This document shows positions 1-38,732 of a DNA stretch of 38,732 bases, piece by piece. Position 1 is the first letter of the stretch, and every line of letters begins with the position of its first letter. Where the stretch lies: NCBI GenBank assembly GCA_002715345.1, contig PAYR01000013.1, positions 1 through 38,732 of the forward strand, written 5' to 3'. The position numbers and the translations under genes are program-made. Below the pieces are notes generated by a model. That model was not told where the DNA came from, made no database searches, and saw only the letters and a list, made by a program, of their open reading frames with translations. The DNA is from Flavobacteriales bacterium. Its GTDB lineage: Bacteria; Bacteroidota; Bacteroidia; Flavobacteriales; UBA7312.

Positions 1-99
1 AAAGAAATCCCTAATGAATTTGTTGTGGGATATGGCTTGGATTATAAAGAATTAGGCCGAACTTTGCCGCAGATTTATAAATTAAAAAACAACACATAA
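1..99 (+). CDS. hpt: Hypoxanthine phosphoribosyltransferase, C-terminal end (partial)
   Basis: The first 33 codons of the window are open in frame 1 and end in TAA at 97-99. The peptide contains FVVGYGLDYKELGRTLPQIY, the characteristic C-terminal segment of HPRT-type purine phosphoribosyltransferases, in which the conserved VGYGLDY lies near the purine site. The enzyme salvages hypoxanthine (and usually guanine) with PRPP to make IMP or GMP in the cytoplasm. The PRPP loop is outside the window, so the assignment rests on this tail alone. The stop codon overlaps the adk start by one base (TAATG), which indicates one transcript and probable translational coupling. An hpt-adk-obg order is, to my knowledge, common in Bacteroidota. 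Confidence 0.85.
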   Translation, partial: KEIPNEFVVGYGLDYKELGRTLPQIYKLKNNT

Positions 100-671
100 T
101 GTTGAATTTAGTATTGTTCGGCCCTCCAGGTTCAGGAAAAGGAACCCAATCTGCACTTTTAATTGATAAATACAACTTAGTGCACCTTTCTACAGGAGAC
201 ATCTTAAGAGGAGAAATTGCTGCTGGAACAGCATTAGGGCTAGAAGCAAAATCGTTAATGGATAAAGGCGATTTAGTGCCTGATTCTGTAGTGATTGGAA
301 TGATTAAATCGAAATTAGAAAACAATCCGGATGCAAAAGGGTTTATCTTCGATGGTTTTCCAAGAACAACAGCTCAAGCAGAAGCTTTAGACACTTTGCT
401 AGCAGAATTAAACACAGCAATTTCTGGCATGCTTTCTTTACAGGTTGATGATGAAGAATTATCCAAAAGATTATTGTTAAGAGGAAAAGATAGCGGTAGA
501 GCTGATGATCAAGATGAGAACATCATTCGTAACCGAATCAAAGAATACAACAACAAAACACTACCGTTAAAAGAATTTTACGGAGCGCAAAACAAGCTTC
601 AAGAGATTGAAGGTGTTGGTTCGATTGAAGAAATCAACCAAAAACTATGCACTGCTATTGATAACCTATAA
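99..671 (+). CDS. adk: Adenylate kinase (short form)
   Basis: Adenylate kinase converts ATP and AMP to two ADP in the cytoplasm and balances adenylate pools. The P-loop [10 protein letters not shown] is at residues 8-17, the AMP-binding STGDILR follows near residue 32, and [14 protein letters not shown] carries the second conserved AMP-site arginine. The LID arginine region reads [14 protein letters not shown]. At 190 residues it lacks the roughly 27-residue zinc-type LID insert of long-form enzymes such as that of E. coli, so it is the short variant usual in Bacteroidota. The ATG at 99 overlaps the hpt stop by one base, and its own TAA overlaps the obgE ATG by one base at 671. No Shine-Dalgarno sequence is visible, so reinitiation at the overlap is likely. 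Confidence 0.97.
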
Positions 672-1669
672 TGAAGGTTAAAAACTCAAATTTTGTTGAT
701 TATGTCAAAATCTTTTGCCGCTCTGGTAAAGGAGGCGCTGGCTCTGTTCATCTTTTAAGAGATAGAACAACAGCAAAAGGAGGTCCTGATGGTGGAGATG
801 GAGGTCGAGGCGGACACATCATTATAAAAGGCAATGAGCAAATGTGGACATTGCTTCACCTCAAGTATCAAAAACACATTTTCGCTGAACATGGTGGTGC
901 TGGAAGTGGTAATAATAAAATTGGAAAGGATGGCGAAAGCAGAATACTGGAAGTTCCTTTAGGAACTGTTGCCAAAGATGCTGAAACGGGTGAAGTGCTT
1001 TTTGAAATCACAACGCATGGCGAAGAACAAATCATGTTGGAAGGTGGTAAAGGAGGAAGAGGAAATGTACACTTTAAATCTCCAACCAACCAAACACCAC
1101 GCTATGCTCAACCTGGTATTCCAAGCAAGGAAGGTTGGTTCATCTTAGAACTAAAAGTTTTAGCAGATGTTGGATTGGTAGGATTTCCAAATGCAGGAAA
1201 ATCCACCTTGCTTTCAGTGATTTCGGCTGCAAAACCAGAAATTGCCAATTACCCTTTCACCACATTAGTACCCAACCTAGGAATTGTCTCATATAGAGAT
1301 CACAAATCATTCATTATGGCAGACATACCCGGAATTATTGAAGGAGCTGCCGAAGGAAGAGGGTTAGGTCTACGATTTTTACGCCATATTGAACGAAACT
1401 CAACCCTCTTATTTATGGTTCCTGCTGATAGTGATAATATCAAAAAGGAATATGAAATTCTTTTAGGAGAATTAGAAAAATACAACCCAGAACTACATGA
1501 TAAAGATCGCATGCTAGCTATCAGTAAATCGGATATGTTGGATGAAGAACTTAAAGAAGAAATGAAAGCCGAGCTTCCAGAAGATATCGACTGCTTATTT
1601 ATTTCTTCAGTTGCACAACAAGGTTTAACCAAACTGAAGGATGCTCTTTGGCATAACATGAATAAATGA
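671..1669 (+). CDS. obgE: GTPase Obg (ribosome-assembly GTPase)
   Basis: Obg is an essential GTPase that binds the 50S subunit and acts in late ribosome assembly and stress signalling. The N-terminal glycine-rich Obg fold covers about residues 10-165, with runs such as [13 protein letters not shown] and EGGKGGRGN. The GTPase domain shows G1 GFPNAGKST (171-179), the G2 threonines in [11 protein letters not shown]3 DIPGIIEGA (218-226), an atypical G4 SKSD (285-288, usually NKxD or TKxD) and G5 SSVA (312-315). At 332 residues it is the compact form without the OCT extension. It overlaps adk by one base upstream and the PAP2 gene by four bases downstream. The glycine-rich fold, together with the G motifs, leaves little doubt about the family. 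Confidence 0.97.
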
Positions 1670-2220
1670 TAGACACACTACTTGCATTGGATGAAAAATA
1701 CTTCCTACTCATCAATCAGTCAGGAATAGATTTTTTGGATCCAATCATGTTGTTCATCACCCATAAATTTTCTTGGATTCCTTTTTACGCTTTTTTAATT
1801 TACCTTATTTTTAAACAAAAAGGGAAAGAAGGTTTTTGGATATTGTTAAGCATTGTTCTGCTCATTACCATAGCCGATCAAGGTAGTGTTCAACTCTTTA
1901 AGAATGTATTTGAGCGATTACGCCCTTGCCATGTTTTAGAGCAAGTGCGACTTGTAACAGAGCGCTGTGGCGGTCAATTCGGATTTGTTTCTTCACATGC
2001 ATCAAATGCTTTTTCTTTAGCCATCTTTTTAGGAAAGGTGCTAGGAAACAAAAAATGGTTTATTGGACTTTTTTTATGGGCTGCATTAGTTGCTTACAGC
2101 CGAGTATATGTAGGTGTACACTATCCTTTAGATATTATAGGTGGTATGCTTTGGGGAACTTTTGTAGCTTTGGTGATGTTCAATTTGTATCAGCTATTTC
2201 GTGAAAAATTTGTTCGATAA
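1666..2220 (+). CDS. PAP2-family membrane phosphatase
   Basis: This is an integral membrane protein of 184 residues with about five or six hydrophobic segments. It carries the three PAP2 signature motifs: KNVFERLRP (K-x6-RP), SSHASNAF in place of the usual PSGH (the catalytic histidine is kept), and [16 protein letters not shown] (SR-x5-H-x3-D). Members dephosphorylate lipid phosphates such as undecaprenyl pyrophosphate, phosphatidylglycerol phosphate or lipid A. The small size fits undecaprenyl-pyrophosphate-phosphatase-like members, but the substrate cannot be read from sequence. The ATG overlaps the obgE stop by four bases (ATGA). The 3' end overlaps the start of a 49-codon membrane ORF by 20 bases. 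Family assignment is strong; specificity is inference. Confidence 0.93.
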
Positions 2221-2350
2221 AACCTGGTTTATTTGGCTAGCGCTAGTGTGTATTTGGAACTACGGATGGCCAAGTGTACCACCAATTGCTGATGTGCTAG
2301 TTGCCGCAATGCTTTCCGTAGTTATTTATCTTTTTAAAAATAGCAAATGA
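2201..2350 (+). CDS. Small hydrophobic membrane protein, 49 aa, GTG start
   Basis: From GTG at 2201 the frame is open to TGA at 2348-2350. The product begins (M)[18 protein letters not shown], continues through NYGWPSVPPIADVLVAAM and ends YLFKNSK. It has two hydrophobic stretches (about residues 9-19 and 31-44) separated by an N-Y-G-x-P-S-x-x-P loop, with lysines at both ends, so a two-pass inner-membrane hairpin is likely. The start overlaps the PAP2 gene by 20 bases, and the stop overlaps the pafA ATG by four bases (ATGA). Without this gene, the roughly 126 bp between PAP2 and pafA would be the only gap in an otherwise fully overlapping operon. I do not recognise a named family and assign no function. 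Confidence 0.7.
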   Translation: MKNLFDKTWFIWLALVCIWNYGWPSVPPIADVLVAAMLSVVIYLFKNSK

Positions 2351-3906
2351 AAAAAATAGTTCTCACAACACTCCTATTAGCTCTTGGATTTAATTCTTAT
2401 TCGCAAGACAAACCAAAACTAGTTATCGCCATTGTAGTTGATCAAATGCGTTATGATTACATCTATCGATTTTGGGATGACTTTAGTGATAATGGATTTA
2501 AAAAATTAGTAGATGAAGGTTATTTTTTTCGTAATACTAATTTCGGATATATGCCAACTTACACAGGTCCTGGGCACGCAAGTATTTTTACAGGAACAAC
2601 CCCTGCTGTACATGGAATTATAGGAAATAGTTGGTACGATAAATACACCCAAACCTCTGTTTATTGTGCTGGGGATGGAGATATGAAAACCATATGTAAT
2701 TGTGAAAATCATGCTACGGATGTCTTAGCTAATGATGGTCAAATGTCGCCTCACCGTATGCTCACCACTACTATTGGAGATGAACTTCAATTGTTTAATA
2801 ATGCTTCTAAAGTAATAGGTATTAGCTTAAAAGATAGAGGTGCTATTTTACCAGCCGGACATATGGGTGATGCTGCTTATTGGATGAATACTAATGGCGA
2901 ATGGATTTCAAGCAGCTACTATATGGAATCACTTCCTGAATGGATGCTTAACTATCAAAAAACAAATACTGTTAGCGATTATTTGAAAGGAAAATGGGAA
3001 GGAGAAAACTTTAGTTACGATTTAGACTCTTTAACTGCTGAAAATGGACCAAATGTAATTAAATCAACACCATTTGGAAATACTATTTTAAAGGATCTTG
3101 CTCATGAAATAATAGTTCAAGAAAAGCTGGGACAAGGAACTAATACCGACTTCTTTAGTGTCAGTTTTTCTTCTTCAGATTACGTTGGGCATCAATATGG
3201 CCCACATGCTGAAGAATTAATTGACACATATATCCGCTTGGATAATGATATTTCTGATTTCTTAAAAACTTTAGAAAAAAATATTGGAGTTGAAAATGTA
3301 TTAGTTTTCTTAACCTCTGACCATGGTGTGGTAAGTGTTCCAAACGAACTAAAAAAATATAAAATCCCTGCAGGCTACTTTGATGTAAGCGAAGCCTTGT
3401 CAGGTTTAAAAGAACACCTTACAAAACAATTTGGTGAAGGAAAATGGATACACAGATACAGCAACCAACAATTCTATCTAAACAACAATTTGATTCAACA
3501 AAAGAATTTAAAGAAGCAAGATGTTGAAATAATCTGCGCCAACTTTTTAATTTCTTTTGAAGGAATAAAAAATACTTTCACAGCTAGTCAGTTACATCAT
3601 AACGAATATGAAAATGGAATACACGCACTAGTTCAAAAAGGGTTTAGTCAAAAACGATCTGGAGATATTATCATCAATTTAGAAAGTGGATGGATTGAGT
3701 GGAAAAGCCCAAGAGGAACTACGCACGGTTCTTGTTATAGCTATGATACACACGTTCCTCTGATATTCTGGGGGAAAAACATTAAAAACGGAGTCTCTGA
3801 TGAAGCAGTTTTTATTCGTGACATCGCCCCTACTGTTTGCACTCTTTTAGGAATATCCTTTCCAAATGGATGCACTGGAAACCCTATTCAAAGTATTACC
3901 GAATGA
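2347..3906 (+). CDS. pafA: PafA-type alkaline phosphatase (periplasmic)
   Basis: This is a secreted phosphomonoesterase of the alkaline phosphatase superfamily. A signal peptide occupies residues 1-20 (MKKIVLTTLLLALGFNSYSQ). Metal ligands and catalytic positions are visible: D32 in VVDQMRYDY, the nucleophile T73 in YTGPGHASIF, N94 in GNSWYD, K162 and R164 in SLKDRGAILPAGH, D278 and H282 in SDYVGHQYGPH, D325-H326 in TSDHGV, and H460 in TTHGS. The K-x-R pair is the monoesterase signature that separates PafA from the diesterase NPP branch. Length (519) is near the usual ~545. PafA enzymes release phosphate from organic esters and are described as insensitive to phosphate level. It overlaps the small ORF upstream and aroB downstream by four bases each. 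Confidence 0.93.
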   Translation: MKKIVLTTLLLALGFNSYSQDKPKLVIAIVVDQMRYDYIYRFWDDFSDNGFKKLVDEGYFFRNTNFGYMPTYTGPGHASIFTGTTPAVHGIIGNSWYDKYTQTSVYCAGDGDMKTICNCENHATDVLANDGQMSPHRMLTTTIGDELQLFNNASKVIGISLKDRGAILPAGHMGDAAYWMNTNGEWISSSYYMESLPEWMLNYQKTNTVSDYLKGKWEGENFSYDLDSLTAENGPNVIKSTPFGNTILKDLAHEIIVQEKLGQGTNTDFFSVSFSSSDYVGHQYGPHAEELIDTYIRLDNDISDFLKTLEKNIGVENVLVFLTSDHGVVSVPNELKKYKIPAGYFDVSEALSGLKEHLTKQFGEGKWIHRYSNQQFYLNNNLIQQKNLKKQDVEIICANFLISFEGIKNTFTASQLHHNEYENGIHALVQKGFSQKRSGDIIINLESGWIEWKSPRGTTHGSCYSYDTHVPLIFWGKNIKNGVSDEAVFIRDIAPTVCTLLGISFPNGCTGNPIQSITE

Positions 3907-4904
3907 GGGAAGTAAAATCCAACGATTATTCTATTTTTATTGAAACCGAATCTTCACAATCATTCGATTTCAGCACTTATAGCCAACTGGCAATTTTAGT
4001 TGATGAAAACACAAAAAGAGACTGTCTCCCTATCTTTTTAGAGGAAACTAATGTTGATGCAATTCTTATAGAAATCCCCTCTGGAGAAGAGCACAAAAAC
4101 CTTGAAGGTTGTCAGCTCATTTGGAATGCATTAAGCGCGAATCATTTGGACAGAAATTCATTACTCATCAATCTAGGAGGAGGTGTTATTGGCGATATGG
4201 GAGGGTTTGCCGCAAGCACTTACAAAAGAGGGATAGATTTTATACAAATCCCTACCAGTCTTTTAGCAATGGTAGATGCCTCAGTAGGCGGGAAATTAGG
4301 AATTGATTTTGCATATTTAAAAAATCAAATCGGAGTATTCAACAATCCAAAAGCAGTACTTATCAATCCTGTTTTCTTAAATAGTTTACCAAAAAATCAA
4401 CTACTGTCAGGTTTTACAGAAGTGGTGAAACACGCCCTCATTGCAGACAAATACTATTGGAAAGAAATCAAAAACACTCCTCTAGAAAAAATGAATTGGG
4501 AATCCGTAATTCATCAATCTGTGGTGATTAAAAACAATATTGTTATGCAAGATCCATTAGAAAAAGGTGATCGAAAAAAACTAAATTTTGGACACACTTT
4601 TGGTCATGCCATAGAAAGCTTCTACTTAAAGCAAGGAAAGCCTATTTTACATGGTGAAGCTGTTAGCTTAGGAATGATTTTAGAGAGCAATCTTTCAAAG
4701 ATCAATAAGAAAGAGAAACAAGAAATATCCTCCTTCATATCAAACACTTTTTCAATACCAAAACAACCACCTCTTAGAGCTCTTTTAGATTGGATGAAAA
4801 GCGATAAAAAAAATCGTAAAGAAAAAATCAACTTTACTTTACTTAATGGTATTGGGAGTAGTATTATAAATCAAGAATTTATAGTAGATGAACTACTTTA
4901 TTGA
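3903..4904 (+). CDS. aroB: 3-Dehydroquinate synthase
   Basis: AroB is the second shikimate-pathway enzyme, converting DAHP to 3-dehydroquinate with NAD+ and a divalent metal in the cytoplasm. Visible motifs are GGGVIGDMGGFAAS (NAD binding), PTSLLAMVDASVGGK (substrate loop), the zinc-ligand glutamate in GFTEVVKHALI, and the two histidine motifs FGHTFGHAIE and LHGEAVSLGM. The frame is open back to an ATG at 3837, but those 22 extra codons lie inside pafA and have no counterpart in the family. The ATG at 3903, sharing ATGA with the pafA stop, gives a normal N-terminus (MREVKSNDYSIF) and 333 residues. Its last 17 bases overlap aroA. Confidence 0.96.
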   Translation: MREVKSNDYSIFIETESSQSFDFSTYSQLAILVDENTKRDCLPIFLEETNVDAILIEIPSGEEHKNLEGCQLIWNALSANHLDRNSLLINLGGGVIGDMGGFAASTYKRGIDFIQIPTSLLAMVDASVGGKLGIDFAYLKNQIGVFNNPKAVLINPVFLNSLPKNQLLSGFTEVVKHALIADKYYWKEIKNTPLEKMNWESVIHQSVVIKNNIVMQDPLEKGDRKKLNFGHTFGHAIESFYLKQGKPILHGEAVSLGMILESNLSKINKKEKQEISSFISNTFSIPKQPPLRALLDWMKSDKKNRKEKINFTLLNGIGSSIINQEFIVDELLY

Positions 4905-6123
4905 ACACCCGAGCAAGCTTGCAAAAGGAAAAGTCAGTCTTCCTGCATCCAAAAGTTTAAGTAATAGAGCGCTTATCATTCAAGCGCTTTGCAAGGAAGC
5001 TTTCTCTATTTCAAATCTTTCCCAAGCAAAAGACACACAAGTTTTAAAAGAAGCTCTAGAAAATTCCTCCAACAAAATAAATATTGATGATGCTGGAACA
5101 AGCATGCGTTTTTTAACTGCTTTTTTTAGCATTCAAAAAAAAGAAGTGGTTTTAAAAGGTAGTGAACGCATGCACGATAGGCCAATCGCTCCCTTAGTAG
5201 AAGCACTAAATTCTTTAGGAGCTAACATTTCTTATCTTGAAAAAGAGGGGTATCCACCATTACATATTCAAAAAGGAAATATTCAAGGAGGAACTATTCA
5301 AGTAAACAGTACTGTCAGTAGTCAATTCATATCAGCATTATTACTGATTGCTCCTACTGTCTCTGGAGGATTAACAATAAATCTTCAAGGTAATTTAGTT
5401 TCTAAATCATATATAGAAACGACACTTAAAATGATGTCTTATTTTGGGATAGAATCCAATTGGAGTTCTCAAAAAATTCAAATAAAAGAACAACAATACC
5501 AAGCCAAAAACATTTGTATTGAAAACGATTGGAGTGCTGTTACTTTTTGGCTTGAAATAGTAGCATTAGCTGAAAAAGCTCAAATTGAACTAAATGGGCT
5601 TTATAGAGACTCTTGGCAAGGAGATATAAAAGCGCTATCTATTTTTTTAAAATTAGGTGTAAACTATCAATTCAAAAACAATCATTTAATACTTTTTAAA
5701 GAACCGAAACAAACACCTAAAATCCAACTAAACGTAATAGAAACCCCTGACTTAGCACAGGCTATATGTTGCACCTATGCTGGTCTTCAACAACAGTTAG
5801 AAATAACGGGACTATCTACTTTGAAAATTAAAGAAACTAATAGAATTTCAGCACTACATAGCGAATTGGGAAAGCTAGGTATAAACACAAAGATCAGTCA
5901 AGATTCCATCCTTATAAAAGATTTCAATAAGCATATAGGAATACCCATTATAAAAACACATCAAGACCACCGCATGGCTATGAGTTTTGCTCCCCTTACT
6001 CTATGTTTTGGAAAGTTAATCATTGAAAATATAGATGTGGTAAAAAAATCCTATCCAACATTTTGGGAAGAATTAGAAAAAGTAGGTTTTACAATAGCTC
6101 CTGCAACTGACTCAAACAACTAA
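4888..6123 (+). CDS. aroA: 3-Phosphoshikimate 1-carboxyvinyltransferase (EPSP synthase)
   Basis: This enzyme joins phosphoenolpyruvate to shikimate-3-phosphate, the sixth shikimate step. Motifs run in order: PASKSLSNRALI (S3P/PEP binding lysine and serine), DDAGTSMRFL (PEP site), GSERMHDRPIAPL, STVSSQFISALLL, the catalytic aspartate in ETPDLAQAICC, LKIKETNRISAL and the C-terminal HQDHRMAMSFAPL. At 411 residues it is slightly short for the family (about 425). The usual KETDR motif reads KETNR here, although the K, E and R contacts are kept. The start overlaps aroB by 17 bases. The end overlaps the oppositely oriented HAD gene by 35 bp. The protein is expected to be functional. Confidence 0.95.
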   Translation: MNYFIEHPSKLAKGKVSLPASKSLSNRALIIQALCKEAFSISNLSQAKDTQVLKEALENSSNKINIDDAGTSMRFLTAFFSIQKKEVVLKGSERMHDRPIAPLVEALNSLGANISYLEKEGYPPLHIQKGNIQGGTIQVNSTVSSQFISALLLIAPTVSGGLTINLQGNLVSKSYIETTLKMMSYFGIESNWSSQKIQIKEQQYQAKNICIENDWSAVTFWLEIVALAEKAQIELNGLYRDSWQGDIKALSIFLKLGVNYQFKNNHLILFKEPKQTPKIQLNVIETPDLAQAICCTYAGLQQQLEITGLSTLKIKETNRISALHSELGKLGINTKISQDSILIKDFNKHIGIPIIKTHQDHRMAMSFAPLTLCFGKLIIENIDVVKKSYPTFWEELEKVGFTIAPATDSNN

Positions 6124-6781
6124 TCTCAAAATCTATAGATTCTTGATGAGCTATTTTTTCAGGATTAAAGTAGACTTGATGCATACCCATAGCTTTTGCA
6201 GCTAGTATATCAACCGGTAAATCATCGCCAATCATAACGCTTTCATCAGGCTTACAAAAAGCTTTCACTAAAGCATGCCTAAAAATTTCTGGATTAGGTT
6301 TTTTAACCCCTACCTGTTCTGAAGTAACAATTTGCTCGAAATAATGCAGTAATTTAGATTGCTCTAGCTTTACATACTGAACCTCCTCAAAACCATTAGT
6401 AATAATATGAAGATGATATTTTTCTTTTAAATAATCGAGCACTTCATAAGTAAACGGAAAAACATTCTTTTTTAAAGGACATTTCTGAATGTATTGATCT
6501 CCCAACTCACTAGCTAAACGACTATCATCTATACCAAAATCTTGTAAAGTTAATTTGAAACGACTAGAGCGTAACACATCCTTCTCAACTTTACCATCTC
6601 TGTATAACTCCCATAAGTGTTCGTTGTGCATTTTATAATTATCAATAAACACATCAACATCACTAATCCCTTTCTTGCTTAGAGCGTGCTCCTCATATAG
6701 CTCTGAAAGTGTTTTGTAAGCATTGGTTTCGAAATCCCAAAGCGTACGATCTAAATCGAAAAAAATATGTTTTATCTGCAT
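6089..6781 (-). CDS. YjjG-like HAD-family nucleotidase/phosphatase
   Basis: This is a 230-residue HAD hydrolase. Motif I is FFDLDRTLWDFE (D9 nucleophile, D11 acid-base), motif II is IITNGF (T128), motif III is VKKPNPEIF (K160/K161) and motif IV is MIGDDLPVDILAAKAMGM (D186, D187). The C1 helical cap lies between motifs I and II. The DLDxTLWDFE start and the TNGFEEVQxxKL segment match the YjjG group, which dephosphorylates noncanonical or pyrimidine 5'-nucleotides as a housecleaning activity. That substrate is family knowledge, not shown here. The last 35 bp overlap aroA tail to tail. The gene starts three bases past the end of the membrane-protein gene on the same strand, so the two are probably cotranscribed. 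Confidence 0.9.
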   Translation of the reverse strand: MQIKHIFFDLDRTLWDFETNAYKTLSELYEEHALSKKGISDVDVFIDNYKMHNEHLWELYRDGKVEKDVLRSSRFKLTLQDFGIDDSRLASELGDQYIQKCPLKKNVFPFTYEVLDYLKEKYHLHIITNGFEEVQYVKLEQSKLLHYFEQIVTSEQVGVKKPNPEIFRHALVKAFCKPDESVMIGDDLPVDILAAKAMGMHQVYFNPEKIAHQESIDFEISCLSQLQELL

Positions 6782-6784
6782 TTG

Positions 6785-7195
6785 TTAAAGAGTGGTTAAT
6801 ACAACAGAAAGCACAAAAGACCATCCAAATACAGAGGCCGCTAAAACAGGAAGTGTCTTTTTCTTATTTGGGAAAAAGCGTAGCGCAATAAAAGTACCTA
6901 TTGGAATAGAAAAGAAAATAGGAGTTAAAAATGCGATACCAAACAGACCATATTTACGCATTGTTTTGATAGCCACAACCTTCTTCAATCCTTTTTTAGA
7001 ATTTTGCTTTTGACGATTAGACATCCAAGTATCATAAAGCTCGATAATCCAACGGTTAAATTTTGCGAATACAATGACCCCTAACACACCTCCAATAGAA
7101 GAAAACAAGAAAGTTTCCCAAAGAGAAAAATCATACTGATAAGCAGCTATAGGAATTGCAAGTAGAAATTTCACACTACTCATCAACATTATCAT
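6785..7195 (-). CDS. Small multi-pass membrane protein, unknown function
   Basis: This 136-residue protein has three or four hydrophobic segments: about residues 5-20 (FLLAIPIAAYQ), 27-45 (FLFSSIGGVLGVIVFAKF), 84-106 (GLFGIAFLTPIFFSIPIGTFIALRF) and 115-134 (VLAASVFGWSFVLSVVLTTL). A basic cytoplasmic-type stretch sits between the second and third (RQKQNSKKGLKK). The pattern of a loop followed by a glycine- and proline-containing helix faintly resembles small membrane families such as the DedA-like or 'small multidrug export' groups, but not enough for an assignment. The gene lies three bases upstream of the HAD gene. The N-terminus has alternative Met codons at residues 1, 3 and 5. No -7 box is seen in the 97 bp before it. 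Confidence 0.7.
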   Translation of the reverse strand: MIMLMSSVKFLLAIPIAAYQYDFSLWETFLFSSIGGVLGVIVFAKFNRWIIELYDTWMSNRQKQNSKKGLKKVVAIKTMRKYGLFGIAFLTPIFFSIPIGTFIALRFFPNKKKTLPVLAASVFGWSFVLSVVLTTL

Positions 7196-7292
7196 AAATA
7201 CCTAATATAAACTCATTACTCAAAAAAATGGTAATGTAAAAATCTAACATTTATAACAGATAGAAAACAAAAACAATATAAATATTACGCGC

Positions 7293-7940
7293 TCAAAGCT
7301 TTACCCCAAAAGCTAAATCTCCAGCATCTCCCAGTCCTGGTACTATGTAAGAATTCTCATCTAAATCAGAGTCAATTGCTCCAACCCAAAGAATAAAAGA
7401 ATATCCTTTTAATGCTTCTTGTATATGATCTATAGCATATTGACTAGCTACAACTGAAACAATATGTATATGTTTTGGCACCCCATTCTTTAAAAGTGCT
7501 TCTCTTGCTAATAATATTGATGTACCTGTTGCCAACATAGGGTCAGATAGAATCATAACTTTATCTTGTATAGATGGGGCAGCTATATATTCTACTGCAA
7601 CCTCTAACTTATTTTGGGATGTATATTTACGATAAGCAGAAACGAAAGCACTATCAGCAGCATCAAAGTAATTGAGTAGACCTTGATGCAAGGGCAAACC
7701 AGCTCTTAAAACATTTGCTAAAACAACCTTTTCTGCAACTTTTGAAATTGTCTTTCCAAGAGGTGTATTTACCTCTTCCTCATTAAACTCTAAGGTTTTA
7801 GAAATTTCATAAGCCATAATCTCGCCTATGCGCTCTAAATTTCGTCTAAACCTCATAGAGTCTTTCTGTATTACAACGGATCGTAATTCCTTCAAGAAAT
7901 TATGAACTAATGAATTTTGATTAGCCAACACTTGCAACAT
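7293..7940 (-). CDS. upp: Uracil phosphoribosyltransferase
   Basis: Upp salvages uracil with PRPP to give UMP in the cytoplasm. The PRPP-binding loop is MILSDPMLATGTS (about residues 129-141), carrying serine and threonine where many bacterial enzymes have VDPMLATGGS. The uracil-binding C-terminal segment reads YIVPGLGDAGDLAFG (198-212). VLRAGLPLHQGLL (77-89) is the conserved flexible-loop region. At 215 residues the length is normal (about 208-216). The gene follows the FemAB-like gene with a three-base gap, so it is probably the last gene of the deacetylase/FemAB/upp transcript, unless an internal promoter serves it. Confidence 0.95.
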   Translation of the reverse strand: MLQVLANQNSLVHNFLKELRSVVIQKDSMRFRRNLERIGEIMAYEISKTLEFNEEEVNTPLGKTISKVAEKVVLANVLRAGLPLHQGLLNYFDAADSAFVSAYRKYTSQNKLEVAVEYIAAPSIQDKVMILSDPMLATGTSILLAREALLKNGVPKHIHIVSVVASQYAIDHIQEALKGYSFILWVGAIDSDLDENSYIVPGLGDAGDLAFGVKL

Positions 7941-7943
7941 AAC

Positions 7944-8825
7944 TTATGATTTAAACCATTTTAAATAAAATGGCAGCCTATTAATCTTAACTGTATAGTA
8001 ATATGTTTTTTTTGCTCCGAATCCTTCATTTCTTTTAGCAACACCACTTAAATTGGATCCTTCAAAATCAAAGGTAAATTCCATTTTTTGATAAAGAGAT
8101 AAAATGTGATTAAAGATAAAAAAAAATGCTCCCACTTTTCTACCCTTATTTGTTGAATACGAAGTTAACAAAGTCAATCTTTTATTATCAACTAACAAAA
8201 AAACAGAACCTAACTTCTGACCCTCTAAGGATGCTGAAAAAAACCTTGCATTACTGTTAGATAAAGATGTTTTCATTATATTTCTTAGTAACCGAAACTG
8301 ATGAACATCCATGTGACCTTTTGCTAACATCTCTTTTTGTAACATGAAATCTTTAATTGAATCTGAGGCAATATTTATTCCAGTTTTTTGAGCCTTCTGT
8401 ATCGATTTTTTATGACTGCTAGAAAAATTTTTATAAAGGTCATCAATACAACCTTTTAAAGAGAGTATATGATTTACTTTCCTCTTAACACAGTACTTAG
8501 TATTAGTATTAGTATTAAGATTAAGTTCGATGTATTTAAATTTCTCAGGGATTGAATTTAAAAATAAATCAGCATCTAATTCCTCTTTAGAAAAAACGCC
8601 TAATTGCTGACAAAAAAAAGGCTGATAAATATATTCTATCCCCCATTTTTTTCTTTTTGGTAAAGGGAATACTGCTTCATAATCATTGAGCACCAAAGCA
8701 TCCCAGTCATCACATACAACATCTAGATACCAAGAGAATCCATAAATCAAACGATTAGATGAATTAGAAATACAAGCGTCCCACTTTTTAAAATTAATCT
8801 CCTTATGCTCGATGTAATGAATCAT
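7944..8825 (-). CDS. FemAB/GNAT-fold putative acyltransferase
   Basis: This 293-residue cytoplasmic protein has no signal peptide or membrane helix. The pattern of an N-terminal half with YGFSWYLDVVCDDWDALVLNDYEAVFPLP, then a lysine-rich segment (SSSHKKSIQKAQKTG), then a second half with GQKLGSVFLLVDNKRLTLLTSYS and FDFEGSNLSGVAKRNEGFGAK, resembles the tandem-GNAT (FemAB-like) proteins widespread in Bacteroidota. Known FemAB members transfer aminoacyl groups to peptidoglycan precursors; no substrate can be inferred here. The start overlaps the deacetylase-like gene by four bases (ATGA), which points to a functional pair, perhaps in envelope glycan modification (inference). Base composition is noticeably AT-rich, and an in-frame hexanucleotide repeat encodes Asn-Thr three times. 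Confidence 0.72.
   Translation of the reverse strand: MIHYIEHKEINFKKWDACISNSSNRLIYGFSWYLDVVCDDWDALVLNDYEAVFPLPKRKKWGIEYIYQPFFCQQLGVFSKEELDADLFLNSIPEKFKYIELNLNTNTNTKYCVKRKVNHILSLKGCIDDLYKNFSSSHKKSIQKAQKTGINIASDSIKDFMLQKEMLAKGHMDVHQFRLLRNIMKTSLSNSNARFFSASLEGQKLGSVFLLVDNKRLTLLTSYSTNKGRKVGAFFFIFNHILSLYQKMEFTFDFEGSNLSGVAKRNEGFGAKKTYYYTVKINRLPFYLKWFKS
8497..8517. repeat. Hexanucleotide tandem repeat inside a coding region
   Basis: TTAGTA is repeated three times (8497-8514) and followed by a partial unit. It is read on the minus strand as AAT ACT codons (Asn-Thr) near the middle of the FemAB-like protein. A gain or loss of one unit would add or remove two residues without a frameshift. It may be simple low-complexity sequence. 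Confidence 0.75.
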
Positions 8826-10123
8826 GACTTTGATAGTTTCACAATATCCTCATACAATTGACTCCAGCCTTTCCATGCTCCGTGCTCGCTCCAAGTTTCA
8901 TTATGCCAAAGCGTAACGAATGTTCCATTGACTTTTTTTACCTCTTGCATTAACTCTTTAGTTAAAGATAATGCTTGTTCTGGAGTAAAATCTAAATAAT
9001 ATTTAAAGGTAGCATCCATCACTATAAATGGGTGTACTTTTAAAGATGTACTTTGTTCTAACTCCAAATCGTAAAAATAAAAGGGATGGCAAATACTGGC
9101 TCTAAATCCTGGATAAGCAGCATAACCCATGGTATAATCGTGCTGAACACCTAAATCAATAAGATTACGATAAGTTGTAGGAAAGGAGAGTTTGAGAAAA
9201 TGTTGTCTACTTATAGTCACTTCTCTTTTAATGATATTTTTTAGTCGTTTCCACTCTTCTTTAAGTTTAGCATCATCATTATTTGAGCCAAAAGATGGAT
9301 GTATTCCTACTTGAGCATGATCCGCAAGATGCTTGATGAGGAGTTGAAATTTCCTGCTTTGAAATGGAATGTTTTTATCATTCAACCCATAATCGGCTAA
9401 TAATACAAAATAAACTACCTCTAAATCGTATTTTTCTTGTAGTGCTAATTGCAACTCAAAAGTGTCATAGGGATCCGATTGTTTCTTTCTAAGCACTTCC
9501 CAGCGTTCTTTCGCCTCTTCTTTTTCTCCTTTCCAAAGCGAACGAGCAAATGCTCCTATAGTTCTAGCCAATCCTTTTTCTAAATAGCAATAAGCATTGT
9601 CTATATCTATTGTAGAAATAAACTTGAATTCGCTACCCTCAGGTCGAAAGTCAGGATAGGTTTGCTGAATTATTAGCAATAATTTCTGAAGCCAAAGATT
9701 AACTAATGGTTTTTGTAAAAACCCATGTTGAAAAGCCAAACTTTCTTTGGCCATAAAACGCTCATAATGATCTCGAATATGAGGCAAATACTCTTCATAC
9801 CTAGACAATAAATAAAAGCTTGCAGCAAAAACATCAAAAGGTAAAGAGGAATAGGAGCTTGTCTGAAAAAAAACAGGCAAACCCTCCCATTCTGTTAACT
9901 GTATTTCTTGATCTGAAATTCCTTTTTCTAGCAATAAATCATGGCATTCAACAAAAAACTCTTCTCCCAACCTACTCATAGAATAATTAAGTTTTAGCCC
10001 ATCATGATTCTGGAAACGAATAAGGTCATCTGTTAATTCATAAGGGGTATTCCAAACATCTACAAAAATGGTTTGGAAAATATACCGAATACGATTAGTT
10101 ATGTCCGGAGTATAAATTAACAT
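8822..10123 (-). CDS. Polysaccharide-deacetylase-family protein (DUF7033-type N-terminus)
   Basis: This 433-residue protein matches a Bacteroidota family with a specific N-terminal domain (about residues 1-160, including WEGLPVFFQTSSYSSLPFDVFAASFYLLSRYEEYLPH). A NodB-like deacetylase barrel follows: FISTIDIDNAYCY (metal and catalytic aspartates), VGIHPSFGSN (one of the usual metal histidines), HFLKLSFPTTYRNLIDLGVQHDYTMGYAAYPGFRA, and a C-terminal LWHNETWSEHGAW segment. No signal peptide is visible, so it is predicted to be cytoplasmic, unlike secreted chitin or peptidoglycan deacetylases. The substrate is unknown. It overlaps the FemAB-like gene by four bases and is the first gene of its transcript, with a candidate -7 box at 10144-10151. 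Confidence 0.82.
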   Translation of the reverse strand: MLIYTPDITNRIRYIFQTIFVDVWNTPYELTDDLIRFQNHDGLKLNYSMSRLGEEFFVECHDLLLEKGISDQEIQLTEWEGLPVFFQTSSYSSLPFDVFAASFYLLSRYEEYLPHIRDHYERFMAKESLAFQHGFLQKPLVNLWLQKLLLIIQQTYPDFRPEGSEFKFISTIDIDNAYCYLEKGLARTIGAFARSLWKGEKEEAKERWEVLRKKQSDPYDTFELQLALQEKYDLEVVYFVLLADYGLNDKNIPFQSRKFQLLIKHLADHAQVGIHPSFGSNNDDAKLKEEWKRLKNIIKREVTISRQHFLKLSFPTTYRNLIDLGVQHDYTMGYAAYPGFRASICHPFYFYDLELEQSTSLKVHPFIVMDATFKYYLDFTPEQALSLTKELMQEVKKVNGTFVTLWHNETWSEHGAWKGWSQLYEDIVKLSKS

Positions 10124-10143
10124 TTACAGCAAAGCATTATCTA

Positions 10144-10151
10144 CAAAGCTA
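10144..10151 (-). promoter_or_regulatory. Candidate -7 box for the deacetylase-like operon
   Basis: On the minus strand this reads TAGCTTTG, a match to the Bacteroidota -7 consensus TAnnTTTG, 20 bases before the ATG at 10123. No well-spaced TTG -33 element is seen, so support is moderate. The same ~200-bp gap (10124-10324) otherwise holds only the rpsT terminator. Confidence 0.45.
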
Positions 10152-10267
10152 AAATAATTGTTTTCAACAGTTATGAGATAATCTAAAAAAGGAATTTTTT
10201 ATCTAGGGAAATCATCCTCAGCCAATTTATTGATAGGAAGTTTTTTTTCATAAGTCATAAATTAAAG

Positions 10268-10300
10268 ATAAAAAAAAGGGCTTTCAATTGAAAGCCCTTT
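10268..10300 (-). terminator. Rho-independent terminator of rpsT
   Basis: A perfect 26-bp palindrome lies at 10275-10300, with an 11-bp stem (AAAGGGCTTTC) and an AATT loop. On the minus strand it is followed by an uninterrupted T run, and it lies 24 bases after the rpsT stop. There is no T run in the plus direction, so it acts on rpsT. Confidence 0.9.
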
Positions 10301-10324
10301 CGTATCGATAAGGTTAACAACCTA

Positions 10325-10576
10325 CTATAGACTATTAACGTGCTTCGCTAATTTTGATTTTAGGTTAGCCGCTTTATTACAGTGAATAATGTTACGCTTT
10401 GTTAACTTATCCAACATTGATTCTACCTCTGATAAAAACTTAGCTGCTTCCTTCTTGTCAGACATAGCTCTTAACTTTCTAACAGCATTACGAGCTGTTT
10501 TGTGGTAATAGCTGTTTGCAGCGTTTCTTTTCGCTGTTTGTCTGATTCTTTTCTTTGCTGACTTGTGATTAGCCAT
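10325..10576 (-). CDS. rpsT: Ribosomal protein bS20
   Basis: This is an 83-residue, strongly basic primary 16S rRNA-binding protein of the 30S subunit. It begins MANHKSAKKRIRQTAKRNAA, the family signature, and has the expected three-helix composition (RNAVRKLRA, AAKFLSEVESMLDKLTKRNIIHCNKAANLKSKL). Length matches the usual 84-87. The gene is monocistronic: its own strong -7 box lies at 10611-10618 upstream, and a perfect hairpin terminator follows. It is separated by 72 bp from mnmD on the same strand. Confidence 0.97.
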   Translation of the reverse strand: MANHKSAKKRIRQTAKRNAANSYYHKTARNAVRKLRAMSDKKEAAKFLSEVESMLDKLTKRNIIHCNKAANLKSKLAKHVNSL

Positions 10577-10610
10577 ATCTCTTGTTTATTTTCTGTTCAA
10601 AATTGGAGCG

Positions 10611-10639
10611 CAAATGTATAAATTTTTATCCAAATACAA
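10611..10639 (-). promoter_or_regulatory. rpsT promoter (-33/-7, Bacteroidota type)
   Basis: The minus strand reads TACATTTG at 10618-10611, a full match to TAnnTTTG. A TTG lies at 10639-10637, giving an 18-base spacer, close to the 19-20 expected for the primary sigma factor of this phylum. The box ends 34 bases before the rpsT ATG, so a leader of about 30 nt is expected. Confidence 0.75.
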
Positions 10640-10648
10640 TAGTAAATA

Positions 10649-11314
10649 CTATTTGGTTTTTTTGGCACGAGTCATTTCTCTTTTTCTAGCAGGTCCTTCT
10701 AAGCTTTCCACTTCAAAACCTACTGCCTTTAATGCGCGTTTCACAGATCCTTTTGCACAATAAGTCACTAAAATAGCACCTACATTCATTACACTTAAAA
10801 TTTTGGCAAATATCTCTTCGGTCCACAATTCCGGTTGCACTCTAGGTGCAAACGCATCATAATACACTAGGTCAAAAGTATTTTGAAAGACAACATTTTG
10901 AATGGTAGATTCTATTTTCTGAAGAGTAAAATGCTGATCTATCATGTGTACATCATTCCAACTACACTGGTGCATATATTGAAAAACAGCTTCTTCATCT
11001 TCGAAGCCTAATAATCCTATATACTCCATTTTATTTGCTAAATCAGGATTTATCGGATACGCCTCCAATGCTGTATAGGTGATTTCATTATGCAATTTTC
11101 GATTTTCCAAACATGTTAAGTACGCATTAAGACCTGTTCCAAAACCCATTTCTAAAATAGAAAGTTTTGTTTTAGGTATTGATTTCAGTCCATGCTTAAC
11201 AAACACATGTTGCGCTTCAGAAAGGGCCCCATGAATAGAATGATAATGCTCTTCAAAATCTGGAATATATAATGTCTTACTTCCATCTGCTGTTTGTATA
11301 ATCTGTCTTTTCAC
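10649..11314 (-). CDS. mnmD: tRNA mnm5s2U34 methyltransferase, stand-alone MnmD
   Basis: This 221-residue SAM-dependent methyltransferase is equivalent to the N-terminal half of MnmC, which methylates 5-aminomethyl-2-thiouridine at the tRNA wobble position. The SAM motif SILEMGFGTGLNAYL is at residues 52-66. VYYDAFAPRVQPELW (150-164) is the MnmC1 catalytic signature, and TYCAKGSVKRALKAVGF with GPARKREM is the C-terminal signature. The FAD-dependent oxidase domain of proteobacterial MnmC is absent, so this is the monofunctional MnmD form. It is divergent from the M42 peptidase gene with a 63-bp spacer. Confidence 0.9.
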   Translation of the reverse strand: MKRQIIQTADGSKTLYIPDFEEHYHSIHGALSEAQHVFVKHGLKSIPKTKLSILEMGFGTGLNAYLTCLENRKLHNEITYTALEAYPINPDLANKMEYIGLLGFEDEEAVFQYMHQCSWNDVHMIDQHFTLQKIESTIQNVVFQNTFDLVYYDAFAPRVQPELWTEEIFAKILSVMNVGAILVTYCAKGSVKRALKAVGFEVESLEGPARKREMTRAKKTK

Positions 11315-11343
11315 TTAACAATATCTTAAACACTTTATTTTCT

Positions 11344-11351
11344 TAAATTTG
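11344..11351 (+). promoter_or_regulatory. -7 box of the M42 peptidase-ilvE operon
   Basis: TAAATTTG matches the consensus TAnnTTTG and ends 26 bases before the ATG at 11378, a typical leader length. No clear -33 TTG is present. Confidence 0.6.
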
Positions 11352-11377
11352 CAGTCTGTTCTAAAAACTATATTCAC

Positions 11378-12466
11378 ATGGCTAAAAAAAGCATTCTCAA
11401 TAAAAAATCACTTATATTTTTAGAAAATTACATCAACAATCCTTCACCTACAGGTTTTGAAAGCGAAGGTCAAAAAATGTGGCTAGATTACATCAAACCA
11501 TATATTGACGACTATTTTGTAGACACCTATGGAACTGTTGTTGGAGTTGTCAACCCTGAAGCTAAATACAAAGTAGTAATTGAAGCACATGCGGATGAAA
11601 TTTCTTGGTTTGTACACTACATTACAAAAGAAGGGTTCATATACCTCAGAAGAAATGGCGGAAGCGACCATCAAATAGCCCCGTCTAAAAGAGTGAACAT
11701 CCATACTAAAAAAGGGATTGTGAAAGCTGTTTTTGGATGGCCTGCTATTCACACAAGACATGGTGGAGAAGAGAAATCCCCTAAACTTGATAACATCTTT
11801 TTAGATTGCGGATGTACTTCAAAAGAAGAAGTAGAAAAATTAGGAGTACATGTGGGTTGTGTGATTACTTACGAAGATGAATTTATGGTCTTAAACAACA
11901 ACTTTTATGTAGGTCGTGCATTAGACAACCGGATTGGAGGATTCATGATTGCAGAAGTAGCACGACTATTAAAAGATAATAAAAAGAGACTTCCTTTTGG
12001 ACTTTACATCACTAATTCAGTACAAGAAGAGGTAGGTTTAAGAGGTGCTCAAATGATTACAGAGTCCATCAAACCAAATGTTGCTATTGTAACAGATGTT
12101 TGTCACGATACGCAAACACCTATGATCAATAAGATTAAGCAAGGTGATTTGTTTGCTGGAAAAGGACCTGTACTTACCTACGGACCTGCTGTTCAAAACA
12201 ATTTATTAGACCTATTAATAGACACTGCTGAAGGCAAGAAGATTCCGTACCAAAGAGCAGCAGCTTCTAGAGCTACAGGAACAGATACAGACGCCTTTGC
12301 TTATTCTACAGGAGGTGTTGCTTCAGCGCTTATTTCTTTACCATTACGCTACATGCATACAACAGTAGAAAGCGTACATAAAGATGATGTAGAAAATGTG
12401 ATTAAGCTAATTTACGAAGCCTTATTAAAAATTGAAGACGGTCACGATTTCAGATATTTGAAATAA
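11378..12466 (+). CDS. M42-family metallo-aminopeptidase
   Basis: This is a 362-residue di-zinc aminopeptidase of the M42 (glutamyl aminopeptidase / 'endoglucanase M') family, acting on peptides in the cytoplasm. Metal and catalytic residues visible are H71 and D73 in EAHADE, D183 in GRALDNRIGG, the general-base pair E217-E218 in VQEEVGLRG, D240 in IVTDVCHD, and a C-terminal histidine in RYMHTTVESVHKDD. It may be annotated elsewhere as a cellulase or hydrolase, which is a legacy name. The gene is the first of a two-gene unit, with ilvE seven bases downstream. Substrate preference within M42 is not predictable from this sequence. Confidence 0.92.
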   Translation: MAKKSILNKKSLIFLENYINNPSPTGFESEGQKMWLDYIKPYIDDYFVDTYGTVVGVVNPEAKYKVVIEAHADEISWFVHYITKEGFIYLRRNGGSDHQIAPSKRVNIHTKKGIVKAVFGWPAIHTRHGGEEKSPKLDNIFLDCGCTSKEEVEKLGVHVGCVITYEDEFMVLNNNFYVGRALDNRIGGFMIAEVARLLKDNKKRLPFGLYITNSVQEEVGLRGAQMITESIKPNVAIVTDVCHDTQTPMINKIKQGDLFAGKGPVLTYGPAVQNNLLDLLIDTAEGKKIPYQRAAASRATGTDTDAFAYSTGGVASALISLPLRYMHTTVESVHKDDVENVIKLIYEALLKIEDGHDFRYLK

Positions 12467-12473
12467 TCCTCCA

Positions 12474-13517
12474 ATGAAAATCACTAAAACTCAAAACTCT
12501 CGTTTAGCAAAAACAAATTTCAATAAATTGGAATTTGGAAAAACTTTTAGTGATCACATGTTAATGTGTAAGTTTCAAGAAGATCAGTGGCAAGATGCTG
12601 AAATCTTACCGTATCAATCACTATCTTTTGCTCCAGGAACACATGTTTTTCATTATGGACAAGCCGTTTTTGAAGGAATGAAAGCTTTTAAAAACAAACA
12701 AGGACAAACAATCTTGTTTCGTCCTGAAGAAAACATGAATCGTTTAAACCAATCAGCAAACAGGTTGTGTATGCCGTCTATCCCATCATCTATCTTTATG
12801 GATGGCTTAAAAAGTTTACTAAAGCTAGATAAGCAATGGATTCCTGAAGGCAATGGGAAATCGCTCTACATTCGACCATTTATGATAGCAAGTAGCGAAT
12901 TCATCAGAGCTACTCCAGCTGATGAGTTCACCTTTTTCATCATCACATCACCTAGCGCTTCTTACTATTCTGGAGAAGTCCATTTAAAAGTGGAAGAAAA
13001 ATTTGCAAGATCTGTAGAAGGGGGTACTGGATTTGCCAAAGCTGCAGGAAACTATGCAGCAGCCTTTGAGCCTACCAAAAAAGCACAGGTAGCAGGATTT
13101 ACACAAGTAGTTTGGACAGACGCTTTCGAGCATCAATACATTGAAGAGTCGGGTACGATGAACATTATGTTCCGTATCAATGACACCTTGATAACTCCTG
13201 CTTTAAGTGAAAGTATTTTGGCAGGAATTACTAGGGACAGTATTTTAAAAATAGCTAAAGAAAAAGGAATTTCTGTTGAAGAGCGTCAAATCGCTATCTC
13301 AGAAATAATGGAAGCACATCAAAACGGTACTTTACAAGAAGCTTTTGGGCTGGGCACAGCTGTAACCGTAATCCCTATTAACTCCATAACATATAGAGAA
13401 GAAAAAATCGAAATCGAAGCAATTAGTGATAGCTACGCACATCAACTAAAAGCAGAATTACAAAACATCCAACAAGGAATTTGTCCAGACACACACAACT
13501 GGATAGTTACTGTTTAA
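12474..13517 (+). CDS. ilvE: Branched-chain-amino-acid aminotransferase
   Basis: This is a fold-type IV PLP enzyme of 347 residues that transfers amino groups between Leu, Ile or Val and 2-oxoglutarate. It shows the class signature of the long (eukaryote-like, type II) BCATs: FHYGQAVFEGMKAF (59-72), FRPEENMNRLNQSANRLCMP, LYIRPFM, the PLP lysine K189 in GGTGFAKAAGNYAAAF, and EESGTMNIMF. Canonical members have K-x-G-G-N-Y where this one has K-A-A-G-N-Y. The start lies seven bases after the M42 stop. The last 11 bp overlap the convergent GNAT gene, leaving no room for an intergenic terminator. Confidence 0.95.
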   Translation: MKITKTQNSRLAKTNFNKLEFGKTFSDHMLMCKFQEDQWQDAEILPYQSLSFAPGTHVFHYGQAVFEGMKAFKNKQGQTILFRPEENMNRLNQSANRLCMPSIPSSIFMDGLKSLLKLDKQWIPEGNGKSLYIRPFMIASSEFIRATPADEFTFFIITSPSASYYSGEVHLKVEEKFARSVEGGTGFAKAAGNYAAAFEPTKKAQVAGFTQVVWTDAFEHQYIEESGTMNIMFRINDTLITPALSESILAGITRDSILKIAKEKGISVEERQIAISEIMEAHQNGTLQEAFGLGTAVTVIPINSITYREEKIEIEAISDSYAHQLKAELQNIQQGICPDTHNWIVTV

Positions 13518-13932
13518 ACAGCATCTTGAAATGCTGAATACCCGCTTCCTCAAAAAGCGCTCCTTCTTTTTCAAAACCTAATTTTTGATAAAAATCTGCG
13601 ACTTGAATTTGAGCATGCAGATAAATAGGTTTAGCATATTTTTGGACTTCTTCAATCATCTTCTTTAACAAATATTGGCCAATCCCTTTTCCCCTATGAT
13701 TTGGAAGAACAGCAAATCGTTCTAATTTAATTCCATTGGGTGTAAAACGCCAACGAGCTGTGGCAACTGCCTTACTGTCTGCAGTAACTAAATAATGTTG
13801 AGAAACCTCCTCAAAAGCATCATATTCATCCGAAGCATCAACTCCTTGTTCTTGCACAAAAACGGCTGTTCTTATTTGTTGCGCTAACAAAAAATCGACA
13901 TCAGAAACTTGTATTTTACGCAAGCTCCACAT
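13507..13932 (-). CDS. GNAT-family N-acetyltransferase
   Basis: This 141-residue single-domain acyl-CoA N-acyltransferase has the acetyl-CoA pyrophosphate loop HRGKGIGQYLL in motif A, preceded by the strand KLERFAVLP. The N-terminal IRTAVFVQEQGVDASDEYDAFEE and C-terminal VADFYQKLGFEKEGALFEEAGIQHFKM match the YjcF/ElaA-like subgroup. The acceptor is unknown. The gene overlaps the MazG-like gene upstream by 17 bases, so the two are translationally coupled. It overlaps ilvE by 11 bp tail to tail. Confidence 0.9.
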   Translation of the reverse strand: MWSLRKIQVSDVDFLLAQQIRTAVFVQEQGVDASDEYDAFEEVSQHYLVTADSKAVATARWRFTPNGIKLERFAVLPNHRGKGIGQYLLKKMIEEVQKYAKPIYLHAQIQVADFYQKLGFEKEGALFEEAGIQHFKMLFKQ

Positions 13933-14317
13933 GCTTTTCTAAAATAGCTTTAATATCTGGCTTAAAGTACAAATCACTCTTCATTACTTTACCATCTTCT
14001 CTAAAAATGGGCTTGCCATCTTTATCTAATTTGGACATATTAGAGCGTTGTATTTCATTAAAAATATCCTCCATCACATCTTGTAAGCCATGCTTTAAAA
14101 CAGAACCACACCATATATACAGCAAGTCACCTAAAGCATCTGCTATCTCAACCAAATCCCCTTCTTTACAAGCCTGTAAATACTCTTCATTTTCTTCATG
14201 CATTAATCTATGCCTTAACAAATAAGTTTCCTCTCCTACATTTGCCACAGGAATATCTTCATTGCCAATTAAAAAAACCTCATGGAACTTTCTTACTTTA
14301 TCTATTTTATCTTGCAT
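13916..14317 (-). CDS. MazG-like all-alpha NTP pyrophosphohydrolase
   Basis: This 133-residue helical protein has the metal-binding pattern HEENEEYLQAC then EIADALGDLLYI, i.e. EExxE followed by ExxD. That motif defines the MazG/HisE/dUTPase-2 superfamily, which hydrolyses nucleoside triphosphates to monophosphate and PPi. Annotation pipelines may call it phosphoribosyl-ATP pyrophosphohydrolase, but no his genes are nearby, so a nucleotide housecleaning role is more plausible (inference). The C-terminal KLDKDGKPIFREDGKVMKSDLYFKPD segment is conserved in this subgroup. It overlaps the GNAT gene by 17 bases and is divergent from the YceI gene with a 75-bp gap. Confidence 0.86.
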   Translation of the reverse strand: MQDKIDKVRKFHEVFLIGNEDIPVANVGEETYLLRHRLMHEENEEYLQACKEGDLVEIADALGDLLYIWCGSVLKHGLQDVMEDIFNEIQRSNMSKLDKDGKPIFREDGKVMKSDLYFKPDIKAILEKHVELA

Positions 14318-14361
14318 TTTATTTTATTTTGATGAGCAGTAAATATAGTCGAGTTTTTGTT

Positions 14362-14369
14362 TAATTTTG
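14362..14369 (+). promoter_or_regulatory. -7 box of the YceI gene
   Basis: TAATTTTG matches TAnnTTTG exactly and ends 23 bases before the ATG at 14393. A TTTG at 14328-14331 is too far upstream (30 bases) to be a normal -33 element. Confidence 0.6.
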
Positions 14370-14392
14370 TGATTCAATAAAAAAATAAATCA

Positions 14393-14998
14393 ATGAAAAA
14401 AATAGCTTTTATTATAGCTTTAACTATTGGTTTTTCTTCTTTTACAAGTGCACATACTGATCACTTTAAAATTGACATTCAAAAAAGTAATGTTAAATGG
14501 GTAGGAAGTAAAATTTCTGGTAGCAGCCATGAAGGAAATATTTCCATAACAGAAGGGATAATCAGCATCAACGATGGAAATATGGTGAATGCAGAATTTG
14601 TTGTTGACTTAAACACAATGACTTGCACCGACCTGGGAGAAAAAAAAGCAGGATATCTAGTTGACCACCTTAAAAATGAAGACTTTTTCGATGTTCCGAA
14701 TCATCCTCAAGCTCGACTAAAACTGATTAAAGCAACTAAAACAGAAAAAGGGTATAACATTATTGCTGGTTTGACAATAAAAGACAAAACCCATCCTGTT
14801 GTTTTTGATATTGAGTGGACCCAAAGAGGCGTCACTGCTTTAGCAAGCGGAACACTTACATTCAATCGTACAAAATTCGATATTACTTATGGTTCAGGTA
14901 GCTTTTTTGACGATCTAGGAGACAGAGCAATCAAGGATGAAGTAATACTAGAATTTCGCGTAATGGCAAACCATGAAGAAAATGGAGCACATCACTAA
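14393..14998 (+). CDS. YceI-family periplasmic protein
   Basis: This 201-residue exported protein has a signal peptide at 1-20 (MKKIAFIIALTIGFSSFTSA) and a YceI lipocalin-like barrel. Family marks are VKWVGSKISGSSHEGNI near the N-terminus, the DLNTMTCTDL segment, HLKNEDFFDVPNHPQARLKL, and TFNRTKFDITYGSGSFFDDLGDRAI near the C-terminus. Characterised members bind isoprenoid-type lipids such as polyprenyl chains; the ligand is unknown here. A -7 box precedes it. The 3' end overlaps a small membrane-protein gene by 26 bases, with a shared terminator after the pair. Confidence 0.93.
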   Translation: MKKIAFIIALTIGFSSFTSAHTDHFKIDIQKSNVKWVGSKISGSSHEGNISITEGIISINDGNMVNAEFVVDLNTMTCTDLGEKKAGYLVDHLKNEDFFDVPNHPQARLKLIKATKTEKGYNIIAGLTIKDKTHPVVFDIEWTQRGVTALASGTLTFNRTKFDITYGSGSFFDDLGDRAIKDEVILEFRVMANHEENGAHH

Positions 14999-15173
14999 GG
15001 GGCACTGGATTTTTGCTGCAATTTTCGCTATTTCATTTGTAGGGTTTCTTATTTGGTCCTACCGAAAAGATTTACAACTACATAAAGTTCACTACCAAGG
15101 AAGCAGTTTGTTTTTACTTGGGCTATTAGTAATAGTTTTCCTGCTTTATGTATTCAGAGGATTTATGAAATAG
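14973..15173 (+). CDS. Small two-helix membrane protein
   Basis: This 66-residue protein has hydrophobic segments at about residues 12-28 (WIFAAIFAISFVGFLIW) and 44-61 (SLFLLGLLVIVFLLYVF) joined by a basic loop (SYRKDLQLHKVHYQG). No named family is recognised. The frame begins inside the YceI gene. ATG codons at 14973 and 14982 are both possible, overlapping YceI by 26 or 17 bases. A strong terminator seven bases after its stop ends the two-gene transcript. This suggests a functional link to YceI, which cannot be specified. Confidence 0.75.
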   Translation: MKKMEHITKGHWIFAAIFAISFVGFLIWSYRKDLQLHKVHYQGSSLFLLGLLVIVFLLYVFRGFMK

Positions 15174-15179
15174 ATAGAT

Positions 15180-15207
15180 AAGTCACTCAGAGAGTGACTT
15201 TTCTTTT
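15180..15207 (+). terminator. Terminator of the YceI operon
   Basis: A perfect 9-bp stem (AAGTCACTC / GAGTGACTT) with a 3-base loop lies at 15180-15200, followed by TTCTTTT, directly after the small membrane-protein gene. Confidence 0.85.
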
Positions 15208-15246
15208 ATCTAATTATTTGTGATTTCAACCCAAATTATAGTAACT

Positions 15247-16248
15247 ATGAGAGTATTTAAATTTATCTTTTTTGCCATTTTAGGTTTTATTGGTCTATAC
15301 ATTTTAGCTTGTGCAATTATGACTAGTAAATTTGAGATAAGTAGAGACATTGAAATCAATTCTAACCCTCTAATTATATTTAATCAAGTTAATGATTTCC
15401 AAAATTGGAACAACTGGGAACCGTGGGCTGAAATGGACACTACCATTATTAACAATTATGGAGATATTACATCAGGAGAATGTGCTTACAGAGAATGGAC
15501 TGCAGAAAAAGTGGGTAATGGTAACATGAATATAACGAACAGTAAGTTACTTGAACAAATCGATTTTGAAATATCTTTATCAGATTGGAGTACTTTTTAC
15601 GGACAGTTCATTTTTGAACCAAAAGAAGCAGGTGTGAAAGTAAGATGGACAAATGAAGGTGATTTACCATTTATAGCAAGAGGGTGTGGTCCTATTTTTG
15701 ATGTTATGATGGGTGCAGATTTTGAAAAAGGACTCAACAACTTGAAAGTATACTGCGAAAACCTTCCTGCGCGTACAGAGAATATGCAAGTAGTAATATG
15801 GGAATCTCAACCATATGTATACATTCTAGACAGTTGTAAAGTAAGTGATATCAGCGCAAAGCTAGCAGAAGTTTATGCAGAAATTTATTATTACCTGGCT
15901 AGCCAAGGAACAATGTCAATTGACCAACCTTTCGCTAGGTATTTAAGCTTCCCTCAGAATCCAGGGGATGAAAACAAGGTAATCCTTCAAGCAGGCGCCT
16001 TTTTAGAGACAGAAATAGAAACAGAAGGAAGAATACAAATAGACTACTCTAATTCTGGGAAAATAGCACAAGCCAGCCATTTTGGAGCTTACGAAACAAT
16101 ATGGGATACGCATGATGCTATAAAAAAGTACTGCAAGGTACAAGGACTTAAGATTAATGGGAGTGCATTTGAAATGTACATTACCGATCCCGGGCTAGAA
16201 TCCAACACCGCTAACTGGGAAACAAGGGTAACTTACGAATTGAAATAA
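15247..16248 (+). CDS. Membrane-anchored SRPBCC-GyrI-like fusion protein
   Basis: This 333-residue protein begins with a hydrophobic anchor (FKFIFFAILGFIGLYILACAIM, residues 4-25; ILAC also resembles a lipobox). An SRPBCC/polyketide-cyclase-like domain follows at about 30-170 (VNDFQNWNNWEPWAEMDTT, then KAGVKVRWTNEGDLPF-like strands). A C-terminal GyrI-like small-molecule-binding domain spans about 180-333, ending SNTANWETRVTYELK. Both domains bind hydrophobic or drug-like ligands in other proteins; no enzyme motif is seen. The frame is open from 15220, but ATG 15247 places the anchor at the N-terminus and is preferred. Three bases separate it from the esterase gene. Confidence 0.78.
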   Translation: MRVFKFIFFAILGFIGLYILACAIMTSKFEISRDIEINSNPLIIFNQVNDFQNWNNWEPWAEMDTTIINNYGDITSGECAYREWTAEKVGNGNMNITNSKLLEQIDFEISLSDWSTFYGQFIFEPKEAGVKVRWTNEGDLPFIARGCGPIFDVMMGADFEKGLNNLKVYCENLPARTENMQVVIWESQPYVYILDSCKVSDISAKLAEVYAEIYYYLASQGTMSIDQPFARYLSFPQNPGDENKVILQAGAFLETEIETEGRIQIDYSNSGKIAQASHFGAYETIWDTHDAIKKYCKVQGLKINGSAFEMYITDPGLESNTANWETRVTYELK

Positions 16249-16251
16249 AAT

Positions 16252-17646
16252 ATGCGAGTAAATCTTTACACTTTATCACTATTGTTCCTTCCTTTCATAG
16301 CTTTATGCCAATGTGATGAAAATGAATATTCCATTAGTCTTTCATCCACAAGTGGAGAATGGGCAGAAGAAATGAGTTGGGAATTTTGGGACTACAACAC
16401 ATGGATGCTTGGATTAGAAAGCTCGCAAGAAGCTATTTATTCATATCAAGGAGAAAATGATTTCGAAACCACACTACAAGAGGGATGTATATCAGATGTC
16501 GGCTGCTATATACTAGCAGGTTACGACTCTTGGGGTGATGGATGGAATGATGGATTTGTTACTATAGAAATTAATAATGGTGGTAGCGAAACATTTGAAT
16601 TTATTGATGGAAACTATGCTTATTGGACTTTTAACATAAATACTGATTCTTGTGAATGGCAAATTCCTGGATGCACAGATTCAACATCTAATAATTACAA
16701 TGAATTTGCAACCCTAGATGATGGCTCTTGTATTACGCCCTTTATCTTTGAATGGGAAAAGCAAGAGAGAGAGTACTTTTTATATGTTCCGAATAATTTA
16801 CCTCTAAATGCACCGCTTGTATTTGTTCTACATGGATATTGGGGAAGTGGAGAAAACTGGATCGAAGTTTTTCAAGAATTAGCTGACGAACATAATTTTG
16901 CAGTTTGCGCACCTAATGGATTAGAAGACAACTTTGGAATCAATCATTTTAACTCAAATTTCGATGCTGCAATGTCTACAGTAGATGATTTAGGGTTTTT
17001 ATCAAATTTGGCTTTTTATCTTCACGATGAATACAATTTAAATCCGGAAAAAACATTTTCTTGTGGTTTTTCTAATGGTGGATATATGAGTTTTTCATTG
17101 GCTTGTAATGCTCCTGAAGTTTTTAAAGCTGTTGCATCAGTTACTGGAACTATGAGTGGTAACGATTGGAATGAGTTTAATCCTTCTATACTGGTTCCTG
17201 TAATGCAAATTAGCGGAACTGATGATGATGAAGTACCCAAATCTGGAGTAACAGAAGAATACTGGGATGGCGCCCCTGATATTTATAGCATAATGAATTT
17301 TTGGGGAGAGCAACATAATTGTCTTAATACAGAAACAATTAATTTAGAATTTGATTTTTCAACTGATATCACCTACTACAATGACTGTGAGAATAACAAT
17401 GAACTGAGATTATATATTGTAAATGGCATGGGGCATACATGGCCTTCATTTGCGGCATCCGAAATTTGGGACTTTTTCATGCAGGTAGATGGAAGTAGTA
17501 ATGTTTTGGTCAATACTTCAATTTCCAACAAATCAATAATAAAAATATTAAATATTTTGGGGCAAGAAACAACACCTCAAAAGAACACCGCCCTTTTTTA
17601 CTTCTTTGATGATGGTAGTGTAGAAAAGAAAATAATTATTGAATAA
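16252..17646 (+). CDS. Secreted PHB-depolymerase/feruloyl-esterase-like hydrolase, T9SS cargo
   Basis: This 464-residue protein has a signal peptide (1-19), an N-terminal domain with GYDSWGDGWNDGFVTIEIN (90-108), a cysteine-bounded GCTDSTSNNYNEFATLDDGSC linker repeat (140-160), and an alpha/beta-hydrolase domain at about 165-410. Catalytic elements are LHGYWGSGENW (oxyanion region), the nucleophile S274 in GFSNGG, an acidic residue in SGTDDDEVP, and H395 in GMGHTWP. This places it near the esterase_PHB/LpqC group. The C-terminus (about 420-464, KILNILGQET, NTALFYFFDDGSVEKKIIIE) is the short T9SS sorting-domain variant, so it is sent to the cell surface or secreted. It converges on icmF with a single base between stops. 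Confidence 0.88.
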   Translation: MRVNLYTLSLLFLPFIALCQCDENEYSISLSSTSGEWAEEMSWEFWDYNTWMLGLESSQEAIYSYQGENDFETTLQEGCISDVGCYILAGYDSWGDGWNDGFVTIEINNGGSETFEFIDGNYAYWTFNINTDSCEWQIPGCTDSTSNNYNEFATLDDGSCITPFIFEWEKQEREYFLYVPNNLPLNAPLVFVLHGYWGSGENWIEVFQELADEHNFAVCAPNGLEDNFGINHFNSNFDAAMSTVDDLGFLSNLAFYLHDEYNLNPEKTFSCGFSNGGYMSFSLACNAPEVFKAVASVTGTMSGNDWNEFNPSILVPVMQISGTDDDEVPKSGVTEEYWDGAPDIYSIMNFWGEQHNCLNTETINLEFDFSTDITYYNDCENNNELRLYIVNGMGHTWPSFAASEIWDFFMQVDGSSNVLVNTSISNKSIIKILNILGQETTPQKNTALFYFFDDGSVEKKIIIE

Positions 17647-17647
17647 G

Positions 17648-20600
17648 CTACATATTTCTTCTGTATTGACCACCAACTTCAAATAGAGCTTCTGTAATTT
17701 GACCTAAAGAACAATGCTTAGCGGCATCCATCAAGACAGCAAAAATGTTTTTATTTTGTATTGCTACTTCTTGTAATTTATGTAAACTCTCTTTTGCTAA
17801 ATCTGATTTATGCGAATGTAAGCTTTGAAGCATCCCAATTTGATATTCTTTCTCTTCAGTAGTTGCTCTAATAACTTCAGAAGGGGTAATGGTTGGGGAA
17901 CCTTTTGAATTTAAGAATGTATTCACACCAATAATTGGATATTCTCCTGTATGCTTTAATGTTTCGTAATACAACGACTCCTCTTGGATTTTAGAGCGTT
18001 GGTACATGGTTTCCATGGCACCCAAGACTCCTCCTCTTTCGGTAATTCTATCAAATTCTGTCAATACAGCTTCTTCTACCAAATCCGTTAGCTCCTCAAT
18101 AATAAATGCTCCCTGAATTGGATTTTCATTCTTTGCTAAACCAAGCTCTTTATTGATAATAAGCTGAATAGCCATAGCTCTACGAACGGACTCTTCAGTA
18201 GGTGTAGTAATCGCCTCATCATAAGCATTTGTATGCAGCGAGTTACAATTATCATAAATTGCATACAAAGCTTGAAGCGTAGTACGGATATCGTTGAAAT
18301 CTATTTCTTGCGCGTGTAATGAACGACCAGAAGTTTGAATATGATATTTTAGCATTTGAGCTCGTTCATTAGCTCCGTATTTATGCTTCATCGCTTTTGC
18401 CCAAATCCTCCTAGCTACACGACCAATCACTGCATATTCAGGATCCACCCCATTAGAGAAGAAGAACGATAGGTTTGGACCAAATTTATTGATATCCATG
18501 CCTCTACTTAAGTAGTACTCTACATAAGTAAATCCATTTGCTAAAGTGAATGCCAACTGTGAAATAGGATTAGCTCCTGCTTCTGCAATATGGTATCCAG
18601 AAATAGAAACAGAATAGAAGTTACGCACTCCTTTATCAATAAAGTACGACTGCACATCTCCCATCATTCGCAAGGCAAATTCTGTAGAGAATATACATGT
18701 GTTTTGAGCTTGGTCTTCTTTTAGGATATCTGCCTGAACAGTCCCTCTCACTTTTGTTAATGTCTCGGCTTTGATTTGTTCGTAAACATCCGCTGGCAAC
18801 ACCTGATCTCCTGTAACACCTAAAAGCATCAACCCTAAGCCATCATTTCCTTCAGGCAAATCCCCTTGATACTGTGGCCTTTCCTTGCCTTTATAGATGG
18901 CAACGATTTTCTTTTCTACCTCTTTTTCTAAACCGTTTTCTCTAATGTACTTTTCGCAGTTTTGGTCGATAGCTGCATTCATGAAATAACCCAACAGCAT
19001 AGGTGCCGGACCGTTAATTGTCATAGATACAGATGTGGTTGGATTACTTAAATCAAAACCAGAGTATAATTTTTTAGCATCATCCAAACAACAAATAGAA
19101 ACTCCTGAGTTTCCGATTTTACCATAAATATCCGGTCTATAATCAGGATCATTTCCATATAACGTGACAGAATCAAAAGCAGTAGATAAACGCTTTGCAG
19201 GCATTCCTAAACTAACATAATGAAATCGCTTATTTGTTCTTTCTGGCCCACCTTCTCCCGCAAACATTCTAGTAGGATCTTCACCTTCTCTTTTAAACGG
19301 AAACAAACCAGCTGTATATGGAAATCTACCTGGCACATTCTCTTGTAATTGCCAGTGTAGTACATCTCCCCACCCCTCATATTTTGGTAAGCAAATTTTT
19401 GGAATATCAGAATGCGACAATGACTTAGTATGTGTTTTTATTGCTAACTCTTTATCACGAACTTTAAATTTATATTCAGGTGCTTTATAAGCCGATTGTA
19501 AATCACTCCAATCATCAATAAGTTGTTTGTTTTTCGGATCTAAATGGACCAATTTTTGAGCATATGCTTCTTGTAATCCTTTCAATAATCTATCCTTGTC
19601 TTCCAAGCTAGATTTTTGAATTGTTTCCATCGATTTATGCAATCCATACAATTCTTGCGCTACTTCTTTTTGATCCCTAGACCACTTATCGTAAGCACGA
19701 TTATTATCCGAAATTTCTGACAAATACCTTGTTCTTTTAGAAGGTATTACAAAGATTTTTTCAGACATTTCTTTGGTAATTTCGAAAGAAGAAGGTAAAT
19801 CTGCTCCTGTTTTCTCTACTACCTTATCCATGATTGCTTTATACAAGGAGTTTGCTCCAGGGTCATTAAACTGCGAAGCAATCGTCCCAAATACAGGCAT
19901 CTCATCTACATCTTGTGTAAACAGCTGATGATTGCGTTGATATTGTTTCTTGACATCACGCAAAGCATCTAATGCACCACGCTTGTCAAATTTGTTAATT
20001 GAAATAAGGTTGGCAAAATCCAGCATGTCAATTTTTTCCAATTGTGTAGCTGCTCCATACTCTGGAGTCATTACATATAAAGAAGCATCTGAATGCTCTA
20101 AAATCTCTGTATCTGACTGACCTATTCCAGAAGTTTCCAAAATAACTAAATCGTAGTTCGCTGCCTTTAAAATATCTAAAGCATCATTTACATGAGCCGA
20201 TAAAGCCAAATTGGCTTGGCGTGTTGCTAAAGAGCGCATGTAAACTCTTTCACTTTTAATGGCATTCATGCGAATTCTATCTCCCAGAAGTGCTCCTCCT
20301 GTCTTTCTCTTAGAAGGATCAACAGAAACAATAGCTATTTGCTTATCTGAAAAATCAATTAAAAATCTTCGCACAAGCTCATCCACTAAAGATGACTTTC
20401 CAGCTCCACCAGTTCCTGTAATCCCTAACACAGGAGTTTTAGATTTTGCTGCTAATTCTTTGATTTTTGCTAATTCTGTTTCGGCTTCTTCCGGATGATT
20501 CTCGGCCGCTGAAATAAGTTTTGCAATGTTTTGCACATTCGACAAATCGTCTGAGCAACCTCCCACATTTTTACCTGTAGGGAAATCCGACTTCTCAACT

Positions 20601-21016
20601 AAATCATTTACCATCCCTTGTAACCCCATCGATCTACCATCATCTGGATGATAAATACGCGTAATTCCATAAGCATGTAACTCTTCTATTTCTTCTGGAA
20701 GAATTGTACCTCCTCCTCCGGCAAAAATCTTTATATGACTCACTCCCTTTTCTTTAAGTAAGTCAAACATATATTTCAAATACTCCGTATGACCTCCTTG
20801 ATAAGAGGTCATCGCAATAGCGTTTGCATCCTCTTCAATTGCACAATTAACAACCTCTTCTACCGATCGGTCATGCCCTAAATGAATCACCTCACAACCT
20901 GTTGCCTGAATGATTCTACGCATGATATTGATAGCGGCATCATGTCCATCAAAAAGAGAAGCTGCTGTTACAATCCTTACTTTATTTGTTGGTTTATACG
21001 GAAGTATATGTTCCAT
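17648..21016 (-). CDS. icmF: Fused isobutyryl-CoA mutase (IcmF)
   Basis: This protein of about 1122 residues joins three parts. The N-terminal B12-binding domain has DGHDAA (23-28, histidine ligand) and [11 protein letters not shown] near 100. A MeaB/ArgK-like G-protein chaperone carries the P-loop GTGGAGKSS (201-209) and NKFD (341-344). The C-terminal acyl-CoA mutase TIM barrel spans about 540-1120. The mutase has phenylalanine in [11 protein letters not shown] and glutamine in KEDQAQNT (about 770), where methylmalonyl-CoA mutase has Tyr and Arg. This favours isobutyryl/n-butyryl-CoA interconversion. The frame opens at 21058, but a perfect -7 box at 21039-21046 lies inside that extension, so ATG 21016 (MEHILPYKP) is the start. 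Confidence 0.93.
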
Positions 21017-21038
21017 TGATTCTTTAGATTTGTACCTG

Positions 21039-21046
21039 CAAATATA
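21039..21046 (-). promoter_or_regulatory. -7 box of icmF
   Basis: The minus strand reads TATATTTG, a full match to TAnnTTTG, ending 22 bases before ATG 21016. It fixes the icmF start downstream of the in-frame codons at 21017-21058. Confidence 0.65.
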
Positions 21047-21072
21047 AGAGATTATCACCTTTGATTTTTGTA

Positions 21073-21080
21073 TAAATTTG
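21073..21080 (+). promoter_or_regulatory. -7 box of hemG
   Basis: TAAATTTG ends 11 bases before ATG 21092 and lies inside the 24-base upstream extension of the hemG frame, supporting the later start. Together with the icmF box it forms a compact divergent promoter (21039-21080). Confidence 0.6.
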
Positions 21081-21091
21081 TGAGGATAAAA

Positions 21092-22420
21092 ATGAAGAAA
21101 AAGACTATCATATTAGGTGCAGGAATCAGTGGATTAAGTGCTGCTCATTTCTTATCTAAAAAGAGTGATGATTTTGTCATTTTAGAAGGAAATAATCGAG
21201 TTGGCGGATGGATTAACTCCGAGAAAATCGAGGGATATATATGTGAAAATGGGCCAAATACAGTACTCTTAAACAACACAGCACTTATAGCACTTTTAAA
21301 AGATCTAAATTTAGAGAAAGAGCTTTGTAAACCTCAAGAGAGTGCTGCAAATAATCGATATGTACTTCATAAAAACAAATTACAAAAGATTCCTACTAGT
21401 GCATGGCAATTTTTCGTTACTCCTTTATTGAGATTGAGCGACAAACTACTTTTATTAAACGAACCATTTGTCAAAAAACATAAGAATGATACTAGTGTTG
21501 CTTCATTTTCTAAAAACCGATTTGGAGCAGGATTTTATGAGCAATTGATCCTTCCATTTGTGACAGGAATTTATGCTGGAAATCCAGAAAAAATGAGTGT
21601 TAAACATGCGCTCAAATCACTTTGGGAAATGGAACAAAAAAATGGAAGTGTGTTCAAGGGATTTCAAAAAAACTTAAAAGAACAACAAAAGGACGGTTTA
21701 CCCAAGGTTAAAATGTTCACACTACCAAATGGATTAGGCCAGCTAACAGATTGTATAGGAAAAAATTTAGGTGACAAACTACACCTCAACACTAAAGTTG
21801 AAATGATTGAAAAAACAAATACTGTTTTTTCAATACACACAAATAAAGGAGTGTTTGAATGCGAACAAGTTATCTGCACATTGCCAGCTGGTGTCACATC
21901 AAAACTAATAAGGGAAAGTAGTCTAAAAGAAAAACTTCAAGATTTAGAATATGTCCCTATAGATATTTTTCATTTTGGGTTCGACAAAAAACATGTTAAA
22001 AAACAAGTTACAGGATTCGGCTTGTTAACCAAGGAAACTGACAAAAAACACTTTTTAGGTATACTTTTTAACAGTCAAATTTTTCCACATACTGCTCCTA
22101 AAGATAAAGAACTATTTACACTTATTATAGGAGGAAGTCGTCAATCGGAATTATGCCAAAAGAAACCTACTGAGCTACGAAAAATTTTGCTCAAGGAAAT
22201 ATCTGAAATTCTTAACATCGACGGGGCACCTAGTTTCATTAAGCATATAAGATACAAAAAGGCAATCCCTCAATATAGTTTAGAACATCAAGGTTTAGTT
22301 AACTGCCTTGAAAAATACCAAACCGCTCACCAAGGTTTTTATTTTTTGAGCAATTATATACAAGGTATATCTGTAAGTGATCGAGTTTTAAAATCATACG
22401 AACTAGTTAAGAATTTTTAA
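21092..22420 (+). CDS. hemG: Protoporphyrinogen oxidase (HemY-type, FAD)
   Basis: This 442-residue flavoenzyme oxidises protoporphyrinogen IX to protoporphyrin IX, the penultimate haem step, at the membrane surface. The N-terminal FAD dinucleotide fold reads [15 protein letters not shown], then [15 protein letters not shown] and [11 protein letters not shown]. Family-specific segments are [26 protein letters not shown] and the C-terminal [11 protein letters not shown] near the flavin. This is the oxygen-type HemY fold, often labelled hemG in Bacteroidota, and not the flavodoxin-like HemG of E. coli. The frame opens at 21068, but ATG 21092 ([11 protein letters not shown]) lies just behind a -7 box and fits the family start. 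Confidence 0.92.
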
Positions 22421-22446
22421 TTTAGACCTCCTATTTTAAAAACAAT

Positions 22447-25212
22447 ATGAAGAAGTTATATTTTTTATTAGCAGCTAATATCACAGCAATCGCCCTTATT
22501 CTAGTATCACCAAGTCAAGAGATGAATTTTCATGATGGATTTAGAAAACCAGGTGAAGCGCCGGGTGGAAGAAAGTCTTGGGATGCTAAAAGATTATTAG
22601 ATCCAAGTACAGGAAAAGTACCAAACAATATACATAGCCGAGAATTAAAGTTTGCTCAAAGCTTACCCAACGATATAAACAATTCAAGTCTTGAATGGCG
22701 TGCAGAAGGACCTTATAATGTCGGAGGTAGAACTAGAGCTTTGGCATTTGACTGCACCGATGAGAACATTTTACTCGCTGGAGGTGCTTCAGGAGGAGTG
22801 TGGCGCTCTACTAATCAAGGGGAAAGTTGGGAGAAAATGACAAACCCTTTTCAGCTACACAATGTTACCTGTATTGATCAGGACACTAGAGCTGGAAAAG
22901 AACATATATGGTATCACGGAACTGGTGAGTTAACTGGCTCTTCTGCTGGTGGAGGTGACGCATACTTTGATGGAAATGGAATTTACAAATCGACAGATGG
23001 TGGAGTTAGTTGGGATTCTATTCCTTTTACAGCCGACAATTTAGCTGCAGGAGCGTTTAACCCTTGGGACTTTGTATGGAATATAGCTTTAGACCCCTCT
23101 AATTCTGAGGAAGATGAGTTATATGCTGCTATTTATGGATCTATCCACCGTTCTATAGATGGAGGAAGCTCTTGGGAAATGCAATTAGGTGGCGGTAGCG
23201 CATATTACAACAATGTAGAAGTTACCACCGAAGGAGTAGTTTATGCTACATTGAGCTCTGATGGAACAGATAAAGGTATATGGAGATCGGACAACGGAAC
23301 AGATTGGACTAATATTATACCAGATGACTTCCCTACTGTATACGGAAGAACTGCCATTGGTATTAACCCATCAAACGAAAATGAAGTTTACTTTTTAACT
23401 TCTGAAACCGAAGGATATGGACAGTATTCAGAAGTATTTTTCAATGGTGACACTTGGACATCCTTTTGGAAATACACCTACATTTGTGGTGATGGATCTG
23501 ACACTTGTGGAACTTGGGAAGCATTACATGAAAATATTCCAGCAGGTGGGCTTCCATTTGACAATTTTAATGCACAAGGAGGATACGATTTATTAGTAAA
23601 AGTAAAACCAGACGAACCAAATATTGTCTTTATTGGAGGAACAAATCTATGGAGGTCAACAGATGGATTCACTTCTGATTCTAACATCACTCAAATAGGA
23701 GGATACTTTGAGGGATCGGCACACGGAAATGGAAATTGGGACATATATGACACACACCACCCAGACCAACATGATTTATTGTTTTTACCATCCAATCCAG
23801 ATGTTATTTTAAGCGCAACGGACGGAGGGGTTTATAAATCGAACGATTGCAAGGCAACACCACATGTTTGGGAACGACTAAATAATGGATACCAAACTAC
23901 TCAATTGTACGCTGTAACAATGAGTAAAGAAGCTAATGACCCCTTAATTTTAGGAGGATTCCAAGATAACGGAAATTTTGTAACATTTAGTGAAGACAAC
24001 ACAGCCGATTGGACTATGCCTTTCAATGGTGATGGCTCTTATAGTGCTATTGCTGACAACAAAGAAGATTTTTATATCCAAATACAAAGAGGAGTATTGT
24101 ATAAAATGCAACTAAACAATACTGGAGAAATACAAGCTTATAACAGGATGGATCCTTTAAGCGCAGATACTTTCGACTACGGATTTATCAACTATTTAGC
24201 CATGGATCCAAATAACGATAACATTCTTTATTTTCCAGAAGGAAATGTATTGTGGAGAAACAATGATGCTGGAAATTTCCCATATAAGAATTCGCACGAA
24301 AGAAGTGATTTTGGATGGGAGGCATTTGCAGATTCTTTAGCTTACAATGACAATATCACCGCAGTAGCTGTATCAACAGTGCCTGCTAACACTGTTTACT
24401 ATGGAACAGATGATGGACGATTGTTTAGAATATATAATGCACATGAAGGAAACCCAGGTCATGTAGAAGTAACAGATAATGGATTTCCTAGCGGTGGATA
24501 TGTAACAGGAATTTGTATAGACCCACAAGATGCAAGCAATGTAATTGTGGTATTCTCCAACTATAATAAAAACAGCTTGTTCTTCTCCTCAGACAACGGA
24601 AGTACTTGGGGTAATATCTCAGGAAACTTAGAAGAACCCAATGCATCAGGTTTTTATACCGGAACAGGCGATGGTCCTTCATGCAGAACAGCTGCAATAG
24701 CTCATCTTGCCAGTGGAGAAACCTTATATATTGTAGGAACATCAACAGGACTTTACGCTACCAGTGAACTAGATCCTTATTCTGGAATTAGCATGCAAGA
24801 AACCACTAAATGGACACAAATTGGGACACAAGAAATTGGCAATGTAGTGATAGAAAATATCCAATTTAGAGAAGCGGATGGCAAACTTCTTGTAGGAACA
24901 CATGGAACAGGCATATACTCAGCTACTATTAGCAGTTTAAATGACATATACCCAACAAGTATTACAGAGTTACCCAACCAACAGTTTTTTAGTGTTTATC
25001 CGAACCCATCTACTAGCTACACAACTGTCAAGTGGGAAAATAAAGACATACACACTCTAATAGTTGCGGATGCTATGGGTAAAATTGTGTGGGAACAAAA
25101 AACACAAAACCAACAAACACAAATAGACAATAGTAATTGGCCTAAAGGCATTTACTACATCATACTTACTAGCAAACAAGAACAGTATACTCAAAAACTA
25201 ATAGTACAATAA
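22447..25212 (+). CDS. Secreted BNR/sortilin-like beta-propeller protein, T9SS cargo
   Basis: This 921-residue protein starts with a signal-anchor-like segment (KLYFLLAANITAIALILVS). It contains many propeller blades of the BNR/WD40/YVTN-like type seen in sortilin and GH74 proteins: GGVWRSTNQGESWEKM, GIYKSTDGGVSWDSI, GSIHRSIDGGSSWEM, GGVYKSNDCKATPHVW and LFFSSDNGSTWGNIS. The final ~80 residues form a type A T9SS sorting domain (FFSVYPNPSTSYTTVKW, ADAMGKIVWEQ, WPKGIYYIILTSKQEQYTQKLIVQ). Such proteins are surface-exposed; enzymatic activity is not evident, and GH74 catalytic aspartates cannot be verified here. It follows hemG by 26 bases and ends at a bidirectional hairpin. Confidence 0.88.
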   Translation: MKKLYFLLAANITAIALILVSPSQEMNFHDGFRKPGEAPGGRKSWDAKRLLDPSTGKVPNNIHSRELKFAQSLPNDINNSSLEWRAEGPYNVGGRTRALAFDCTDENILLAGGASGGVWRSTNQGESWEKMTNPFQLHNVTCIDQDTRAGKEHIWYHGTGELTGSSAGGGDAYFDGNGIYKSTDGGVSWDSIPFTADNLAAGAFNPWDFVWNIALDPSNSEEDELYAAIYGSIHRSIDGGSSWEMQLGGGSAYYNNVEVTTEGVVYATLSSDGTDKGIWRSDNGTDWTNIIPDDFPTVYGRTAIGINPSNENEVYFLTSETEGYGQYSEVFFNGDTWTSFWKYTYICGDGSDTCGTWEALHENIPAGGLPFDNFNAQGGYDLLVKVKPDEPNIVFIGGTNLWRSTDGFTSDSNITQIGGYFEGSAHGNGNWDIYDTHHPDQHDLLFLPSNPDVILSATDGGVYKSNDCKATPHVWERLNNGYQTTQLYAVTMSKEANDPLILGGFQDNGNFVTFSEDNTADWTMPFNGDGSYSAIADNKEDFYIQIQRGVLYKMQLNNTGEIQAYNRMDPLSADTFDYGFINYLAMDPNNDNILYFPEGNVLWRNNDAGNFPYKNSHERSDFGWEAFADSLAYNDNITAVAVSTVPANTVYYGTDDGRLFRIYNAHEGNPGHVEVTDNGFPSGGYVTGICIDPQDASNVIVVFSNYNKNSLFFSSDNGSTWGNISGNLEEPNASGFYTGTGDGPSCRTAAIAHLASGETLYIVGTSTGLYATSELDPYSGISMQETTKWTQIGTQEIGNVVIENIQFREADGKLLVGTHGTGIYSATISSLNDIYPTSITELPNQQFFSVYPNPSTSYTTVKWENKDIHTLIVADAMGKIVWEQKTQNQQTQIDNSNWPKGIYYIILTSKQEQYTQKLIVQ

Positions 25213-25215
25213 AAA

Positions 25216-25245
25216 AAGCCCGAATAAATCGGTGCTTGCTTTTTA
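25216..25245. terminator. Bidirectional terminator
   Basis: A hairpin at 25216-25237 (AAGCCCGA, ATAAA loop, TCGG-T-GCTT with one bulged T) has a T run on both sides: TTTTT after it on the plus strand and seven Ts on the minus strand. It serves the converging beta-propeller gene and the DUF481 gene. Confidence 0.8.
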
Positions 25246-25980
25246 AAATATATAAGATACTCCATTTACAACATGGTAATTGAGTAGTGGCACTGATTCC
25301 GCAGGTTTACTATCATAAGTAACATTACCTGCTATTTTAAACTCAAATTGTTTGTTAAGAACTAATTTCAAAGCTGTTTGCGAGCTCATTCTATAGTCGC
25401 TCCAAGTGGTTAAAAGGGGTTGGTAATAATTCGTAGTACTTAGGCTAATATTCTCATTAACCTGAAAAGCAAAACTAAGATAGTGGTTCAACCGAATTTG
25501 CACAAAAGAATCTGCATCTACAGGATTTTCATACTCATTCATGGTAGAAAATCCCATCGCAAACTGCAAGGAATCATTTTTAACCAATTGCCAACGAGCA
25601 CCCACACCTGATAACACCCTATACTGAATCTTTTGCGCTTTATCATATTGGTGCTGTATAAAGCCTTCAAATCCTAGCTTCTTATGTTGATAGATGTATC
25701 TAACATGCTGATACCCTTTATTCAGCCAATCTTCCTCTCCTTCTTTTTGCACAAAAGAAATATCATTCAGCAACAAATAAGTATGATTCTCTTTACTGTA
25801 TTGCAAGTGTACATTGTTGTTAAACTGCAATATTTGAGCTGTGTTTTTAATGAGATTTAAACCTAAATCAAAAGTCCCTACAAAACCATCCTTATCATCA
25901 GACAAACGCTTGTTTTCTACATTGATTATTTGTCCGAAGGAACAAAATGGCAATAATATAAACAAGAGTACATTTCGCAT
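25243..25980 (-). CDS. DUF481-family outer-membrane beta-barrel protein
   Basis: This 245-residue protein has a short signal peptide ([17 protein letters not shown]). Alternating hydrophobic/polar strands follow, typical of the YdiY-like DUF481 barrel: KDGFVGTFDLGLNLIKNTAQILQF at the N-terminus, YQHVRYIYQHKKLGFEGFIQHQYDK, and GVGARWQLVKNDSLQFAMGFSTMNEYEN in the middle. The last residue is phenylalanine (VSYIF), the usual outer-membrane barrel ending. The function of DUF481 proteins is unknown. The ATG overlaps the valS TAA by one base, so it is expressed from the valS transcript. Confidence 0.85.
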   Translation of the reverse strand: MRNVLLFILLPFCSFGQIINVENKRLSDDKDGFVGTFDLGLNLIKNTAQILQFNNNVHLQYSKENHTYLLLNDISFVQKEGEEDWLNKGYQHVRYIYQHKKLGFEGFIQHQYDKAQKIQYRVLSGVGARWQLVKNDSLQFAMGFSTMNEYENPVDADSFVQIRLNHYLSFAFQVNENISLSTTNYYQPLLTTWSDYRMSSQTALKLVLNKQFEFKIAGNVTYDSKPAESVPLLNYHVVNGVSYIF

Positions 25981-28589
25981 TAACTTAAGGCAGATATCTG
26001 CTCTTCTAAAACAGTAATTTTAGATAGTGCATCGGCTTGTTTTTTGCGCTCTACAGCAACAACTTGCTCTGGTGCATTGTTTACAAATCTTTCGTTTTTT
26101 AACTTCCCTTCTACCGATTTTAAAAACCCTTTGGTGTAATCCAATTCTTTTTGTAGTTTATCTAGTTCTGCTTCTACATCAATACTGGCTCCTAAAGGAA
26201 TAAAATACTCATTGGATTTTACCAAGAAAGAGAAAGCTCCTTCTACTTTTTCATCTACATAATTAATGCTAGAAAGGTTACCTAGCTTAGCGATAACCGA
26301 ATCGAAAGCAGTATTTAATGAGACATTTGTTTTTACAGAAAAATCAAGCACTTCCTTGTTGGCAATATTCTTTTGTTTTCGAATATTTCTAATTCCAGAA
26401 ATAACCTCAGCAGCTACTTCAAAATCTGTTAATACTTGATTGTTGATGGTATTGGTCTGTGGCCAACTAGCTACAATAATGTCATCTGTTCTTTCTTTAA
26501 TAGCATGCCACACCTCTTCTGTTAAAAATGGCATGAATGGGTGAAGTAGTATTAGCAAATCTTCCAAAAACTCAATAGTCGCAGTCAAAGTTGCTTGGTC
26601 TATTGGCTTTTGATAAGCCGGCTTTACCATTTCTAAATACCAAGAGCAGAAATCATCCCACACTAATTTATAGGTACTCATCAATGCTTCCGATATTCTA
26701 TATTGACTGTAAGAAGCATCTATCTCTATAATGGTTTTATTCAGTTTTTGTTGAAACCACTCAATGGCCACTTTTGCCGACTCTGGTTGTGCTATGTCTA
26801 CTGCCTCCCATCCTTTTATTAAACGAAATGCATTCCAAATTTTATTCGAGAAATTCCTTCCTTGTTCACACAGGCCTTCATCAAAAGGTAAATCGTTTCC
26901 TGCAGGTGAACAAAGCAACATTCCAACACGCACACCATCTGCTCCGTATTTCTCCATTAGGTCTATAGGGTCTGGTGAGTTTCCTAAAGATTTGGACATT
27001 TTACGCCCTTGCTTATCGCGTACTATACCTGTTAAATATACATTCTTAAAAGGCATATCTTCTTTATACTCATAACCGGCCATGATCATACGCGCTACCC
27101 AGAAAAATAAAATTTCTGGCGCTGTTACTAAATCATTGGTTGGATAGTAGTAATTTATTTCTTCATTGTCAGGGTTTTTAATACCATCAAAAACAGAGAT
27201 AGGCCACAACCAAGAAGAAAACCAAGTATCTAACACGTCCTCATCTTGTCGCAAATCTTCCATGCTTACACCTGGTTTTTCTGCTTGAGCTAGCTTCAAT
27301 GCTTCTGCTACTGTTTCTGCTACTACATACTTATTTCCATCATAGAAATAGGCAGGTATACGCTGTCCCCACCAAAGCTGACGAGAAACACACCAATCCT
27401 TGATGTTTTCCATCCAATGGCGGTAAGTATTTTTAAACTTAGCTGGATGAAAATGAATGTTGTCATTCATCACACTATCCAAAGCAGGCTTAGAAAATTC
27501 TTCCATTTTGAAAAACCATTGCATAGATAGCTTTGGTTCAATAACAGCATCTGTTCTTTCAGAAAAACCAACTTTATTTTGGTAATCTTCCGTTTTTACT
27601 AAATACCCTTTTGCATCTAAGTCCTTGGCAATTTGTTTTCTTACCTCAAATCGATCTTGTCCCACATAAAGTTGAGCCGCTTCACCAAGTGTTCCATCAT
27701 CATTTAAAATATCAATGGTTTCTAATGAGTGCTTATCCCCTAGTTGATAATCGTTTATATCATGAGCAGGAGTAATCTTCAAGGCTCCAGTACCAAATTC
27801 CATATCTACATACTCATCAAAAATAACTGGTATGCTTCGACCGATTAGCGGAACAATGGCTTTTACTCCTTTCAAGTGTTTATATCGTTCGTCATTTGGG
27901 TTCACACAGATTGCAGAGTCTCCTAAAATAGTTTCTGGACGAGTAGTAGCAATTGTTAGTTTTTCATCGCTACCTTCAATATCATAAGCAATATGGTATA
28001 ATTTAGAATTCACTTCCTTATGGGTTACCTCCTCATCAGAAAGTGCTGTTTGTGCAGAAGGATCCCAATTTACCATTCGAACACCTCTATAGATAAGTCC
28101 CTTATGATAAAGGTCCACAAACACATTGATAACCGTAGCACTCATATCCTCATCCATAGTGAACTTAGTGCGTTCCCAATCGCAAGAAGCTCCCAACTTC
28201 TTAAGCTGTTCTAAAATAATTCCTCCATGCTTCTCTTTCCATTCCCAAGCATGTTGTAAAAACTCATCTCTAGATAAAGAAGATTTATCAATTCCTTCTT
28301 TGGCTAATTTTTGCACCACCTTAGCTTCTGTAGCAATAGATGCATGATCCGTTCCAGGAACCCAACAAGCATTGAACCCTTGCATACGAGCTCTACGAAT
28401 CAATACATCCTGCAAAGTATTATTCAGCATATGACCCATATGTAACACTCCTGTTACATTAGGAGGAGGTATTACAATGGTATAAGGCTCTCGTTCGTCT
28501 GGAGTAGAATGAAAATATCCTTTTTCCATCCAATGCGAATACCACTTATCTTCTACTTTCTTTGGTTCGTATGTTTTAGCAATGCTCAT
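25980..28589 (-). CDS. valS: Valyl-tRNA synthetase
   Basis: This 869-residue class Ia synthetase charges tRNA-Val. The ATP-binding HIGH motif reads HMGH in [15 protein letters not shown] (about 41-55) and the second motif is KMSKSLGN. The CP1 editing domain is present ([30 protein letters not shown]). The C-terminal coiled-coil arm ([30 protein letters not shown]) identifies ValRS rather than IleRS or LeuRS. Length is normal for the phylum. A -7 box (28619-28626) sits 29 bases upstream. The stop overlaps the DUF481 start by one base. A divergent promoter drives the DUF1573 gene on the other strand. Confidence 0.97.
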
Positions 28590-28618
28590 TGCAAATTGTT
28601 CAATTAAAAATCAAGAGG

Positions 28619-28626
28619 CAAATTTA
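28619..28626 (-). promoter_or_regulatory. -7 box of valS
   Basis: The minus strand reads TAAATTTG, a full consensus match, ending 29 bases before the valS ATG. No T-box or other leader structure is visible in the short 5' region. Confidence 0.6.
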
Positions 28627-28664
28627 CTAATTTACCCCTAATAACATTCCATATAAATCAGCAA

Positions 28665-28695
28665 TTGAATGGCAAACAATAAATTGCTACATTTG
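28665..28695 (+). promoter_or_regulatory. Promoter of the DUF1573 gene (-33/-7)
   Basis: TTG at 28665-28667, a 20-base spacer, then TACATTTG at 28688-28695: the canonical Bacteroidota promoter layout. The box ends 36 bases before ATG 28732. This is one of the two best promoters in the window. Confidence 0.78.
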
Positions 28696-28731
28696 TTGTT
28701 CTTATTGAAAAATTAATAATGATTTAAGACA

Positions 28732-29172
28732 ATGAAGAAAGTAATACTTGCAATTGCATTGATGATTGGCGCTGTTACAACACAAGCGCAAGAAACTACA
28801 GGAGGTCCTCAAATGACTTTTGAATCTACGGTAATGGATTATGGAACAATAGAGCATAAAGCCGATGGAACTAGAGCGTTTGTATTTACTAATACTGGAG
28901 ATGCACCTTTAATTATATCAAACGCTAGAGGATCTTGTGGATGTACAGTTCCTACTTGGCCAAAAGAACCTATTGCTCCAGGTGCAAGTGGCACTATAGG
29001 TGTAAAGTATGACACTAAAAGAGTTGGAAAATTCACTAAAACGATCACTCTCTCTACCAATACTGCAGAGAAAAGTAAAATCTTAACTATTAAAGGTGAA
29101 ATAAATAAGCCAGCTGAAGCGCCTGTTGCTCCTAGCAAACCTAAAACAGGATCTCCTGTTGAAGTTAACTAA
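28732..29172 (+). CDS. DUF1573 exported protein
   Basis: This 146-residue protein has a signal peptide (residues 1-20, ending TTQAQ) and one DUF1573 immunoglobulin-like (ASH/PapD-like) domain. FESTVMDYGTIEHKADGTRAFVFTNTGDAPLIISNARGSCGCTVPTW carries the conserved SCGCT, followed by PIAPGASGTIGVKYDTKRVGKFTKTITL. A proline- and lysine-rich tail (PAEAPVAPSKPKTGSP) ends it. Such domains occur in periplasmic and surface proteins of Bacteroidota, with no defined biochemical role. The gene is monocistronic, with a strong promoter before it and a strong terminator after it, which suggests high independent expression. Confidence 0.92.
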   Translation: MKKVILAIALMIGAVTTQAQETTGGPQMTFESTVMDYGTIEHKADGTRAFVFTNTGDAPLIISNARGSCGCTVPTWPKEPIAPGASGTIGVKYDTKRVGKFTKTITLSTNTAEKSKILTIKGEINKPAEAPVAPSKPKTGSPVEVN

Positions 29173-29197
29173 AAATTAATCGTTTTTTACGACCTTT

Positions 29198-29226
29198 ACA
29201 CCCCCAAAATTGGGGGTGTTTTTTTA
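29198..29226 (+). terminator. Terminator of the DUF1573 gene
   Basis: A 22-bp palindrome at 29198-29219 (stem ACACCCCCAA / TTGGGGGTGT) is followed by a T run to 29226, starting 25 bases after the stop. It is the most GC-rich hairpin in the window. Confidence 0.92.
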
Positions 29227-29241
29227 TCAAATTAAATCATT

Positions 29242-30441
29242 ATGCCAAGAATATCAAACAAAGGGATACGAATGCCAGAATCACCAATTCGTAAATTGGT
29301 GCCGTTTGCTGAAGCAGCTAAAAAAGAAGGCAAAACTGTTTTTCACCTCAATATTGGTCAACCAGACATTAAAACACCTGAAGTAGCATTAGAAGCTATT
29401 CATAATTTTAGCGATAAGGTTGTTGAATATAGCCATTCCAGTGGTTTCGAAAGTTATCGTAAAGGGCTCGCTTCATACTATCAAAATTTAGGTATTGACA
29501 TTAACCATGAGAATATCATGGTAACCACAGGTGGGTCAGAAGCACTTTTGTTTGGTTTGAATAGTTGTTTAGATCCAGGTGATGAAATCATCATTCCTGA
29601 ACCGTTTTATGCCAATTACAACGGATTTTCTATTTCAGCTGGAATTACTGTTAAACCTATTGCCACCAACATCAACAATGGATTTGCACTACCTGCTATT
29701 GAAGAGTTTGAAAAACTAATCACTCCAAAAACAAAAGCTATTCTAATTTGTAATCCTGGAAATCCAACAGGCTATTTATATTCTAAAGAAGAATTAGAAA
29801 CACTTAAAGACATTGTTATTAAACACGATCTATTCTTATTTGCTGATGAGGTGTACCGAGAGTTTTGCTATGATGGGAACCAACACCATTCTGTATTGAA
29901 TATGGAAGGTTTAGAAAAAAATGCCATTGTTATTGATTCTACTTCTAAGCGCTACTCTATGTGTGGAATTCGTGTAGGGTGTATCGTTTCTAAAAACCAA
30001 GAAGTAATGGGTACCGCCTTGAAATTTGCACAAGCGCGTTTATCCCCTCCTACTTTCGGACAGGTTGCTGGAGAAGCTGCTCTTAACACCCCTATTTCTT
30101 ATTTTGAAGAAGTAAGTGCTGAGTATGTGAATCGTAGAGATTTACTGATTGATGGGCTTAATAAAATTGAAGGTGTAGTTTGCCCAAAGCCAAAAGGAGC
30201 TTTTTATTGTATTGCCGAACTACCTGTAGATGATGCCGACAAATTTGCACAATGGCTGTTGGAAGATTTCGCTTATGAAGGGGCAACCATTATGGTAGCG
30301 CCAGCTGCAGGATTTTATTCTACCCCAAACACAGGAACTAAGCAAGTTCGAATTGCGTATGTTCTGAACAAAGAATCATTGCAAAAGGCAGTTAAATGTT
30401 TAGAGGAGGCTTTGAAAGTTTATCCAGGAAGAACACTATAA
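29242..30441 (+). CDS. Class I/II PLP aminotransferase (aspartate aminotransferase-like)
   Basis: This 399-residue fold-type I aminotransferase has NIGQPDIKTP (38-47), TTGGSEALLFGL, PEPFYANYNGF (119-129), the cofactor motif NPGNPTG (171-177), ADEVYREF (201-208) and the PLP lysine K236 in STSKRYSMCGIRVG. The conserved arginine that binds the substrate carboxylate is in the C-terminal QVRIAYVLN. It belongs to the AspC-like aspartate/aromatic group; the amino donor cannot be fixed by sequence. The start lies 15 bases after the DUF1573 T run, with no visible -7 box. Its stop is followed immediately by the remains of a YkgJ-family N-terminus in the same frame. Confidence 0.9.
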   Translation: MPRISNKGIRMPESPIRKLVPFAEAAKKEGKTVFHLNIGQPDIKTPEVALEAIHNFSDKVVEYSHSSGFESYRKGLASYYQNLGIDINHENIMVTTGGSEALLFGLNSCLDPGDEIIIPEPFYANYNGFSISAGITVKPIATNINNGFALPAIEEFEKLITPKTKAILICNPGNPTGYLYSKEELETLKDIVIKHDLFLFADEVYREFCYDGNQHHSVLNMEGLEKNAIVIDSTSKRYSMCGIRVGCIVSKNQEVMGTALKFAQARLSPPTFGQVAGEAALNTPISYFEEVSAEYVNRRDLLIDGLNKIEGVVCPKPKGAFYCIAELPVDDADKFAQWLLEDFAYEGATIMVAPAAGFYSTPNTGTKQVRIAYVLNKESLQKAVKCLEEALKVYPGRTL

Positions 30442-30444
30442 ACA

Positions 30445-30590
30445 GTGGATTTAAAATAATACCAACTGGATAGCCAAAGAGTTAAAAAGGAGAATGCTAA
30501 ATTCTTCAAGCAAATCAAAAAAGTGAGGCCAAAGGTGCTGGACAAGTATATTCATGCAATACATGAAGAGAATTTTCTTGTATAGATTGT
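30445..30590 (+). pseudogene. Disrupted N-terminal part of the YkgJ-family gene
   Basis: Starting at GTG 30445, the frame reads (M)DLK, then TAA at 30457-30459, then YQLDSQRVKKENAKFFKQIK and VRPKVLDKYIHAIHEENFL, and stops at TAG 30583-30585. This matches the N-terminal helical region that precedes the cysteine cluster in Bacteroidota YkgJ-family proteins (pattern KENxKFFxxLKKxxPKxLDxxxHxxHEExF-x-x-IDCLxCANCC). The downstream part continues in another frame (IDCLKCANCC from 30582). The four-T run at 30573-30576 is where one extra T would restore a continuous reading (HEENFSCIDCLKCANCC). There are thus two lesions, one nonsense codon and one frameshift. Sequencing error is possible for the second. 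Confidence 0.65.
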
Positions 30591-30929
30591 TTGAAGTGCG
30601 CTAACTGCTGTAGCACAACAGGCCTTCTTTTTACCGATAAAGACATTAGCAGAATAGCCAAACATCTGCGAATGAAACCCTCGGAATTTACTGAGAAATA
30701 TTTGCGAATTGATGTAGAAAATGATTATGTTTTACAATCTGTCCCTTGCACTTTTTTAAGCACTGACAACTACTGTTCTATTTACGAAGTGCGACCAAAA
30801 GCATGCAGAGAATATCCACATACAGATCGTATGAAGCAACACCAACTACTTAAGCTCACCGAAAAAAATGTAAGTGTTTGCCCAGCTGTTTTTCAAATAA
30901 CAGAACAACTCAAAAAACAATTAAAATAG
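30591..30929 (+). CDS. YkgJ-family cysteine-cluster protein, N-terminally truncated frame
   Basis: The intact frame encodes 112 residues from a TTG at 30591 and carries the cysteine cluster of the YkgJ/Fli(B)-like putative zinc- or iron-binding family: CANCC near the start, then VPCTFLSTDNYCSIYEVRPKACREYPHTDR, with a later CPAVF cysteine. Family members are normally 160-170 residues. The missing ~50 residues are found upstream, interrupted by a stop and a frameshift (30445-30590). The TTG start is therefore probably an artefact of the damage, and the protein may not be made or may be truncated. The function of the family is poorly defined. It is followed by the outer-membrane barrel gene. Confidence 0.7.
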   Translation: MKCANCCSTTGLLFTDKDISRIAKHLRMKPSEFTEKYLRIDVENDYVLQSVPCTFLSTDNYCSIYEVRPKACREYPHTDRMKQHQLLKLTEKNVSVCPAVFQITEQLKKQLK

Positions 30930-30934
30930 ATTAG

Positions 30935-30942
30935 TAAATTTG
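30935..30942 (+). promoter_or_regulatory. -7-like box abutting an ATG
   Basis: TAAATTTG ends only four bases before ATG 30947. If it is used, transcription would begin at or next to the start codon and the mRNA would be leaderless. In AT-rich DNA a chance match cannot be excluded. Confidence 0.4.
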
Positions 30943-30946
30943 ATTA

Positions 30947-31534
30947 ATGAAGCATTTTCTTACAACATTCATTAGTTTTATACTTTGCCACAACACTTTT
31001 GGGCAAATCAACTATTACATTGGCGCTAATCTACTAAACACTCAAGCTATTGTATTAGTTAATGATCAGCAAGGAATTAAAAGCAGCCCTTCAGAATTTG
31101 GTGTATATATTGGTAACGAACTTACAGTTTACAAAAACATACAAATAGGAATTGATGTCTTCTACCAAAATAACAATACTATTTTAAATGAGTTAGAAGA
31201 ATATGAAACACGATTTGAGTTTCATCAAAACATTGGTATTAAAATCTCACCTGCTTATCGGTTTCAAAAAAACACATTCGGACTTAACTTAGGTGTTACC
31301 GGCATCTATATTTTTGATAAAAAAGAAGTAACAGGAAATCAGATAGACCGATATGATGAAGCATATGCCTATGGCGTTTTTTATGACAGAAGTTTTCACC
31401 CAAAATGGTCTTTAAATCTTTCTATGCTAAAAGCGAGATTTGATTCTAAGAGTCATTACACAAACGCGGAGATGAAGGCTTACACCACATTTTCGTTGGG
31501 ATTACAATACAATCTTTTTGGTAAAAACAAATGA
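30947..31534 (+). CDS. Outer-membrane beta-barrel protein
   Basis: This 195-residue protein has a signal peptide at about 1-19 (ending NTFGQ) and amphipathic strands with aromatic girdles: INYYIGANLLNTQAIVLV, FGVYIGNELTVYKNIQIGIDVFYQ, FHQNIGIKISPAYRFQ, FGLNLGVTGIYIF and TFSLGLQYNLFG. This is the pattern of small porin-like (OmpW/PorT-like) barrels of Bacteroidota. No specific family is recognised and the role is unknown. Its stop shares ATGA with the start of a DUF1697 remnant, evidence that the two were once a coupled pair. Confidence 0.8.
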   Translation: MKHFLTTFISFILCHNTFGQINYYIGANLLNTQAIVLVNDQQGIKSSPSEFGVYIGNELTVYKNIQIGIDVFYQNNNTILNELEEYETRFEFHQNIGIKISPAYRFQKNTFGLNLGVTGIYIFDKKEVTGNQIDRYDEAYAYGVFYDRSFHPKWSLNLSMLKARFDSKSHYTNAEMKAYTTFSLGLQYNLFGKNK

Positions 31535-31644
31535 GTACATACATTACACTTTTAAGAGGTGTCAATATCAGTGGGCAAAAAATTATTAAAATGGCCGACT
31601 TAAGGGCTTTTCTAACTAATGCTGGACTTAAATCGTTAGTATAG
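31531..31644 (+). pseudogene. DUF1697 gene remnant, 37 codons
   Basis: ATG 31531 opens a frame reading MSTYITLLRGVNISGQKIIK then MADLRAFLTNAGLKSLV and ending at TAG 31642-31644. This is the N-terminus of DUF1697 proteins (consensus around TYIxLLRGINVGGxxxIKMADLRxxLExLG), which are normally about 170-180 residues. The next expected segment (TYIQSGNV-like) is missing, and the sequence runs directly into the 3' end of namZ on the other strand. A deletion has removed about 80 percent of the gene. The ATGA overlap with the upstream barrel gene is preserved. Confidence 0.8.
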
Positions 31645-32772
31645 GAGGTAAGCCCTTCGCATTTCAGAAAAATTCACCAAATCTTTTTCCCATCCTTTCT
31701 TAATCTCTTGAGCAGATTTTCCTGCAATAATTTGTTCTTTCAACTCATCTGTTCCAGTAAGTTTATCGAAAAAGTTATTGAAGAAATGCTCTTTTTCAGG
31801 AGCTTGATTATAGGCGTCTATCAACCAATCCAAATTTAACTCAGTAAGTGATATTTCTTGCCTTAAATCAACACCATAGCAAACAGTATTTTCATGCTTT
31901 GGGTATTTACTCCCTGGCCCACTTACAGGTGTAAAATTATAGTCACTCTTTAAATAAGGTGCTCCAAAATGCTGAAATGGATTTTCAGTACCTCTTCCAA
32001 CACTCACCGTTGTCCCTTCAAACAAACATAAAGATGGATAAAGATTTACCGCTAAATCATTAGGTAAATTTGGAGAGGGTTTAATAGGTAAAGAATAAGG
32101 TGATTGTCTTTGATAAAAAATCATAGACACCACTAATAAGTCACAAGGTGATGAAATCCATTCTTCACCATTAATCATTTGCGCATACTCACCAATAGTC
32201 ATTCCGTGCACAATAGGTATCGGGTGCATCCCCACAAAAGAGCTGAAAGCGGTATCTAAAACAGGACCATCAACATAATGTCCATTCGGATTTGGTCTAT
32301 CCAACACTACTAACGAAACTTCATTTTCTGCAGCAGCTTCCATCACATAATGCAAAGTAGAGATATAGGTGTAAAAACGCGCGCCTACATCTTGTATATC
32401 GAATAAGATAACATCTACATCTTCGAGATGTTCTGGAAATGGCTTTTTGTTTTTGCCATACAAAGAAACAATAGGAAGTCCTGTTCGTTCATCAATCCCA
32501 TCCAACACTTTTGCTCCTGCATCAGCAGTTCCTCTAAATCCATGCTCTGGAGAAAATACCTTCACCACTTCCACACCTAAAGCAAGTAAACTGTCTACTA
32601 AATGGGTATTTCCTATCATAGAGGTTTGATTACCTACCACAGCCACTTTCTGAGCTTCTAACATAGGTAGATATAATTGAGTTTGTTCTGCGCCCAATCT
32701 AAACTGTGCTTCTACACAAGCGAATTGTAAACAACAGAAAAGTAAAGCGATTATTTGCGTAATTTTAACCAT
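31636..32772 (-). CDS. namZ: Exo-beta-N-acetylmuramidase NamZ-like (DUF1343, GH171)
   Basis: This 378-residue exported protein has a signal peptide (about 1-22) and a DUF1343 domain, the family of NamZ exo-muramidases that remove terminal MurNAc during peptidoglycan recycling. Conserved blocks are VVGNQTSMIGNTHLVD, VFSPEHGFRGTADAG (73-86, with the likely catalytic Glu76), ILFDIQDVGARFYTYISTLHYVMEAA, VLDRPNPNGHYVDGPVLD, PIPIVHGMTIGEYAQMIN, and PSPNLPN with LFEGTTVSVGRGTENPFQ. The C-terminus ends MRRAYLLY, a few residues shorter than usual. Its stop codon lies within the DUF1697 remnant, so the tail may have been clipped. The start is 7 bp from the divergent permease gene. Confidence 0.9.
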   Translation of the reverse strand: MVKITQIIALLFCCLQFACVEAQFRLGAEQTQLYLPMLEAQKVAVVGNQTSMIGNTHLVDSLLALGVEVVKVFSPEHGFRGTADAGAKVLDGIDERTGLPIVSLYGKNKKPFPEHLEDVDVILFDIQDVGARFYTYISTLHYVMEAAAENEVSLVVLDRPNPNGHYVDGPVLDTAFSSFVGMHPIPIVHGMTIGEYAQMINGEEWISSPCDLLVVSMIFYQRQSPYSLPIKPSPNLPNDLAVNLYPSLCLFEGTTVSVGRGTENPFQHFGAPYLKSDYNFTPVSGPGSKYPKHENTVCYGVDLRQEISLTELNLDWLIDAYNQAPEKEHFFNNFFDKLTGTDELKEQIIAGKSAQEIKKGWEKDLVNFSEMRRAYLLY

Positions 32773-32779
32773 CCTTATT

Positions 32780-33997
32780 ATGAATATAGAACTCTTTTTA
32801 GCTCAACGACTTAACAAGCAAACAAGCAGTCGTTTTTCGCAACCCATCATTCGTATTGCCACCTTGGCAATTGCGGTGAGCGTAGCTGTTATGATTTTAG
32901 CTACAGCCGTAGTAACGGGTTTTCAAAAAGAGATTCGCGATAAAGTTATTGGTTTCGGTTCGCATATTCAAATAACACATTTTGCAGATGGAAATTCCTA
33001 TGAGTCACAAAAAATCAGCAAGATAGACTCCTTGAAAATTTCATTAGAAGGAATTGATGACATCACACATATACAGAATTTTGCTACAAAAGCAGGGATT
33101 ATCAAAACAAAAGAAGAAATTCAAGGTGTTATTCTAAAAGGAGTGGGGAGTGATTTCAATCCTTCTTTTTTTGAAAACAACTTAAAAGCAGGGAATATCG
33201 AAGTATACAATGACACACTCACTTCTAGAAAAGTTGTCATCTCCAATAAGCTTGCAAAACAGTTACAATTGCAAGTAGATGAAAAAATGGTGATGTACTT
33301 TGTGCAAAATCCACCACGAGCTAGAACATTTGTGATTGGGGGTATATACGAAACAGGATTAGCTGAACTAGATGAAATCATAGTCCTTGGGGACATTCGT
33401 CACATCCAAAAACTAAACGGGTGGAAAACCAACGAAAGTGGTGGATTAGAAGTTAGTATTGCAAACTTTGATGATATAGAGGCTGTCACTCAAAAAGTAT
33501 ATCACCAACTAGGTTTTAATTTGAATGCTCAAAACATTCAAGATTTACATCCTCAAATCTTTGATTGGCTCAACTTACAAGACCTCAATATACAAGTCAT
33601 CATAATCTTAATGATTATTGTTGCTGCGATCAATATGATAACAACTTTATTGATTTTAATCTTAGAACACACACAACTAATTGGTACACTAAAAGCTTTA
33701 GGTGCTAATAACTGGAGTATCCGAAAAGTCTTTTTATACAATTCTGCTTACCTTATTGGCAAGGGTCTTTTATGGGGAAATATTGCAGGTATTGGATTAG
33801 CACTTATTCAGTTTTACTTTGAACCTATTCGTTTAGATGCTGCGACCTATTACATGTCTGTTGTACCAATACACCTAAAGCTAGTGCATTTATTTTTATT
33901 GAATTCAGGAGCCTTTATTGTTTGTTGGTCAGCGTTGATTATCCCGTCTTATCTCATCTCCAAAATAACACCGATAAAAGCCATTCGTTTCGAATAA
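32780..33997 (+). CDS. LolC/LolE-type ABC transporter permease
   Basis: This 405-residue inner-membrane protein has the FtsX/MacB architecture. TM1 is at about residues 24-48 (IRIATLAIAVSVAVMILATAVVTGF). A large periplasmic domain of about 210 residues follows (FGSHIQITHFADGNSYE to IQDLHPQIFDWL), then three further TM segments near 272-293, 316-340 and 366-392. VVTGFQKEIRDKVIGFGSHIQI matches the LolC/E group, which extracts lipoproteins from the inner membrane with LolD. No ATPase gene is adjacent. The start codon is 7 bp from namZ on the opposite strand, so its promoter must lie inside namZ. A near-consensus TAATTTTA occurs at 32760. Confidence 0.88.
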   Translation: MNIELFLAQRLNKQTSSRFSQPIIRIATLAIAVSVAVMILATAVVTGFQKEIRDKVIGFGSHIQITHFADGNSYESQKISKIDSLKISLEGIDDITHIQNFATKAGIIKTKEEIQGVILKGVGSDFNPSFFENNLKAGNIEVYNDTLTSRKVVISNKLAKQLQLQVDEKMVMYFVQNPPRARTFVIGGIYETGLAELDEIIVLGDIRHIQKLNGWKTNESGGLEVSIANFDDIEAVTQKVYHQLGFNLNAQNIQDLHPQIFDWLNLQDLNIQVIIILMIIVAAINMITTLLILILEHTQLIGTLKALGANNWSIRKVFLYNSAYLIGKGLLWGNIAGIGLALIQFYFEPIRLDAATYYMSVVPIHLKLVHLFLLNSGAFIVCWSALIIPSYLISKITPIKAIRFE

Positions 33998-34012
33998 AAA
34001 GAAGAGTTTATA

Positions 34013-34020
34013 TAAATTTG
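34013..34020 (+). promoter_or_regulatory. -7-like box abutting the CBS start codon
   Basis: TAAATTTG ends five bases before ATG 34026. The expected transcription start coincides with the start codon, which implies a leaderless mRNA if the box is functional. No TTG -33 element is obvious at the right distance. Confidence 0.45.
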
Positions 34021-34025
34021 CAAAC

Positions 34026-35003
34026 ATGAAATACTATAATCATATTATTGAAACAATTGGAAACACACCATTGGTAAAATTGAACCGAGTAGTAGATACT
34101 GAAGCAACAGTTTTAGCTAAAATTGAAAGTTTTAATCCAGGACACTCTACAAAAGATAGAATGGCTCTAAAAATGATTGAAGATGCAGAAAAAAATGGTT
34201 TACTAAAAAAAGGAGGTACAGTTATTGAAGGAACTTCTGGAAATACTGGAATGGGACTTGCACTGGCGTGTATTCAAAAAGGTTATAAACTAATTTGTAC
34301 AATCTCAGATAAACAGTCAAAAGAAAAAATAGATGTCCTCAAAGCTATGGGTGCAGAAATATATACTTGTCCTACTAATGTTCCGCCAGAACACCCCGAT
34401 TCATATTATTCAGTTGCAAAAAGACTAAATCAAGAAATCCCAAACTCTTTTTATCCAAATCAATATGACAATCTCTCAAATAGAAAAGCTCATTATGAAA
34501 CGACTGGTCCTGAAATATGGGAACAAACAAATGGTAAAATCACACATTTTATTGTAGGTGTTGGAACTGGTGGGACAATATCTGGTATTGGTCAATACTT
34601 AAAAGAAAGAAATCCTAATATCAAAATATGGGGAGTAGATAGTTATGGATCAGTATATAAAAAATATCATGAAACAGGAATTTTCGATGAAAAAGAAATT
34701 TATTCATATTTAACAGAGGGAATTGGTGAAGATATTATAGCTAAAAATGTTGATTTTGAATTGATAGATTTTTTTGAAAAAGTAACAGATAAAGAAGGTG
34801 CATTGTATGCACGTAGACTTGCGAAAGAAGAAGGTATTCTCGCAGGTTATTCATGTGGAAGTGCTATTGCAGCAATTAATCAATTAAAACACAAACTAAA
34901 TAAAGATAGTATTGTGGTTGTACTACTTCATGATCACGGAACTAGATATGTTGGTAAAATCTTCAATGACGATTGGATGCGCGAACAAGGCTTTATCGAC
35001 TAA
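34026..35003 (+). CDS. Cystathionine beta-synthase (catalytic core only)
   Basis: This 325-residue fold-type II PLP enzyme condenses serine (or O-acetylserine) with homocysteine. ETIGNTPLVKLN (9-20) opens the domain, the PLP lysine K43 is in NPGHSTKDR, the substrate loop is GTSGNTG (69-75), and the phosphate cup is GVGTGGTISG. The segment PTNVPPEHPDSYYSVAKRL with NQYDNLSN distinguishes CBS from cysteine synthase (CysK). The C-terminal regulatory Bateman (CBS-pair) module of animal enzymes is absent. The lysine motif has His-Ser-Thr, where most family members have Gly-Ser-Val or Gly-Ser-Ile. The gene heads a tight unit with the BtuF-like gene two bases downstream. Confidence 0.85.
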   Translation: MKYYNHIIETIGNTPLVKLNRVVDTEATVLAKIESFNPGHSTKDRMALKMIEDAEKNGLLKKGGTVIEGTSGNTGMGLALACIQKGYKLICTISDKQSKEKIDVLKAMGAEIYTCPTNVPPEHPDSYYSVAKRLNQEIPNSFYPNQYDNLSNRKAHYETTGPEIWEQTNGKITHFIVGVGTGGTISGIGQYLKERNPNIKIWGVDSYGSVYKKYHETGIFDEKEIYSYLTEGIGEDIIAKNVDFELIDFFEKVTDKEGALYARRLAKEEGILAGYSCGSAIAAINQLKHKLNKDSIVVVLLHDHGTRYVGKIFNDDWMREQGFID

Positions 35004-35005
35004 AA

Positions 35006-35788
35006 ATGCTATTTAAAGATCAGATGAATAGAAAAATCCGTTTGGATTCAGCTCCAAAAAGGATCGTTTCTTTAGTTCCCTCACAAACTGAATTATTGTT
35101 CGATTTAGGATTAAAAAAAGAAGTGGTAGGAATTACAAAATTCTGTATTCGCCCAAATGATTGGTTTCTAAAAAAAACAAGAGTAGGTGGCACTAAAAAT
35201 TTAAATTTTGAACAAATTGAAAAACTGAAACCAGACCTAATTATAGCCAATAAAGAGGAAAATACAGAATCAGAAATAAAACAATTGATAAAAGAATATC
35301 CTGTTTGGATAAGCGATATTCAAAACCTTGAAGATGCTTTAGAAATGATTTTCTTAATTGGAAAAATGACTAACACCAATGCAAAAGCCAAAAACATTAT
35401 CCATAATATCCAAGAAGGATTTGACTTATTAAGACCTATACACACAAAGAAGACTTCATACTTTATCTGGCAAAAACCAATGATGAGCATTAATCAAAGT
35501 AGATTTATTCATGACATGATGAATAGATGTGGTTTTGAAAATGTATTTGCATCATCTAAAGATGATTATCCCGAGATATCTAAGAAACAGTTGCAAAAAG
35601 CAAAACCTGATATCATCTTACTTTCTTCTGAGCCCTATCCTTTTAAAAATAAACATATAGAGCAATTTCAAGAGATTTGTCCAACTGCAATAATAAAACT
35701 TGTGGATGGAGAAATGTTTTCTTGGTATGGTAGCAGACTTCAATATGTTCCTAACTACTTACAAAACCTTCTAAAGTCAATCTCTTAA
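35006..35788 (+). CDS. BtuF-like helical-backbone substrate-binding protein without signal peptide
   Basis: This 260-residue protein has the fold of cobalamin/iron-siderophore binding proteins: PKRIVSLVPSQTELLFDLGLKKEVVGITKFC, GGTKNLNFEQIEKLKPDLIIANKEEN, then a long helix (ALEMIFLIGKM) and a C-terminal lobe (KAKPDIILLSSEPYPF). The N-terminus (MLFKDQMNRKIRLDSAPKRI) has no signal peptide or lipobox, so it appears cytoplasmic, unlike BtuF. Similar leaderless-protein versions are, to my knowledge, widespread in flavobacteria. The frame is open from 34973 inside the CBS gene, but ATG 35006 fits the family. The ligand is unknown. It sits between CBS and a desaturase gene. Confidence 0.85.
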   Translation: MLFKDQMNRKIRLDSAPKRIVSLVPSQTELLFDLGLKKEVVGITKFCIRPNDWFLKKTRVGGTKNLNFEQIEKLKPDLIIANKEENTESEIKQLIKEYPVWISDIQNLEDALEMIFLIGKMTNTNAKAKNIIHNIQEGFDLLRPIHTKKTSYFIWQKPMMSINQSRFIHDMMNRCGFENVFASSKDDYPEISKKQLQKAKPDIILLSSEPYPFKNKHIEQFQEICPTAIIKLVDGEMFSWYGSRLQYVPNYLQNLLKSIS

Positions 35789-35822
35789 AAAGCTTATCTT
35801 TATCCAATTGAAAAAAAAGTGC

Positions 35823-36899
35823 ATGAAAGCAATAAAATTTGATAAAAATCATTCCAAGGATTTTGTCACTGACTTAAGAAAAGAGGTGGAAGAGTATTTC
35901 AAAAAAAATAATCTTTCCAGGTATGGAAATATAAACATGGCTGTTAAAACAATAGTGATGTTAGGATTATTTTTTGGTCCACATGCAATTATTGTATCTG
36001 GAATTGCCGGAACATCTTGGCTGTTTTGGTCTATGTGGCTCATCATGGGTGTAGGACTTGCTGGTATAGGGATGAGTGTGATGCATGATGGTAATCATGG
36101 TTCATATTCAAAAAATAAATTAATCAATAAATTAATGGGTCTAACACTTAACGTAGTTGGAGGAAGTGCTAAAAATTGGAAAATACAACACAACAAATTA
36201 CATCATACATTTACAAATGTACATGAAATGGATCCTGATGTAAGTCCACTTCCAATGTTACGTTTTTCTCCTAAAGCAAAGCTTTTTTACTTTCATAAGT
36301 ACCAACATATTTATGCCTGGTTCTTTTATGGTTTACTTTCATTTTCATGGGCAACAGTAAAAGAGTTTATTCAATTATCAAAATTTAAAAAAGAAGGTCA
36401 CATAAAAAAAGATGAATATGGATGGTTGATGGCAGAAATGGTTTTTTGGAAGTTTTTTTATTATGGGTATATGTTGGTGTTACCAATGATAACCCTTGAG
36501 ATTACTTTTAGTTATTGGTTCTTATGTTTTTTCAGCATGCACTTTGTAGCGGGTATTATTTTATCTACCATCTTCCAAACAGCACATGTGATGCCTGAGT
36601 GCGATTATCCTGAACCAAACGAAGAAGGAACAATTGAAAATAATTGGGCTATTCATCAATTACAAACAACAACAAACTACAAATCAAATAAGTTGCTTTC
36701 CTGGTATATAGGAGGTTTAGATTATCAAGTTGAACATCATTTATTTCCCACTATTTGCCATATACACTATGCTGCAATTTCTAAGATTGTACAACGAAAT
36801 GCAAAAAAACACAACCTACCTTACTATTGTCAAAAAAATTATTTGGATGCAGTATGGGAGCATGGAAAAATGCTCTATCAATTAGGTAGAGCTGCTTAA
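35823..36899 (+). CDS. Membrane fatty-acid (acyl-lipid/acyl-CoA) desaturase
   Basis: This 358-residue di-iron membrane desaturase has the three histidine boxes HDGNH (88-92), HNKLHH (123-128) and QVEHH (about 302-306), with hydrophobic segments between them. The glutamine in the third box (QxxHH) is typical of front-end (delta-5/delta-6-like) desaturases, though bacterial members without a cytochrome b5 domain, like this one, often have other regiospecificity. A TTG at 35808 is in frame, but ATG 35823 (MKAIKFDKNH) is the more likely start. The gene follows the BtuF-like gene by 34 bases. A hairpin terminator follows it. Confidence 0.92.
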   Translation: MKAIKFDKNHSKDFVTDLRKEVEEYFKKNNLSRYGNINMAVKTIVMLGLFFGPHAIIVSGIAGTSWLFWSMWLIMGVGLAGIGMSVMHDGNHGSYSKNKLINKLMGLTLNVVGGSAKNWKIQHNKLHHTFTNVHEMDPDVSPLPMLRFSPKAKLFYFHKYQHIYAWFFYGLLSFSWATVKEFIQLSKFKKEGHIKKDEYGWLMAEMVFWKFFYYGYMLVLPMITLEITFSYWFLCFFSMHFVAGIILSTIFQTAHVMPECDYPEPNEEGTIENNWAIHQLQTTTNYKSNKLLSWYIGGLDYQVEHHLFPTICHIHYAAISKIVQRNAKKHNLPYYCQKNYLDAVWEHGKMLYQLGRAA

Positions 36900-36904
36900 T
36901 AAAA

Positions 36905-36930
36905 AAACCCGCTGAAAAGCGAGTTTTTTT
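36905..36930. terminator. Bidirectional terminator between the desaturase and DUF3467-rpoC genes
   Basis: A hairpin (AACCCGCT, short loop, AGCGAGTT with one C-A mismatch) at about 36906-36925 is flanked by an A run on the left and a T run on the right, so it can act for both converging transcripts. Confidence 0.78.
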
Positions 36931-36934
36931 ATTG

Positions 36935-37243
36935 TTATGCTTCAGCAGTAGGACCTCCGAAGCTTAGAGGCACTAAATTAGGATCAACGTCTTTAATGGT
37001 TCCATGTTGCGCTTCAAACTTACTCACATTGTCTGCCAATGCTTTCATCAATCGCTTAGCGTGTTGAGGAGTCAATACAATTCTCGATTTCACTTTAGCT
37101 TTTGGGACACCTGGCATAACCTGAATGAAATCAACCACAAACTCCGAAGGAGAGTGATTGATAATGGCTAGGTTACTATAAGTTCCCTCTGCCACCTCTT
37201 CGGTTAGCTCAATATTTAACCCTTGCTTTTTTTCTTCTGACAT
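36935..37243 (-). CDS. DUF3467 protein
   Basis: This 102-residue cytoplasmic protein matches DUF3467: GLNIELTEEVAEGTYSNLAIINHSPSEFVVDFIQVMPGVPKAKVKSRIVLTP, then HAKRLMKALADNVSKFEAQHG. No function is established for the family. It begins one base after the rpoC stop and is followed by a terminator, so it is the last gene of the RNA polymerase operon. As far as I know this position behind rpoC is conserved across Bacteroidota. Confidence 0.9.
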   Translation of the reverse strand: MSEEKKQGLNIELTEEVAEGTYSNLAIINHSPSEFVVDFIQVMPGVPKAKVKSRIVLTPQHAKRLMKALADNVSKFEAQHGTIKDVDPNLVPLSFGGPTAEA

Positions 37244-37244
37244 A

Positions 37245-38732
37245 TTATTCAGCTACTGCTGTTTCTTCTGTAGTATTTTCTGCTTCTTCCGTACTTTTTG
37301 CTTCCGTTAAAGCATCGTATTCTTCTTGAGAACCTACCACTAAACTATCAAATACACGAAGACCTGTACCTGCAGGAATTTTATGTCCTACAATTACATT
37401 TTCTTTCAATCCATCTAATGAATCACGCTTACCGTTAATAGCAGCTGCATTCAATACTTTTGTTGTTTCCTGGAACGAAGCCGCAGAAACCCAACTCTTA
37501 GTTTGAAGAGAAGCTCTGGTAATTCCTTGAAGAATTTGATCACCTGTTGCTGGCATAGCATCACGAGCCGTCGCTGGCTGCATATCTTTACGCTTTAACA
37601 ATGAATTTTCTTCTAACAATTTACGTGCAGAAACAATTTGTCCAGCACTTAGCGTTTCAGAATCTCCCGCATCCTCTACTACTTTCATTCCGAAGATTCT
37701 GTCATTTTCTTCCATAAACTCAAGCTTAGTAACAATTTGCTTTTCTAAGAAACGAGTGTCTCCTGCGTCTACAATTGTCATCTTACGCATCATTTGACGA
37801 ACCACTACTTCGAAGTGCTTATCATTAATCTTCATACCTTGTAAACGGTATACTTCTTGCACTTCATTTACTATATACTCTTGTACTGCTGTAGGTCCTT
37901 TAATTCGTAGAATATCAGCTGGTGTAATAGAACCATCACATAAAGCCATTCCTGACTTCACATAGTCATTCTCTTGTACTAAAATGTGCTTCGATAAAGG
38001 AATCAAGTATTTCTTCACCTCACCTGTTTTAGATGTTACGATAACTTCTTTGTTTCCACGCTTAATCTTTTTACCAAATGAAATGATACCATCAATTTCA
38101 GTAACAACAGCAGGGTTCGATGGGTTACGCGCTTCAAAAAGCTCAGTTACCCTAGGAAGACCACCTGTAATATCACCTAAAGAAGCGGCAATTCTAGGAA
38201 TCTTAGCAACTATCTTACCTGCTTTAATTGTATCACCTTCATTAACTGTAAGGTGGGCTTTTACAGGAATACTATAGTTACGCTCTGCTTCTCCTTTTTT
38301 ATTCAAAATGTTAACCGTAGGATTCAATGTTTTATCCTTACGCTCAATCATTACTTTTTCTTGGAAACCTGTTTGCTCATCTGATTCAATACGGTAAGTT
38401 ATACCTTCAGTAATATCGGTATATCCAATCTTACCATCAATTTCAGAAACAATAACTGCATTATATGGATCCCAATCACAAATCATTACGCCTTTCTTAA
38501 TCTTCTTTCCATTTTCTGCATACAATGTAGCACCGTAAGGGATGTTATTAGTAGAAAGTACAATTCCTAATTTCTCATCAATGATTCTTGCTTCAGAAGT
38601 ACGAGAAATCACAACATTGATTTTATCTCCATTTTCATCCTCTGTAGCAATTGTTCTTAAATCATCTATTTCTAGCTTACCATCAAACTTAGCGATGTGA
38701 CTAGATTCTGATGCGATTTTAGATGCAGTACC
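37245..38732 (-). CDS. rpoC: RNA polymerase beta' subunit, C-terminal third (5' partial)
   Basis: The frame is open from the window edge at 38732 to TAA at 37245-37247, about 495 codons, so the gene is cut by the window and no true start lies inside. The first residues read GTASKIASESHIAKFDGKLE. Recognisable beta' C-terminal elements follow: GDITGGLPRVTELFEAR, GPTAVQEYIVNEVQEVYRLQG, INDKHFEVVVRQMMRKM, and ILQGITRASLQTKSWVSAASFQETTKVL with AAINGKRDSLDGLKENVIVGHKIPAGTG. An acidic, alanine-rich tail (EAKSTEEAENTTEETAVAE) ends it. DUF3467 follows one base downstream. Confidence 0.97.
   Translation of the reverse strand, partial: GTASKIASESSHIAKFDGKLEIDDLRTIATEDENGDKINVVISRTSEARIIDEKLGIVLSTNNIPYGATLYAENGKKIKKGVMICDWDPYNAVIVSEIDGKIGYTDITEGITYRIESDEQTGFQEKVMIERKDKTLNPTVNILNKKGEAERNYSIPVKAHLTVNEGDTIKAGKIVAKIPRIAASLGDITGGLPRVTELFEARNPSNPAVVTEIDGIISFGKKIKRGNKEVIVTSKTGEVKKYLIPLSKHILVQENDYVKSGMALCDGSITPADILRIKGPTAVQEYIVNEVQEVYRLQGMKINDKHFEVVVRQMMRKMTIVDAGDTRFLEKQIVTKLEFMEENDRIFGMKVVEDAGDSETLSAGQIVSARKLLEENSLLKRKDMQPATARDAMPATGDQILQGITRASLQTKSWVSAASFQETTKVLNAAAINGKRDSLDGLKENVIVGHKIPAGTGLRVFDSLVVGSQEEYDALTEAKSTEEAENTTEETAVAE

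Follow-up and report, generated by a model that had tools for sequence, protein, structure and literature searches.

The window analysed here is a stretch of 38,732 nucleotides from a Flavobacteriales bacterium (contig PAYR01000013.1 of assembly GCA_002715345.1; genome G000 below). At the locus studied, an aminotransferase-like gene, which we take to be aspC, is followed by a ykgJ-like gene, a 195-aa ORF (named OMP195 here) and a very short frame, and the oppositely running gene namZ closes the group. The coordinates and the basis of each assignment are collected in Table 1.

Table 1. Features between the aminotransferase-like gene and namZ in the window
Feature	Position	Strand	Basis or remark
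Aminotransferase-like gene	29242..30441	+	In many relatives, the gene next to the left of ykgJ or namZ
ykgJ-like (CxxCxxCC) pseudogene	30445..30929	+	Early in-frame stop (TAA, 30457-30459); frame shifted by one base near 30573
195-aa ORF (OMP195), possible outer-membrane beta-barrel	30947..31534	+	Match to OMP_b-brl (E 5.3e-5) that falls short of the curated cut-off
5' remnant of DUF1697 gene, codons 1-35	31531..31635	+	PF08002 match; identity to G019
End of the stump with its stop codon (TTA GTA TAG), shared with the 3' end of namZ	31636..31644	+	Register comparison with G019
namZ, 378 aa, exo-beta-N-acetylmuramidase family by Pfam name	31636..32772	-	NamZ_N and NamZ_C profiles

In the open-reading-frame list of the window, 31531-31644 of the forward strand is an open frame of 37 codons that starts with ATG. 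The original prediction had described it as a stump whose codons match the N-terminus of DUF1697, and a profile search agrees for 35 of the 37: residues 1-35 align with positions 1-35 of the 137-position profile PF08002 (E 2.8e-11; 44.4 bits, against a curated family cut-off of 24.4), so the stump is not a chance frame. The domain itself is far from complete, as the other 102 profile positions are missing and only a remnant is left. The match also ends abruptly at the end of namZ, as had been noticed: the profile stops at position 35, and the TAG that closes the frame (31642-31644) already lies within the 3' end of namZ, giving an overlap of 9 nt between the two. At the other end, the ATG of the stump overlaps the TGA of OMP195 in an ATGA junction. 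Compared with the DUF1697 protein of genome G019, the N-terminus is 69% identical over 36 residues. The stump is the sole DUF1697 match in the window's genome, an assembly of 47 contigs and 1.2 Mb that is about 60% complete. For DUF1697 in general, the only relative of solved structure found with the intact G019 protein as query is 2hiy, a ‘hypothetical protein’ (E 3.2e-12), and the function of DUF1697 is not the subject of the papers found under the family name, as far as their titles and the first lines of abstracts go.

NamZ had been suspected of being a few residues short, which is not the case. Both of its domains are complete to the C-terminus in the window, with NamZ_N (PF07075) covering profile positions 1-201 of 203 (E 7.5e-81) and NamZ_C (PF20732) positions 2-152 of 152 (E 2.4e-36). 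The protein of G001, a genome of the same genus, has the same length of 378 aa, and the two end in ..RRAYLLY (window) and ..RRPYLLY (G001). In 38 NamZ proteins of two families, read from 39 loci (the protein of G089 is missing), a longer C-terminus was looked for: 26 end at the same ..YLLY-type tyrosine (24 by pattern, and two HLIY ends added by eye), and the other 12 are only 1-3 residues longer. Judged by its sequence, the namZ gene of the window is whole and was not cut by the deletion. A NamZ search of the contigs of named genomes, in which records very close to the window's genome may be missing, returned 44 loci, the best of them mostly from Flavobacteriales, with a top identity of 60%. 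At two places, G104:C1:661026-662160 and G079:C9:26584-27709, NamZ itself seems broken, with internal stops or split pieces.

The ykgJ gene is broken, as originally proposed. Its early TAA and its frame shift (Table 1) were recognised against the intact gene of 161 aa in G001, which is the reference for the shift, and the longest open remainder is 30591-30929 (112 aa). No other match to the ykgJ family was found in the window's genome assembly (about 60% complete). Between the window and G001, the 3' part of ykgJ shows a dS of 0.55 and a dN of 0.11, and namZ a dS of 0.72 and a dN of 0.11. Since the divergence of ykgJ from G001 is still marked by constraint, its decay too looks recent. With a DUF1697 remnant beside a second decayed gene, the description of 30.4-31.65 kb as a site of recent gene decay can be kept. 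The space between ykgJ and namZ is also variable: three other ORFs (568, 135 and 650 aa) lie there in G001 (L055:3441-7612), nothing lies there in G031, and ykgJ is absent at that place in G050. As the three other ORFs occur in a genome of the same genus, this interval turns over fast.

Relatives were compared for an intact DUF1697 gene at the locus, as the original prediction had suggested. Such orthologues stand beside namZ in G019, G057 and contig 124 of G098, all belonging to another family (f11) and none to the family of the window (f1). At these loci the order is ykgJ, lip149 (a 149-aa gene, lipoprotein-like by eye; present in 2 of 3), DUF1697, and then namZ facing DUF1697. In G019 (12 nt) and in G098 contig 124 (15 nt), DUF1697 and namZ overlap tail to tail; in G057 they do not overlap but are 0.66 kb apart with another ORF between them. 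The namZ stop lies opposite DUF1697 codon 173 (Leu) in G019 and opposite stump codon 36 (Leu) in the window, and the end of the intact G019 gene, TTA GTA AAG TAA, is in the same register as the TTA GTA TAG of the stump. Thus the original prediction was right that the namZ stop codon lies in the remnant sequence, but not in taking this for a trace of the deletion, because the same overlap is present with an intact DUF1697 gene in G019 and G098 contig 124. The bases 31636-31644 are the end of namZ too, and alone they would be no proof that the tail of DUF1697 survived, since G001 has similar bases without a DUF1697 gene at the locus. The OMP gene is missing from that locus of G001 as well, and none of the six remaining loci in the family of the window has DUF1697; it is therefore from another family that we infer an intact ancestor in the lineage of the window.

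The G098 bin holds both an intact DUF1697-namZ locus on contig 124 and a stump-namZ locus on contig 191 (L067, L069). Two organisms may be present in this one bin, for which 6% contamination is listed.

By tblastn with DUF1697, we compared 39 namZ neighbourhoods from 38 genomes, 8 of the window's family and 31 of f11, each reaching about 1.5 kb beyond namZ or less at contig ends. There are 37 f11 genomes with a NamZ match, and those left out are G079, G084, G085, G090, G091, G093 and G104; G105 contig 20 and G072 contig 152 are further places outside the survey. DUF1697 is intact at 3 loci, a 5' stump at 5 (the window, G042, G101, G098 contig 191 and G102), a 3' remnant at 3, and none was detected at 28. 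Several stages are found within a single genus, g14: the gene is intact in G019, reduced to 28-codon stumps in G042, G101 and G098 contig 191 (with frame ends that differ among the three), and a broken stump in G102, where the ATG is lost and a stop gained, while no stump was found at the locus in G096, whose lip149 directly abuts namZ (the neighbourhood reaches 60 bases beyond namZ there). The 3' remnants are those of G066 and, more weakly, G067 and G068 (E 4.7e-4). In G066, by eye, an apparent ykgJ start is followed by the last 22 DUF1697 codons, the mirror image of the window. Across the order, DUF1697 is present in 161 of 395 genomes, and in just three of the genomes, G000, G042 and G101, is the best match by E-value no better than stump strength; G098 holds both a stump and a better DUF1697 match, and the stumps of all four genomes are beside namZ.

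The g14 stumps are like the window stump in gene, place, orientation towards namZ and the 5' end being kept, but they comprise 28 codons instead of 35, have lip149 upstream and form a separate clade in the NamZ tree. In this tree, made by a quick method with SH-aLRT support only (G089 is absent, and G067 and G068 are labelled ‘none’), the four g14 stump loci are one clade (99) and G000 pairs with the stump-less G001 (100). From the different edges and the placement in the tree, it follows that the 5' stumps arose by at least two separate deletions. One deletion shared by all stumps was considered and rejected on the differing edges, the differing upstream genes and the NamZ tree. The 3' remnants also represent the same gene partly deleted at the same locus; unlike the window they keep the end of the gene beside ykgJ sequence, 22 codons of it in G066 and about 17 in G067 and G068 (a weak match), and they look like further separate deletion events.

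These observations make it highly probable that the 37-codon frame is a pseudogene stump, left by an internal deletion of a DUF1697 gene. In the ancestor, a complete DUF1697 gene of some 175 codons would have run towards namZ and shared about a dozen bases with its 3' end. The internal deletion, put at about 0.4 kb from comparison with G019, would then have taken out approximately codons 36-172. Its left edge would have fallen inside DUF1697 by chance, and its right edge would lie at or before the overlap, because the bases beyond encode the C-terminus of NamZ; selection on NamZ may have set this right edge. What remained would be the 5' end of DUF1697 and the few bases in common with namZ, where a stop is supplied by chance. 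The single deletion that had been proposed is retained in so far as it took most of DUF1697, but not for the end of namZ, whose C-terminus and stop position match those of relatives. A function for the stump is neither needed nor indicated under this scheme, and in relatives such stumps are in the course of being erased.

The window stump itself keeps a clean frame, its ATG and the ATGA overlap, and these points speak against a pseudogene. They would fit a working protein of 37 residues whose translation is coupled to that of the beta-barrel-like OMP195 and which selection retained once the rest of DUF1697 was lost. The persistence of 28-codon stumps in G042, G101 and G098 contig 191 could be cited for it as well, and so could the conservation of the window stump, which equals that of intact genes between families. 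Over 26 N-terminal residues, the window stump matches G019 at 21, where the two other intact f11 genes match at 24 and genes of other families at 19 or fewer; with G057 as reference the stump matches at 19, and other families at up to 20 (in this comparison row L008 is a wrong match by motif, and L020 is not part of it). The dN from the window stump is 0.13 to G019 and 0.14 to G057, compared with 0.05 between G019 and G057, in a comparison that excludes G098 contig 124, whose row started one codon before the ATG; the larger values are as would be expected for another family. In itself, then, the window stump is not clearly decayed, and this would fit a recent deletion and also a retained short ORF.

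The relatives point the other way. Between G101 and G102, the stump has seven non-synonymous and no synonymous changes (7N:0S), compared with 6N:13S in ykgJ (Fisher p 0.005) and 19N:22S in lip149 (p 0.011), small counts in each contrast. When expressed per non-synonymous site, the rate of the stump still differs from that of ykgJ (p 0.0007) but not from that of lip149 (p 0.10). With these small counts, relaxed selection on the G102 stump is indicated. The original prediction would have been undermined if purifying selection had preserved the same short ORF in relatives; what they have is a similar stump from a separate deletion, and in G102 this stump is without its start, has acquired a stop and has changed without visible constraint. 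Together with the differing frame ends of the g14 stumps, the lack of any stump in G096 and the survival of no more than the first 35 of the 137 positions in the domain profile, this led us to reject a short functional ORF as the main reading and makes a selected 37-residue protein very unlikely. We would give just as little weight to the idea that the 5' end of DUF1697 was kept on purpose, as a mini-protein started from the ATGA overlap, and that such fragments were retained independently in two lineages.

It is also scarcely probable that the junction is an assembly error and that the organism has an intact DUF1697 gene, although the assembly is fragmented (47 contigs) and only about 60% complete. 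The order and orientation of genes on both sides fit the relatives, the right side is the native end of namZ, the adjacent ykgJ is broken too, and the same kind of stump is found at four other assembled loci of another family. The weakest alternative, with next to no probability, is that stump and namZ arrived jointly from the f11 stump clade, making both kinds of stump one event: the NamZ of G000 and G001 does group with f11 and not with the six other f1 loci (an open fork, SH-aLRT 93), but the stumps end at different codons (35 versus 28), the upstream genes differ (OMP195 versus lip149), and the g14 stump genomes are a clade of their own while G000 pairs with G001.

The pseudogene stump is, in short, an ordinary deletion pseudogene beside a second decaying gene, in a stretch of rapid gene turnover. 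For annotation, namZ should be recorded as intact and not trimmed, and 31531-31644 and 30445-30929 as remnants and not genes. As a small worked example, the locus suggests how the possible end points of a deletion may be restricted when a retained gene overlaps tail to tail, and with decay visible at several stages in one place it is a clear illustrative case; otherwise it means little beyond bookkeeping.

In 30400-32000, promoter-like matches are at chance level (8, with 6.5 expected), and there are three terminator-like sites, compared with 0.8 expected from shuffles. A terminator kept for namZ was considered as a role for the stump and set aside, as none of the three falls within 31531-31644. 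OMP195 is matched in none of the nine other genomes of the window's family. Six proteins are clearly related to it (31-36% identity, E no higher than 1.7e-24), and they come from five f7 genomes and G065. The DUF1697 matches include none of these genomes, and OMP195 with DUF1697 as a travelling unit was rejected. In the window, OMP195 stands where several relatives have the 149-aa gene, which looks unrelated to it.
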